A stretch of 58,201 nt of DNA from contig JAJISE010000007.1 of the NCBI GenBank assembly GCA_022848865.1, positions 1 to 58,201 on the forward strand. Reading direction: 5' to 3'. Position numbers and translations under genes: made by a program. Positions 1 to 58,201 of this stretch are shown here, one piece after another. The stretch comes from Candidatus Thermoplasmatota archaeon. Lineage in GTDB: Archaea; Thermoplasmatota; Thermoplasmata; RBG-16-68-12; JAGMCJ01. The number at the start of each line of letters is the position of its first letter. Positions within the stretch are counted from its first letter, which is position 1. Below the pieces are notes generated by a model. It ran no database searches and was not told the origin of the DNA. It was given only the letters and a program-made list of their open reading frames with translations.

Positions 1-3000
1 GGGTCACAAACGGGCTGGGATTGACGAACGGTCTGGGCGGTTTGAGGTTCTCATCTGAAGCGAAGTTCAGTCGCTGGAAGGTGCTTCTCATACCGCTGAT
101 TGCTGTGGCGCTGCTGATGTCCTCGCTATTCGGTCCTGTCGGAGAGGAGGTCGCGACAATGGGCAGCATCAGGATCGACGGTCAGTTCAGTGATTGGACA
201 GATGCCTCGAGGATGCAGAGCTCTGGAGACTTCATGATCAATCCCAACATCGACATCATCGAGACGGCGGTCGAGAACAACGTGGAGTATGTATCGTTCT
301 ACCTGAGAGTGAGCGGAAGCGTCCTGCAGGGCGAGCCTACCACTCGCAGGGCGGACACGGTTCACATCTTCATCGACGTCGACAGGAGCTACGGTACGGG
401 TTACCAGATCAGGGGGATAGGCGCAGATTTCATAATCGAAGTGTATGGCACCAACGGCGAGGTCGCCACTTCCAGGTTGATGAGGTTCGACACGAACAGA
501 GGCCAGGAGGACTGGAACAGCTGGCTGTCCGAGGTGAACGTGCATTCCGAGATCAGCGGGCAGAACCTCGAGACCCAGGTGTATTGGCCGACAATAGCGA
601 CTGAGCCGACGACGATAGACGTTCTCTTCCATGCGAAGAGCTGGAACGACCACGAAGATCTCGCGGACTTCATCAGCAGCAACAGCGAGGGCATACTCCT
701 TGTGCGGCAGAGAAGCGGTATCCAGAATGATGTCCTGACAGGCGTGAACCAGGTCCTCCTCGAGGTGGACCTTTTCGCCGTTGACACTGACATCGAGGTT
801 CTAAGCATCGAGGTGGCGATAACCGGGACTGCAGAGTATGCGGACGTTAGTGCGGTGAAGCTCGTCGATCTGGGCGGGACGCCGGTGTCCCAGAGGATAT
901 GGATGGGACCGACGGTGATCTTCGATGCTCCGATCACAATCCAGTCGCAGGAGATGGAGAGGTATCACGTGGTTGCGGATATCGCATCCACGAGCAGCGG
1001 AAACACAATGGGTGCCAGCATCCCTCATACCGGTGCTGTGACCCTGACGAGCGGAGTGGTCACGGTCGAGAGAGTGGCAGCGACTCTGGACGTGGGCTAT
1101 ATCGAGATGATCCCTTCCGACATCGTCATTGATGGAGGCTTCGCGGACTGGCTCGGCATGTCTCTGGATTCCAATGACGAGCCCGAGACCAGCTCGATAC
1201 AGAGCATCGACATCAGAAGCTACGATGCCGCGAACGACAACACGAGCGCGTCGTTCTACCTGAAGGTCGATGAGGAGATATTCGGCGGGACATCCGTCCC
1301 ATACGATACCCCGACCATCCCAACCGGAGGTGGACCGGTCATAATCGACAGCGACCGGGACTCCGTTCCGGACACTGTTGACGGACCGAACGGTGATGGC
1401 ACGCGACCGTTTGACTTCGATAACGACGGTGTGCCCGACGTTCAGACGGGATACGACTATGACGGGGACGGGGATACTGACTATCCCTTAGGATTAGACG
1501 AATGGCTGCAGACGACGATACCTGCAGACTACCTGGCAGCGTACGCAAATGTGACGGTCAGCATATTCATAGGTCAGCAAGTGGATCCAATAATCCTAGG
1601 CGAGGACACCTCACTGATCTTCATCGACACGAATGGGACTTCCGGAACTGGATACGGTATCGGCCCGGTCAGTGCCGAGTACATGGTCCAGGTGAGGGGC
1701 AAGAACGGCCACATCATCAGCAGCGAGCTCTTCGAACACGCCGGCACGAGTCCAGGCCAGTGGATATGGAGCTCACTTGGGAATGCCGATGCAGGCACAG
1801 ACTACTCCCAGCTGGAAGTTCAGGTTCTCCTGACGTCAATTGGACTTGGCCCTGGGGACGGCTTCGGTGCCTACTTCCACACTTCGGCCTGGAGCCAGGC
1901 GGGGGAGGACTACTCTGATGATGCACTGTCGAACATCACGACCCGAAGCATTCCTGAATCCCGAACGAGACATTTCGCTGACGCTAATGGAGGCTACGGG
2001 CTTGTCGCACCTGACGGCGGGACAATCGACATCACGATAGATGGAGAAATCAACGAGACCAATGAGAACGACTGGACGAGTACCGCGAAGACGGACACAT
2101 ACGGCTCGTACATCAAGACGTACGTGGTCTACAACAGCACTGACCTGTTCGTGGCGATAGAGGTGCTTTCCGAGGGAACTGGGAGCGGATCAAACCAGGA
2201 CTACGCAGAGATCGCTTTCGACACAAACCACGATGGCGGCACTGATCCGCAGACCGACGACTACAAGTTCTTCGTGAAGAACCCTGGCACGAGCGAGAAG
2301 AGGGACAGTGCAGGGTCCGGAAGTGGATGGGACGATGCGTGGACGCCGAGCTCCTCCTGGAACGCCTCGGTAGATGACACAGATACGTACGTCACCTATG
2401 AGTTCCGAATACCTCTCGAATACGTGTTCAACACGAGCACGCCTTCGGATGGCCATATTGCAGGATTCTGTATACACGTCTCCAACGACACGGGTAGCGT
2501 CTACTACTATTGGCCCGACGCAACTGGCTCCGGGGAGACGAACAGCCGTGAGGACACGCCGAACGACTGGGGCGATCTCTTCTACACCAGACCCAGGCTG
2601 GTCATCAATGAGGTTTCCCCCAACACCACGAGTGAATGGGTCGAGCTCTATAATGGTGGAGACTCCATCGAGATCAATGGAACCGTTCTTTCCGACCAAG
2701 ATGGATTCACGTGGACGATGACTTCTTCACTCGTTGTTCCGAATGATGTCTACCTCATCCTCATGGCAGGTTCAGGAACAGATGACACAGACTTCTCGGA
2801 TGGCAATGGGACGCTCTACATCGGCACGACCGAATTCAACAACACCGGAGAAGACGTTCTGCTCAAGTTCGGCGGCAACGACATGGGAATCGACTACATG
2901 CAGTATGGTAGCGGAAGCGACATCCAGAGTTGTCCGTCTGATCCAGCCTCAGAGAACTCATGGACAGGAACCTTGACGGCACCAAGCGGCACCGATTCGG

Positions 3001-5840
3001 CGGGAAGGGGCAAGACCAGTTCCGATACGAATGCCGCGAGCGATTGGGACAACAACGGCGGTCCGGACGTGAATCAGCGAACGAGAGGACATGTGAACTA
3101 TGTTGCCAGTTTGACCGTCACTGGTGAGGACCAGGCACCAGCAAACGTGCAACAGGGCCAAACACTCGTCGTAATGCTCAACCTCACTCTATCGGCCAAC
3201 TATGGCTGGATCGAGGTCACCGAAATCGATGTGAACAGAACTGGGACAAGCTCGACAGAGACCGATATCGCAGCGGCCACGCTCTGGCTGGACGTGGACG
3301 AGGACGGAGAGTATGACAGCGGCACGGACACCTTCATCAAAACGGGAACTTATGCCAGTGGGAACTACACGTTCTCCAGCTTGTCAATACACGTTCAAGT
3401 CAACAGTCCGAAGTATCTCCTCGTGATCTACAACGTCTCGTCTTCCGCGAACACAGGAGTGACCGTGGGCGCCCAGGTCGACGGCGAGTCCAACGTCACG
3501 GTCACAAGTCCTGATAGTGTTGCCGCCTTTTCCGAGATCAACTCAACCAACTCGACGATACAGGGGAATCAGCTCTCGGTTTCTGGGACGGACAAAGCCC
3601 CGGCAAGCGTGGGCAAGGGTCAGACAGAGGTCGTGATGCTGAGCCTGAACCTATCGACAACGTACGGCTCGATCACGCTCACCCAGATTGAAGTGAATCG
3701 AACCGGGACCAGCACAACGGAGTCCGACATCACCAACGCAACGCTGTGGCATGACGTCGACAACAATGGGGCTTATGATGTTGGAACTGACGTATGTCTA
3801 GCCGTCGGAAGCTACTCGAGCGGCTTCTACACCTTCTCGAGCCTCTCCTTCGCTGTCAATGCGGGAACGAACGAGTCCATTCTGGTCATGTACAACGTAT
3901 CTTCAACTGCCAACACGGGAGTCACCGTTGGAGCGAGAATCAACGGTTCAAACAACATCACAGTGCAGAGCCCCGACACCGTGGCTTCGTTCTCTCCGAT
4001 CCAGTCCACGAATTCAATGATAGTGACCTCCACGGTAACAGTCCAGGGGACCGACAAGGCTCCGGCCACCGTTGAGCAGGGGCAGACAGCAGTCGTCATG
4101 CTCAACCTTACCCTCACAGCAGACTACGGCACCGCAACCCTCACATCAGTGAACGTGAACAGAACTGGTACGAGCACGACCGAAGCTGACATTTCTGAGG
4201 CAACACTCTGGCACGATGTCAATGACGATGGAGACTACGACGCGGGTACTGACGTGTGCCTGGGTTCAGGAACATACTCCAATGGCAACTACACGTTCTC
4301 TGGACTCTCCTTTGATATCGCGGCCGGCACACCAGAGAGACTCCTCGTGATGTACAATGTCTCATCATCTGCGAACACTGGAGTCACCGTTGGGGCCAGA
4401 ATCGACGGGGCAGCTAACATAACCCTCTCGGGTTCTGACACTGTGGGGGCATTCTCCCCCATCCAATCCACCAATTCAACGATAAACGCCAATGAGCTGG
4501 ATGTCTATGGTGGAGACGTCGCACTCTCTGTCGTTTTCCAAGGCGAGGACTTCGCGGAGATGCTGAATCTGACACTGTCGACCGACTACGGCTCAGTCAC
4601 CGTAACCCAGATCGATGTAACGAAGACGGGAACCAGTACACAGAGCGGGGACATCGATGCGGCCATTCTGTACGAAGATGTGAACGGCGATGGTGACTAC
4701 GATTCGGGAACGGACACGTACATAGCCACTGGGGCATTCTCGAGCGGCGTCTACACGTTCTCAAGCCTATCCATCAGTATCAGCGCCGGAATAGACAAAG
4801 ATCTCCTGGTCATGTACAACATCTCAGCTTCGGCAACGACTGGAGTGACAGTTGGGGCGAAGATAAACGGTGCAAGCGACATCACGGTCCAGAGCCCTGA
4901 TACTGTGGGTTCTTTCAGCGCGATTTCCTCCACAAACGCAATTATCCGGGACTCAGACGTCTTCGTCCTGGAGGTAACGGGTGAGGTCTATGAATCCACG
5001 GACGGTGGGAAGTCCTTCAGCTACAAGGGCGATGCAACGGCTGATTTCGTCGCCATCTGCATCAACCGAAGCAACAGCGACCTCTATGCATTTGTGAACA
5101 ACGGCTCCGTCTACAGGTCCACAGACATGGGCCAGAACTGGGTCTATCGAGGAGACGCTTTCGCTGGAGCTCCTGCAGGCATTGATTTTACGATAGATTC
5201 CAACGACTACATCTACCTGCTTCAGACTGACGGGGACATATACCTCTCGACCGATGGCGGCGCAACCTTCGCCACAAAAGGGGACGCGGGAGCCAGTTCG
5301 ATCGGCATTGAAGCAAACTACTCGAACGATGACCTATACGTTGTAGAGACGGATGGAGATGTAGCGTACTCCTCTGACGGTGGAGACACATGGACGACCC
5401 GAGGAGATGCAAGCGCTGGTAACGACGTTAAGGACATCGCAATCGATTCGAACGGATATGTCTATGTCCTCGAGGGTTCCGGGGAGGTTTACCGCTCGAT
5501 GGACTACGGGGACACCTTCTCACAGATGGGAGATATCGGGACCGATATCTACAACGGCATCTGCATTGACACGAGATACGACTACATCTACGTCATCGAA
5601 GACACTGGCCAGGTCTACCTGTCCATCGACAGCGGCGGCAATTGGACACTCAGATCCGACATCGGAAGCCAGACTGACTACGAGGACATCACCTGCTACG
5701 TCATCCCGGAGTTCTCGGAAATCGCTATTCCGCTCATTCCAGTCCTCATTCTCGTTCTCTTTGCGATCCGAAGGAAGAGAGGCGACCAGTCGAAGAAGGA
5801 CACAGCACAAGAAGACGCCGAGGTTGTCCCTCGGCAGTAA
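1..5840 (+). CDS. Giant modular cell-surface protein with PEF-CTERM-like anchor (5' end outside window)
   Basis: The frame is open to the left edge. The first codons read VTNGLGLTNGLGG, like the Asn-Gly-Leu repeats of the second giant surface protein at 31510, so the true start is probably upstream. Residue numbers here count from the TTG at 21. A membrane span lies at about 20-40. Two IDGxFxDW-type DOMON-like modules follow (about 50 and 375), then an Asp-rich calcium-binding stretch (about 440-490), a third IDG module (about 675) and a lamin-tail-like domain (about 860-980). Four related repeats of about 150 residues begin near 1027, 1184, 1337 and 1490, each with TGxDxAP and NRTGTS-type signatures. 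Six BNR/Asp-box blades (STDGG, SSDGGDTW) fill about 1650-1890. The C-terminus (IPEFSEIAIPL, hydrophobic segment, RRKR) resembles a PEF-CTERM sorting tag. Probable role: S-layer or adhesion. Many NxS/T sites suggest N-glycosylation. Confidence 0.8.
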   Translation, partial: VTNGLGLTNGLGGLRFSSEAKFSRWKVLLIPLIAVALLMSSLFGPVGEEVATMGSIRIDGQFSDWTDASRMQSSGDFMINPNIDIIETAVENNVEYVSFYLRVSGSVLQGEPTTRRADTVHIFIDVDRSYGTGYQIRGIGADFIIEVYGTNGEVATSRLMRFDTNRGQEDWNSWLSEVNVHSEISGQNLETQVYWPTIATEPTTIDVLFHAKSWNDHEDLADFISSNSEGILLVRQRSGIQNDVLTGVNQVLLEVDLFAVDTDIEVLSIEVAITGTAEYADVSAVKLVDLGGTPVSQRIWMGPTVIFDAPITIQSQEMERYHVVADIASTSSGNTMGASIPHTGAVTLTSGVVTVERVAATLDVGYIEMIPSDIVIDGGFADWLGMSLDSNDEPETSSIQSIDIRSYDAANDNTSASFYLKVDEEIFGGTSVPYDTPTIPTGGGPVIIDSDRDSVPDTVDGPNGDGTRPFDFDNDGVPDVQTGYDYDGDGDTDYPLGLDEWLQTTIPADYLAAYANVTVSIFIGQQVDPIILGEDTSLIFIDTNGTSGTGYGIGPVSAEYMVQVRGKNGHIISSELFEHAGTSPGQWIWSSLGNADAGTDYSQLEVQVLLTSIGLGPGDGFGAYFHTSAWSQAGEDYSDDALSNITTRSIPESRTRHFADANGGYGLVAPDGGTIDITIDGEINETNENDWTSTAKTDTYGSYIKTYVVYNSTDLFVAIEVLSEGTGSGSNQDYAEIAFDTNHDGGTDPQTDDYKFFVKNPGTSEKRDSAGSGSGWDDAWTPSSSWNASVDDTDTYVTYEFRIPLEYVFNTSTPSDGHIAGFCIHVSNDTGSVYYYWPDATGSGETNSREDTPNDWGDLFYTRPRLVINEVSPNTTSEWVELYNGGDSIEINGTVLSDQDGFTWTMTSSLVVPNDVYLILMAGSGTDDTDFSDGNGTLYIGTTEFNNTGEDVLLKFGGNDMGIDYMQYGSGSDIQSCPSDPASENSWTGTLTAPSGTDSAGRGKTSSDTNAASDWDNNGGPDVNQRTRGHVNYVASLTVTGEDQAPANVQQGQTLVVMLNLTLSANYGWIEVTEIDVNRTGTSSTETDIAAATLWLDVDEDGEYDSGTDTFIKTGTYASGNYTFSSLSIHVQVNSPKYLLVIYNVSSSANTGVTVGAQVDGESNVTVTSPDSVAAFSEINSTNSTIQGNQLSVSGTDKAPASVGKGQTEVVMLSLNLSTTYGSITLTQIEVNRTGTSTTESDITNATLWHDVDNNGAYDVGTDVCLAVGSYSSGFYTFSSLSFAVNAGTNESILVMYNVSSTANTGVTVGARINGSNNITVQSPDTVASFSPIQSTNSMIVTSTVTVQGTDKAPATVEQGQTAVVMLNLTLTADYGTATLTSVNVNRTGTSTTEADISEATLWHDVNDDGDYDAGTDVCLGSGTYSNGNYTFSGLSFDIAAGTPERLLVMYNVSSSANTGVTVGARIDGAANITLSGSDTVGAFSPIQSTNSTINANELDVYGGDVALSVVFQGEDFAEMLNLTLSTDYGSVTVTQIDVTKTGTSTQSGDIDAAILYEDVNGDGDYDSGTDTYIATGAFSSGVYTFSSLSISISAGIDKDLLVMYNISASATTGVTVGAKINGASDITVQSPDTVGSFSAISSTNAIIRDSDVFVLEVTGEVYESTDGGKSFSYKGDATADFVAICINRSNSDLYAFVNNGSVYRSTDMGQNWVYRGDAFAGAPAGIDFTIDSNDYIYLLQTDGDIYLSTDGGATFATKGDAGASSIGIEANYSNDDLYVVETDGDVAYSSDGGDTWTTRGDASAGNDVKDIAIDSNGYVYVLEGSGEVYRSMDYGDTFSQMGDIGTDIYNGICIDTRYDYIYVIEDTGQVYLSIDSGGNWTLRSDIGSQTDYEDITCYVIPEFSEIAIPLIPVLILVLFAIRRKRGDQSKKDTAQEDAEVVPRQ

Positions 5841-6527
5841 CAGCGCGAATCATGGGCTGCGTTGCACTCTCCTCGCCCTGACCCTTGCCGAGGGTTTGTT
5901 GGACACCGGGGTTGTCCTCCAATCACTGAACCACATTACGTGGACGTCATGGGGAACCATCGCGATGTCCGCCCCAGCTTGCATTGCAGATCATTGATCA
6001 CTGCAACCTTCTCACTGGAGCGCTATCACATTCGCGTGCGACGGTAAAAAGGTTTGTGCGGGAGCTTCCTTCGGTGGTCAGGTGCTCCTTCGCCCTCGCG
6101 GGATGACCTCCAGTGCTTCTCCACTGTTTCTCCTATGTCTCACTAGTGATCCTCCGCTTCTCCTCCACTTCCCCTCCACACCCACTCCGCTTCAACTCTG
6201 CTTAGGAGGCCTTGACAGAGTGCTCTTAAGCGTTTCCGTCGTTTTTCTCCTAACTCTCTCCTAACTCTCTGTAAGCTCGCTCCTATCTTCCTGTAAGTGT
6301 TCTCCTAGTGTTCTATAGACCCACTCCGTTTCCCCTCCGTAACCACTCCGTACCCACTCCGTTTCTTCTCCGTTCTTGCTCTCTTCCCGCGAAAGCGCAA
6401 ATACCACCCGACTCTTGTCCTACTCCTAGCCCGCTTGGCGCCAGCGCCAAGAGCGAATCCAACAGGCTCAGACGAACGCATATGCCCATCGAAAAGTGAT
6501 TAATATCCCCGTGCGGATGGCTCACCG
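5841..6527. other. Long intergenic region, no convincing gene
   Basis: No frame in these 687 bases looks coding. The short frames here are pyrimidine-rich low-complexity translations. Most of the region is the 11-bp-period array described separately. At the right end a TATA-like element (attaatatcc, about 6499-6508) sits about 25 bases before the HD-protein start, so that gene is probably leaderless or nearly so. Confidence 0.6.
6108..6390. repeat. Degenerate 11-bp tandem array with CTCC core
   Basis: On the plus strand the tetramer CTCC, or a one- or two-base variant, recurs every 11 bases. Block one starts at 6108 (CTCCagtgctt, CTCCactgttt, CTCCtatgtct and on) and decays after about nine units. 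Block two starts at 6247 and holds about thirteen units (CTCCtaactct twice, then CTGT, CTCC, CTGT, CTCC, CTAT, then five CTCCgt units in a row). The blocks are 139 bases apart, so they are out of phase by 7. Only the core is conserved; the 7-base remainder varies. The reverse strand reads GGAG every 11 bases, about one helical turn. Function unknown. Confidence 0.75.
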
Positions 6528-7829
6528 ATGGATTTCAAGATCATACAGGACACGATCTTCGGGAGCATGAGGTTCGAAAGACCGTTCCTGGACCTCATGG
6601 AGACGCTGGAGATTCAGAGACTTAACGGCATCAGGCAGCTCGGGCTAACATACCTGGTCTTCCCGGGTGCCAACCACACCAGGATCGAGCACTCGCTGGG
6701 GTGCTGCCATCTGGCGCAGAGGATGAGCGCGATACTCAACCTCCCCGAGGAGGAGAGGCTCTCCGTCTCGGCCGCCGCGCTCCTGCACGACATCGGCCAC
6801 GGACCGTTCTCGCACATGCTGGAGTACTACATCTCCGAGCTGAGCGGGCTGGACCACATGCTGCTCGCGAAGAAGGTGATACGCGGAGAGGAGGAGATGA
6901 TCGCCGGACCGGAGAAGGAGCAGTTCGACGACGTCCCATCCGTTCCAGAGGTCCTCGAGAAGCACGGGCTCGATCCGAAGCTGGTCTCCGACATCGTGAT
7001 GGGTTCACGGGAGCTGGGCTTCTCCAAGCTCTCGGACTTTGGCGGGCAGAAGCCGTCGGAGGCAAGGAAGTACCTCTCGCAGATGATCCACGGGGCCATC
7101 GACGTCGACCAGATCGACTACCTCCTGCGGGACTCCCACTACACCGGAGTCGCGCACGGAGTGATAGACGTCGACCGCCTCATACAGACGGTCCAGATAT
7201 TCGACAACGACATAGTCACGGACAAGAAGGGGATGAGCTCGGTGGAGGGCATGTTCGTCGCTCGCGCACTGATGTACTCATCGGTCTACTTCCACAAGAC
7301 GGTCCGCGTCGCGGAGCTTATGCTCGCCCGGGCGGTCGAGCGGGCCGCCGAGCCGGACTACGAGAGGATTCAGAGGATGGTGGACTCGGAGCTGATGTCC
7401 TGGCTGGTCTCGCAAGGCGGACTGCAGCGGGACATGGCGATGAGGATCAAGTACAGGAAGCTCTTCAAGAAGGCCTACATCTTGGAGGAGAAGGAGCTCA
7501 GCGGCGACAGGCGGGGGACGCTCTCGGAGCTCACGGACCTGAGGAGGAGACGGGCGGTCGAGGACTCCATCGCGGACCGAGCCAACGCCAAGCGCGGGGA
7601 AGTGATACTGGACATGCCCCGCCCGGAGCTCCTCGTCACCGAGCCGAGGATGAACCAGCTCGACGTCAAGATACTGGACGGGAAGAAGGTGAGACCTCTC
7701 AGGCGCATGAGCGGTCTGAGCAAGACCCTGCAGAGGAGAGAGGTCTCGGACTGGGTCCTTCTCGTCTCGTGCGATCCGAAAGCAAGGGAAGCGGTCGGGA
7801 AGGCAGCGCCCAAGGTCATTTTCGGTTGA
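6528..7829 (+). CDS. HD-domain phosphohydrolase (dNTPase/SAMHD1-like family)
   Basis: The 433-residue product carries the layout of COG1078-type HD hydrolases: an N-terminal HTRIEHSLG segment supplying the first His, HDIGHGPFSH with the His-Asp pair at about residue 87, and a later DQIDYLLRDSHYTG motif with the last metal-binding Asp at about 205. Family members bind a metal and hydrolyse phosphoesters, often dNTP triphosphates, but the substrate cannot be read from sequence. The C-terminal 130 residues are charged and helical, with no recognised domain. It stands alone, downstream of the 11-bp array and 114 bases before ftsZ. The ATG at 6528 fits a TATA-like element about 25 bases upstream. 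Confidence 0.85.
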   Translation: MDFKIIQDTIFGSMRFERPFLDLMETLEIQRLNGIRQLGLTYLVFPGANHTRIEHSLGCCHLAQRMSAILNLPEEERLSVSAAALLHDIGHGPFSHMLEYYISELSGLDHMLLAKKVIRGEEEMIAGPEKEQFDDVPSVPEVLEKHGLDPKLVSDIVMGSRELGFSKLSDFGGQKPSEARKYLSQMIHGAIDVDQIDYLLRDSHYTGVAHGVIDVDRLIQTVQIFDNDIVTDKKGMSSVEGMFVARALMYSSVYFHKTVRVAELMLARAVERAAEPDYERIQRMVDSELMSWLVSQGGLQRDMAMRIKYRKLFKKAYILEEKELSGDRRGTLSELTDLRRRRAVEDSIADRANAKRGEVILDMPRPELLVTEPRMNQLDVKILDGKKVRPLRRMSGLSKTLQRREVSDWVLLVSCDPKAREAVGKAAPKVIFG

Positions 7830-7901
7830 TCCAGGAACCGCTAGAAGCACCGTCCGATGCAGTCCAATATCTCTAAATATCCGTAACAGCATTATCCTCC
7901 G

Positions 7902-7928
7902 ATTTGTGGGATGGGATTCCTCACAAAT
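7902..7928 (+). promoter_or_regulatory. Inverted repeat in the leader of the first ftsZ
   Basis: ATTTGTG (7902-7908) is mirrored by CACAAAT (7922-7928), with a GGA/TCC pair that can extend the stem. A TATA-like element (ctaaatatcc, about 7873-7882) would put the transcript start near 7903, so the stem could form at the very 5' end of the mRNA. The second ftsZ lacks it. It could be an operator or an RNA hairpin; the sequence does not decide. Confidence 0.4.
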
Positions 7929-7943
7929 ACTGGAGGTCTGAGA

Positions 7944-9050
7944 ATGAAGACCCTACTAGAGGAAGCACTTTCAAGAGACGACAAGCCTGTGAGCACCGCG
8001 CCAGCGGTTAATGAGGATATGAGCGCCGACACGGAACTCGAATCGCTTCTCGCCGAGATGAAGACCAAGGTGAGGATATTCGGGTGCGGGGGCAGCGGCT
8101 GCAACACCATCGCCCGGATGATGGAGGAAGGCATAGCCGGTGCGGAGCTGTTCTCGGCGAACACCGACGCTCAGCACCTCCTGGCGACCCCCTCGCCCAA
8201 GAAGATACTCCTCGGAAGAAGGGTGACCAAGGGTCTGGGAGCGGGCGCCCTGCCACAGATCGGAGAGGAAGCGGCGCGCGAGAACGAGGAGGACATCAAG
8301 AAGTTCCTGCACGGTTCCGACATCGTCTTCGTGACGTGCGGTCTGGGCGGCGGGACGGGTACCGGCGGGAGCCATGTGATATCCAAGCTCGCCAAGGACG
8401 CGGGAGCTCTGACCGTGGCATTCGTTACGCTTCCCTTCAAGGGCGAGGGACAGCTGAGGATGGAGAACGCCGAGTGGGGCCTCGAGAAGCTCAGGCAGAA
8501 TGCCGATACAGTCGTCTCGATACCGAACGACAGGCTCCTGGACCTTGTTCCGCGGCTCTCTCTCAACGCCGCGTTCCGATTCGCCGACGAGGTGCTTGTG
8601 CGGGCGATAAAGGGCCTTGCGGAGGTCATCACCAAACCGGGTCTCGTGAACCTCGACTTCAACGACATCAGAACGATAATGCAGGGCGCGGGAGTCGCGA
8701 TGATCGGGCTCGGTGAGTCCGATGCGGTCGGCGAGGACCGGGCGGTCGAAGCCCTCACCGAAGCGATCGAGTCTCCGCTGCTCGACGTAGATGTGAGCGA
8801 TGCGAGAGGCGTTCTCGTCAACGTCACGGGAGGCAACGACATGACCGTGTCCGAGGCCGAGAAGGTGGTCGAGGAGATACAGGACAGGGTGAACCCCAAC
8901 GCGCGCATCATATGGGGCGCCAGCGTCGATCCGACACTCGAGCACACGTTGAAAGTGATGCTCATCGTCACCGGAGTGAGGTCCAAACAGATACTCGGAA
9001 AGACGACCTCACCCATCGGCAAGAAGATGGACATGGACGTCGTGAAGTAG
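7944..9050 (+). CDS. ftsZ: Cell division GTPase FtsZ, first copy
   Basis: The tubulin-family GTP-binding protein that polymerises into the division ring. The GTP loop GLGGGTGTG is intact at about residue 138, and the T7-loop-type segment [10 protein letters not shown] contacts the neighbouring subunit's nucleotide. The start is ATG 7944, chosen over ATG 7911 because GGAGG lies 9 bases before it and because MKTLLEEALSR matches the second copy's [11 protein letters not shown]. That gives 368 residues. The two copies are similar along their full length and in tandem, as expected for the paired archaeal FtsZ1 and FtsZ2 families. I did not assign which is which. It has its own promoter upstream. 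Confidence 0.95.
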   Translation: MKTLLEEALSRDDKPVSTAPAVNEDMSADTELESLLAEMKTKVRIFGCGGSGCNTIARMMEEGIAGAELFSANTDAQHLLATPSPKKILLGRRVTKGLGAGALPQIGEEAARENEEDIKKFLHGSDIVFVTCGLGGGTGTGGSHVISKLAKDAGALTVAFVTLPFKGEGQLRMENAEWGLEKLRQNADTVVSIPNDRLLDLVPRLSLNAAFRFADEVLVRAIKGLAEVITKPGLVNLDFNDIRTIMQGAGVAMIGLGESDAVGEDRAVEALTEAIESPLLDVDVSDARGVLVNVTGGNDMTVSEAEKVVEEIQDRVNPNARIIWGASVDPTLEHTLKVMLIVTGVRSKQILGKTTSPIGKKMDMDVVK

Positions 9051-9116
9051 CCCCTCCAACGCGAGAAAATCGTCATAGCCAGACATCCGGCGACCGCCGG
9101 CCATCCTACCGAAACC

Positions 9117-9124
9117 TTTTATAG
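9117..9124 (+). promoter_or_regulatory. TATA box of the second ftsZ
   Basis: TTTTATAG, preceded by a purine-rich GAAACC resembling a BRE, lies 71 bases before the ftsZ start. Transcription would begin near 9147, giving a leader of about 48 bases that ends in a GGAGG Shine-Dalgarno. The tandem ftsZ genes can thus be transcribed separately. Confidence 0.6.
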
Positions 9125-9194
9125 CCAAGTGTGGTTTACGTGAACGAAAACCTTCAACCCATTTGTATCCATGGATTGATTTGGAGGATTCGAG

Positions 9195-10304
9195 ATGAAA
9201 TCTGTAGTAGAAGAAGTTCTATCTCGAGCGGGTGAAGAGACTATTGCTCGGGAAGCGCCCACTGAACTCGGCGGGTTCAGCGCCGATGATGAAGAGCTCG
9301 AGAGGATTCTAGCGGAACTGAAGACGAACATCAGGATCATAGGTGTGGGCGGTGGAGGGTCCAACACGATAGACAGGCTCGTGGATGCCGGCGTTCTGGG
9401 CGCGGAGCTGTACGCGGCGAACACCGATGCGCAGCACCTGCTGACCATCCGGTCGCCCCACAAGTTGCTCCTGGGCAAGAGGTCCACGAGAGGTCTGGGG
9501 GCCGGAGCGCTGCCGCAGATAGGCGAGGAAGCCGCCCGCGAGAGCGAGGAGGAGCTGCGAGGTCTGCTCCAAGGGGCGGACATGGTCTTCGTCACGTGTG
9601 GTCTCGGAGGCGGCACGGGCACGGGCGCAACACCCTACATTGCGAGCCTGGCCAAGGAGGTCGGGGCGCTCACGATCGCGATCTGCACTCTTCCGTTCAG
9701 GGCAGAAGGCACGGTCAGAATGGAGAACGCGGAGTACGGGCTCGAGAAGCTGAGGAACTACGCTGACACGGTGATAGTGATCCCGAACGACAAGCTTATC
9801 GAGCTGGTCCCGAGACTGGCGCTCAACGCTGCCTTCAAGGTGGCCGACGAGGTTCTGATGCGGTCGATCAAGGGAATCACCGAGGTCATCACGAAACCCG
9901 GCCTGGTCAATCTGGATTTCAACGACATAAGGACGATTATGAAGGGCGGTGGCGTGGCGATGATCGGCCTCGGTGAGGGCGACTCCGATAACCGGGCCGA
10001 GGAAGCTGTCGAGGAAGCAATAAACTCTCCTCTGATCGATGTCGACATAAGCGATGCCTCGGGCGCGCTGGTCAACGTCACCGGCGGTACAAGCATGACC
10101 GTCAGCGAAGCGGAAAAGGTCGCCGAGATAGTTCAGAGCAGGATCAGCCGGAACGCGCGAATCATCTGGGGAGCCGCGGTGGAACCGTCCCTGGAGCACC
10201 TCATGCGGGTCATGGTGATTCTGACGGGCGTGAAGTCCAGACAGATTCTGGGCCGAGAAGAGGTCCGAAAAGCTGAAGTAGGCGGTATTGACTTAATCAA
10301 GTAG
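9195..10304 (+). CDS. ftsZ: Cell division GTPase FtsZ, second copy
   Basis: A 369-residue FtsZ with the GLGGGTGTG nucleotide loop, NxR-type switch segments and the [14 protein letters not shown]7 loop intact. The start at ATG 9195 is backed by GGAGG about 9 bases upstream. Compared with the first copy it has a slightly different acidic N-terminal tail and a different C-terminal tail ([14 protein letters not shown]), the region where division partners usually bind. The secE start follows 13 bases after its stop, so this copy probably leads the secE-spt5-L11 transcript. Confidence 0.95.
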
Positions 10305-10317
10305 TTCGGTGCGACCA

Positions 10318-10542
10318 ATGGACATCGTTGACAAGTCATGGGACTTACAGAGGAAGATTGAGGAGAAGGCCAAGAGGATCGGCAGGGGGAAGTACGGCAG
10401 GATCCTGAGGATGGCTCGAAAACCAACGACGGACGAGTACATCAGGGTTCTTCAAATCACGGGTCTCGGCATACTCCTGATTGGTGCGGTGGGCTTTCTC
10501 ATATTCCTCATCATGGTAGAGCTTCCAAAGATGTTTGCATAG
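10318..10542 (+). CDS. secE: Preprotein translocase subunit SecE (Sec61 gamma)
   Basis: A 74-residue protein with an amphipathic N-terminal helix ([19 protein letters not shown]), a conserved linker ([16 protein letters not shown]) and one C-terminal membrane span, the standard SecE/Sec61-gamma layout. It clamps the SecY channel in the membrane. ATG 10318 is preferred to GTG 10309: it follows a weak GGTG element and gives the usual length. The order secE, spt5, L11 is widely conserved in archaea. Confidence 0.93.
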
Positions 10543-10559
10543 CTAGGGAGATTGATCCA

Positions 10560-11474
10560 GTGGGAGTTTTTGAAGAAGAGGAAGGGGAAGAAGAAGAGGA
10601 AGAGGAGGAACCCGAGGAACGTCCCGAGCGGTACGGAATCGCACTCACGTGCGAGGAGACCACTCGGGTGGTCACGTCGGGCTCGTCCAACGACTTCGAG
10701 ATGACGCTGGAGAACCTCGGGGACGCCGAGGACACCGTTCAGATCAAGCTCGATCTCATGTATGCCGAGGAGGAGGAAGGAGAGCACTCTGAGTGGACCG
10801 TCAAGATTGAGGGACTCTTCAGGAGCTTGTGGGATATCACGCTGACCGAGCTGACCGAAAGGGAGATCGAGACGGGCTCGCATGAGAAGAAGGAGTTCAC
10901 GTTGAACGTGGTCGCCCCGAGGGGACCGAAATACGGTGACCGTCTGAACGTGGTGGTCATTGCCACATCAAGAGGAGATCCGGCTCTTTCCGACATGAAA
11001 ACGATATCCACTACCGTCAGGCAGATGGTGATGGCCGTCAAGACTTCCATAGGCCATGAGAAGAGCGTCGCGGACTCCATCGCGGCGAGGGCGAAGTCCC
11101 CGAAGACCGGTGTGTTCTCCGTCCTATCGCCGACGACCCTCAGGGGCTACGTGCTCGTTGAGACGATGAACCCCGACAGGCTCGAGGAGATCGTGAAGGG
11201 CATCCGAAGGGCCCGGGGCATTGTGAAAGGGGACACGTCCTTCGGCGAGATCGATCATTTCCTGGAGCCCAAACCGCTCGTGTCCGGGATTGTCGAAGGC
11301 GACATCGTCGAGCTCATCGCGGGACCGTTCAAGGGCGAGAAGGCCAGGGTCCAACAGATCGATGAGGGTAAGGAAGAGATCACGGTCGAACTCTTCGAAG
11401 CCGTCGTTCCAATACCGGTCACGGTGAGGGGAGACAGTGTGCGGGTCATCCAGAAGGAAGAGAGGGAGGAGTGA
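10560..11474 (+). CDS. spt5: Transcription elongation factor Spt5/NusG with a long N-terminal extension
   Basis: The C-terminal half is standard archaeal Spt5: an NGN domain at about residues 156-240 ([23 protein letters not shown]) that binds the RNA polymerase clamp, and a KOW domain at about 243-300 ([19 protein letters not shown]). Usual archaeal Spt5 is about 150 residues; this one is 304. The extra part is a run of Glu residues (about 5-22) and then a beta-rich module of about 120 residues ([35 protein letters not shown]) resembling NEW3/CARDB Ig-like folds. GTG 10560 follows a GGGAG site. The stop overlaps the L11 ribosome-binding region. Confidence 0.9.
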
Positions 11475-11476
11475 TA

Positions 11477-11959
11477 TTGGCCGAGGTTCTCAAGGTTCTC
11501 GTTGATGGAGGAAAGGCTTCTGCTGGACCGCCTCTTGGACCGGCTCTTGGTCCGATGGGGGTCAACATCATGGAGGTCATCAACGCCATAAACGAGAAGA
11601 CGAAGCAGTTCGAGGGGATGAAGGTCCCCGTTACGCTCACAGTCGATGCGTCCACGAAGGACTTCGAAGTGGAAGTGGGAACGCCCCCGACCTCAGCATT
11701 GATCCTCAAGGAGCTGGGAGTGGAGAAGGGATCCGGAGACCCGACTCGGACAAAAGTCGGCAACCTGACGATCGAGCAGGTCAAGAAGGTCGCCGGCATG
11801 AAGAAGTCGTCGATGCTCGGCAAGAAGGAGAAGGAGAGAGTGCTCGAGATCATCGGATCGTGCGTCTCCGTAGGCGTGACCGTGGAAGGGAAGGACCCCA
11901 AGAACATGCAGAAGGAGATCAAGGACGGCGTCTTCGACGGAGTGCTCGTGGGCGATTGA
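11477..11959 (+). CDS. rpl11: Large-subunit ribosomal protein L11 (uL11)
   Basis: Builds the GTPase-associated centre with 23S rRNA and the P0 stalk. The N-terminal signature (VDGGKASAGPPLGPALGP) and the C-terminal RNA-binding domain (EQVKKVAGMKKSSMLG) are intact. TTG 11477 is chosen because the protein then begins MAEVLKVLVDGGKA, matching archaeal L11, with GGGAGGAG as Shine-Dalgarno. GTG 11471 would add only two residues and lies inside that site. Length 160 residues. Confidence 0.93.
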   Translation: MAEVLKVLVDGGKASAGPPLGPALGPMGVNIMEVINAINEKTKQFEGMKVPVTLTVDASTKDFEVEVGTPPTSALILKELGVEKGSGDPTRTKVGNLTIEQVKKVAGMKKSSMLGKKEKERVLEIIGSCVSVGVTVEGKDPKNMQKEIKDGVFDGVLVGD

Positions 11960-11970
11960 GAATCCAAAGA

Positions 11971-12045
11971 CTTATATCGGAGCACTGGATACTCAGCCTC
12001 CCACTGTAGGAGGCGAAAGCCGCTGACACTACGGGAGGTCTCTGT
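11971..12045 (+). promoter_or_regulatory. Promoter and structured leader of the L1-P0-P1 operon
   Basis: A TATA element (cttatatc, about 11970-11977) predicts a start near 12000. The leader contains GCCTCC (from 11998) that can pair with GGAGGC about seven bases later, followed by GAAAGCC and a GGGAGG just before the L1 start. Known biology: ribosomal protein L1 represses its own operon in bacteria and several methanogens by binding an mRNA mimic of its 23S site. This leader is in the right place for that. The match to the L1 site itself is my inference. Confidence 0.5.
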
Positions 12046-12684
12046 TTGGTCGAGAAGGGAACGGTTGAGGCAATAAGGAAGGCAATCGAAACTTCCAAGC
12101 AGAGGAATTTTGATGAGAGCGTTGAAATCGCGGTCAATCTCAAGGACGTGGATCTCTCCGTGCCCAAGAACCGGATAGAGGAGGAGATCCTCCTTCCAAA
12201 GGGCAGGGGGAGGCAGGTCAGGATAGCGATTTTCGCCACGGGGGAGCTCGCCGTCAAGGCGAAAGGCTCCGCGGACATGATATTCGGGCCCGAGGACATC
12301 GAGGACCTGGCGGATGACAAGAGGAGGGCGCGAAAGATTGCAGGGAAGATTGATTTCTTCCTCGCGGAGGCCCCGCTCATGCCCACGATAGGCAAGCGCC
12401 TTGGGATGATACTGGCAACAAGGGGGAAGATGCCCAAGCCCGTACCGCCAGGCGCAGACCCCAAGCCGATGATCGAGAACATGAAGCGGACTGTGAGGAT
12501 CAGAACGAAGGACAGGAGAACGTTCCATGCCCCGGTGGGGACGAAGAGCATGTCGCCCGAGGACCTCGCCGACAATCTGGAAGAGATCATCAAGCGGCTG
12601 GTCTCACGCCTCGATAGGGGGAGGGACAACATCGAATCGGCTTATGTGAAGACGACGATGGGACCTGCTGTCAAGATTATGTGA
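12046..12684 (+). CDS. rpl1: Large-subunit ribosomal protein L1 (uL1)
   Basis: L1-stalk protein, 212 residues, with the conserved RGKMPKPVPPG loop near residue 126 and the C-terminal NIESAYVKTTMGPAVKIM segment. It starts at TTG 12046 (MVEKGTVEAIRKAIE), the form expected for archaeal L1. Its stop overlaps the P0 ribosome-binding site, so translation of L1 and P0 is probably coupled. It may bind its own leader as a repressor. Confidence 0.95.
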   Translation: MVEKGTVEAIRKAIETSKQRNFDESVEIAVNLKDVDLSVPKNRIEEEILLPKGRGRQVRIAIFATGELAVKAKGSADMIFGPEDIEDLADDKRRARKIAGKIDFFLAEAPLMPTIGKRLGMILATRGKMPKPVPPGADPKPMIENMKRTVRIRTKDRRTFHAPVGTKSMSPEDLADNLEEIIKRLVSRLDRGRDNIESAYVKTTMGPAVKIM

Positions 12685-12694
12685 GGTGATGGCT

Positions 12695-13678
12695 ATGGTG
12701 GAAGTATCTGAGTGGAAGATCCGGAAAGTCGAGGAACTCACCACAGCGGTCACGGAGAGCCCTGTAGTTGCGATCGCGGACGTCAGGGGCATCCCCGCTC
12801 CTCAGCTCCAGCACATTCGCCAGAAATTGAGAGGGAGGGTCAGGATAATGGTCTCCAAGAAGAGCCTGATCCGGCACTCACTGACGAGACTCTCGGATAG
12901 CAGAGAGGGCATCGAGCAGCTCGTGGACAGCTTGAACGGGCAAGTGGCATTCGTGCTGACGGACCTCAATCCCTTCAAGCTCTTCAAGGAGATGGAGTCC
13001 ACGAAGACGAAGGCGCCCGCCAGGGGCGGAGAGATAAGTCCCGAGGACATTCTCGTCAAAGAGGGTGACACGCCCTTCAAGCCAGGACCGATCATGAGCG
13101 AGCTCCAGAGAGCAGGACTGCCCGCCTCGATCGAGAGAGGCAAGGTGGTCATAAAGAAGGACACGGTCCTCGTGAAGGAAGGGGAGAAGATACCCAAACA
13201 AGTGGCTCAGGTCCTCACCCGCCTCGAGATCTATCCCATCATCGTGGGACTGAACCTGACGGGAGTCTATGAGAACGGCCTGATATTCTCGCCAGAGGAC
13301 CTCAGAATCGATGACGTCGAGTTCATGTCACGCCTGTCCGACGCAATTGTCGCGACGATGAACCTGGCGATGTTCATACACTACGTCACGGATCGGACCG
13401 TCGAGCCCCTCATAGTGCAGGCGGAGCAGAGAGCGCTGAACGTGGCCATGGCATCTGGAATCCTGACGAAGAAGACGGCAGAGCTTCTATTGCAGAAGGC
13501 TCATGGGCAGATGCTCAGTCTATCTTCGCAGATCCCTGACGCTCTCGACGATGAGCTCACGGAGAAGCTCACGCCAGGGAAGAAGCGTGAACCAGAAGAG
13601 AAGCCGGACGAGAAGAAGGAAGAAAAGGAAGTCTCCGAGGAAGAGCCCGCGTCGGATCCCGGAGCGCAATCTGAATGA
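12695..13678 (+). CDS. rplP0: Ribosomal stalk protein P0 (uL10)
   Basis: Anchors P1 dimers to the ribosome. The N-terminal RNA-binding domain ([35 protein letters not shown]) and the inserted archaeal domain (about residues 108-182) are clear, followed by the spine helices that bind P1 and a charged tail ([18 protein letters not shown]). ATG 12695 is chosen because GAGGTG ends 6 bases before it; the upstream GTG 12686 and ATG 12689 lie within that site. Length 327 residues. The last residues (DPGAQSE) lack the usual GLGxLF-type ending, which here is found only on P1. Confidence 0.95.
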
Positions 13679-13697
13679 GAATCACGGAGGTGAACTA

Positions 13698-14000
13698 ATG
13701 GAATATGTCTACTCGGCAATGCTCCTCCACTCGGCAGGAAAGGAGATATCGGAAGACAACGTCGAAAAGGTCCTCAAGGCGGCAGGCGTCAAGCCGGACC
13801 CCACAAGGGTGAAAGCTCTGACCGCGTCGCTCGAGGGCGTCGACATCGAAGAGGCAATGTCAACCGCGTTCTCCATCCCCGCCGCTGCTGCACCTGTGGC
13901 CGCAGCGCCCGAGGAAGAGGAGAAGAAGGAAAAGAAGGAGAAGAAGGAAGAAGTCAGCGAAGAAGAGGCGGCCGCCGGTCTGGGAGCGTTGTTCGGATAG
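13698..14000 (+). CDS. rpl12: Ribosomal stalk protein P1 (archaeal L12)
   Basis: A 100-residue acidic stalk protein that recruits elongation factors. It has an N-terminal dimerisation domain ([21 protein letters not shown]), an Ala-rich hinge, a Lys/Glu tail and the factor-binding ending GLGALFG. ATG 13698 sits behind a good GGAGGTGA site. It is the last gene of the L1-P0-P1 operon and is followed by a stem-loop. Confidence 0.95.
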
Positions 14001-14044
14001 CCTGGCTCCCTCCAGCCCCAAGCTGCAGTTCCGGCGGGGCCAGG
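14001..14044 (+). terminator. Stem-loop after the ribosomal protein operon
   Basis: CCTGGCTCC (14001-14009) can pair with GGGGCCAGG (14036-14044), one G-T wobble included, starting one base after the P1 stop codon. No T-run follows directly, so it may protect or define the mRNA 3' end rather than terminate transcription. Confidence 0.4.
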
Positions 14045-14130
14045 CGCGTTGATCCACGCTCAGGAATCGTGATGAGAAAGGCCGTCTGAGCCCGAGGGCG
14101 ATGACGAAGATCTTGAGTGCTGATGTGCCA

Positions 14131-14442
14131 CTACTTCTTGGACTCCTTCTCCGCCCTCTTCTTTCTTTCCTTGGCCGTGTAGCCAGTAGCCCTGAGAAGG
14201 AAGTCGTTGAATCTTTTTATGGTCTCCAACGCAACGTCATCCGGAACGGACGCATCCATTTCCGTGTCGAGAATCAGGTCTTTTCCGTCGATCCAGGCGG
14301 AGATGTGCTTCAGTGCACCGAAGGACGCGGTGAATCTTCCCTCCTCCTCTGAGCAGTCGCCGAAGCTCTCCGTCACGATTGCGCGGAGGTTGTCCGGCTG
14401 CAGGTTCTCTTCGTTTCCCCTCTTGATGGGATAATGGCGCAT
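14131..14442 (-). CDS. Small DUF5611-like protein
   Basis: A 103-residue soluble protein with an alpha-beta pattern (FTASFGALKHISAWIDGKDL, ILDTEMDA) and a basic tail RATGYTAKERKKRAEKESKK. It recalls the archaeal DUF5611 family, whose members share the ALKxIxxWI and RATGYTAKER segments. This is recognition from memory. No function is known to me. It lies 30 bases downstream of the RaSEA gene on the same strand, so a shared transcript is possible. Confidence 0.7.
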   Translation of the reverse strand: MRHYPIKRGNEENLQPDNLRAIVTESFGDCSEEEGRFTASFGALKHISAWIDGKDLILDTEMDASVPDDVALETIKRFNDFLLRATGYTAKERKKRAEKESKK

Positions 14443-14472
14443 GAGAGGGTAAGAGGAATCCCGCCAAAAAAG

Positions 14473-15486
14473 CTATCTGTCGAAGAAGGAGCGAGGGTCA
14501 GCCGAGCACTGCATAGGCCCTTGCGCGTCCAGGAGATCGAGCCATTGCTCCCGGCAGCCGCATCTCGGATCTGGTGGACTCGCCGAGCCGTCCAACGAGA
14601 ACTCGCGGAGGAAATCGATGATCGCCGAATCACACCCGCCGCAGTTGTGGGCGCCTCTCCTGCTGCCGGCTCCCGCCGTTGAAACGACGACGCGCGAGTC
14701 AGTGTCCCTGCTCCGCTCGACGACGTCCAGGACCGTCCACAGCCAAGGAGGTCGATATTCGCCCCTGTTCCAGAGGTATTCCACGAGCGTGTTCCTCTGG
14801 ACATTGACAGGGTTGAGGGAGACGACGTCCGCGAGACCGGACGCCGATCGCGCTGCCGCCGCGGCATCCATCACCGCCTCCTTCTCTGTGAGGAACGGGG
14901 GTTTTACCAGAACGTAGGCACGCACCCCTATCCCAAGATCCCGGCAGAGCTCGCACGCATTCCTGAAATCCTCGAAGTCCATCTTCTTGTTGATCGAGTT
15001 CTGGAGGACTTCATCACTCGCCGACTCAAGGCCCATGGCTATCTCGATCCTGTTTGGCTCGGGCAGCTCCTCAAGACGCTCCCTGGAGACGAATTCCGGC
15101 CTGCTCTCGATGAGCACCCTATCGGCACGGGCGAGCGCATCGGTGAGCATTCTCTGAACCGCATCGATCCCGATCTCGTCACCATCAAGGAAGCTCCCTG
15201 ATGTATATATCTTCAGGAACCTCTGTCCACCATGGCGCTTCATGGCTTCCCCGAACTGCGTGAGTATGCCCTCTGAAGGGACGTCCTCGGCGCAGTCGTC
15301 AATGTATCCGCACATGGAACACCCGCTCGTTCTGGACCAATAGCAGCCCTTTGTCCGGAGAATGATCACATGGCACTCTATAGTCTCGCCGTCCAGGACC
15401 TCCTGCTCGGTCCATGTCGAGATGAACCTCTCGGGATCCCTTTTGCCCGGCTTCCTGAGCCGCTTGATGATGTCCTCCAGGGTCAT
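14473..15486 (-). CDS. raSEA: Archaeosine biosynthesis radical SAM protein RaSEA
   Basis: A 337-residue radical SAM enzyme. Known role of the family: with ArcS it converts preQ0-lysine-modified tRNA at position 15 to archaeosine. The cluster segment CYWSRTSGCSMCGY is at about residue 45-58. EIAMGLESASDEVLQNSINKKM and the C-terminal Cys cluster (NCGGCDSAI, PRCGCREQW) are typical. ATG 15486 is chosen over the far upstream in-frame start because MTLEDIIKRLRKPGKRD matches family N-termini and a TATA-like AGTATTTTTG lies about 30 bases ahead. ArcS is not in the window. Confidence 0.85.
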   Translation of the reverse strand: MTLEDIIKRLRKPGKRDPERFISTWTEQEVLDGETIECHVIILRTKGCYWSRTSGCSMCGYIDDCAEDVPSEGILTQFGEAMKRHGGQRFLKIYTSGSFLDGDEIGIDAVQRMLTDALARADRVLIESRPEFVSRERLEELPEPNRIEIAMGLESASDEVLQNSINKKMDFEDFRNACELCRDLGIGVRAYVLVKPPFLTEKEAVMDAAAAARSASGLADVVSLNPVNVQRNTLVEYLWNRGEYRPPWLWTVLDVVERSRDTDSRVVVSTAGAGSRRGAHNCGGCDSAIIDFLREFSLDGSASPPDPRCGCREQWLDLLDAQGPMQCSADPRSFFDR

Positions 15487-15526
15487 TGTACCCACTCGAA
15501 TAGGTTGCGGAGGCAAAAATACTTGG

Positions 15527-17182
15527 CTATTTCGTCTTGGGGCTCGTTGTGGCGACAAGACCTGCGACGACACCGAACAGAACGAAGACGATGCCGAGGA
15601 ACAGGAACAGGTCGAACAAGTCGGTCGTGAGAGACATGCCGTACAGCGTGACTATCCGACCAGCGCTCTCATAGAACGAGAATTCAGAAATCGCTCCTAC
15701 GGCGATGAGCAGTGTCAGCAGTCCGGAAACCAGGAAGAACATGGCTCCGGTTGCTATCATGGCGATCCCGGCCTTCGCGCTCCCGGATCTCCCCAATGGT
15801 ACTACGACCGCGGCTGGACGAACTGCCCTGGCCTGGGTCTCCTTCGGAGCGTACTTCGCACAGACGTAGCAGTAGTGACGATCGTGCTTCTCGACGTACG
15901 TGAGGTCTTCCCCGCACGTCGGGCACTTCTTCGCCGCTTTCTTCCGCACGACGACTGCTGGCTTCTTGACGGGCAGGTATGACTTGCATGTGGGACAGTA
16001 CCATCTGTCATACTTCTCCACGTAACTGGCTTTGCCATGGCACTTCGGGCATGTGCCCTCCTCGACCGCCACTGCGGCCCTCTTGACCTCTTTCGGTGCA
16101 TACTTCCTGCATGTGTGGCAGTACCATCTGTCGTATTGTGAGTAGTACGTCAGAGGCTCCCCGCACGTCGGGCACTTCTTCACCTTGGCCTCCGCCTTCT
16201 TGGCTTCAGGCGCGTACTTCTTGCACGTCGAGCAGAACCACCTCTCGTACTTGGCGATGTACGTCAGAGGCTCCCCGCACGTGGAACATCTCCTGACCCC
16301 TGGCTTCTCCTTGGGCGGAGCCATCGCGACCGCGGGTACGACCTTCTCCTCAACGGGTGGCTTCTCCTCAGGCGGCGGGGCCTCAAACGGCTTTTCCTCC
16401 TCGGGAGGGGCCTCTGGGACTTCCTCCACGCCCGTCTCCACCAGGATCTCTTCCATCTCCTTTTCGAGGTGCGCCTCTTCTGGAACGATCTCCTCTTCAG
16501 GAGCTTCTTCGGCGGGTTCCTCCTCTGCCTCTTCCTCAGCTTCAGGTGGGGCCTCCTCTTCGGGCGGTTCGGGCAGCTTCTCCTCTTCGGGCGGTTCGGG
16601 CAGCTCCTTCTCCTCTTCGGGCGGTTCGGGCAGCTCCTTCTCCTCAGGAACCTCTTCCTCGACCTCCTCCGGAGGAGCTTCCTCCTCAGGTGGCTGGACC
16701 TCCTCCCGCTCCTCTATGCAGACAAGGAGTCTGTCCTGGAGGGCATTCTTCTTCCCGCCGACCTTCAGCCCGTAGGCCCTGCAGAGCGCTACAAGGTCGT
16801 CGCGCTTTGAGGCCTTCACGATTTCCTCCGTCAGCTCTGGCTTATCCTCTTCCTCGGGCTCTTCCAGCTCTTCTTCTGGCGTCTCTTCCACCTCCTCTTT
16901 GGGCGCGTAGGACTGGCAGTTGAAGCAGTACCATCTGTCGTACTGGGACACGTACGTCAGGTACTTGGCGCATTCCGGGCACTTCCTCTCTTCATCGCTC
17001 ATCTCTATCCCCTTCGGCGCGTAGGTTTCGCACTCATAGCAGTAGTACCTTTCATGCTCAGCGATATATGACAGTGGTCTCTCGCACTCAGGACAGGCGA
17101 TCTCCTTCATATCCCCGCCACAAATCGCGCATTTCTCAGCGTCATCTGGCAAGGACGCACCACACCTGGGGCAGTCCACCAT
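15527..17182 (-). CDS. Membrane protein with about eight zinc ribbons and a Pro-Glu repeat region
   Basis: 551 residues. The N-terminus has a CPRCG...CAICGG ribbon (about 4-21) and two ribbons of the form CPECx...YDRWYCxxCxxYAPK (about 30-90). An acidic linker follows, then a SAP-like helical motif (DDLVALCRAYGLKVGGKKNA, about 126-145). A long Glu/Pro region (about 160-285) contains near-identical repeats of LPEPPEEE. Four more ribbons of the YDRWYC type fill about 295-440. Two hydrophobic segments lie near the C-terminus. SAP motifs usually bind DNA and zinc ribbons bind nucleic acid or protein, so membrane attachment with a nucleic-acid-facing head is one reading. Start ATG 17182; a TATA (AATATATAAG, 17211-17220 reverse) suggests a near-leaderless mRNA. 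Confidence 0.75.
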   Translation of the reverse strand: MVDCPRCGASLPDDAEKCAICGGDMKEIACPECERPLSYIAEHERYYCYECETYAPKGIEMSDEERKCPECAKYLTYVSQYDRWYCFNCQSYAPKEEVEETPEEELEEPEEEDKPELTEEIVKASKRDDLVALCRAYGLKVGGKKNALQDRLLVCIEEREEVQPPEEEAPPEEVEEEVPEEKELPEPPEEEKELPEPPEEEKLPEPPEEEAPPEAEEEAEEEPAEEAPEEEIVPEEAHLEKEMEEILVETGVEEVPEAPPEEEKPFEAPPPEEKPPVEEKVVPAVAMAPPKEKPGVRRCSTCGEPLTYIAKYERWFCSTCKKYAPEAKKAEAKVKKCPTCGEPLTYYSQYDRWYCHTCRKYAPKEVKRAAVAVEEGTCPKCHGKASYVEKYDRWYCPTCKSYLPVKKPAVVVRKKAAKKCPTCGEDLTYVEKHDRHYCYVCAKYAPKETQARAVRPAAVVVPLGRSGSAKAGIAMIATGAMFFLVSGLLTLLIAVGAISEFSFYESAGRIVTLYGMSLTTDLFDLFLFLGIVFVLFGVVAGLVATTSPKTK

Positions 17183-17251
17183 TATATCACGCTTCGACGA
17201 TAATAGCAGACTTATATATTTGTTGTGATGTGATTTTCAATAGGCCATAAT

Positions 17252-17259
17252 CTTTATTA
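17252..17259 (+). promoter_or_regulatory. TATA box of tRNA-Thr
   Basis: TTTATTAG-type element about 26-33 bases before the tRNA 5' end, the expected archaeal spacing. The opposite strand just to the left carries the TATA of the zinc-ribbon gene, so the two genes diverge from this roughly 100-base gap. Confidence 0.5.
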
Positions 17260-17284
17260 GCCGCCTGGGCTTGAGACGCATTGT

Positions 17285-17357
17285 GCCACCGTAGCTCAGT
17301 TGGAAGAGCGGCTGACTTGTAATCAGCAGGTCGGGAGTTCGAGTCTCTCCGGTGGCT
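17285..17357 (+). tRNA. trnT: tRNA-Thr (anticodon TGT)
   Basis: Complete cloverleaf: acceptor GCCACCG/CGGTGGC, D arm with GCTCAGTTGGAAGAGC, anticodon stem GCTGA/TCAGC around loop CTTGTAA (anticodon TGT) and T arm with GTTCGAGTC. The discriminator base is T. No CCA is encoded and no intron is present. Its 3' part (17333-17357) is duplicated about 1.07 kb downstream, marking the tRNA as an integration site. Confidence 0.97.
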
Positions 17358-17383
17358 TGTCAAGAGGAGCCGAGCCGCGATCC

Positions 17384-18295
17384 TCAGCGGCCAACGAACT
17401 GGGCGTAGAGACGCGTGGCCCGGTCGCTGGAATGCCATTTTCCTGAAGTCTTGATAGCGGGTAGTTCTCCTTGACTCGCACGGAGCCCCAGATATTTCGT
17501 GGAGTGGTCACCTCGAGCCTCGAGGGCCCCAAGAGGTTTCAGCTCATCTTCTTGCGTCCCCACCTGGTCAAGCAAGTCCAGAAGTGAACGGGCCATAGCG
17601 GTCTTGAGAAAAGCCTTCAGCTCACTGAGATCCTCCGAATGCCCCGATTCAAGGGAGTGGATGTATCGATCCCTATCTGGTGGCAACACGTGTACTGGTG
17701 GCCAACTGTGTTTGAGAAAGTGCAAGTTGAGGAGCAGCCTCCCGATACGTCCATTGCCATCGGTGAAGGGGTGAATCGACTCGAAACGATGATGCATCCA
17801 CGACGCCAACCCGAATGTCGATTCGCCTGCCAGGTCGCGTTCTGCGTACTCCTCCTCCCACGAAGCCATTGCCGTAACTACTTTCTCCGCTCTTGGTGGG
17901 GAATGCCTTGAGCCGGCAATCCGGACGCTCACTCGTCTCCACTGGCCGGCGTCAGGATGGATACCACGAAAGACGGTCTCGTGAAGCTCCAAGACCGACT
18001 GCAACCGGATCGGGGCATCGAGCCGTTGGATCAAACCTCGAAATGCCGTCTCGTGATGCAGCGTCTCCAGCACATCTGGGATGGGGCGGTTTCCCACGCT
18101 GCGCTGCTCCAACAGGACCATCTCGACGTCCCGCCACGTCAACGTATTACCCTCGATGGCGTTCGTACCCCATGTGTTCAGGGCCCCTGTTCTTTTCCAG
18201 ACCGACTCCGGAAGGGAAGGCAAGGGGCTGCGGGTCAAGAGGGATTGACGGAGTTCCAGCAATATAGATTCTCGCATAGAGGTGCTATATTCCAT
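17384..18295 (-). CDS. Fic-domain protein (AMP-transferase family), self-inhibited type
   Basis: 303 residues. The catalytic loop HPFTDGNGRIGR is complete at residues 175-186, with His175 as the expected base. Fic enzymes usually move AMP from ATP to protein hydroxyls. An N-terminal inhibitory motif TNAIEG (residues 44-49, pattern [ST]xxxE[GN]) marks a class where the inhibitor helix is in the same chain, so no antitoxin gene is required. A C-terminal region of about 70 residues could be a winged-helix or substrate-binding part. The start ATG 18295 is just downstream of a TATA (CTTTAAATACC), suggesting a leaderless mRNA. It is the only gene of the tRNA-Thr island. Target unknown. Confidence 0.88.
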   Translation of the reverse strand: MEYSTSMRESILLELRQSLLTRSPLPSLPESVWKRTGALNTWGTNAIEGNTLTWRDVEMVLLEQRSVGNRPIPDVLETLHHETAFRGLIQRLDAPIRLQSVLELHETVFRGIHPDAGQWRRVSVRIAGSRHSPPRAEKVVTAMASWEEEYAERDLAGESTFGLASWMHHRFESIHPFTDGNGRIGRLLLNLHFLKHSWPPVHVLPPDRDRYIHSLESGHSEDLSELKAFLKTAMARSLLDLLDQVGTQEDELKPLGALEARGDHSTKYLGLRASQGELPAIKTSGKWHSSDRATRLYAQFVGR

Positions 18296-18403
18296 ATTAG
18301 GTATTTAAAGTAATATGGCATTCATCTGTCAAGTCGGAAATGCCATATACCAGATAACCCTCGTATTTGGTGCACTCCGTGTTACCAGTTTCTCAACACT
18401 CTA

Positions 18404-18428
18404 GGGAGTTCGAGCCTCTCCGGTGGCT
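18404..18428 (+). repeat. Partial copy of tRNA-Thr 3' end (distal attachment site)
   Basis: 25 bases match the tRNA-Thr T-arm and acceptor end at 17333-17357 with one T-to-C change. The rest of a tRNA is missing, so this is not a gene. It marks the far end of the Fic island. Confidence 0.75.
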
Positions 18429-18505
18429 TTTCCGAGCACAATCACAATTGTAGTTGAACGAAGCTTGAATACTCACAAGGGCGTTTCAACGTCCTGAGGG
18501 ATGTA

Positions 18506-18967
18506 GTGAGGTCGAAAGATATCAGGATGGGTTCTAGCGGCTCTGTTGAGGGTCTTCCTCTTCAGTTGCTCATAGCGGTTGTCGTCACGGGGATAGTGAT
18601 CGCGATGGTCCTTGGATGGATGTCATCCTTGGAACCTCCGAAATCGATTCGGGATGTTCAGATCACCGATGGCGGGGAACAGATCGACACGTTGGAGTAT
18701 GATCTGGATGAAGCGGAAGTCTCGCCCAGGAGGATAACGGTCATCGTGTTCGACCAGGGCCTGAACCCGTTGTCGGGAGCTGTCGTCGTCGTCCAAGGGT
18801 GTGGAGTGTCAGAATACAGGACCACAAATGAGGACGGTGAGGCTCGTATCGACGTCTCGGATGCGTTCCTTCCGAACGGGGGATCGCCCATAGGCCATCT
18901 GGAGATACTCGTGGAGAAATCTGGTTACATCAAATTGACAAGGACCTTTCCCGTGGTAAGGGTGTGA
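18506..18967 (+). CDS. Membrane-anchored small protein, pilin-like N-terminus and Ig-like domain
   Basis: 153 residues from GTG 18506; ATG 18527 is an equally possible start. A short basic/Ser-Gly N-terminus is followed by one hydrophobic segment (GLPLQLLIAVVVTGIVIAMV, about residues 16-35), then an extracytoplasmic beta domain (VIVFDQGLNPLSGAVVVVQG, TTNEDGEARID) resembling carboxypeptidase-regulatory or Ig-like folds. The layout recalls archaeal type IV pilin-like proteins, but no clean prepilin cleavage motif is visible. The next gene has a similar plan in the same reading frame 57 bases on. A prepilin peptidase is encoded at 36188. Confidence 0.6.
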   Translation: MRSKDIRMGSSGSVEGLPLQLLIAVVVTGIVIAMVLGWMSSLEPPKSIRDVQITDGGEQIDTLEYDLDEAEVSPRRITVIVFDQGLNPLSGAVVVVQGCGVSEYRTTNEDGEARIDVSDAFLPNGGSPIGHLEILVEKSGYIKLTRTFPVVRV

Positions 18968-19024
18968 TCCACGCATCCTCTAAACGCGAGCAACGGTGGC
19001 GGCTCGGTCGGTCTATCAACGAAC

Positions 19025-19444
19025 ATGCTTCTGTTCGCCGTCGTCGTTGCCATATCCGTTCCCATGGTCCTTTCCGCGTTCGAGACGTATGACCGTTTGA
19101 GGACCGAGGACGATCTGGTCAACGAAATCACCAGGTTCGTGAACATTTCTGTTCTGTATCTCGATGCGGGGGGCGGTCGAGCGGACATCACCATCAGGCT
19201 TCGTGATGGCGTGCTGCGTCACATAGATTTCGTCGAATTCGGGGGACCACTGGACTCTCCTCAGTGCGCCTCCATAAGGTACAGATTCATCGGTGAGGAC
19301 ACGCGGTATCTCACATTGGAGGACTACGGTCTGAGGATGACCGCCAGCGATGGCCCTCTCAGGCTGTCCAGCGGAACGTGGGAGGTCCACTTGGAGGTCA
19401 GAAGCGGCGGTCCCGGCGCATATGCGCACCTCTCGATTGGCTGA
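19025..19444 (+). CDS. Small membrane-anchored secreted protein, pilin-like
   Basis: 139 residues. The N-terminus is a hydrophobic segment (LLFAVVVAISVPMVLSAFE) followed by a coil-like stretch and a beta-rich extracytoplasmic domain. The 57 bases between the upstream stop and this ATG are open in the same frame and would encode a Ser/Gly-rich lead (NASNGGGSVGLSTN) like the one in the preceding gene, but contain no ordinary start codon. I do not recognise the family. It probably forms a pair with the preceding gene. Confidence 0.55.
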   Translation: MLLFAVVVAISVPMVLSAFETYDRLRTEDDLVNEITRFVNISVLYLDAGGGRADITIRLRDGVLRHIDFVEFGGPLDSPQCASIRYRFIGEDTRYLTLEDYGLRMTASDGPLRLSSGTWEVHLEVRSGGPGAYAHLSIG

Positions 19445-19510
19445 GCCACCGCAACAGTTATCCGCATCCCCGCCGATAATCGGCCTGGAGGAAGAAAACT
19501 ATGAGGAACC

Positions 19511-19762
19511 TTGTCCGGAACGACAGGGCGGGTCTTTGCCCTCGAGGGAATGCCTCCCTCGGCCAAGCTAGTCTATAGAGTTTTATTGTACAATGGCCCA
19601 ACGACTCACAAGGAGCTTCGCGAAGAGACTGGATTGGGTTCCAGAACGCTGCGTTTTGCTCTCTCCAAGCTCAAGAACAGCGATGTAGTGGTAGAGAGGA
19701 TCAGACTCGAGGACGCCCGCCAGAAAGTGGTTCACATCAGGAGGCTAGGAGAACTGCTCTGA
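19511..19762 (+). CDS. Small winged-helix DNA-binding protein
   Basis: About 83 residues from TTG 19511, or 70 from ATG 19550 (MPPSAKLVYRVLL), which follows CGAGGGA. The fold pattern is MarR/ArsR-like: THKELREETGLGSRTLRFAL is the helix-turn-helix and VVVERIRLEDARQKVVHI forms the wing. It is probably a transcription regulator; the target is unknown. Its 3' end overlaps the convergent sufS gene by 18 bases. Confidence 0.75.
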   Translation: MSGTTGRVFALEGMPPSAKLVYRVLLYNGPTTHKELREETGLGSRTLRFALSKLKNSDVVVERIRLEDARQKVVHIRRLGELL

Positions 19763-20947
19763 CATCTTTGTGATCCGCTCGCCGAGGACGTCGACCTCCT
19801 CTTCGGTGTTGTAGATGTAGAAAGATGCCCTCGAGCAGCCCTTCATGTTGTGGGCGTTGAACCAGCTGTGCACGCAATGCATCCCGCTCCTGATCATTAT
19901 GTTCGCCACCTCGTCCAGGATCATGGCGACATCGTGGGGATCGAGCCCTTCCATGTTGAAAGGCAGAATCGCTCCCCGGCCCTCCACGTCCGGACCTAGG
20001 ATATCCAGACCGGGAACGTTCTCCAGCAACTTCGTACCCTTTCTGTTGAGCATGCGTGAATGCTCCTCGATCTCCGCCAGGCCGATGTTCGAGAGGTAGT
20101 CCACCGCCGCGCCGGCTCCTATGATGCCGCTGAAGTTCTGGAGCCCCGCCTCGAACTTGTGGGGCGGTCTCAGGATCTCGCAACCCTCATACCTCGAGTC
20201 CGAGACAGTATCCCCGCCAACGATGAACGTGTCGAGCTCCTCGAGGAGGTCGTACTTCCCGTAGAACACACCCATGCCGCTCGGACCGCACATCTTGTGG
20301 ATGGAGCACGCGAAGAAGTCCACATCCAGGTCCTGGACATCGACCGGCAGGTGGGGCGCGCTCTGCGCACCGTCCATCATGAAAAGCCCACCGTAGTCGT
20401 GAACGATCTCCGCAATCTCCTTCGCCGGAATGGTGTGCCCATCGAGATTGGATGTGTGAACCATGCTGACGAGCTTCACCTTCTTTGACATCATCTCCTT
20501 GAGGTTCTCCATGGAGAACGTGTTGTCCTCGTTGGACCTCACGACCCGGTACGTCACGCCCTTCTTCCTCGAGAGCTCATGCCAGGGAACGAGATTGGAG
20601 TTGTGTTCCTTGTCCGTTGTCAGCACGACATCGTCCCGCTCGAAACTGAGGCACGAGGCGACCATGTTAATCGCCTCCGTCGTGTTCTTCACGAACACGA
20701 TCTCCTCTCGCCTCTCCGAGTTGAGGAAGCGATGGATCTTCTTCCTGGCCTCGTCGACCTCGAGGGTCACGCGGGTTCCGAATTTGTGTATGCTTCTCCC
20801 GCCGCAGGATGGATACTTCTCGTAGTACTCGCTCATCGCCTCGAGGACCTGAGTGGGTCTCAGCGTCGTGCAGGCACTGTCGAAGAAGATCGGTGCATCG
20901 TCACCCTGGAGTACTGGGAAATCCTTCCTAATGGCGGGAACGTCCAT
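19745..20947 (-). CDS. sufS: Cysteine desulfurase, SufS/CsdA type
   Basis: A PLP-dependent class V aminotransferase that takes sulfur from cysteine for Fe-S cluster and thio-cofactor synthesis. 400 residues. PLP lysine in SIHKMCGPSGMGVFYG (Lys218), catalytic Cys358 in RSGMHCVHSWF, and the cofactor segments DGAQSAPHLPVD and KEHNSNLVPW are intact. It stands alone here with no scaffold (SufBCD, IscU) next to it. The ATG at 20947 begins MDVPAIRKDFPVL, typical for the family. Confidence 0.93.
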   Translation of the reverse strand: MDVPAIRKDFPVLQGDDAPIFFDSACTTLRPTQVLEAMSEYYEKYPSCGGRSIHKFGTRVTLEVDEARKKIHRFLNSERREEIVFVKNTTEAINMVASCLSFERDDVVLTTDKEHNSNLVPWHELSRKKGVTYRVVRSNEDNTFSMENLKEMMSKKVKLVSMVHTSNLDGHTIPAKEIAEIVHDYGGLFMMDGAQSAPHLPVDVQDLDVDFFACSIHKMCGPSGMGVFYGKYDLLEELDTFIVGGDTVSDSRYEGCEILRPPHKFEAGLQNFSGIIGAGAAVDYLSNIGLAEIEEHSRMLNRKGTKLLENVPGLDILGPDVEGRGAILPFNMEGLDPHDVAMILDEVANIMIRSGMHCVHSWFNAHNMKGCSRASFYIYNTEEEVDVLGERITKMSEQFS

Positions 20948-20993
20948 ACACAGTGGGATTGCCGATTCTGAAATAAACCTTTGTCTTGCCGCC

Positions 20994-22682
20994 CTACGTC
21001 AGACCCCAGTTGATCAGGAACAGACTGGAGTGGCCATCATCGTACATCTTCTGGAACGGGGTCGTTTTGAACTTCTCGACAGCCTCATCGCTCATAGGCT
21101 CGGCAGCATCCCAGGGATACAGTGCCACACCTGTAACAGTATCGCCATCGAACGCCACATAGGCGGCCCTCCGTCTCCCGGAGGGCGAGTCCACGCTCTC
21201 GAGCTCCTCCCGCGCCTCGTCGAAATCCTCGGCATGGAAGATGAGCGTCACCGTGTCCCACGTCGCATCCACGCGCCCGAAGCCGAACAGCATCGTGGAG
21301 ACCCGATGGTCCGCCGCGACCAAGCCGTCCGTATGCTCCCCTGTCCACAGAGCGAGACTGACCGCTTCTGGCTTCATGCCCTCTTCCCAGCCTCCCATGA
21401 GCTCTCTCGGAGGGTAGGCGACGACAGCGTTCGTCACAATCAGACCGAGGGCAACCGCCACGGCCACCCCCGCTCGGCGACGGTTTCCCTCGAAGTGGAT
21501 GAGACCGAACGCATGGACGGCCCCCAAGCCCACGAGCACGGCGATCGGGAGCATGAGGTACTCCAAGTGACGATAGGGAAGCAGGATTCTGCTGGAGGCA
21601 GCCACTCCAACGAGAGTCGAAATCGATATGACGAGAGTCCAGGCGAACGGATAGGATCCACTGCGGTTGAAGCCGATTGGGCGGGAGCCGGGACCCGCGA
21701 AGGATATGAAGAGAACCAGGGGCAAGAAAAGTATGACGACCACTGGTGCAAGGTTGATAGTCGTGCCCGGAACCACAACAAGCGCGTTCAAGAGAAGTAT
21801 CGATAGGGATGTCACGAACACGGTGGTGTACGTCGCCACCGCCCTTCTGAACGTCGGGTATCTGAGCACGAGATTCGGCAGAAGCTTTCTCCTTGCATAC
21901 ACTACGAGGGTACCGGCCACTAGCACGAGCACGAGCAGACCCAAGAGGAAGGGAGAGAGGAAGAGGCTCTCGCTGGAGACCACCTCTTCGGCGAAACCTG
22001 GTGCCCCAACGAACCAGAAGAGAGCGGCAGTGACGGCCGTGAAGAGCACATACGTCAACTCCCTCCTCAGCACTTCCTTCGAGGTGCGGCTCCTGAGAAG
22101 CTGGACCAGGAACACTCCGGATATGAGGGAGATGAGAAGGAAGTACGTCGAAAGGTGATGTGTGACGATGAGGACGAGAGTGACAGGGAACAGCAGAAGC
22201 CCGAACTTGGGATTCCTCAGCCACTTCAGAAAGAGCAGTAGACATGTGGCGAAGAGCAGATCTCCCATGGCTGCGGGCATTGGATGGGAGGTGGCATAGA
22301 CGTGGGGCATGGCCACTGCGATGAACGCCGCTGCGATCAGTCCAGCTCTGGCATCGCCCGTGATCTCGGTCGTCATCATGAAGATGGGGAGCACGATGAG
22401 GGACGCCAGAATCGGGATCATCAACGATAGGGCCATTGACGTGTCCATCCCAAGCAGCGACGTGCTGGCGACGACGATCTCCATGCCCGGGAACAGCGGA
22501 TATGCAAAACCCCATCCTGCGTAGGCTCCCGATATCGACCCATTCGCCACGAGTTGCGTGCTGATGTAGTAGTACTCGCCGACGTCCGCTCCCCAGAACA
22601 GGTGTCTCACTAGCGGGAACAACCTGATGAACATGGCGATGAGGAATATCGCCAGAAGTGCGGAAGCGGTCGACTTTTTCAT
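20994..22682 (-). CDS. Multi-spanning membrane protein, GT-C glycosyltransferase-like
   Basis: About 562 residues from ATG 22682 (MKKSTASALLAIFL), chosen because a TATA-like TTAAAGTAC lies about 30 bases ahead. About a dozen membrane spans are followed by a C-terminal soluble domain of about 110 residues. The first outside loop has WGADVGEYYYIST, like the acidic motif in the first loop of GT-C enzymes (oligosaccharyltransferase/PMT superfamily) that use lipid-linked sugars. The nearby cytoplasmic glycosyltransferases support a surface-glycan role. It is not a clear AglB: no WWDYG motif is present. Confidence 0.65.
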   Translation of the reverse strand: MKKSTASALLAIFLIAMFIRLFPLVRHLFWGADVGEYYYISTQLVANGSISGAYAGWGFAYPLFPGMEIVVASTSLLGMDTSMALSLMIPILASLIVLPIFMMTTEITGDARAGLIAAAFIAVAMPHVYATSHPMPAAMGDLLFATCLLLFLKWLRNPKFGLLLFPVTLVLIVTHHLSTYFLLISLISGVFLVQLLRSRTSKEVLRRELTYVLFTAVTAALFWFVGAPGFAEEVVSSESLFLSPFLLGLLVLVLVAGTLVVYARRKLLPNLVLRYPTFRRAVATYTTVFVTSLSILLLNALVVVPGTTINLAPVVVILFLPLVLFISFAGPGSRPIGFNRSGSYPFAWTLVISISTLVGVAASSRILLPYRHLEYLMLPIAVLVGLGAVHAFGLIHFEGNRRRAGVAVAVALGLIVTNAVVAYPPRELMGGWEEGMKPEAVSLALWTGEHTDGLVAADHRVSTMLFGFGRVDATWDTVTLIFHAEDFDEAREELESVDSPSGRRRAAYVAFDGDTVTGVALYPWDAAEPMSDEAVEKFKTTPFQKMYDDGHSSLFLINWGLT

Positions 22683-22792
22683 TTGTCTTGAAATCAGGAG
22701 GGAGTACTTTAACCTTATTGGGCAGCATCTGGCTCGCGCTCCCATTCAGGCCAAAAAGTAAATAGAGCTGGGTGGACTTGTCTCTGGAAATT

Positions 22793-23965
22793 ATGCGAGT
22801 CTGCATGGTGGCTCCCTCCGTGAAGATCCCTGAGCCCTTGGCTCAGTCCGTTCATCAGCACGAGTTCGCGAAGAATCTCGTCGACTTGGGGATCGAGGTC
22901 CATCTCATCTGCCGGAGGGATGAGAACAGACCCTCTCACGAGGCGGGGATTACCTACCACAGGGTGTTCTCGAAAGATGTCCCGTTGAATAGGTTGTTCT
23001 TCACGCGGGACACGAAGAGCAAGGTCAGGTCCTTGCTGCGGGAGCACGAGTTCGACATCGTGCACGACCGCGGATACCTCTTTGGCGGGTCGGGCATCGC
23101 CATCGCCCGCAAGGCAGGGATTCCCACGATTCTACAGATTGACGATGACTGGATAAGAACGGAAGCCCTCACGTCGAGGATCGCGGCAACGAGACTCTAT
23201 CGGCAGATGGCCTTGTGGTGGTGCCAACGGACGTTGCAGAGGGCCGACCACGCTTTCTCCGTGAGCGAGAGTCTCAGGCGAGTTACGATTGACGAGTGGG
23301 GGGCTGATGCAGACAAGGTCAGCATAATCCCAAACGGTGTGGACCTCGATCTTTTCAATCCTGGAGTCGAACCATTTGGTGTGCGTGATAGGCTCGATGC
23401 CGGAGGCGATTCCATCGTATGCTTTGTCGGAGCTCTGGGGCCCTGGCACGGTGTCGATCAGCTGTTGCAGGCCTTCCCAATAGCTCTTCGCAAGGATGCC
23501 AACATGAGGTTGCTACTCGTGGGTGGTGCGAAGGAATACGAGATCGGCCATCTGATAGCGCAGACGAAGAGCCTCGGCATCGCTGATAGGGTCAGTTTCC
23601 TTGGTAGGGTCGAACACGAGGAGGTTCCTCGCATCCTCGTGGAAAGCGATGTGGCGGTTGCCCCGTATCCTCACGCCGACTTCGGGTTCTCTCCACTGAA
23701 GATATTCGAGTACCTGGCATGCGGATTGCCCGTGATCACGAGCGATGTTCCCTCAACGAGAGAGATCATCCGTCACGGTGAGAACGGTCTCCTTGCCAAG
23801 GCGGGCGACCCGAACGAACTGGCCAAGGCGATTCTGAGCGTCTTGGGAGATTCTGACCTGGCGGCAAGACTGAAGGAAGGTGCGCTCGAATCGGCACAGG
23901 ACTTCAGTTGGCGGAAATCGACCGAAAGACTGGCTAAGCTCTATCGCAAGGCTCTCCGAGGATGA
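22793..23965 (+). CDS. Glycosyltransferase family 4 protein
   Basis: GT-B fold enzyme of 390 residues that transfers sugar from a nucleotide donor in the cytoplasm. It has an N-terminal acceptor domain (MRVCMVAPSV), the hinge IIPNGVDLDLF, and a C-terminal donor domain with FVGALGPWHGVD and the E-x7-E type signature near FSPLKIFEYLACGLPVI. The start is ATG 22793, fitting a TATA at about 22755 and a very short leader. It is followed four bases later by a methyltransferase, probably co-transcribed. Confidence 0.88.
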   Translation: MRVCMVAPSVKIPEPLAQSVHQHEFAKNLVDLGIEVHLICRRDENRPSHEAGITYHRVFSKDVPLNRLFFTRDTKSKVRSLLREHEFDIVHDRGYLFGGSGIAIARKAGIPTILQIDDDWIRTEALTSRIAATRLYRQMALWWCQRTLQRADHAFSVSESLRRVTIDEWGADADKVSIIPNGVDLDLFNPGVEPFGVRDRLDAGGDSIVCFVGALGPWHGVDQLLQAFPIALRKDANMRLLLVGGAKEYEIGHLIAQTKSLGIADRVSFLGRVEHEEVPRILVESDVAVAPYPHADFGFSPLKIFEYLACGLPVITSDVPSTREIIRHGENGLLAKAGDPNELAKAILSVLGDSDLAARLKEGALESAQDFSWRKSTERLAKLYRKALRG

Positions 23966-23969
23966 GCGG

Positions 23970-24761
23970 ATGGACAGTGACCTTGTTGGACGCTCCGAAC
24001 CACAGGGCACGAGTGCCCGAGCGATGAGCGGGGGTCCGAGATATGCGTCTCTGGACGATTCTCACTTCTTGCATCTGGCACCTTGGCTTAGATTGGTCAG
24101 GACACTGCAAATGCTCCGGTCACATGTGAGGAGCGGGGGGAGGGTCCTGGATGTGGGGTGCGGTGACGGAACGACCATGATGCATCTAGGCGGGAACCGC
24201 GTCGGAGTCGATGTGTCCATGGACGTTCTCAAATCCGCCAAGGCTCGCTCAGGAGCGGATGTCGTACTTGGGTCCGCATTGGCTCTTCCTTTCCGCGACG
24301 GGTCCTTCGATGTCGTGGTTTGTACCGAGGTTCTCGAGCACCTCGATGATATGGAAGGTGCAATCGGTCAACTGGCAGCTGTCGCGAAGCGGGATGGAAC
24401 AATCCATCTAACGGTACCTCTGGCGAGCTGGTACAGACTCATGCTGTTCAGGCTACTGGGCATCAGGCCCTACTACCTCAGCGAAGAAGAGCACAAGAGG
24501 GAGTTCTCAGCAGTCCCCGTCGACAGATTCAGTTCAGTCTCTTCGCTCCTCTCATCTTTGGAGCGATACGGCCTCAGGATTGAGGACGTCAGAGGATCCT
24601 ATTTCTTCCCAGACAAGATGGAGGGCCCCCTCGACGAGATCGTACGCGGTTCCACGAGATTGAGGGCCATCGCCGAGCGTTTGGATGCGATCGCAAATAT
24701 CCTGCCGAAGATGAGATATCTCGGTCGGTACCTCGCGCTGTCGTGTCGGAAGGTCATGTAG
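23970..24761 (+). CDS. SAM-dependent methyltransferase, class I
   Basis: 263 residues from ATG 23970; a second possible start is ATG 24024 (MSGGPRYASL). SAM-binding motif VLDVGCGDGTTMMHLGG, acidic end of strand 2 at GVDVSMD, motif II in FDVVVCTEVLEHL. These are hallmarks of the Methyltransf_11 family. The substrate is unknown; its position directly behind a GT4 gene suggests glycan or lipid modification. Its stop meets the end of the next gene, which is convergent, with 2 bases between. Confidence 0.88.
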   Translation: MDSDLVGRSEPQGTSARAMSGGPRYASLDDSHFLHLAPWLRLVRTLQMLRSHVRSGGRVLDVGCGDGTTMMHLGGNRVGVDVSMDVLKSAKARSGADVVLGSALALPFRDGSFDVVVCTEVLEHLDDMEGAIGQLAAVAKRDGTIHLTVPLASWYRLMLFRLLGIRPYYLSEEEHKREFSAVPVDRFSSVSSLLSSLERYGLRIEDVRGSYFFPDKMEGPLDEIVRGSTRLRAIAERLDAIANILPKMRYLGRYLALSCRKVM

Positions 24762-24763
24762 TC

Positions 24764-25933
24764 TCAGATGAGGTCTTCGTAGACCTTCTCGATCTCCCCC
24801 GCAACACGTCCCCATGTGAATTTCCTGAGGACCCGCTCCCTCCCTTCCTTGCCCATCTCCTTCGCCTTCTGGGGGTCTGACAGGATTCCAGTTATCATCT
24901 CTGCGAGTTCGCCAGCGTTCCCGTACTCGACGAGAAGTCCGGTCTCATCTTGGACAACGGCTTCTGACGTTCCGCCCACGGCACTTGCTATGCAGGGCTT
25001 CTCGCACATCATCGCTTCCAGTAACACAATCCCAAAGGCCTCGTACTCGGAAGGGAGCACGAACACATCGGAGGAGGCAAATGCGCTCCTGAACAGGCGG
25101 TCATCGGTGATGTGGCCCGTGAAGACGAGGGCATCCGATACGCCCAGCGAGTTCGCCCTCTTGAGCAGACTCTCCCTCATCCCTTCATCCTGCCCGACGA
25201 GTACGAACTTCACGTCATCATGCTCAGCGATCACTTCTGGAATGGAATCCACCAGCGTGTCCAGGCCCTTGTTGGACGCAAGACGCCCGACGAACAGGAC
25301 GACCTTCCCGACCAATCCATAGTGCTCTCTGAACAGTCGGCCATCTGGAGGCGGGTCGAAATCCCCGGGCGATATCCCGTTCGGTATGATAGTGGTCCTC
25401 CCTTCCGCGAAGCGACCACCGTTCATGAGGCTCATCTCTGCCTTCGAGACGCCGATGATTCTGTCCGCGGAATCGAAGATGCATGACCCAAGACACCTGT
25501 CATAGATCCTCCTCAGCATTTTCCTCTTGCTCCCGCCCCACATCGACCACTCTGGATGGAAGTGGGGAGTGAAGACGAAGGGCACACCGCGCAGTCTTCT
25601 CATTAGGAATGCGGCATTGACATGGAAATATCCATATGAGTGGGCGTGTACGACATCGACCTTCTCTCGGATCGATCTCCACAAGAGGGACGGAACGAGG
25701 ACGTAGTGCATCTCTCCGCCCATCGTGTGCGCTCGGAACCTCTTGACGCGTATTCCGTCGGACGTATCGGGCACCTCGGTCAGCCGAACGAACGGCGTCT
25801 CCGTGTAGAGATCCGAAGTAAACACGGTGACGTCGTGACCCCTCTTCACTAGCTCCTTCGAGATCGAGTGTACGTGCGTCTCAGCGCCCCCAGGAGCGGG
25901 CGGAAACCTGACGCACAACTGGAGGATTCTCAC
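24764..25933 (-). CDS. Glycosyltransferase family 4 protein
   Basis: 389 residues with the start MRILQLCVRFPPAPGGAETHV (GGAE acceptor-site loop), HAHSYGYFHVNAAF, hinge TIIPNGISPGDF, LFVGRLASNKGLD and the E-x7-E region PSEYEAFGIVLLEAMMC, all typical of GT4 enzymes. It faces the GT4-methyltransferase pair tail to tail. ATG 25933 follows a short A/T-rich region. The sugar donor and acceptor cannot be read from sequence. Confidence 0.9.
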   Translation of the reverse strand: MRILQLCVRFPPAPGGAETHVHSISKELVKRGHDVTVFTSDLYTETPFVRLTEVPDTSDGIRVKRFRAHTMGGEMHYVLVPSLLWRSIREKVDVVHAHSYGYFHVNAAFLMRRLRGVPFVFTPHFHPEWSMWGGSKRKMLRRIYDRCLGSCIFDSADRIIGVSKAEMSLMNGGRFAEGRTTIIPNGISPGDFDPPPDGRLFREHYGLVGKVVLFVGRLASNKGLDTLVDSIPEVIAEHDDVKFVLVGQDEGMRESLLKRANSLGVSDALVFTGHITDDRLFRSAFASSDVFVLPSEYEAFGIVLLEAMMCEKPCIASAVGGTSEAVVQDETGLLVEYGNAGELAEMITGILSDPQKAKEMGKEGRERVLRKFTWGRVAGEIEKVYEDLI

Positions 25934-25998
25934 GATGCTTCAGCTCCCGTGTTACCTTCTGGAAACAAATACCCAACCGGGCTTTAATAGTATTGCGC

Positions 25999-28900
25999 TC
26001 ACTCGCAGAAGTCGTCGAGCTTCAGGTGGTGGACCTTATCGTTGCTGAAGAGGGACTCGATGGCCTCTTCGATGAGATCTATCCTCTGTCTGAGGTACTT
26101 GGGAATCGTATACTCTTCGGAGATCCTCTTCGAGACTTCCAGGTACTTCCTGACGGAATTCCTGTGGACCGTTAGCGTGAGGTTCCCGCCGCATCGGGAG
26201 CACTTCTTCTTGAGCGGTATCCTGCGGAACTTGGCGTTGCATTTCGTGCATCTCACATGCTGGGTCGAGAACGCCTTCATGTTCCCGATCAAGTCGGGCA
26301 GGAAGTGATGAGTCACTATCCTCGAGGCGACGTCAGGGGCATCAACCGCTCGTGTCTTTCGAGCCAGACCCAGCTGAGCCTCCATCTTCTCAACCATCGA
26401 TCCAGCCTTGTACGCGGACGTCAGAGGACCCGAAGCGATGTTCGACGTTCTATGCGAGAACCCGAGCCCCTCGTACTGCAGCACGCTGCCTATCCTCTTC
26501 CCCACAGTGTCCACGAGGTCCTCGACATCCCTCGGATGGGCGAACCTGTTCGCCGCTTCGTAGAACTCCAGCGAATAGCCCTCATCGAGGTCTATGTTGT
26601 GGGCCTCCTTGTCTATCTCGTTCGGGTTTATCCTGGTGGTCAGCACAAGGGGAGCATCCATTAGTCCTCCCCTCCTTTCAGGCAGGAACGAACGACTGAA
26701 GTTCAGAAGGCCATCAAGAAGGAGCATGACGCAATCCTCATCGCCATCACAGTTGCGTCTTTTAGCCGCGTGGAAGTACGGATGGGCGTAGCAGGCTCTG
26801 GCATCAGTGTAGCCTATCAACCGAACAAGAACGCCGCCTGACGTATGAGGTGCAAGACCGACGAGGAGGTGCCCGAGCAGGTCATCTGGACTCTCTGCGT
26901 TGTAGAATCTTTCCAAGCCGTAGAACTTCTCGAGCAGGTCATCGAGGAATCCAGCAACACGCAAGAGGTACTCTCCACAGAGCTTTGAGGCGACGATGTC
27001 CTGCGGCCTGAGCTCCACCAGCTGATCCGGACGTTCAAGAGGATGTCCGCTCGCGTCTTTTGCGTAACCCAGTTCGCGGGCCCTGTCCACGCTCAGACCT
27101 ATCTCCGCAGGTTTGAAGTGAGTCAGCGGCAAGTCCGTCATGTCGAACCTCGTCGTGCCGTCCTTGAATACGAACACACGGTGCTTGCTGCGAAGAATCC
27201 CCTTCTCAAGGGCCTCAGGCGTCTTGCTCTTCGATATCATCCCCCGGACGCATTTCGCGTCCAGAGCCTTGCCCTCGCCCAGTCTTCTAACGGCCTCTTT
27301 GTGGATTCGTGCAATGGGAATCCTCTGGGGCCTGACCATTTTCGTCGGCTTCGTTCTCCCGCCGCACGGGCATCTCGGAAGAATCCACTTGGAGCCACAC
27401 TCCTGGCAGACCCTGATTCCAACCTCGATGGAGACGTCTTGCGAAGCGATCGCGGACTTGAGGAGTCTCTGCGGCCCGCCAAAGTTTCCGACCGGAAACA
27501 GGCTGTGAGGTGCCGGCTTCATCAACCGCTCCTTTGCCTTCTCGGGCCGGGCCATTCTCGCACCGATGCGCGAGGGCGCCCGGGCTCTAACCTCGAATCC
27601 CGCGAACTTCGTTACAAGATCCAGGGGATCGGAAGTATCAACGTCGGCCTCCTTCTTGATTTCGCCATCATCTGTCCTGAGCCCCAAGCATCTGATGAGC
27701 GGGAGCGAGTACTTCTCGAACGTCAGGCCATCTCCGCTCTCTGTGTGGGTCGCGCCGAGTCTGACCACTAAGTCCTTGATCGCATCCGTTCGGGGGATTA
27801 GCAGCCTTCCATCCTCAAGGCGACCCTTGGCCGCGACATGGCCCCTGAGCTCCCCGATCTCTTCGACGGTCAGATCATGCCAGAAGAGGTTGTACTTCGG
27901 ATGCAGCGGGACGCCGAGGGACTCTGACAGCTCTATGGCTCTCTCCGGTGTTGGGTCTCTCCAATCGGAGGGGAGCTCCTCACACTTCGAGCGCAACTCC
28001 TGAACGTAAATCTCCGGCGCATATGCCCCAGGCATGAGCAGATGGTTGTTCTCGAGAAACTCACCGAAGGGAATCAGTATCTCACCGAGGTCCACTATCC
28101 TCTTGACGCCGCGGGACGGAACGTCCTTCTCATCCGAGACCTCGATGAGGTCGCCGTTGTCCATCAACAGGATCGGCCCCTCGATTGAATCGCACGGAGT
28201 GACGGCTCCAGCCTTGCTCGGCCTCTCTATCTTTATCTGTGTGCCGACCGCAATGAAGCTGTCCAGTGCCTTCATCGTCGCGGGGCTGACTCCCAGCGCG
28301 GCGAGCCCGGTGGCTCTTGATCTCCCATACCGCAATCTGAACCCGCCGGGCCTGCTGGGATGAGACAGGATGGGCCTGCCAGCCACTATGTTCTCGATAT
28401 ACCTGTAGTTCGGTTGGATTTCCTCGGCCTCATCATCTGTCTTCTCGTGGACCAGGTCGTCGATGAAACCCCATCCGTCTATCTTCAACTTGGAGACGTG
28501 CTTCCTTATCTTCGGCGCCTTGAGGGACAGCCCCTCCGCGATGACAAGACATGCCCCGCCCCTCACCCGATTGGTCTCTATTCTCGGCAGGTCCCTGTGA
28601 CCGCTGATCTCCGAGTCCTCAGTCCCCTCTCCGTTGATTCCGATGGGACAGTTGCTCACGATGAGATCGATATCATCAGCTGTCGGCGTGTGCTGGAGGT
28701 GCTGCAGGCGTCTGTAGAGCGGTATCTCCTCTTTGAAGCGCTCAACCTCCTCTCTCGTTGCCTTGTAGGCTCCTATCCCGAGTTCTCGACGGACGACATC
28801 TGCTATCAGGACGCTCAAAGCCTGCCCGGTCCCGCCGGCGGATCTTATCGGCCCAGAGTAGTAGACGTCCGCGTAGGACGTGTTATCCCTGTTCTTCTTT

Positions 28901-29289
28901 ATCTTGACGGATGCCAGGCCTTCGAGCGGAGCGACGAGTATCCCCTCCGTCAGTATTGCGAGTCCCACCCGGATCGCTCTGTCTAGGGCGACCTCCTTGG
29001 GTCCTCGACCTTTTCTCGCGAGCTCCTTCGCAATGAGCAGGGAGACCTCCTCTCTGTCGTGCTTCTTCGAGAGGCTTCTGATTCTCCTCGCGATTCCCTT
29101 GACATCGTAGTCCTGGAGCAGACGCTCAACTCTCGATGCGAGGTCCTCAGCGCGAGGGATCTCAACATCGAGTTCGGGATCATCTCCCAGTCCCCGGGCC
29201 TTCGAGGCGACCTTATAGCATCTCTCCGCATCACTCTCCAGAGTGTCGAAATACTCTCGCATCTCTTGGCTGCAGACGATCCCACCCAT
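25999..29289 (-). CDS. polC: DNA polymerase D large (catalytic) subunit DP2
   Basis: 1096 residues, the normal size, with no intein. This is the polymerase subunit of the archaeal replicative PolD, paired with the DP1 exonuclease (not in the window). Visible are the N-terminal domain (EYFDTLESDAERCYKVASKA), the Gly-rich YSGPIRSAGGTGQALSVLIAD segment cut short here for length, the catalytic RNCDGDEDCVMLLLDGLL acidic cluster, and two zinc sites (CQECGSKWILPRCPC; CTKCNAKFRRIPLKKKCSRC). ATG 29289 is chosen, with a TATA (GTTTATAG) near 29340. An internal ATG (MREYFDTL) is also possible. Confidence 0.95.
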   Translation of the reverse strand: MGGIVCSQEMREYFDTLESDAERCYKVASKARGLGDDPELDVEIPRAEDLASRVERLLQDYDVKGIARRIRSLSKKHDREEVSLLIAKELARKGRGPKEVALDRAIRVGLAILTEGILVAPLEGLASVKIKKNRDNTSYADVYYSGPIRSAGGTGQALSVLIADVVRRELGIGAYKATREEVERFKEEIPLYRRLQHLQHTPTADDIDLIVSNCPIGINGEGTEDSEISGHRDLPRIETNRVRGGACLVIAEGLSLKAPKIRKHVSKLKIDGWGFIDDLVHEKTDDEAEEIQPNYRYIENIVAGRPILSHPSRPGGFRLRYGRSRATGLAALGVSPATMKALDSFIAVGTQIKIERPSKAGAVTPCDSIEGPILLMDNGDLIEVSDEKDVPSRGVKRIVDLGEILIPFGEFLENNHLLMPGAYAPEIYVQELRSKCEELPSDWRDPTPERAIELSESLGVPLHPKYNLFWHDLTVEEIGELRGHVAAKGRLEDGRLLIPRTDAIKDLVVRLGATHTESGDGLTFEKYSLPLIRCLGLRTDDGEIKKEADVDTSDPLDLVTKFAGFEVRARAPSRIGARMARPEKAKERLMKPAPHSLFPVGNFGGPQRLLKSAIASQDVSIEVGIRVCQECGSKWILPRCPCGGRTKPTKMVRPQRIPIARIHKEAVRRLGEGKALDAKCVRGMISKSKTPEALEKGILRSKHRVFVFKDGTTRFDMTDLPLTHFKPAEIGLSVDRARELGYAKDASGHPLERPDQLVELRPQDIVASKLCGEYLLRVAGFLDDLLEKFYGLERFYNAESPDDLLGHLLVGLAPHTSGGVLVRLIGYTDARACYAHPYFHAAKRRNCDGDEDCVMLLLDGLLNFSRSFLPERRGGLMDAPLVLTTRINPNEIDKEAHNIDLDEGYSLEFYEAANRFAHPRDVEDLVDTVGKRIGSVLQYEGLGFSHRTSNIASGPLTSAYKAGSMVEKMEAQLGLARKTRAVDAPDVASRIVTHHFLPDLIGNMKAFSTQHVRCTKCNAKFRRIPLKKKCSRCGGNLTLTVHRNSVRKYLEVSKRISEEYTIPKYLRQRIDLIEEAIESLFSNDKVHHLKLDDFCE

Positions 29290-29364
29290 CCTCGCATCAC
29301 TCTCAGGATTAGAAGAAGCAACAGGGTATTGCGGAGCATTTCTATAAACCTATCGAGGGCGGCT

Positions 29365-29688
29365 CTACGGGCCTCTCGATTCGCGAAGGGCTCTGAGAAC
29401 TCTAATCGCTATGACCCTCGCGTCAAACCACTCCATCGCCACGGCCACGCCTATGAAGAGGAACGCGAGATAGAAAAGCGCCAGAAGCTCTGGGGGTGCA
29501 AGGAACGGCCAGAACAGGAGGAGAATCGCCAGTGCCCAGCAGACCAAGGAGATGAGTCGGAAGCGCGTCATCTTCAGATCGTGACGCGTCACAGCCCCCC
29601 CGCAAGCGGCACAGGTCGGCCCCTTCTTGGCGATTCTCTTGCATCTCTCACAGTAGTATCTCACGGGCAAGGATATCAGCAAGGGCAT
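29365..29688 (-). CDS. Small zinc-ribbon membrane protein
   Basis: 107 residues from ATG 29688 (MPLLISLPVRYYCERCKRIA). A four-Cys ribbon (CERC...CAAC) at about 13-31 is followed by two membrane spans and a basic tail. ATG 29688 is preferred to the longer frame because a TATA-like TCTTTTACATC lies about 20-30 bases ahead. No family recognised. Like several proteins in this window it couples a cytoplasmic zinc ribbon to the membrane. Confidence 0.65.
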   Translation of the reverse strand: MPLLISLPVRYYCERCKRIAKKGPTCAACGGAVTRHDLKMTRFRLISLVCWALAILLLFWPFLAPPELLALFYLAFLFIGVAVAMEWFDARVIAIRVLRALRESRGP

Positions 29689-29835
29689 AGATGATCGATG
29701 TAAAAGACCCTTCTGCTCCTCGCGAAGGAATTCATCCAACCTGAGATTGCTGGATCCAGGTCCCGATCCTAGGACTTCTCGGGGCAAATATTCATGACAA
29801 AAGATATTTATAAAGACAAGTCATCAGAAAGCTGA

Positions 29836-30714
29836 ATGAAGAAGATCAAGAGCGGAATCTACGGTCTGAATCCTCTCTTGGACGGCGGCATGAACGAGAA
29901 CTCCACGACGGTCGTGATTGGAGCCTCGGGCGCCGGCAAGACCACATTCGCCACCCAGTTCGTCCGAAGGGGACTGGAAGCGGGGCAAGAGAGCATCTTC
30001 GTAAGCCTTGACGAGAACAAGGACGAGATAATCAGGGAAGCCATCGAAATGGGGTGGCGCGAGATACTCGATTACCTTGACAACGAGAAGCTCGTGTTCA
30101 TCGACGCTTCCGGAAAGGAGTTCTCCAGCTTCATAAAGAAAGAGCTTCCATCCTTCGTCGCGGATTGGGGCGGGTCAAATGCTCGCATCTCAATCGATCC
30201 TCTGACTCCGGTCATGTGGTCGGTTCAGGATCAGTATGAGAGAAGAGACCTGATCGGATTCCTATTGAAGCAGGCTCGGAAAGTGGGAACGGTTCTCTGC
30301 ACGCTGGAGGAGCACGGCTCGTCAGGGGACCTTTCGGGACCCGAGACGATCATACCCATGTACCTTGCGGATTGCGTGGTTCATCTCAGATACCGGCCAG
30401 TTGACGGTGCAGTGAGCCGAACGCTCAAGATCGTGAAATGCCGGAGCAGCAAGCACAGCGATTTGGCACATCCCTACCGCATAATCAAAGGTCTGGGTCT
30501 CATAGTCGAGAGGGGGAACTACAGGAAGGTCGAGACGAAGAAGATCCCAGACAAACTGAGAGAAGACTTCAAGAAGATCGTTGGGAACAAGGTCCCGCCT
30601 CATGTTAGGGCACGGCTCTCCAGGGCTCTCAAGGATCTCACCGATGACGATTTTGAGGGGATCAAGGCCAGCGAGATCATCGAAGACATCATCGAGGAAT
30701 ATGAGAAGAAGTAA
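29836..30714 (+). CDS. KaiC/RadA-superfamily ATPase
   Basis: 292 residues with one KaiC-type domain: MKKIKSGIYGLNPLLDGGM, Walker A GASGAGKTT at about residue 34-42, Walker B region ARISIDPLTPVMW, and a C-terminal acidic helical tail. Single-domain archaeal KaiC-like ATPases act in signalling and regulation. ATG 29836 lies about 25 bases after a TATA (ATATTTATAAAG, 29804-29814), so the mRNA is probably leaderless. The next gene, a regulator, overlaps its end by 14 bases, so the two are likely one unit. Confidence 0.85.
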   Translation: MKKIKSGIYGLNPLLDGGMNENSTTVVIGASGAGKTTFATQFVRRGLEAGQESIFVSLDENKDEIIREAIEMGWREILDYLDNEKLVFIDASGKEFSSFIKKELPSFVADWGGSNARISIDPLTPVMWSVQDQYERRDLIGFLLKQARKVGTVLCTLEEHGSSGDLSGPETIIPMYLADCVVHLRYRPVDGAVSRTLKIVKCRSSKHSDLAHPYRIIKGLGLIVERGNYRKVETKKIPDKLREDFKKIVGNKVPPHVRARLSRALKDLTDDDFEGIKASEIIEDIIEEYEKK

Positions 30715-31408
30715 ATCCAGGGGAGTCGGCAAGGCCCTTGAGAGGGTCATGCTTGGCGGGGACGATGAGGAGAGAGCCGGTCTAGAGTCCGTCCTCATGA
30801 GCCCCGTCCGGCAGAGGCTCTTCGCATTCCTGTGCCGATATCCTGGATCCCCGCTCAAGACGGTCTCGGCTGCAAACGACATCTCACAGAGCACCGCAGC
30901 TTGGCACCTGCGACAGCTAATGGAATCCGGCTACATCAACCAAAGAAATGTCCGCAACAAGGTGACATACTCTCCTGTGGGACTCGTTGACGAAAAGGAT
31001 GGCGAGCTTCTGGAACTGCTGAACAACGAGGCCGCCAAGAAGCTGTTTCTCACGATACTGAGCCAGCCAGGACTCTCTCAAAGGGAACTGGCGAAGATGC
31101 TCAGCACGAGTGACCAGTCAATCCTAAGACTCGTCAAGCGAATGGAGGGTCTCGATCTCATCTCTCGCACGACCGACGGGAGGTTTGTCAGGTATTTCCC
31201 ATCAGATGGACTGAAGAGGGCGAAGGATCGGAACTACAAGAGGGGGAAGGAGTTCCGCAAGGACATTCTTAGGAAGTTGGAGACCGATGGACTGGAGCCC
31301 AAGGTCGTCCGCCAATCGGATACGGAGTTGATGGTCGAGATTCAGAGGTCGCGATTCAAGTCCGTACTGGACCTCTCAGTTGATCCCTTCCGAACAGTAC
31401 TGGAATAG
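30701..31408 (+). CDS. Transcription regulator with two winged-helix domains
   Basis: 235 residues from ATG 30701, inside the end of the KaiC-like gene. wHTH one covers about 30-95 (MSPVRQRLFAFLCRYPG, ISQSTAAWHLRQLMESGYIN). wHTH two covers about 105-170 (QPGLSQRELAKMLSTSDQS, RLVKRMEGLDLISRTTDGR). The first matches ArsR/MarR-type regulators. The C-terminus has a small beta-rich segment (DTELMVEIQRSRFKSVLDL). It is translationally coupled to the KaiC-like ATPase and lies directly upstream of the giant surface protein gene, whose control region bears repeated motifs. It may regulate that gene. Confidence 0.8.
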   Translation: MRRSKSRGVGKALERVMLGGDDEERAGLESVLMSPVRQRLFAFLCRYPGSPLKTVSAANDISQSTAAWHLRQLMESGYINQRNVRNKVTYSPVGLVDEKDGELLELLNNEAAKKLFLTILSQPGLSQRELAKMLSTSDQSILRLVKRMEGLDLISRTTDGRFVRYFPSDGLKRAKDRNYKRGKEFRKDILRKLETDGLEPKVVRQSDTELMVEIQRSRFKSVLDLSVDPFRTVLE

Positions 31409-31475
31409 GACCTAAACACAAAACCGTACTAGACGGTTCCAAAACCAACAGACTGAGTTCCAGACCAGTTCTAGA
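31364..31475 (+). promoter_or_regulatory. Four repeats of GTACTRGA before the giant surface-protein gene
   Basis: GTACTGGA occurs at 31364-31371 and 31397-31404, GTACTAGA at 31426-31433 and GTTCTAGA at 31468-31475. The third sits inside a palindrome (AACCGT, ACTAG, ACGGTT, 31423-31439). A TATA (CGGTATATATCC, about 31478-31489) and the ATG at 31510 follow. The first copy lies in the regulator's coding end, so it could be chance; the other three are non-coding or span the stop. Clustered operator sites are the best reading. Confidence 0.5.
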
Positions 31476-31509
31476 AACGGTATATATCCACGTCTCGTAG
31501 AAGAACCCG

Positions 31510-34500
31510 ATGGAAGAGAGCTTCATAAGTCTCCTTTCTGAGATCTCCGGTGTAGGCAAGAAACGGGCGAAGAGGCTAATCGAGGAAGGATTCTCTTCCG
31601 TCGACTCGATTCTATCCGCGGATGTCGAGGACATCGCGATGGTCGCCGGCGTCGGGTGGGAGCTTGCGACCAGAGTCAAGGATTTTTTCGAGGAGAAGTT
31701 CCTCCAGGAGAACCTCCCCTTCGTTTGCCCAGTCTGTGGGAGTTCTGTGGAAACTGACGACACACGATGCTCTTCCTGCGGGACGGTCCTGCCAGCCAGA
31801 AAGGAGCTCGAAATGGAATCGCTGGACAGCCTGCTGGAAGAGCTTGAGAAGGACATCCCGCTGGACGAGGAAGAGGTTCCCGAGGACGTCGGGGAGGAAG
31901 AGGGAGAACCCAAGATCCTGGCCAGGGACTTCCTTGAGAGATGGAAGCGCATCCAGGAGGGAGAGGAACTCCCGCGCGCCCAGAAGATCGAGGAACAGAT
32001 CAGTCACTACGGCAGACTCCTTGACGTCGACCCCACGCTAGAAAGAGCTTGGCTGAAGAAAGCCGAGCTCCTCGTCGAGCTGGGGAGGTACGACGAAGCA
32101 ATCGAATGCTACGACAGGGCTTCTGAACTCAATCCAGAGATGGAGGAGCAGTACAAGCTGGAAGTCCTCAACGTGCTCCGGTCCAAAGGGGATGTCTCCC
32201 TTGTTCCAGAGGCGGAAGAAGAGATATCTGACGAAGACGCGGACGCCATCGAGAGGGCCATTCGACACTACGATGCGCTCCTGAGGTTGGATCCCTCGCT
32301 CAAGATGGCGTGGCAGACCAAGGGAGAGCTACTTGAGAAGCTCGGTCGACAGGACGAAGCAGTTGAGTGCTATGGGAGGGCCATTGGGTCAGCCACTCTC
32401 GAAAGAGTCAGGAACATCAGGGAGATGGCCACGCTCAGTCAGCGGGACGTGTTGAGCCGAAGGTCCGTTGGCAAAGGTCTCATCAACGGCCTCGGACGGA
32501 CCAACGGCCTGGTCAACGGCCTCGTGAATGGAAGGGTCAACGGTCTCGTAAACGGACTTGTCAACGGGGTCGGGCGGGTCAACGGTCTCGTAAACGGACT
32601 TGTCAACGGGGTCGGGCGGGTCAACGGCCTAGTCAACGGCCTGATAAACGGTAATGGCCTGATCAACGGCAGAGCGGGCAGGGTTAGACCCATGGAGATT
32701 CCCAGAGGACCGTCGAGATGGTCTCGAGGTCTCGTAGGAGTGGCAGCTCTTCTCACGTTTCTCATTCTCATGCCCATGCTGGGTTCAATACTCTTCGCCC
32801 CGGCGGGAACTACGATCGAAATCGATGGACACTTCGATGATTGGTCTGTACTCTCCACTAGGAGCTCCCCGATATTCCTTGACGATTCCTCAGATCAGCT
32901 GGAGAACGCAGATATCAACATCGTTTCCTACCGGCTGTTCAGGCAACTCAACCGTGGATATGTGTATGCAGAAGTAGAAGGCTCGTTCTTCAACGGTGCG
33001 GGGCAGGAAGGCCTCGACAATCTCTTCCTATTCATCGACAGCGACGGAGACTCTTCGACTGGCTACGAGGCAGGCGATCTTGGCGTGGACGATCTCGTGC
33101 GCCTCAGCGGTTGGAACAACTCGTGCACAGGAAGCGGTTCCATGGAGTTCTCCCCGTCGCGCGGCAGGGACAACTGGCATGGGTTCCGACAGGACGGGTC
33201 CGCCAGTTGCGCCGTGGAGCACAACAAGCTTGAGGCGGTCTTCAGTCTTCCCAACAACGGCGCCAGAATGCTGTTGGCGACCATGGATATCCTCGGGAAC
33301 ATGGATGTGGGGGATGCGATAGTGGAGACGGACCGCGGGGCACTGACAGTGGATGTCGAGACCGTGGCCCCGGAGGTTGTGACGCAGTTGGAATTCCCCG
33401 CTCTCTCCCTGATTATGCGGGTCCAGGCGACCGCCCTGAGCACCCTGTCGCTCGATTTTTCCACACGGGGCAACCTCTCTGACGATCTTGTCACTGTTGC
33501 GCTGTATCAGGACTCGAACGTCAATGGCGTTTGGGACGCATCGGACGCTCTCCTGGGGACCTCGGACGTTGCCAGCGGCATAGTCCAGTTCCAGCTGAAC
33601 ACATCCTCGAGCCCGCTCACGGGCAACGTCACGCTCTTCGCAGTGGCGCAGTTGACCTCCATGCCTGAGACACACTCCTTCGGACTCAGGCTCGACAGTG
33701 TCGTCGCGAACTCGACGGTACTCATCAGGGAAGGCTTTCTGACGAATTCCTACATCCTTTCCCCGCCTGAAGTAACCGTGGACGGTGCATTCGCGGACTG
33801 GAACGGGTCATACCAGATGGACGGCAACGATGACGTCATAAGGATCGATCCCGGCGACGCCACGGTGAACGAGAACATCGACCTCAGGAACTACTCACTT
33901 CACAGGGCCGAGAACGTCTCCTTCTACCTCGACGTCGACCGCTTGGGAAGGATGCTTGGCGGCAATCTGATTCCCGCCTCTTACGAGAGACCTGGACCAT
34001 ACATCCCTCCCTATCTAGACAGTGACCGTGATACCGTGCCGGACGACCTCGACGGTCCGAACGGGATATACAGGTTCGACTTCGACAACGACGGTACATC
34101 GGACATATCCGAGGGAGGCGATGTTGACGGTGACGGCGAACAGGACCACCCCTTCGGCGATGACTATTGGCTAGAGACAGTCCTTCCGTCCAACTTCACA
34201 GAACCCTACGCCGGTGAAAGCGTCAGGATCTACATCGGTCCCGCGCCCGCGAGGGTCTCCGAGGGAATGGACAGAGTCGTTGTGTATTTGGACAGAGACG
34301 GCCCGAGCACAGGCCTGAGAACGATCGCGGATGGCCAGTTCGTCGGATACGATTTCATGTTGCTTGTCGTAGGAAAAGGCGGCAGCATCAACTCCACTGG
34401 CGTTTACGTTTACAATCAGTCTTCTGAGATCCCATGGGAGCTCAGCTCGCCGTTGGACGCTGCGACTGACAGTATCAGGATGGAGCTGGGAGTGCCCGCT

Positions 34501-35880
34501 CAAGTCCTCAACTTGACCGATGATTTCGTCGCCCACGTCTTCATGATCGATTGGAGCAAGAACTACGACCGTTCCGATGTCGCGCTGACGAACTCCACCA
34601 GCAGGAGCAGGACACGCAGTCCGGAGGGCGATGATATCGTGCTGAACGAGATAAGGCCTGACAAGAAGAAGAGCGAGTGGTTCGAACTCGCCAATCCAAC
34701 GGACAGCGAGATTGACATCTCCGGATGGGAGGTCACGGTGGATGGAATCACGGTATACACATTTCCCCAGGGGACAACGATCGGGGCCTTTGGCAGTGGC
34801 AACGAGTACCTCGCAGTGGATGTTAGTGGGGACAAGCTCCCTGACGGAGGGGCCAATGTCAAGCTGGTCAACGGGACCTCAGACATTGACGAGATAGACT
34901 ACCCAAGCACCAAGGTGTCCGAGAGCTGGTCCAGATACAGGGAGTCCGAGACGGACAAGCCCCTCGATACTGACAGCGTCAATGATTGGTACATCTCGAA
35001 ATCTTCCACGAAAGGAGAGATGAATGATCAGACCAAACCTTCCATGGTTGTGAAGAAGATTGCGGACAAGATCTCCGCAGCCCCCGGTGAGGAGGTCGTC
35101 TACACTATCTACTACAACAACACAGGGTCAAGTAGGGCAAAGAGCGTCTGGCTGAACGATACCCTTCCGGATGCTGTGACCTACATCTCTTCGAGCAAGG
35201 CGTACTTATCAAGGAGCGGGAACACGTATCGGTGGTTCTTCAACAACGTTCCGTCCAAGTCCGAGAACTCCTTCACAATTACGGTCCAGGTGAACGACAC
35301 GGCCGCGGATCAAGCGGTTCTTGCGAACTTCATCACTCTGAACTACACGAACAACAATAATGTCTGGCAACCAGGCTCCGACTCCACAACGTCCTTCACA
35401 GTGTCGCGCCCCATAATAACCATAGTCAAGACTGTCGACAAATCCATCGCTCAGCCCGGCGACACGTTGAACTACACTATCTACTACAACAACACAGGCT
35501 CAGCGAACGCAGCTCACGTATGGGTGAATGACACCCTTCCAGACAACGTGACCTTCCAGTCCTCGAGCGATCCTTACGAGTCCCAGACCGGGAGTACCTA
35601 CGTCTGGCATTTCACAGATGTCGCACCAGGTTCTCATTCATTCACGATTACGGTCACCGTTGACCTCGATGTGCCACCCGGGATCACACTGGTCAACTAC
35701 GCCTTCCTGAACTACACGACACAGAACTCGTACGGATTGGAGGGATCTTCGGGTTCGGCGTCGACCTACATCCCTGAATTCCAGGACATGGTCATGCCTC
35801 TAGCCACGATTCTGGCGGTCTTTGTCCTCATCAGAAGAAGGAGGGTGGCTGACGGCGTTCCGCGGACCAACGACCGTTAA
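31510..35880 (+). CDS. Giant surface protein with cytoplasmic HhH/zinc/TPR head and PEF-CTERM-like tail
   Basis: 1456 residues. An N-terminal double helix-hairpin-helix (ISGVGKKRAKRLIEEGF, VAGVGWELATRVKDFF; 1-64), a four-Cys zinc ribbon (CPVCG...CSSCG, about 75-95), an acidic linker, TPR-like helices (about 165-290), about fourteen Asn-Gly-Leu/Val repeats (about 320-390), then one membrane span (about 403-432). Outside: DOMON-like modules beginning IDGHFDDWS (about 437) and VDGAFADWNG (about 757), an Asp-rich calcium-binding stretch (about 837-885), a lamin-tail-like domain (about 1040-1150), two DUF11 repeats (about 1178 and 1304) and IPEFQDMVMPL plus a span and RRRR, a PEF-CTERM-like ending. 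The TATA at 31478 suggests a short leader. The outer part resembles the protein at 1-5840. Confidence 0.85.
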   Translation: MEESFISLLSEISGVGKKRAKRLIEEGFSSVDSILSADVEDIAMVAGVGWELATRVKDFFEEKFLQENLPFVCPVCGSSVETDDTRCSSCGTVLPARKELEMESLDSLLEELEKDIPLDEEEVPEDVGEEEGEPKILARDFLERWKRIQEGEELPRAQKIEEQISHYGRLLDVDPTLERAWLKKAELLVELGRYDEAIECYDRASELNPEMEEQYKLEVLNVLRSKGDVSLVPEAEEEISDEDADAIERAIRHYDALLRLDPSLKMAWQTKGELLEKLGRQDEAVECYGRAIGSATLERVRNIREMATLSQRDVLSRRSVGKGLINGLGRTNGLVNGLVNGRVNGLVNGLVNGVGRVNGLVNGLVNGVGRVNGLVNGLINGNGLINGRAGRVRPMEIPRGPSRWSRGLVGVAALLTFLILMPMLGSILFAPAGTTIEIDGHFDDWSVLSTRSSPIFLDDSSDQLENADINIVSYRLFRQLNRGYVYAEVEGSFFNGAGQEGLDNLFLFIDSDGDSSTGYEAGDLGVDDLVRLSGWNNSCTGSGSMEFSPSRGRDNWHGFRQDGSASCAVEHNKLEAVFSLPNNGARMLLATMDILGNMDVGDAIVETDRGALTVDVETVAPEVVTQLEFPALSLIMRVQATALSTLSLDFSTRGNLSDDLVTVALYQDSNVNGVWDASDALLGTSDVASGIVQFQLNTSSSPLTGNVTLFAVAQLTSMPETHSFGLRLDSVVANSTVLIREGFLTNSYILSPPEVTVDGAFADWNGSYQMDGNDDVIRIDPGDATVNENIDLRNYSLHRAENVSFYLDVDRLGRMLGGNLIPASYERPGPYIPPYLDSDRDTVPDDLDGPNGIYRFDFDNDGTSDISEGGDVDGDGEQDHPFGDDYWLETVLPSNFTEPYAGESVRIYIGPAPARVSEGMDRVVVYLDRDGPSTGLRTIADGQFVGYDFMLLVVGKGGSINSTGVYVYNQSSEIPWELSSPLDAATDSIRMELGVPAQVLNLTDDFVAHVFMIDWSKNYDRSDVALTNSTSRSRTRSPEGDDIVLNEIRPDKKKSEWFELANPTDSEIDISGWEVTVDGITVYTFPQGTTIGAFGSGNEYLAVDVSGDKLPDGGANVKLVNGTSDIDEIDYPSTKVSESWSRYRESETDKPLDTDSVNDWYISKSSTKGEMNDQTKPSMVVKKIADKISAAPGEEVVYTIYYNNTGSSRAKSVWLNDTLPDAVTYISSSKAYLSRSGNTYRWFFNNVPSKSENSFTITVQVNDTAADQAVLANFITLNYTNNNNVWQPGSDSTTSFTVSRPIITIVKTVDKSIAQPGDTLNYTIYYNNTGSANAAHVWVNDTLPDNVTFQSSSDPYESQTGSTYVWHFTDVAPGSHSFTITVTVDLDVPPGITLVNYAFLNYTTQNSYGLEGSSGSASTYIPEFQDMVMPLATILAVFVLIRRRRVADGVPRTNDR
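32536..32619 (+). repeat. Perfect 42-bp tandem duplication in the Asn-Gly-Leu region
   Basis: Two identical 42-base units (32536-32577 and 32578-32619), each encoding VNGLVNGLVNGVGR, lie inside the larger Asn-Gly-Leu/Val repeat tract (about 32476-32690). Exact identity at the DNA level suggests recent expansion, and the tract length may vary between strains. Confidence 0.9.
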
Positions 35881-35929
35881 AGCGGCACGATTCACCGCCG
35901 CTCAAGGGATTGCTCCCAGCGAGCAATGG
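35881..35929. terminator. Two stem-loops between convergent surface-protein and 5S genes
   Basis: AGCGGC (35881) can pair with GCCGCT (ending 35902), and ATTGCTC (about 35909) with GAGCAAT (ending 35927). They lie between the stop codon of the surface protein and the 3' side of the 5S gene and could end or stabilise either transcript. Confidence 0.4.
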
Positions 35930-35967
35930 CTAGCGTACCTGGGCCAACAGTCCGAGACCCTCTCAAG

Positions 35968-36087
35968 GAGGGTTAGGCTTCCCGTGGGCTCGCGCTCCAC
36001 AGTACCGGAGAGAACGTGGGCGGGCTTAACTTCTGGGTTCGGGATGGGACCAGGTGTATCTCCGCCACTCTGGCCGTCATACCAACC
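35968..36087 (-). rRNA. rrf: 5S ribosomal RNA, unlinked to 16S/23S
   Basis: The reverse strand carries the strongly conserved 5S core: GGCCAGAGTGGCGG, the segment CCATCCCGAACCCAGAAG, TTAAGCCCGCCCAC and GGTACTGTGGAGCGCGAG. GTGGCGG pairs with CCGCCCAC as helix II. The 5' end is set near 36087 by the promoter. The 3' end is uncertain: a short GGTTGG/CCTAACC pairing closes it near 35971, but the normal longer helix I is not found. The neighbours are protein genes. An isolated 5S is usual in Thermoplasma-like archaea. Confidence 0.85.
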
Positions 36088-36105
36088 AGCTGATTACTCA
36101 CCACC

Positions 36106-36122
36106 GTATATAACCTTTTTCA
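36106..36122 (-). promoter_or_regulatory. Strong promoter of the 5S rRNA
   Basis: On the reverse strand GAAAAAGG (BRE) is followed directly by TTATATAC (TATA), centred about 23 bases before the predicted 5S 5' end. It is one of the best archaeal promoter matches in the window and fits a highly expressed RNA. Confidence 0.8.
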
Positions 36123-36187
36123 AATCCATCGTGTCCGCTCGCGTTCCACGCCTCCCAAACAAAGAAGTCGGTGCATTCTGGCGGGAA

Positions 36188-37111
36188 CTAGGCAAACAGG
36201 GAGAACAGTCCGAAGAGCAGGTTGCCGAGGACGAAGGAGAGTGCGAAGGAGATCGTCAGGGGCACGATGAAAGGGATCTGGGGGGTCACCCAAACCCGGT
36301 CGTGACCCGCCGCAATCAGCTTCTGGGCCTCCTCCTCTATGTTCCTGCTGCGTCTTGGAAGGAGCTCCCTGACCAGCTTTCCGTCCTCGACTCTCTGCAT
36401 CAGCCAAACGAACTTCGGTAGATCCCTTAGGTCCGTCTTGTAGCCAAACAGCCCCTCGGGCAGCTTCAGATCGCCCTTCGAGAGGTTGTAGATCAGGAAC
36501 GCGAGAGGTGCGAAGACCATCAGGAGTGCCGCGTTGAGCAGGGCTACCAGCGCGAATGGAAACGCAATGCTGAACCCGCTCAGCTCGCCCCAACCCAAGA
36601 GAGGAAACCCGTGGAATGCTGGGTACATTGGGACCAGGATGGCTATGGCCATGAACGATTTCGCGTCCGCGCCTCCCCTAAGAAGCCCTGTCATGTAGAA
36701 GACGTAGGCCATGAGAATCATCGCCGGAATCGTGAGCAGTTGGAGGAACTTCGTGAGGGCCTCCCCTCCGATCTGGAGGAAATGGTATAGCAGGAATGCG
36801 ATGACGACCAGAGCCAACACGTAGAGGACGATTACGGTTGCCCTGAGCCAGTTCTCCGGGATCTCAAGGATCGTGTCTCTGTCCCAGAAAACGTCGAAAT
36901 ACATGATCGCCACGGGCACGAGGATCAGATGGTGATGGAGAGAATATCCGTTCGAAAACATCTGCGCTTCGAGGACTGCGATGGCGCACAGGCCCATCAG
37001 AACCCACACGATGTTCGAGACCCTTCTCGTTCTCATGTCGGAGACCGACCCGTAAACAAGGAAGAACAGACCGAGGACGAGCCTTAGGATGTCCAATTCC
37101 TCCATGCACAT
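36188..37111 (-). CDS. Archaeal prepilin (type IV pilin/archaellin) peptidase, A24 family
   Basis: About 308 residues with several membrane spans. The two catalytic Asp residues are visible in SVSDMRTRRVSN (first cytoplasmic loop) and GGADAKSFMA (the family's G-x-D motif). This enzyme removes the short leader from type IV pilin-like proteins at the membrane. The start is ATG 37111 or ATG 37105: a TATA (CTTTTTAATTT, about 37126-37136) would make either nearly leaderless. An insertion between spans and a C-terminal span enlarge it beyond the usual 230-250 residues. No pilin operon is adjacent; possible substrates are the small proteins at 18506 and 19025. Confidence 0.85.
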   Translation of the reverse strand: MCMEELDILRLVLGLFFLVYGSVSDMRTRRVSNIVWVLMGLCAIAVLEAQMFSNGYSLHHHLILVPVAIMYFDVFWDRDTILEIPENWLRATVIVLYVLALVVIAFLLYHFLQIGGEALTKFLQLLTIPAMILMAYVFYMTGLLRGGADAKSFMAIAILVPMYPAFHGFPLLGWGELSGFSIAFPFALVALLNAALLMVFAPLAFLIYNLSKGDLKLPEGLFGYKTDLRDLPKFVWLMQRVEDGKLVRELLPRRSRNIEEEAQKLIAAGHDRVWVTPQIPFIVPLTISFALSFVLGNLLFGLFSLFA

Positions 37112-37163
37112 CGATAGCGACTCCAAATTAAAAAGATAGTGGTATGGTTACGACCCGCAAGAG

Positions 37164-38159
37164 TCACGTGAGTGTCAGACCAAGACCTTCCGCAAACCTG
37201 TGCGCCTCGTTGAACTCGCGATTTGTGATTCGTCTTCCTATCTTCTCATGATAGAATGCCTTGTGCTCAGGTCTGTACTGGTCCATGACGTTGACCACTA
37301 TCTTGCTCGTGTCCAGGTTCTCCTTCACCCACCTGAGGATCGGTTTGGTGCAGCACTCGACGTGTCCCGGCATCACGAGGTGTCTCATGACGATCTCTGC
37401 GTGCTCGTTCGCCAAGCTGTGGTTTCTCGTCACGATTTCCCAATAGTTGGGAGCGTCCGAGAGCTCTTCTCCGCATTCGCCAGGCCCGTACTTGAAGTCA
37501 GAGAGATACACGTCGACGACTCCGCGAAGAAGAGTCATAGTCTCTCTCGACATGTACATGTTCGAGTTCCAGACTTGGGGCAACGGCGCGGAGCACACCC
37601 GCAGGACCTGTAGTATGTATTCAAGGTTCGGCGTTGGTTCCCCGCCCACCCAGTTGACGTTCCTAACATTGCCGGCCATCCTCTCTATGTCGCGGGAAAG
37701 GACCTCCGCTGGAATGCATCTTCCCGCATTTCGCTGACTTATGTCCCAGTTCTGGCAGAATATGCATCTGAAAGTGCACCTGCTGAAGAAGATCGTGTAC
37801 GAGGGGATGATGTCCGGCTCCTCTCCCCAATGGACGAACTTGGAAGCCACTCTGGCCTCTTCTGCTTTGCAGTAGCCTTTCTCTCCCGCCAGTCGGTTCA
37901 CTCCACAAGACCGCTCACAGAGATGGCAGCTCTCCATGATCCTTCGGGCGAGCTCGATCTTCAGATCGATCAGGGTCTTTCCCGGGTCGGGGATCTTGCC
38001 CTCCGCCTCCAAGAAGGTGCCGTGATCCGCCCAGAGCGTGGGAGTATCCTCCGTGAGATCCGAATCTATGCCCTGGGCAGCCTCTGCGAGGAACGCGGGG
38101 AGTCTATCCCCACTCAAGATGGAAAAATAGTTGGAAAGAACCTGCCTGGAGCTCTTCAC
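37164..38159 (-). CDS. Radical SAM protein, PflA-like (COG1313 type)
   Basis: 331 residues. The 4Fe-4S cluster motif is CTFRCIFC (C-x3-C-x2-C) near residue 128, preceded by a second Cys set (CHLCERSC...GYC, about 78-96), which is typical of this PflA-related group. WVGGEPTP is the SAM-binding GGE motif. Its substrate is not known. GTG 38159 is the longest start; a TATA-like element lies very close to it, so a start a few codons later is possible. It shares the 88-base gap with the divergent transporter gene. Confidence 0.85.
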   Translation of the reverse strand: MKSSRQVLSNYFSILSGDRLPAFLAEAAQGIDSDLTEDTPTLWADHGTFLEAEGKIPDPGKTLIDLKIELARRIMESCHLCERSCGVNRLAGEKGYCKAEEARVASKFVHWGEEPDIIPSYTIFFSRCTFRCIFCQNWDISQRNAGRCIPAEVLSRDIERMAGNVRNVNWVGGEPTPNLEYILQVLRVCSAPLPQVWNSNMYMSRETMTLLRGVVDVYLSDFKYGPGECGEELSDAPNYWEIVTRNHSLANEHAEIVMRHLVMPGHVECCTKPILRWVKENLDTSKIVVNVMDQYRPEHKAFYHEKIGRRITNREFNEAHRFAEGLGLTLT

Positions 38160-38247
38160 GACATTTTATGGCCGCGTCAGATGAAAAACCTTATGGTCCA
38201 GCCTCCGAAAGATTTTATACACCTCGATATTGTATATCCGACTCTCC

Positions 38248-40524
38248 ATGAACCGTGAGGATACGACACCTGAAGTTGAGATTCAGCTCAGCCGTAATCT
38301 GGGTCTTCTAGATGTCACCATGATAGGGATAGGCGGGATGATCGGGGCGGGCATCTTCGTCCTCATGGGGAGTGCATCCTCCGTGGCTGGTAGCGCAGCC
38401 ATTATCGCCCTTGCTCTAAACGGATTGGTGGCATTGATTACCGCACTCTCCTATGCCGAGCTTGGCTCCGCCTTTCCCGCCGCCGGCAGCGTCTACATCT
38501 GGGCAAGGGAAGGCCTCCCGCCTCCTGCGGGCTTCTTCAGCGGGTGGACGTCGTGGATCGCTGCCACGATTGCATGCAGTCTCTACGCGGTTGGGTTCGG
38601 CAGTTTCGCCGTATTCGCCCTTGGCCCCGAAGTTGCGGGGGTCATCCAGGATTCCCCATATTGGCTCGTCCAGATTATCGCGGTTCTCATCGTCCTGACC
38701 TTCGTCTTCATAAACTACTTCGGCGTCGAGACGACCGGAAAGACCGAGTCGTGGCTTACGGCGGCAAAGGTGGGCATACTTGCGGTTTTCGTCTTGGGCG
38801 GATTCATAGCCATCTTCGGCGATCCTGCACATTTGAACGATTTCGTTGATGACTTTGTCGGTCAGAACGTGTCCAGCGTCTTCCTGGCCATGGGCCTCAC
38901 GCTCATCGCGTTTCAGGGATTCGAGATCATCGCTCAGTCTGGCGAAGAAGTCAAGAACCCGAAAAGGAACATCCCCAGAGCGATATTCATCTCAATCGGA
39001 GTTGTCGTCCTTCTCTACGTGCTCACGTTCTTCGTCTTCTATGAACATCTGGTGGACCCAAGATTCATGGATTCCAATTCCCCCGAACTCGCGATGATTC
39101 GGGCAGCAAACGGGATCATCCCCGTAGGTGGTTCAGCACTGATGCTTGCGGGAGGCTTTCTTGCCACAACTTCCGCATTGAATGCAACTGTCTATTCCTC
39201 CTCGAGGGTTTCGTTTGCCATGGGCAGGGATGGAACCATCCCTCATCGACTGGGGAAGATCCATCCGGTAAGGAGAACACCTGCCAATGCGATACTGACA
39301 AGCGGTCTTATCATAGGCATGATGGCCGTGCTCCTTCCCATAGAGCAGATCGCCGCATCGGCATCCGTGATGTTCCTCCTGCTCTTCACCCTCGCGAATG
39401 CATCTGTGATATCCCTGAGGAAGAAAAGGCCCGATCTGGACAGAGGGTTCAAGGTTCCGTTTGTCCCCGTCGTGCCGCTGATAGGTATCGTCCTGAATAT
39501 CTCTCTTGCTGCCTACATCTGGTTCTTGGAACCTCTGGAGGGAGACTTCGGTCCCGGTCAGATTGCGTGGTATGTAGCGCTGACGTGGATTCTCATTGGA
39601 TTGGTGATCCATTACCCGACGGGCGGTAGGAGGGAGATTACTGAGATCAAGCCTGCCCGAAGGGTCGAGGTCCTCGAGGTTCTCTCCAAGGGAACCGCCA
39701 AGATAGACAAGAAGAAGTACAGGGTCATGGTCCCGATCAAAGGACCTGAGGATATGCCCTTGGTCGATTTCGGAGCTTCTCTGGCGGAAGACAGGAATGG
39801 AGAGCTCACCATACTCAGCGTGTTCGACGTCCCGAAAGCCACGCCCTTGAAGTCAGTGGGCTACGGACAAGTGAACTCGTCGATAAGAGAAATGGGTCGT
39901 CTAGAGAGGTCCGCAAGGAAGAAAGATGTCAAGGTCCATGCGCTCCTCAAGATCTCGCACGATGTCTACGAGGCCATCATCCGGACCATCGAGAACGAGG
40001 ACGTGAACCTCATAGTCCTTGGATGGACGGGCGGGGTGCCAACTCATCGAAGGATATTCGGAACCAACATAGACTACCTGGTGCAGAGGGCACCTTCGGA
40101 TGTCGTAGTCTTCAAGTACAAAGGCATGCCCGAGACGCTCGACAGCATACTCCTTCTCGCAGGTCATGAATGGCACGCCTCGCACGCCGCAGAACTGGCC
40201 TCCAGCATCGCAAAGAGATCTGAGGCAACCATCACCGTCCTTGGTGTGGTGACGGACGCAAGCAAGAGGAGAATGGACGAGAGGGCCGTCGAGAGACTGT
40301 CAACGATCTGCCGCGAGAACGGTGTCGGCGTGGACACCAAGGTAGTGACCTCCCGGGAGTACGTCCGCACTGTTGTAGCCGAGTCCAAGAAGCACGATTT
40401 GCTGGTGATGGGTGCCAGCGCATATTGGCCTCTCAAGAAATACGTCTTCGGGCCGATACGGGACGACATCGCTGCAAGAACGGAGACACCGATTCTCATG
40501 TTGAGAAAGGTGAAGACTAGTTGA
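38248..40524 (+). CDS. APC-family amino acid transporter fused to Usp domains
   Basis: 758 residues from ATG 38248 (MNREDTTPEVE), fitting a TATA (GATTTTATAC, about 38209). Residues about 15-450 are an APC permease with twelve or so spans and the conserved GIGGMIGAGIFVLMG motif in span 1. Residues about 480-620 and 630-758 are two universal-stress-protein-like domains (VMVPIKGPEDMPLVDFGASL; LLVMGASAYWPLKKYVFGPI, with the G-x9-G-type ATP loop). Known homologues are amino acid or cation-amino acid exchangers with a cytoplasmic Usp regulator. Its end overlaps the convergent MscS gene by 8 bases. Confidence 0.9.
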   Translation: MNREDTTPEVEIQLSRNLGLLDVTMIGIGGMIGAGIFVLMGSASSVAGSAAIIALALNGLVALITALSYAELGSAFPAAGSVYIWAREGLPPPAGFFSGWTSWIAATIACSLYAVGFGSFAVFALGPEVAGVIQDSPYWLVQIIAVLIVLTFVFINYFGVETTGKTESWLTAAKVGILAVFVLGGFIAIFGDPAHLNDFVDDFVGQNVSSVFLAMGLTLIAFQGFEIIAQSGEEVKNPKRNIPRAIFISIGVVVLLYVLTFFVFYEHLVDPRFMDSNSPELAMIRAANGIIPVGGSALMLAGGFLATTSALNATVYSSSRVSFAMGRDGTIPHRLGKIHPVRRTPANAILTSGLIIGMMAVLLPIEQIAASASVMFLLLFTLANASVISLRKKRPDLDRGFKVPFVPVVPLIGIVLNISLAAYIWFLEPLEGDFGPGQIAWYVALTWILIGLVIHYPTGGRREITEIKPARRVEVLEVLSKGTAKIDKKKYRVMVPIKGPEDMPLVDFGASLAEDRNGELTILSVFDVPKATPLKSVGYGQVNSSIREMGRLERSARKKDVKVHALLKISHDVYEAIIRTIENEDVNLIVLGWTGGVPTHRRIFGTNIDYLVQRAPSDVVVFKYKGMPETLDSILLLAGHEWHASHAAELASSIAKRSEATITVLGVVTDASKRRMDERAVERLSTICRENGVGVDTKVVTSREYVRTVVAESKKHDLLVMGASAYWPLKKYVFGPIRDDIAARTETPILMLRKVKTS

Positions 40525-41863
40525 CAAGGGACTTTATGCCAGCTTCCAGGAAGACATCCTGAACGCAGTAGATCAGTTTGCTGTTGATTGCCTTCATGGT
40601 CTCTGGCTTGTCGGTATAAGCGAGCAGTTGATACAGTACGAGCCCATCATCGATGTTCTTGGCGAAGACCCTCGGTTTCGGCTCATCCACAATCCCATCT
40701 GTCTTGTCCGCCGCCTTCATGAGGAGTTCCTCGACCTTGGCGTGCGGGATGTCGAACCCGACTCTCGTCTCCACGGCCATGGCGTAGGTTTCCGATCTGC
40801 TGAAATTCACGGTTCTCTTTCCGATCAACTCGCTATTCGGAACACTGATAATCTCTCCCCTGAGCGTCTCCACCTGCGTCAGGGCAAGGCCTATGTTCTT
40901 GATGTCGCAGACGAGATCATCCAGAATCTTCACTCTGTCGCCCTCATCGAACGGATCCGACATCATGAGCCCGATTCCCGACAAGGCATTCCTAATAGTA
41001 TCGATTCCCACGTAAATGCCAGCGAGGGCGAGGAGCACGAACACGACCGCCGCGAGTATCACCTCAAGTGGGTCCAGAAGCACCGAGAGGATCAAGAAGA
41101 CGAGAACGACCACCGCTGCTCCCCAGATGATGTATCTGGAAAGCCTCCTCAGGAGCTCGATTACACGCGGAGGGAACTTCTTGCTCCTTCGCCTCATGTC
41201 CTCGAACAGCGACGATGTGAGCCGCAAGATGATTAGCGTCACTGCGATTACAACGACGACCATCGCACCTATATGCGGGAGATTGACAGCCTGGATCGGA
41301 TACAGAATGATCTCGTTCACCCAGTCCCTCACGCCTTCCACACCGGCTCCGCCGATGAGCCAAAGCCCGCCAAGCCCGGCGATCAACCCTCCCAGCACAT
41401 ATATGAGGTACTTGAGGAAGAGCTCAACGAATCCAAGGGCCTCAAGGCCAACGAGGCCTTCCTGTCTTCTCTCGACCGACATCCGCAGATATTCCGCAAA
41501 CCTCCTCAACATGTTCGCGAGGATGACCGTGATCAGGAGGACCACGACAACGAAGAGGATTGGCAGGATGAGGCTGTTCAAGACTAGGAGGAACCCTTCC
41601 TCTCCAGACTGCATGTACACTATGAGAAGAACGAGAACGCCCAGGATGCCCACCCACATCCACTGAACAATCGATCTTATTATGTCCAGGGCCCTGTTGT
41701 CTAGGTACTTGCTCTCGTGCATCTTGAGATACTCGAAGTACCTCGTCAACCATGCGAGACCGTACATCCACACAACTATGAGTAGGATTATCGCCACGAG
41801 CCACGGACCGAATTCCGTGAGGAAACCAACAACTGGATCTAGGAGGGAAAGCGTGAACGCCAT
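40517..41863 (-). CDS. mscS: MscS-family mechanosensitive channel
   Basis: About 448 residues. Several N-terminal spans are followed by the pore-lining helix and the beta domain signature (GIYVGIDTIRNALSGIGLMM, FDEGDRVKI, ISVPNSELIGKRTVNFSR) of MscS channels, which open under membrane tension to release solutes. The start is set at ATG 41863 (MAFTLSLLDPVVG) because a TATA (CTTTAATAATG, about 41884-41894) leaves a leaderless mRNA. ATG 41884 would overlap that TATA. Confidence 0.88.
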   Translation of the reverse strand: MAFTLSLLDPVVGFLTEFGPWLVAIILLIVVWMYGLAWLTRYFEYLKMHESKYLDNRALDIIRSIVQWMWVGILGVLVLLIVYMQSGEEGFLLVLNSLILPILFVVVVLLITVILANMLRRFAEYLRMSVERRQEGLVGLEALGFVELFLKYLIYVLGGLIAGLGGLWLIGGAGVEGVRDWVNEIILYPIQAVNLPHIGAMVVVVIAVTLIILRLTSSLFEDMRRRSKKFPPRVIELLRRLSRYIIWGAAVVVLVFLILSVLLDPLEVILAAVVFVLLALAGIYVGIDTIRNALSGIGLMMSDPFDEGDRVKILDDLVCDIKNIGLALTQVETLRGEIISVPNSELIGKRTVNFSRSETYAMAVETRVGFDIPHAKVEELLMKAADKTDGIVDEPKPRVFAKNIDDGLVLYQLLAYTDKPETMKAINSKLIYCVQDVFLEAGIKSLVN

Positions 41864-41945
41864 CCGATTGAGATTATGCAGCATTATTAAAGCCTTTTCG
41901 GAGGTTTTCCCAAAGCGGAGAATGAGCCTCTGGCTCGAAAAAGCA

Positions 41946-44900
41946 CTAATTCAGTTGGGTAGCCTTGCCGCGCACTAGCCAGAGATTGGCCGTCTCCCCT
42001 TTTTGGACCGCATCCCCGAAGAAGCTCGATGGCAAACCTTCTATGCATATTCCGAAATCCACTCTCCAGGACCCCGAGCCCATCCCCAGCAACAAGGCCA
42101 ACGCAGCGACGTTCATGCGGATGGAGATGACGAAGAGCACCTCCGTCCCGAATTCGTGATTGGCGCTCATCATCTTGACCAGTCGCGGAGTTCCTATCGA
42201 GAGCAGGACCTCGAAGCCCAGGTACGTATTGGCGGCAAGAACGTCCTGCAGATTCCGCTCGACGCTTACTGAAGGCGGGCTTCCAAACCCCGAAATGAGC
42301 CCCCTCAATTTGGCTGACAGCCAGAGGAAGCTCTCGCGCAGGACCTCTTTCCCGATGATGAACGCGAGCCTGACTCCGATACCAGCTGTCCCGCCAACCT
42401 TGACCTGACCCTCGAAGTAGAGGACAACCTCTATGACCCTCTCTATGTTGCTCTCGATTGCCTCGACCAACTCGCTCATCGTGTTGGAGATTCCAAGTTC
42501 GGCGAATCTGGCGGCAGAGTCGATCGAGATCTCCTCCCCGAGGGTCTCTGCCCAGGCCGACTCGAAGGACCGGGAGACGATGCCGACTAGGTCGAGTTCC
42601 ACGAGCTCCTCTCTGAGCTTGATGAGCATTCCCAGCTCGATGTCAAGCGTTCCCACGGGAGTGGGAATCGAGGGAATCTCGACCGCGTATCTCTTCTCGT
42701 GAAATCTCTCGATGTGCGGCACCTCGAACTCAATCTGCCATTCTTCCCCCCATTCCGCAACAGCATGGAAGAAGGATCCCTCAAGGACCATCGCCGGATC
42801 GAATGTTCCATTGAAAACCAGATATCCATATGAGATCTCGAGGTTGACCGTGACGTCGTATTCGGAGGTCACCTTGTTCTTCTGATCCTGTGTCAGGTTC
42901 ATATCATCCAGTTTGCTTAGCACAACTACGGTCCTCAGACTTCCGGCTTCGAAGACCCCCGCCAGAATCGTGCCGCTACCCTGGTTGAGGCCAATCTCGA
43001 GTTCCCCTCCCAAGACGGACATCTGAAACGTTGTTGCTCCGAACGCGGATATGACTTCCTCGATCATGCCACCGATTAGACCTGCAACGCTCGAGATTGA
43101 GGACCTCAGCAGCTCAGTCGTGGTCTCTATGACGTCGTTTATGCCCTTCAGCACGTCCCGGGCGTACGACAGAAGCGTTCCGATGAGCTCCTTCACGAGG
43201 GATACGAGCCACGAAATCGCATCCAGGATCCAATCGAGAACCTTGAGGAGACAGTCCCAAACATCCTCGAGGAACTTGCAGAAGGTCTCCCATATGTCCT
43301 CAAGGAAAGTATTGCTCGAATCGTATGCAACGTCCGCTAGCGGCCATCCTGATCTTGCGCTTATCGATATCTCGAACTCCAGGGGGATGCTTGTCCCGAT
43401 TCTGTCCTTCTGGCTCGTGATGCTGTTCGATGCCCAGTCTGTGGTGACGAGGACGTCGGTGAGCGCTCTGACCCGTATCCTCCAAGTTGACACGTACGGA
43501 GCGAAGGAGCTGCGGGTGACATCCGTATAGTGAACGTTTCTTCCTGACCCAGGTCGAGAATCCAGGGGGCTGTCCACGGAAATGCACAAGGCCCCAACAC
43601 GGAGCTCTTCGGCATCGCACGCCGCCCGCCAGTTCTCCCCAGACAGGTATGACGGTTTCTGGGTGACCTCTGTCCTGAAACTCCTTCTTGGTGCTTCCGC
43701 GTGGTTTGCGTCTCCACGCCAGAACCGGAATGTCTCGTTCGTTATCGAAACGAGAAAACGGATGTTCTCGACATCTTCCGCTTCGACGGTGGATTCCACG
43801 AGCTGAGCGACGTTGTCCGAGGCTTCTGCCAGTATGCCCGACGACGAAACCACGAAATCCCTCAGCCTCGAGTACAGACCCCCGTCTTCTGACGGCGTGT
43901 CCATCGAAGTTGCCTTCCAACTCATCTCCTCCAGATTCAAGATCGTCTGGTTGATAAGCAGTCCATGTGCCTCTCTGCCAAGCCCTCTCTCCAGAACGGA
44001 CAACTCCACGATCTCGGCGAGTTGCCCCCTCTCCTCGACGGTCAGGCTCTCGTATTCCGTCTGCCTCTCGACCCGTCGGATCATCTGCTCGAGAATCGTC
44101 TCGTGTGCGAGGGCTTTGCCTTCATCACCAACCAGTGAGCCGACCTCATCCACGATTCGTGAGATCACGTTCGCAGTTAGGTTGGCCTGGGCATCCCACA
44201 GTTCGCTTATGATTTCAACTACCAAGGTCTCGTTGTTCTGTATCTGGACGAGCAAGCTGGAGGTCTTCTCCCTTACCGCCTCGCTAAGGTTCTGCAATGC
44301 CGAGACGTTGTCAGTTGGCACAATGCCGTCCATCGAGACTGCGGAGAAGGGACCCGCCGCTTCGGCCATCTCGCCAACCCTCCCTGCCATCTCCTTCACG
44401 AGGTCCCGTTGCGTCTTGTACACGACCCTCACGTCGCTGTCATAGACCAGATGATAGCAGCTCCTCCAGAAGCCATCGAAGCCCCCCGCCACGTCCACGA
44501 CTTCAAATGGTATGTATGCAGCGAATCCCGGTATGGTGAAGTTGACGACACCGCTCGTCTCCGTTGTGATCTGGAACTCCGAGCCCGGGGCCGGGAACAC
44601 AACGGGATTGGATATCAGAGTGCTGGCTTTCGTCTCGCGGGCCATGTTTTTGAACCATGATCTGGTCAACCAGGCCTCCCTGCTTTCGCCCGAAATCCAG
44701 AAGAGAAAATCCTGTATGGAGTTGGCCAGCACTTGGGCTGCTTGCAGGGAGATATCCGCAACTGGAGTGAGCCCGAAGTAGTCGAAGTATTTCAGCGTCA
44801 TCCGGTCGATCATGGCGTAGATCGCCTGCGAGACGATTGTGCCGATTGACACGTTCGCCCTTCCCTGTCCCGTATGAAGGAGGAATAGGTCCGATGGGTC

Positions 44901-45794
44901 CAAGCTTCCCGCTCCAACCCATGTTTCCAGGAGGTTAGCTAGGCTCGTGTTCTTACCCTCGCCACTATTGACGAGATCGAACGCTTCTATGGCATCCTCG
45001 TCAACCGATCTGAATAGAGCGAGCTGCTCGAGGACCAAGGCCAGATTCAGCGCCCTCTCCACGTCCTGAATTCCAATTATCTCGCCGGTTGAAGGGGCAT
45101 CCTGTCGTGAGGAACCCCATCCTTGGAGCACCCTCACCTGAGCCAGCGTCGACAGCATATACTCCGTGATCCTCGCGATGTCCCCGAACTCGGACTGTGC
45201 GGCGGAAGCAAGGCTGTCCATCTTGCCCTTCAGAAACGGGACGAACGAGTCCAAGTCCTGAGAGAACCCATGCTTGTTTCTCGTGGCAATCCCGTCCTTG
45301 TTCATGACGTACGTGACGTGCCCCGCCACCGAGAACGTCACAGTTCTCCATACCTCCATCCAGTAACCTGAGCGGTCCGTCTCGAGTTCCTCGAACGTCA
45401 GGTTCCCGAAAGTCTCGTTCTCGACACTGGCCTCCTTCCCGAAGTCCTGCAGAATCCAGTTCTCGAGGATGATTGAGCTGCTGTGATCGCGGATATCGAA
45501 GTGGAAACCTTCGACGTCTCGCGGGAATGACCCATTGAGATACGAATCCATCATGTCCTCGTACAGGTGAGCGATCCTCGAGCGGTTTCCGCCACCCAGT
45601 TGGACCGCCCTGGTTCCCATCCAGTAGGCCTCGGTCTCAACCTCCCTGTGGACGAGGACAGAGACTTCCCTTCCCTCTTGGATGACATCCTCCGTCACCC
45701 TGTCCTTCACGTGCTGGAACTGAAGTCCGGAGATGTATGCCATGCTGAGCATCGACGTCAGAAGAATCAACACACCCAGAAAGGCAAAGGGCAC
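41946..45794 (-). CDS. Large membrane-anchored extracytoplasmic protein, family unknown
   Basis: 1282 residues from GTG 45794. An N-terminal hydrophobic segment (VPFAFLGVLILLTSMLSMAY) is the only clear membrane span; the rest is probably outside, with many NxS/T sites. The region near residues 820-915 is Trp- and Leu-rich and strongly amphipathic (EDVWDCLLKVLDWILDAISW), and no C-terminal span follows. The frame is open upstream of the GTG and encodes RIRLDNRAR, a basic lead that fits this kind of anchor; an ATA at 45816-45818 follows a GGAGGG site, so a non-standard start is possible. I do not recognise a family. The tail (SGSWRVDFGICIEGLPSSFF) has no sorting motif. Confidence 0.7.
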   Translation of the reverse strand: MPFAFLGVLILLTSMLSMAYISGLQFQHVKDRVTEDVIQEGREVSVLVHREVETEAYWMGTRAVQLGGGNRSRIAHLYEDMMDSYLNGSFPRDVEGFHFDIRDHSSSIILENWILQDFGKEASVENETFGNLTFEELETDRSGYWMEVWRTVTFSVAGHVTYVMNKDGIATRNKHGFSQDLDSFVPFLKGKMDSLASAAQSEFGDIARITEYMLSTLAQVRVLQGWGSSRQDAPSTGEIIGIQDVERALNLALVLEQLALFRSVDEDAIEAFDLVNSGEGKNTSLANLLETWVGAGSLDPSDLFLLHTGQGRANVSIGTIVSQAIYAMIDRMTLKYFDYFGLTPVADISLQAAQVLANSIQDFLFWISGESREAWLTRSWFKNMARETKASTLISNPVVFPAPGSEFQITTETSGVVNFTIPGFAAYIPFEVVDVAGGFDGFWRSCYHLVYDSDVRVVYKTQRDLVKEMAGRVGEMAEAAGPFSAVSMDGIVPTDNVSALQNLSEAVREKTSSLLVQIQNNETLVVEIISELWDAQANLTANVISRIVDEVGSLVGDEGKALAHETILEQMIRRVERQTEYESLTVEERGQLAEIVELSVLERGLGREAHGLLINQTILNLEEMSWKATSMDTPSEDGGLYSRLRDFVVSSSGILAEASDNVAQLVESTVEAEDVENIRFLVSITNETFRFWRGDANHAEAPRRSFRTEVTQKPSYLSGENWRAACDAEELRVGALCISVDSPLDSRPGSGRNVHYTDVTRSSFAPYVSTWRIRVRALTDVLVTTDWASNSITSQKDRIGTSIPLEFEISISARSGWPLADVAYDSSNTFLEDIWETFCKFLEDVWDCLLKVLDWILDAISWLVSLVKELIGTLLSYARDVLKGINDVIETTTELLRSSISSVAGLIGGMIEEVISAFGATTFQMSVLGGELEIGLNQGSGTILAGVFEAGSLRTVVVLSKLDDMNLTQDQKNKVTSEYDVTVNLEISYGYLVFNGTFDPAMVLEGSFFHAVAEWGEEWQIEFEVPHIERFHEKRYAVEIPSIPTPVGTLDIELGMLIKLREELVELDLVGIVSRSFESAWAETLGEEISIDSAARFAELGISNTMSELVEAIESNIERVIEVVLYFEGQVKVGGTAGIGVRLAFIIGKEVLRESFLWLSAKLRGLISGFGSPPSVSVERNLQDVLAANTYLGFEVLLSIGTPRLVKMMSANHEFGTEVLFVISIRMNVAALALLLGMGSGSWRVDFGICIEGLPSSFFGDAVQKGETANLWLVRGKATQLN

Positions 45795-45913
45795 CCTCGC
45801 TCTATTGTCTAGTCTTATTCGACATCCCTCCGATTGGAGAACGCCCGGTCGCTATAAGTCGATTCCCAGTATTAGCAATCCGGAAAATCTGAATGGCAGC
45901 GGAAGAAAGAACC

Positions 45914-46177
45914 CTAGAGTCTCGTCAATGCGACCGTTTCGATGCTTTGCACGCCCTCGATTGCTGCCAGCTCGCTCTCCAACCTCTCTCCGAGCCCTTC
46001 TACCTCCTCCACGATTGCAGTTACCTCGAGGGCGTTCAGTCCGAAGGCGATTGGCTTCACCTCAGATGAATGGAATCTCCGCTCCCCCAGGACTTCCATC
46101 GCTTTGTCCTGGACACCTTTCAGATCCACTTCCAACCCGCTTGGCATGAGTCTGTACGTAATGGCAACTTCTCCCAT
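45914..46177 (-). CDS. ef1b: Elongation factor 1-beta (aEF1B)
   Basis: The guanine nucleotide exchange factor for aEF1A. 87 residues, the usual archaeal size: MGEVAITYRLMPSG, IAFGLNALEVTAIVEE and the C-terminal EGVQSIETVALTRL, where the last beta strand contacts EF1A. It lies 9 bases after the small zinc-finger gene, a pairing seen in many archaea. Confidence 0.92.
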   Translation of the reverse strand: MGEVAITYRLMPSGLEVDLKGVQDKAMEVLGERRFHSSEVKPIAFGLNALEVTAIVEEVEGLGERLESELAAIEGVQSIETVALTRL

Positions 46178-46186
46178 GTCAAACCC

Positions 46187-46351
46187 CTAAGGCCCCTCGA
46201 AACCGCAGGCTTCGCATCTATACGGGACACTCTGGTCTCTGCATTGAGCGCATCGACCTATGGTCCCCTCTCCGCAGACGGGACACTTGAAGACCGCGGC
46301 TCCCTTTCTCTTCATCACGACACCGCATGACGAACATCGGTTCTCTGGCAT
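46187..46351 (-). CDS. Small two-ribbon zinc-finger protein
   Basis: 54 residues from ATG 46351 (MPENRCSSCGVVM), placed behind a GGTGA site. Four CxxC pairs (CSSC, CPVC, CAQC, CEAC) form two zinc ribbons. Archaeal homologues, for example the HVO_2753 type, precede aEF1B and are thought to bind RNA or ribosomes. The adjacent ATG 46354 is an alternative start. Operon with aEF1B. Confidence 0.8.
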   Translation of the reverse strand: MPENRCSSCGVVMKRKGAAVFKCPVCGEGTIGRCAQCRDQSVPYRCEACGFEGP

Positions 46352-46636
46352 CATTTCACCTTGGCGATTTCCGAGGATTGCGGGGGACATATGAGACGTC
46401 AGACTTAAATGTGCCCTTTCCGATGTGTTGGAGAATGAAACTTGTTTGAAGGCGAAGAAAGGGGATATTAATAGTTATCATTCAAACACAATTTTTTCCA
46501 CTGACAAATATATTTCCTTCGACATTTAAAGAGGATCGGCGGCCCGGAACACACGACGGCACCAAAATCAGCGCAAGCTTTTAATATAAGGATGGTAATC
46601 TCGCATGGAATCATGCCGAGACCTCAGATGAGCCCT
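46352..46636. promoter_or_regulatory. Divergent promoter region; TATA of tRNA-Lys
   Basis: No gene is seen in this gap. On the minus strand ATTTAAGTC (about 46404-46412) can serve the zinc-finger/aEF1B pair. On the plus strand TTAATATA (46581-46588) lies about 50 bases before tRNA-Lys, implying a leader of about 27 bases. Two further A/T-rich elements (ggatattaatag at 46464; aaatatatttcc at 46505) and an 8-base inverted repeat TGTTTGAA/TTCAAACA (46443-46450, 46481-46488) are present. Confidence 0.55.
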
Positions 46637-46657
46637 GGGCCCGTAGCTCAGCTAGGT

Positions 46658-46690
46658 CGGACGCATATGACCGTCATCACGTCCCTAGAA
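46658..46690 (+). other. tRNA-Lys intron 1 (D loop, 33 nt)
   Basis: Exon CTAG (46652-46655) pairs with intron CTAG (46685-46688). The bulges are GTC (46656-46658) and AAA (46689-46691), and the intron helix is GGACG/CGTCC. Cutting between the second and third base of each bulge gives exactly the cloverleaf junction. A D-loop intron is non-canonical. Confidence 0.85.
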
Positions 46691-46707
46691 AGAGCATCTG
46701 GCTTTTA

Positions 46708-46759
46708 GTTGACCCGTTTCGGAAAGCCAGCATAATCCATCAGAGACGGTCGAAAAGAC
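46708..46759 (+). other. tRNA-Lys intron 2 (anticodon loop 37/38, 52 nt)
   Basis: Exon CTTT (46702-46705) pairs with intron AAAG (46754-46757). The bulges are TAG and ACA, and the intron helix is TTGACC/GGTCGA. This is the common archaeal intron site. Confidence 0.88.
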
Positions 46760-46781
46760 ACCAGGTGGTCCGGGGTTCGAA

Positions 46782-46809
46782 AAAGCCTTCATCCCGAGGG
46801 CTTCGAAAA
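46782..46809 (+). other. tRNA-Lys intron 3 (T loop, 28 nt)
   Basis: Exon TTCG (46776-46779) pairs with intron CGAA (46804-46807). The bulges are AAA (46780-46782) and AAT (46808-46810), and the intron helix is AAGCC/GGCTT. The excision restores TTCGAAT. A T-loop intron is non-canonical. Confidence 0.87.
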
Positions 46810-46881
46810 TCCCCGCGGGCCCGTCTGAGGGGGCTCGGCGGCATCTACGCGTATGGTAGAGAAAGACTGGGGTGGACGAGG

Positions 46882-47133
46882 TTGAAGTTCAATGTTATGG
46901 AGCACAGGTTGGTACCCGAGCATCATCTGCTTTCCGAGAAGGATGAAGGAACGATCCTTGAGGGCCTCAAGGTTCACAAAGATCAGCTCCCAAAGATACG
47001 TAGAAACGACCCGTGTGTACAGCTCCTTGAAAGGAAACACGGACCGATCGAGGAGGGTCGTGTCATCAGGATAGTGAGGTTAAGCGAGACATCTGGAGTC
47101 TCGGTGGCGTACAGACTCGTAGTCGGAAGGTGA
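46882..47133 (+). CDS. rpoH: RNA polymerase subunit H (Rpb5 C-terminal homologue)
   Basis: 83 residues from TTG 46882 ([18 protein letters not shown]), the typical archaeal RpoH start and size. ATG 46897 is an alternative, and longer upstream frames run into tRNA-Lys. The conserved [10 protein letters not shown] and [17 protein letters not shown]-x-SVAYRLV segments are present. RpoH sits at the lower jaw of RNA polymerase near incoming DNA. First gene of the polymerase operon; no clear TATA lies between it and tRNA-Lys. Confidence 0.9.
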
Positions 47134-47137
47134 TTTA

Positions 47138-50100
47138 GTGCGAGAGTTGGTAGGAGCTTTCTTCAGAGAGCGGAGTATCGTCAACCACCATATAGCTAGC
47201 TTCAATGACTTCCTCCCCACGCTTGATAATCCGAACAGCAGGATGCAGCAGATTGTCGACAATCTGCGGACCTCTGTGGATGACGAGCGGAGAGGGATAG
47301 TGAAGCTTGACGAGGACAGAACGGACGGAGACGTTATCGAAATCCGGATCGGAAGGCCAAGAGACGAGAAGGCAAGGATACTCTCAGATGCCAAGTCCAC
47401 AATCGAGATCGATACTCCGATAGTCAGAGAGGCGAACGGGGCGACGGACGAGCTTACTCCGATGGAAGCCAGACTGAGGAACCTGAACTATCAGGCCCCT
47501 ATCCACCTTTGGTTCACAAAGATTATAAACGACATCGAGCAGGAACCCGAGCGGGTGCCCATCGGCAACCTCCCCATCATGGCGAAGTCAAAGAAATGTC
47601 ACCTCCACAAGGAGAACCTGGAAGTGGACGGGGAGCTCACGCAGGAGGAGTACCTGGACCGGCTCACCGAATTGAAAGAGGACCCACATGACCCGGGCGG
47701 CTACTTCATCATTGGTGGGACAGAAAGGGTTCTGATCTCGCTCGAGGACCTGGCGCCGAATCGGGTGCTCGTTGAAACGAGTGAACGGTACGGCAGGAAG
47801 GCCGAAGTCGCAAAGGTATTCTCCCAGAAGGAAGGATACCGGGCACTCACGCTGATGGAGAAGAAGAAGGACGGGATGCTCGTCGTAGCCGTCCCCACAG
47901 CGTCGGGACACATCCCGCTCATGATCCTGCTGAAGGCCCTCGGGATGGATACTGACGGAGAGATATTCTCAGCGATAGTCTCCGAAAAGGAGATGGACAA
48001 TGTCATCTACGCGAACATCGAGGAATGCCAGAACAAGAAGCTCTATCCTCCGAACGGAATATTCACGAAGGAAGACGCGCTCCTGTGGCTCGAGAAGAAA
48101 TTCGCGACGGGACAGGCGAAGGAGTACCGAGAGAAGAAGGTCTCGAGCATACTGGACCGTTCGCTGCTCCCGCATCTCGGTGACAGCTCGGACGACAGGT
48201 TGAAGAAGGCCATATTCCTCGGAAGGATAGCGAGGACGGTTCTTGAGCTGTCCCTTGGCAAGAGGCTGGAGGACGACAAGGACCACTACGCTAACAAGAG
48301 GTTGAAACTGGCTGGCGATCTCATGGAGGACCTCTTCCGAGTCGCATTTGCCAACCTCATGAAGGATTTGAAGTATCAGCTCGAGAGGAGCTATTCACGG
48401 AGGAAGGAGCTGAAGATATCCTCTGCCATCAGGCCCGATCTTCTCACGCAGAGGCTTCTCCATGCACTCGCAACTGGAAACTGGGTTGGCGGAAGGGCGG
48501 GCGTGTCACAGCTTCTCGATAGGACATCCAACATGAGTGCGATGTCTCATTTGAGGAGGGTCACCTCACCGCTCACACGCAGCCAGCCCCACTTCGAAGC
48601 CCGTGACCTGCATCCAACACAATGGGGGCGGCTTTGCCCGAATGAGACGCCGGAAGGCCAGAACTGCGGTCTCGTGAAGAACTGCGCGCTCATCGTCGAC
48701 GTGTCGGAGGGCTTCTCCGAAGATGAAGTCAAGCTGCTTCTGGCCGACCTCGGAACGAAGCAGATCAAAGGTCAGCGAACGACGATGACCAGGGTCTACG
48801 TGAACGGTGACCTGGTGGGTCTGCACGATGACCCTGTGCGGCTGATCGAGGGCGTCCGGGAAAGGAGACGGAACGGTCTTCTGTCCACTGAGGTGAACGC
48901 CCGCTTCGATGCGAACATGAACGAGATAGTAATCAACTGCGATGAGGGAAGGGTGAGGCGTCCGTTGCTCGTGGTCAAGGACGGCAGGCCCGTTCTGACG
49001 AAGGCCCATATCGACGACATCCGTGCAGGCAAGCGAAACGCGACAGACCTTCCCCAGGACGGCATGCTGGATTGGATCGACGCTGAGGAGGAAGAGGATA
49101 CGTACGTCGCAGTGTACGCCTACGACACGCCGTCGCGCTGTGAGCACTGCAACAGACCACTCTCGAGGAACGACGTTGAGTGGACCAATATGGGTGAGCC
49201 CGATGATTTCGCCAGGCTCACGTGCGTTCACTGCAACAAGTCCTTCGATGTGCCCTCCCTTCTGACGAAGGAGCACACGCACTTGGAAGTCGACCCGCTT
49301 GTCATCCTCGGCGTTGCGAGCGGGCTGGTTCCATATCCCGAGCACAACTCCACTCCCAGAGTGACAATGGGATCGGGGATGGCCAAGCAGTCGCTCGGCC
49401 TTCCTGCTGCGAACTACAGGATCAGGCCTGACACGAGAGGTCATCTGCTTCACTACCCCCAGGCCGCGATTGTCGAGACCAAGGGGATGGAGTACGTCAA
49501 GTTCAAGGAAAGACCCGCTGGTCAGAATCTCGTGGTCGCGGTGATGTCCCACTACGGGTACAATATCCATGACGCAATCGTGATGAACAAGGCCAGCATC
49601 GAGAGGGGCCTGGGCAGGTCCACCTTTCTGCGAACGTACAAGGCGGAAGAGAGGAGGTATCCAGGCGGTCAGGAGGACCACTTCGAGATACCCTCTCCTG
49701 ACGTGAGGGGAGCCAGAGCTGACACGTCCTACAGCAGCCTGACCCCCGATGACGGGTTGATAACTCCAGAGGTCGCAGTGGATGGAGGGGACGTCCTGAT
49801 CGGAAAGACCTCACCTCCCAGGTTCCTTGAGGAGGACACGGATTTCCTGACGCCTCAGAAGAGGAGAGAGACGAGCATCACGGTCCGGCATGGCGAGAGT
49901 GGTTGGGTTGACAGCGTCATGCTGACAGAGTCCGAGAACGGAAGCAAACTCGCCAAGGTTAAGGTCAGAGACCTCAGGGTTCCCGAGCTTGGTGACAAGT
50001 TCGCCTCGAGACACGGTCAGAAGGGCGTGATAGGTCTCATCGCCGCTCAGGAGGACATGCCCTTCAGCGAAGAGGGAGTCGTTCCGGATCTCATAATCAA

Positions 50101-50731
50101 TCCTCACGCGATTCCTTCCCGAATGACCGTCGCCCACGTTCTGGAGACGATTGGCGGGAAGGTTGGCGCGATGCAGGGCCGGATGATCGATGGCACTCCC
50201 TTTAGCGGAGAGAGGGAAGAGGCGTTGCGCACGGCGCTGACGGATGCAGGATTCAAGAACAACGGCAAGGAAGTCATGTACGATGGAAGGACCGGCCAGA
50301 TGATTGAGGCTGAGATCTTCATGGGCGTCATCTACTATCAGAAGTTGCACCATATGGTCTCTGGAAAGCTTCACGTCCGGTCTCGAGGACCCGTCCAGAT
50401 TCTGACGAGACAGCCCACAGAGGGAAGGTCCAGGCAGGGCGGCCTGAGGTTCGGAGAGATGGAGAGAGACTGCCTGATTGGACACGGCGTGGCCATGGTG
50501 ATCAAGGACAGGCTTCTCGACGAGTCTGATGGAACACTTCAATACGTCTGCGGCGAGCCGACTTGCGGTCATTTCGCCATCAAGGACCGCAAGGGGAACC
50601 TGAGCTGTCCCGTGTGTGGCAACAACACAAGGATCCATCCCGTCCAGACATCGTACGCGTTCAAGCTTCTCCTAGACGAGCTTCTCTCATTGAGTGTGGC
50701 AATGCGACTACAGCTCGAGGACCTGAGGTGA
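47138..50731 (+). CDS. rpoB: RNA polymerase subunit B (unsplit, Rpb2/beta homologue)
   Basis: 1197 residues. This one gene carries both B'' and B' halves, which are separate genes in methanogens and haloarchaea but fused in Thermoplasma-like lineages, Thermococcales and others. The hallmark [15 protein letters not shown] near the catalytic centre and zinc sites CEHCNRP...CVHCNK and CGEPTCGHF...CPVCG are intact. GTG 47138 begins [19 protein letters not shown] four bases after rpoH, behind GGAAGGTGAT. Confidence 0.97.
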
Positions 50732-50735
50732 TCAA

Positions 50736-54967
<4,232 letters not shown>

Positions 54968-54969
54968 CC

Positions 54970-55242
54970 GTGGATGTCGGCAGAGAGATTAGGAAGGCCA
55001 TCGAGACAGGGGCAGTCAGATTCGGTGTGGACCAGACGAAGAAAGCGGTAAGAGACGGCAGCGCGAAGCTCGTCATCCTTTCGAAGAACTGTCCGGACGA
55101 ATTCCTGTTGGATCAATCCCAGACGAGAACGCTCAGATTCGATGGAACGAACGCCGACCTCGGATCAGCCTGTGGAAAGCCGTTTTCTATCTCGGTGCTT
55201 GCCGTCATCGAACCCGGTGACTCTGATATATTGGGTGCCTAG
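54970..55242 (+). CDS. rpl30e: Ribosomal protein L30e (eL30)
   Basis: 90 residues of the L7Ae/L30e RNA-binding fold: REIRKAIETGAVRFGVDQTKK, a conserved NCPDE-type loop, and C-terminal GKPFSISVLAVIEPGDSDIL. It begins at GTG 54970, two bases after rpoA2, and sits in its usual place between rpoA2 and nusA. Confidence 0.92.
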   Translation: MDVGREIRKAIETGAVRFGVDQTKKAVRDGSAKLVILSKNCPDEFLLDQSQTRTLRFDGTNADLGSACGKPFSISVLAVIEPGDSDILGA

Positions 55243-55251
55243 GGTGAACTT

Positions 55252-55677
55252 GTGGAAGGAATCACGTTCGACGAGAACACCATAAGTTATATCGCGTTCT
55301 TCCAGCGCATAACCGGTGCCAGGGTTAAGGATTGCATCGACACGGACGACAAGGTCATCTTCATCGTTGAGCCCGGGTACCTTGGGATGGCGGTCGGAAA
55401 GAAGGGAGAGATCGCCCAGAAGCTCAGGAGGATGATGAAGAAGGACATCCTCATCGTGGAGCACTCTAACGATCCAGGGACGTTCATAGCCAACCTTTTC
55501 CATCAGTTCAAGGTCCAAGGTGTGGAAGTGGAGGACAGGCCAAGAGGCACCCACGCAACGGTCAAGGTGGACCCGTCGTTAAAGGGCAAAGCCATTGGAA
55601 GGGATGGCAGCAACCTCAGACTGGCCAGGCGGATAGTCAGGAGACATCATCCCATAGACAGCATAAGTGTCGACTAG
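55252..55677 (+). CDS. nusA: NusA-like transcription factor (two KH domains)
   Basis: 141 residues from GTG 55252 with two KH domains: VEPGYLGMAVGKKGEIAQKL (first GxxG) and DPSLKGKAIGRDGSNLRLAR (second GxxG). Archaeal NusA lacks the N-terminal polymerase-binding and S1 parts of the bacterial factor. It ends the polymerase operon here; the usual S12-S7-EF2 genes do not follow. Confidence 0.93.
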   Translation: MEGITFDENTISYIAFFQRITGARVKDCIDTDDKVIFIVEPGYLGMAVGKKGEIAQKLRRMMKKDILIVEHSNDPGTFIANLFHQFKVQGVEVEDRPRGTHATVKVDPSLKGKAIGRDGSNLRLARRIVRRHHPIDSISVD

Positions 55678-55731
55678 CGACATACTTATATCCCGATTCC
55701 TCGATACTTTGTGTCAAGAAGGGATGGGAAC

Positions 55732-55986
55732 ATGTGCAAGTATATCTTTCAAGACAACAAGTGCTGTAACCCCGCGATTGACAGCGATGAATGTATCGGA
55801 CTCGATAACTGCCACATCTTCTCCGGGTCCAAGGAGATTGAGATGGGAGACTGCACGTTCGAGGCGTGGTACGGTCTCTACTGCCCCAAGTACAAGAGGT
55901 TCTTCTGTCCTGGCAAGGGCAACTGCGACACCTTCGAGCAGTACATGAAGAACTTCACGGGTTTCGGAAGAGGACCCAGCTCCTGA
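55732..55986 (+). CDS. Small cysteine-rich protein, unknown
   Basis: 84 residues from ATG 55732. A TATA (CTTATATC, about 55685-55692) puts the transcript start near 55715, which rules out the upstream GTG. Nine Cys at positions 2, 11, 12, 21, 27, 41, 51, 59 and 65 suggest zinc or Fe-S binding. Motifs: CKYIFQDNKCC, FEAWYGLYCPKYKRFFCPG. No RING spacing and no family recognised. It lies between nusA and the ubiquitin-like operon on the same strand, but the gene in between is on the other strand. Confidence 0.65.
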   Translation: MCKYIFQDNKCCNPAIDSDECIGLDNCHIFSGSKEIEMGDCTFEAWYGLYCPKYKRFFCPGKGNCDTFEQYMKNFTGFGRGPSS

Positions 55987-55998
55987 ACCTCACAAGGG

Positions 55999-56289
55999 CT
56001 ACAGGGGCCGCTTGCACTTCCCGCAGACCAATCTCGTTTCCCGCCCGCACTCCTTGCATATGCCATGGAGGAACCTCTCCTTGACGGGCGCGTGATGACA
56101 GTCCGAGACCGCCAGAACCATGTGTCCGCAGTAGTCGCAGAGATGCTCGACGGGCCTCGTCCTCTCAACCCTTTTTTCGTAGATCTTGAGTATGACCCAG
56201 ATGATGATGAGGATGAGCACGAGTATCCCAACGACAACAATCGGCGACCCCCATGCACCCAGGCCGTTAGAGAGAACGAAGTCGGTCAC
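55999..56289 (-). CDS. Small membrane protein with zinc-ribbon tail
   Basis: 96 residues from GTG 56289. The N-terminus has one span (WGSPIVVVGILVLILIIIWV), then a basic stretch and a cytoplasmic tail with CDYCGH, DCHH, CKECGR and CGKCKR, enough ligands for two zinc sites. A TATA (CATAAATATG, about 56311-56320 on the reverse strand) is suitable. It is divergent from the ubiquitin-like operon and shares its promoter gap. No family recognised. Confidence 0.65.
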   Translation of the reverse strand: MTDFVLSNGLGAWGSPIVVVGILVLILIIIWVILKIYEKRVERTRPVEHLCDYCGHMVLAVSDCHHAPVKERFLHGICKECGRETRLVCGKCKRPL

Positions 56290-56415
56290 AAACCCTCAAA
56301 CCGCTCTCTCATATTTATGGATATACCCACTCGCCTGACCGAGCACGATGGAGCGCTGTTCACTCTGGGCTGGTGTCTTACTCGAGTCGATTCGCGAGAA
56401 CGCTGACGCAACAGA

Positions 56416-56421
56416 TTTATA
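56416..56421 (+). promoter_or_regulatory. TATA box of the ubiquitin-like operon
   Basis: TTTATA centred about 34 bases before the ATG at 56452, predicting a transcript start near 56443 and a leader under ten bases. No other promoter is seen inside the operon, whose genes overlap. Confidence 0.6.
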
Positions 56422-56451
56422 GCACCACGCACGTATTGAGTTGGGATACAT

Positions 56452-56697
56452 ATGGCAATGACAACTCTTCGTTTTATCTTCATCAGCGATCCCGAGAAGC
56501 CGGTTGTCACGTTGAAGGTGCCGAACGAGATGCTTTTTCAGGAAGCCCTTGTGATGGCGGCCAAGAAGCAGGACAAGGATGCAGGCGTGCTCTCGGCAAC
56601 ATACCCAGGTGGCACCCCTATAGCAGGCGGGACAGTGGAGGAGATCTCTGATAAGAGCACGAACATACACGTTATTGACCCGTCCATCGTTGGTTGA
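56452..56697 (+). CDS. Ubiquitin-like beta-grasp protein
   Basis: 81 residues. The pattern fits a ubiquitin-like fold: strands TTLRFIFI and VVTLKVP, helix MLFQEALVMAAKKQ, then GVLSATYPGGTPI and a final strand TNIHVID. The chain ends PSIVG, a single terminal Gly with no extra residues, so it could be adenylated and conjugated without prior trimming. Family knowledge: such proteins carry sulfur or are joined to lysines through the C-terminal Gly. The case for conjugation is the context: the next three genes are E2-like, E1-like and JAMM. ATG 56458 is a possible alternative start. It is too short and divergent for me to tell ThiS/MoaD from ubiquitin ancestry. Confidence 0.75.
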   Translation: MAMTTLRFIFISDPEKPVVTLKVPNEMLFQEALVMAAKKQDKDAGVLSATYPGGTPIAGGTVEEISDKSTNIHVIDPSIVG

Positions 56698-57172
56698 TTT
56701 CTTGAAGAGGGAAGACGACCTATTCTATTTCTTGCAGTGTGCAACGATATCATCTCCGCGGGACGCCGACTGGTTCCAGAGAGTGAGGGAGGAGAAGTAC
56801 GCTATTTCGAGATTCTCGGAATATCTCAGATTCCTCGAGGGGGGCGAATGGTTCGAACTGAGGCCGACGAGCGACGGCGCGACCAGATGGGTGGGCAGCG
56901 TGAGGGACGTGGGCCTGGAATTCGAGATGGAGCTTGTATTGAAGGACGCCTATCCCACAATGCCTCCGGCCGTTAGGGTCCCCAAGCTCATGGACTACAC
57001 GGACAGGAAGCTGGATGACGGGGTCCTCGGGCTCAGGATATGCGATATGCATATGGAGCAGAACTATTGGTGGGACGAATACTGCGGCATTGCTCTTTAT
57101 CTCAAGCGGGAGGTCAGCTACTGGGTCCAGAGCGTTCTTCACGATATGCGCAAAGAGGGGTGGCTGAAATAG
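56690..57172 (+). CDS. E2-like ubiquitin-conjugating (UBC-fold) protein
   Basis: About 160 residues. The start is uncertain: TTG 56690 overlaps the end of the ubiquitin-like gene, and TTG 56675 or 56702 are also possible. The UBC fold signature YPTMPPAVRVP lies at about residue 88, as in E2 enzymes (YPxxPP). About 25 residues later DDGVLGLRICDMH aligns with the E2 active-site region (DGxxCLD), making Cys118 the likely catalytic Cys, followed by NYWWDEYCG at the place of the E2 Trp-Ser/Pro motif and a C-terminal helix. The usual HPN is not seen. Cys132 is the only other Cys nearby. It would take the modifier from the E1-like enzyme and pass it to targets. Translation is coupled on both sides. 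Confidence 0.72.
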   Translation: MVDFLKREDDLFYFLQCATISSPRDADWFQRVREEKYAISRFSEYLRFLEGGEWFELRPTSDGATRWVGSVRDVGLEFEMELVLKDAYPTMPPAVRVPKLMDYTDRKLDDGVLGLRICDMHMEQNYWWDEYCGIALYLKREVSYWVQSVLHDMRKEGWLK

Positions 57173-57945
57173 AGAGGTATTCCCGCTTCATGCAGTTCCC
57201 CTTTGCAGATTTCTCGGAGCTTAAGGAGAAGAGGATCCTCATCGTCGGCGTCGGCGGGCTCGGTGCGGTGAGCGCTGAGATACTCGCCAGGTGCGGCGTC
57301 GGCAAGATCGTGCTGATGGATTACGACACGCTCGAGGAGGCGAATCTTAACAGGCTCATCTACGACACGTCACAAGTTGGGATGAAGAAGGTGGATGCGC
57401 TGAAGGCCCACTTGAGGAAGGCGAATCCGGAGGTAACTGGCATAGGTCATCCGTTTGACATAACGGACGGAAAGGGCTACGATCTGTTCGTCGAGGAAGT
57501 CGGCAAGAGCGACGCCGTGCTGGGATGCGTCGACACGTTCCAGGTCAGGGTCTTTATGAACTCCCAGTGCGTCAAGTCGGGGAAGCCGCTGATCGACGGC
57601 GGGGCGTCGACCGACGGGGTTAACGGAAGCGTCCATGTCGTCATCCCGGGGAAAACACCTTGCTTCAGGTGCAATAGGCCCGTCCTTGGCGAAACGCCCC
57701 CCGTGGAGATGCAGAGACCTGAAGGCACCAGGGACACCACCGGCGTATGCCACTTCACATCGCTTCCCACGACCATGGGAATAATCTCTAGTCTCCAGTG
57801 TCAGGAGGCCCTCAAGCTTCTGTTGAACTTCGGACATACGGCGCCCTACCTAATGTATCACGGGCTTGAGGGCGTCCTGGAGAGGTATGACTGGGAGAGG
57901 GACCCGGGCTGTCCAGTTTGCGGGGATATCACGGATGAAGAGTGA
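57160..57945 (+). CDS. E1-like ubiquitin-activating enzyme (ThiF/MoeB/UBA superfamily)
   Basis: 261 residues from GTG 57160 (MAEIERYSRFMQFPF, the RYSR-type lead of the family), overlapping the E2-like gene by 13 bases. Nucleotide loop GVGGLGA at about 30-36, Asp and Asn/Arg of MDYDTLEEANLNR at about 53-66, Lys of GMKKVDALK. A zinc site is formed by Cys168/Cys171 (CFRC) and Cys251/Cys254 (CPVC). The likely thioester Cys197 lies in GVCHFTSLPTTMGI, placed as in E1 catalytic domains, ahead of SLQCQEALKLLL. It should adenylate the Gly end of the modifier and pass it to the E2. There is no separate ubiquitin-fold domain, so it is smaller than eukaryotic E1. Confidence 0.88.
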   Translation: MAEIERYSRFMQFPFADFSELKEKRILIVGVGGLGAVSAEILARCGVGKIVLMDYDTLEEANLNRLIYDTSQVGMKKVDALKAHLRKANPEVTGIGHPFDITDGKGYDLFVEEVGKSDAVLGCVDTFQVRVFMNSQCVKSGKPLIDGGASTDGVNGSVHVVIPGKTPCFRCNRPVLGETPPVEMQRPEGTRDTTGVCHFTSLPTTMGIISSLQCQEALKLLLNFGHTAPYLMYHGLEGVLERYDWERDPGCPVCGDITDEE

Positions 57946-58201
57946 CGTGACCATCCAGAGAGACGTCATAGCCATAGTCCTGAGCCACGCGCTCAAGGAG
58001 AGCAGGACGAGTGGAAGGGAAGTGATCGGATGGTTGCTGGGGTTCCTCTGGAACGGAGAGATATACGTTTGTGACGCCGTCCCCTGCACCCGTTACAGAA
58101 GGCAGACGAAGTTCAGTGCGGAGGCGGACCCCCTCGAGGAAGCGGAGCTCGCCAGCAAGTATCCGAGAAACGTCGGAATCGTGGGACTGTATCATTCGCA
58201 T
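57935..58201 (+). CDS. JAMM/MPN+ metalloprotease, deubiquitinase-like (3' end outside window)
   Basis: ATG 57935 overlaps the E1-like gene by 11 bases and the frame runs off the window after 89 residues. The JAMM zinc motif is present up to the edge: catalytic Glu29 in GREVIGWLLG and the HxH pair at the last residues (GLYHSH). The remaining S-x7-S-x2-D part should lie just beyond 58201. Family knowledge: JAMM enzymes such as Rpn11 and AMSH cleave isopeptide bonds at ubiquitin Gly ends, and archaeal ones remove SAMPs. It is likely the deconjugase of this system. Confidence 0.85.
   Translation, partial: MKSDVTIQRDVIAIVLSHALKESRTSGREVIGWLLGFLWNGEIYVCDAVPCTRYRRQTKFSAEADPLEEAELASKYPRNVGIVGLYHSH

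Follow-up and report, generated by a model that had tools for sequence, protein, structure and literature searches.

UFMylation acts in quality control at the ribosome and the ER, and its components are a cause of neurological disease in humans. In eukaryotes it is built from a beta-grasp modifier with a Val-Gly C-terminus, a single-domain UBA5-type E1 and a UFC1-type E2 without the HPN motif. Two archaeal arrangements come closest to such a cascade. The compact operon of Caldiarchaeum subterraneum (Ub, E1, E2, RING and CsRpn11) encodes a canonical ubiquitin, a UBC-type E2 and a RING gene together with an Rpn11-like JAMM protease; the SAMP/UbaA/desampylase systems have a ThiF-type E1 and a JAMM metalloprotease and no E2. 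Ufm1 itself has been stated to be absent from archaea and bacteria (PMC4327156), and UFM1, C53, UFC1 and UFSP2 have been seen only in eukaryotes (PMC10183829). A 2023 phylogenomic study found UBA5 to be bacterial-derived and placed UFL1 and DDRGK1 in Asgard archaea, hence a mosaic origin (PMC10183829). In the published literature, preprints aside, we found nothing joining UFM1 with Thermoplasmata or describing an operon of this kind. Here we analyse a four-gene locus of a Candidatus Thermoplasmatota archaeon which, with high confidence, we consider a prokaryotic UFM1-type protein-conjugation operon, the assignment being carried by homology and the chemistry predicted from it. A predicted UFM1-type operon in archaea stands against surveys calling UFM1 and UFC1 exclusively eukaryotic.

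The locus lies at the end of the analysed stretch of 58,201 nucleotides (the window) and all its genes are on the + strand. A TATA-like box, TTTATA (56416-56421, + strand), is the sole candidate promoter and sits 30 nt 5' of the modifier (Ubl) start; comparison of five genus members shows the box with its flanks and the gene starts to be identical or conserved. The Ubl gene (56452-56697) encodes 81 amino acids ending in ...IDPSIVG, with the terminal Gly codon at 56692-56694. It is followed by the E2 gene (56702-57172, 156 aa), whose frame opens with TTG at 56675, although the TTG at 56702 agrees better with the relatives; its stop is at 57172. The E1 gene (57160-57945, 261 aa) starts with GTG, and the JAMM/MPN+ metalloprotease gene starts with ATG at 57935 and is present as its N-terminal 89 residues (57935-58201; Pfam JAB, 27.2 bits), the contig stopping inside its HSH motif. 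Overlaps of about 10 nt join E2 to E1 and E1 to JAMM. The sequence-only reading, which had described a compact one-strand operon of four overlapping or abutting genes behind a single TATA box, with Cys118 and Cys197 as the catalytic residues of E2 and E1, is borne out in all four frames and at both codons (57041-57043, counted from the 160-residue start, and 57748-57750). Between the window and the related locus L018 the dN/dS values are 0.036, 0.09, 0.152 and 0.061 for Ubl, E2, E1 and JAMM, respectively. All four genes are under purifying selection and the operon is not a chance arrangement. As had been anticipated, the set is kept together in relatives: the order Ubl-E2-E1-JAMM recurs in every other readable locus, in about 20 species genomes, with one exception lacking the Ubl.

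The E2 scores 39.4 bits against Pfam UFC1 (cut-off 25), and relatives in several families reach 50-56; it obtains only 16.1 bits against Prok-E2_B and stays below the cut-offs of UQ_con and Prok-E2. Thus, the expectation that it would score as a UBC-fold protein holds, by way of the UFC1 family. When the PDB was searched with the E2, as a single sequence or as a profile, UFC1 and essentially nothing else came back (1.5e-8). The archaeal E2s (156-165 aa) share 27-33% identity with human UFC1 over about 143 residues, the window E2 27%; they lack the HPN motif, share the TRW segment and the IC motif with the eukaryotic enzyme, and place their Cys, in R-[IL]-C-D-M-H-M-E, on human Cys116. The E2 is hence a member of the UFC1 family and a predicted conjugating enzyme.

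An AF2 model of the Ubl (pLDDT 89.8) gave, in a fold search of the PDB, 14 top matches that are all UFM1 (E 6e-6, TM 0.86, rmsd 1.3 A), followed at some distance by SUMO and ubiquitin (TM about 0.67). In hhalign the Ubl profile gave P 7.8e-5 to UFM1 versus 0.15 to ubiquitin. Because HMMER searches against Pfam, including Ufm1, found no match, as was the case for the Ubl profile against the PDB, including UFM1, the assignment is based on modelled fold, pairwise profile score and context, and the modifier is best described as a UFM1-like beta-grasp protein with a Val-Gly end. Val-Gly is present in every copy and, unlike in eukaryotes, the Ubl is mostly encoded already mature. The copy in L029 carries Ser-Cys after Val-Gly (VGSC), the same as human pro-UFM1, that in L030 carries Thr, and those in L025 and L027 have longer tails; the residues following Val-Gly in L025, L027, L029 and L030 are GLPALDSGALTV, SLPPSIL, SC and T. 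Such tails suggest a processing step, presumably carried out by the JAMM protein. The Ubl is single-copy in 15 of the 16 carrier genomes tested, and no Ubl gene was found in the L031 genome.

In a phmmer search with the window E1, five UBA5 chains rank first (165-170 bits, the best 169.8), followed by MoeB at 104.5 bits. The protein has a GVGGLG nucleotide loop, the zinc motifs CFRC/CPVC and its catalytic Cys197 in the segment GVCHFTSLPTTMG, which aligns with GVCAASLPTTMG of human UBA5 and keeps the GVC...SLPTTMG motif. In the reverse direction, a search of 250 genomes of the class with human UBA5 recovered 20 loci at 131-176 bits, all of them operon E1s, and everything else scored 91.5 bits or less. 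Three of these hits, in genomes G406, G413 and G435, apparently correspond to L028, L027 and L031, which carry the E2; these divergent carriers are missed by the Pfam UFC1 model and were seen only through the E1 or the pattern scan. Among the 250 class genomes an E1 of UBA5 grade occurs only beside a UFC1-like E2, in strict co-occurrence. In an E1 tree human UBA5 groups with 16 operon E1s (support 81/61); since this support is weak and the branches are long, we take the tree as supportive only and make no claim on rooting. These comparisons place the window E1 in the UBA5 family.

The fit between E1 and E2 was compared with that of the human pair, in which the last residues of UBA5 (L394, L397, M398 and M401) bind a UFC1 groove formed by V29, L32, L39, I40, V43, F54 and L56 (PMC8481289). 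Of the C-terminal segments with which human UBA5 binds UFM1 and UFC1, the window E1 has none; E1s of other families are tailed. Short tails with the human UFC1-binding spacing occur in L010/L011, L030 and L031 (IDELFEKL, AAKMFDEM and AARIFDEI), and the E2s of these loci are hydrophobic at groove positions 40 and 43. The spacing motif and the hydrophobic pair go together in families f12 and f64 (the family of L030) and in L031, and both are missing in the order of the window's genome, where the E1s end directly behind the final zinc Cys pair, position 40 of the E2 is S, A, E, R or D and position 43 is mostly polar or small. In other families the E1 tail measures 27 residues or longer; in L029 the E1 end falls in an assembly gap. 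This pattern, a single phylogenetic contrast, fits a docking like that of UBA5 with UFC1 which would have been lost in one order.

The JAMM gene, truncated by the contig end, was expected to complete its motif beyond 58201, and the copies of the relatives do so. A complete orthologue of 333 residues from the same genus (L015:5359-6357) served as reference. The motif residues E29, H87-S-H89-P and S112-x2-D115 are invariant in 14 relatives, in which the loop from H89 to S112 exceeds the classical seven residues. In a Foldseek search the MPN domain matches Rpn11 and CsRpn11 (TMt 0.72), and the nearest NCBIfam model is desampylase at 26.9 bits versus a cut-off of 130. The C-terminal domain of about 150 residues (180-333 in L015) has no full-length match in a PDB fold search and might bind substrates. 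Eukaryotic UFMylation has the cysteine protease UFSP in place of a JAMM, and the E3 ligase UFL1. No UFSP-type C78 peptidase (PF07910) over cut-off was found in the 16 carrier genomes, which leaves the JAMM protein as the best deconjugase candidate, and it is likely to be the deconjugase of the tag. Likewise, UFL1 (PF09743) was not found in the same genomes at E values up to 10, a search that a divergent winged-helix E3 would escape. The absence of a RING gene, remarked upon previously, extends to any E3 gene in the operon. Adjoining the Ubl gene and transcribed divergently from it, the window encodes on the - strand (55999-56289) a small protein, a putative membrane adaptor or E3, in which a single hydrophobic stretch resembles a membrane helix and a cluster of Cys residues resembles a zinc ribbon. 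Zinc-ribbon genes, perhaps unrelated to it, also adjoin the operon at L030, L031 and L009.

A peptide-pattern scan of one genome per species, for 84,980 species, gave 18 loci. They lie without exception in metagenome-assembled genomes of archaea (three of them chromosome-scale records) titled Thermoplasmatota, Thermoplasmata, Methanomassiliicoccales or Euryarchaeota; because the scan used two exact heptapeptide patterns, distant carriers, for instance in Asgard archaea, could have been missed. Family searches found the operon in 5 of 390 genomes of the phylum and in at least 17 of 400 relatives, the latter a lower bound because divergent carriers escape the Pfam UFC1 model; in the sampled class, 20 of about 250 genomes are carriers. 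Every carrier is a metagenome-assembled genome. That only a minority of Thermoplasmatota carry the operon argues for an accessory pathway. In the window its neighbours are RNA polymerase genes and NusA. The sequence-only reading had taken this adjacency as a hint of a housekeeping role, an argument that does not stand: the neighbour is not conserved outside the genus and is no evidence for such a role. A functional link to the RNA polymerase operon was likewise dropped on account of the different location in other families. Since the flanking genes vary between families, the four genes are the unit, and a search for a fifth gene conserved across families found none. Only families f1, f2 and f56, all of the window's order, encode downstream of the operon a DUF6015 protein, which has a weak TFIIE-alpha likeness, together with a secreted protein of very large size; the two recur about 3 kb 3' of the E2 in L009, L015, L018, L021, L023 and L025-L028. 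The view that the operon does not sit in a defence island is upheld, no mobile or defence context having been found. Plasmid and viral collections contained no E2 relative, and a mobile-element origin was set aside as unsupported.

All four parts show homology and intact active-site residues in a fixed gene order, and a mechanism can be proposed after the model of UFMylation. In most genomes the Ubl would be encoded mature, with its Val-Gly end. The UBA5-like E1 would adenylate the C-terminal glycine with ATP and form a thioester on Cys197, from which the UFC1-like E2 would accept the Ubl on its conserved catalytic Cys prior to handing it to lysines of target proteins, either directly or via an adaptor encoded elsewhere. 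The JAMM protease would then strip the Ubl from its targets and, in a few genomes, may trim the tail after Val-Gly, as UFSP1/2 do in eukaryotes. The lysine targeting, the chemistry and the specificity of the JAMM are what we infer from homology.

The alternative that survives best, although we regard it as unlikely, is the horizontal acquisition of a UFM1 system from a eukaryote with subsequent packing as an operon. It would agree with UFM1 and UFC1 being known only from eukaryotes (PMC10183829, PMC4327156) and with the patchy occurrence within Thermoplasmatota, no carrier having been found beyond that phylum in the heptapeptide pattern scan. However, the divergence among the archaeal proteins is large (55-99% for E2), and the operonic order and a JAMM in the place of UFSP are not eukaryotic traits. 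Moreover, a comparison of human UFC1 with the divergent kinetoplastid UFC1 3kpa yields 226 bits, and one with the archaeal E2s about 38-43 bits, so the archaeal branch falls beyond the eukaryotic diversity sampled. This disfavours a recent eukaryotic source, although rate effects or an old transfer could also give such scores.

A main role of the Ubl as sulfur carrier in tRNA or cofactor thiolation, in the manner of SAMP2/Urm1 and with conjugation secondary, appears very improbable. An E1 of this superfamily is often the partner of a sulfur carrier, and the sub-threshold desampylase match of the JAMM points the same way, but the E1 is in every case accompanied by a dedicated E2 whose Cys is invariant, the operon has no rhodanese or thiolation gene, and the E1 falls far under the MoeB and ThiF cut-offs and that of the UbaA-type SAMP-E1 (110.6 versus 450 bits). 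Furthermore, the third E1 of the same genome is ThiF/MoeB-like and adjoins a ThiI-like gene.

The genome holds in addition a second operon (contig C3, about 15093-17327; also L014:8094-10328 and L003), again with E1, Ubl, E2 and JAMM on one strand. Its E1 is nearest to UBA7/UBA1 (102 bits), its Ubl has a GG end and weak ubiquitin-family matches, its E2 has the HPN motif and scores 50.8 bits with UQ_con, and its JAMM is classical. A UQ_con E2 is present in 9 of the 16 carriers. The typing of this canonical ubiquitin-type operon apart from the window's set, which shows a sub-cut-off UQ_con score, no HPN and a Val-Gly end, means that the methods separate the ubiquitin type from the UFM1 type within one genome. 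Least probable of all and largely refuted is a generic archaeal ubiquitin operon (Caldiarchaeum/Asgard) or BIL/CBASS-like defence set whose UFM1 likeness would be superfamily-wide only, for which speak the same four activities in one operon, the JAMM fold closest to Rpn11 and CsRpn11 and the superfamily-level matches of the E1 to PADLOC E1-E2 models, and against which stand an E2 over the cut-off of UFC1 and under those of UQ_con and Prok-E2, an E1 nearest to UBA5 and not UBA1, a Ubl model for which ubiquitin, SUMO and CsUb are far poorer matches than UFM1, the separate ubiquitin-type operon and the lack of any PADLOC match for E2 and Ubl. Thus, of the sequence-only reading the Ubl-E2-E1-JAMM operon in a euryarchaeal lineage is retained, and its comparison with the Caldiarchaeum, Asgard and BIL sets gives way to an assignment to the UFM1/UBA5/UFC1 family, on the matches of E2, E1 and Ubl.

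For the UFM1-type operon the presence of both cascades in one genome means that the ubiquitin-type and the UFM1-type lineage can be distinct as early as in archaea. Most simply, the archaeal operon would be a sister lineage predating or paralleling the split of the eukaryotic UFM1 systems. Whether the cascade is pre-eukaryotic we judge to be evenly balanced; in such a scenario an archaeal modifier-E1-E2 operon with a JAMM would have come first, and eukaryotes would have inherited or acquired three of its parts, replaced the JAMM by UFSP and added UFL1 and DDRGK1. An archaeal modifier, E1 and E2 found together would place the core cascade outside eukaryotes, the operon would give biochemists a minimal cascade free of an E3, and the origin of UFMylation would become testable by phylogeny and reconstitution.
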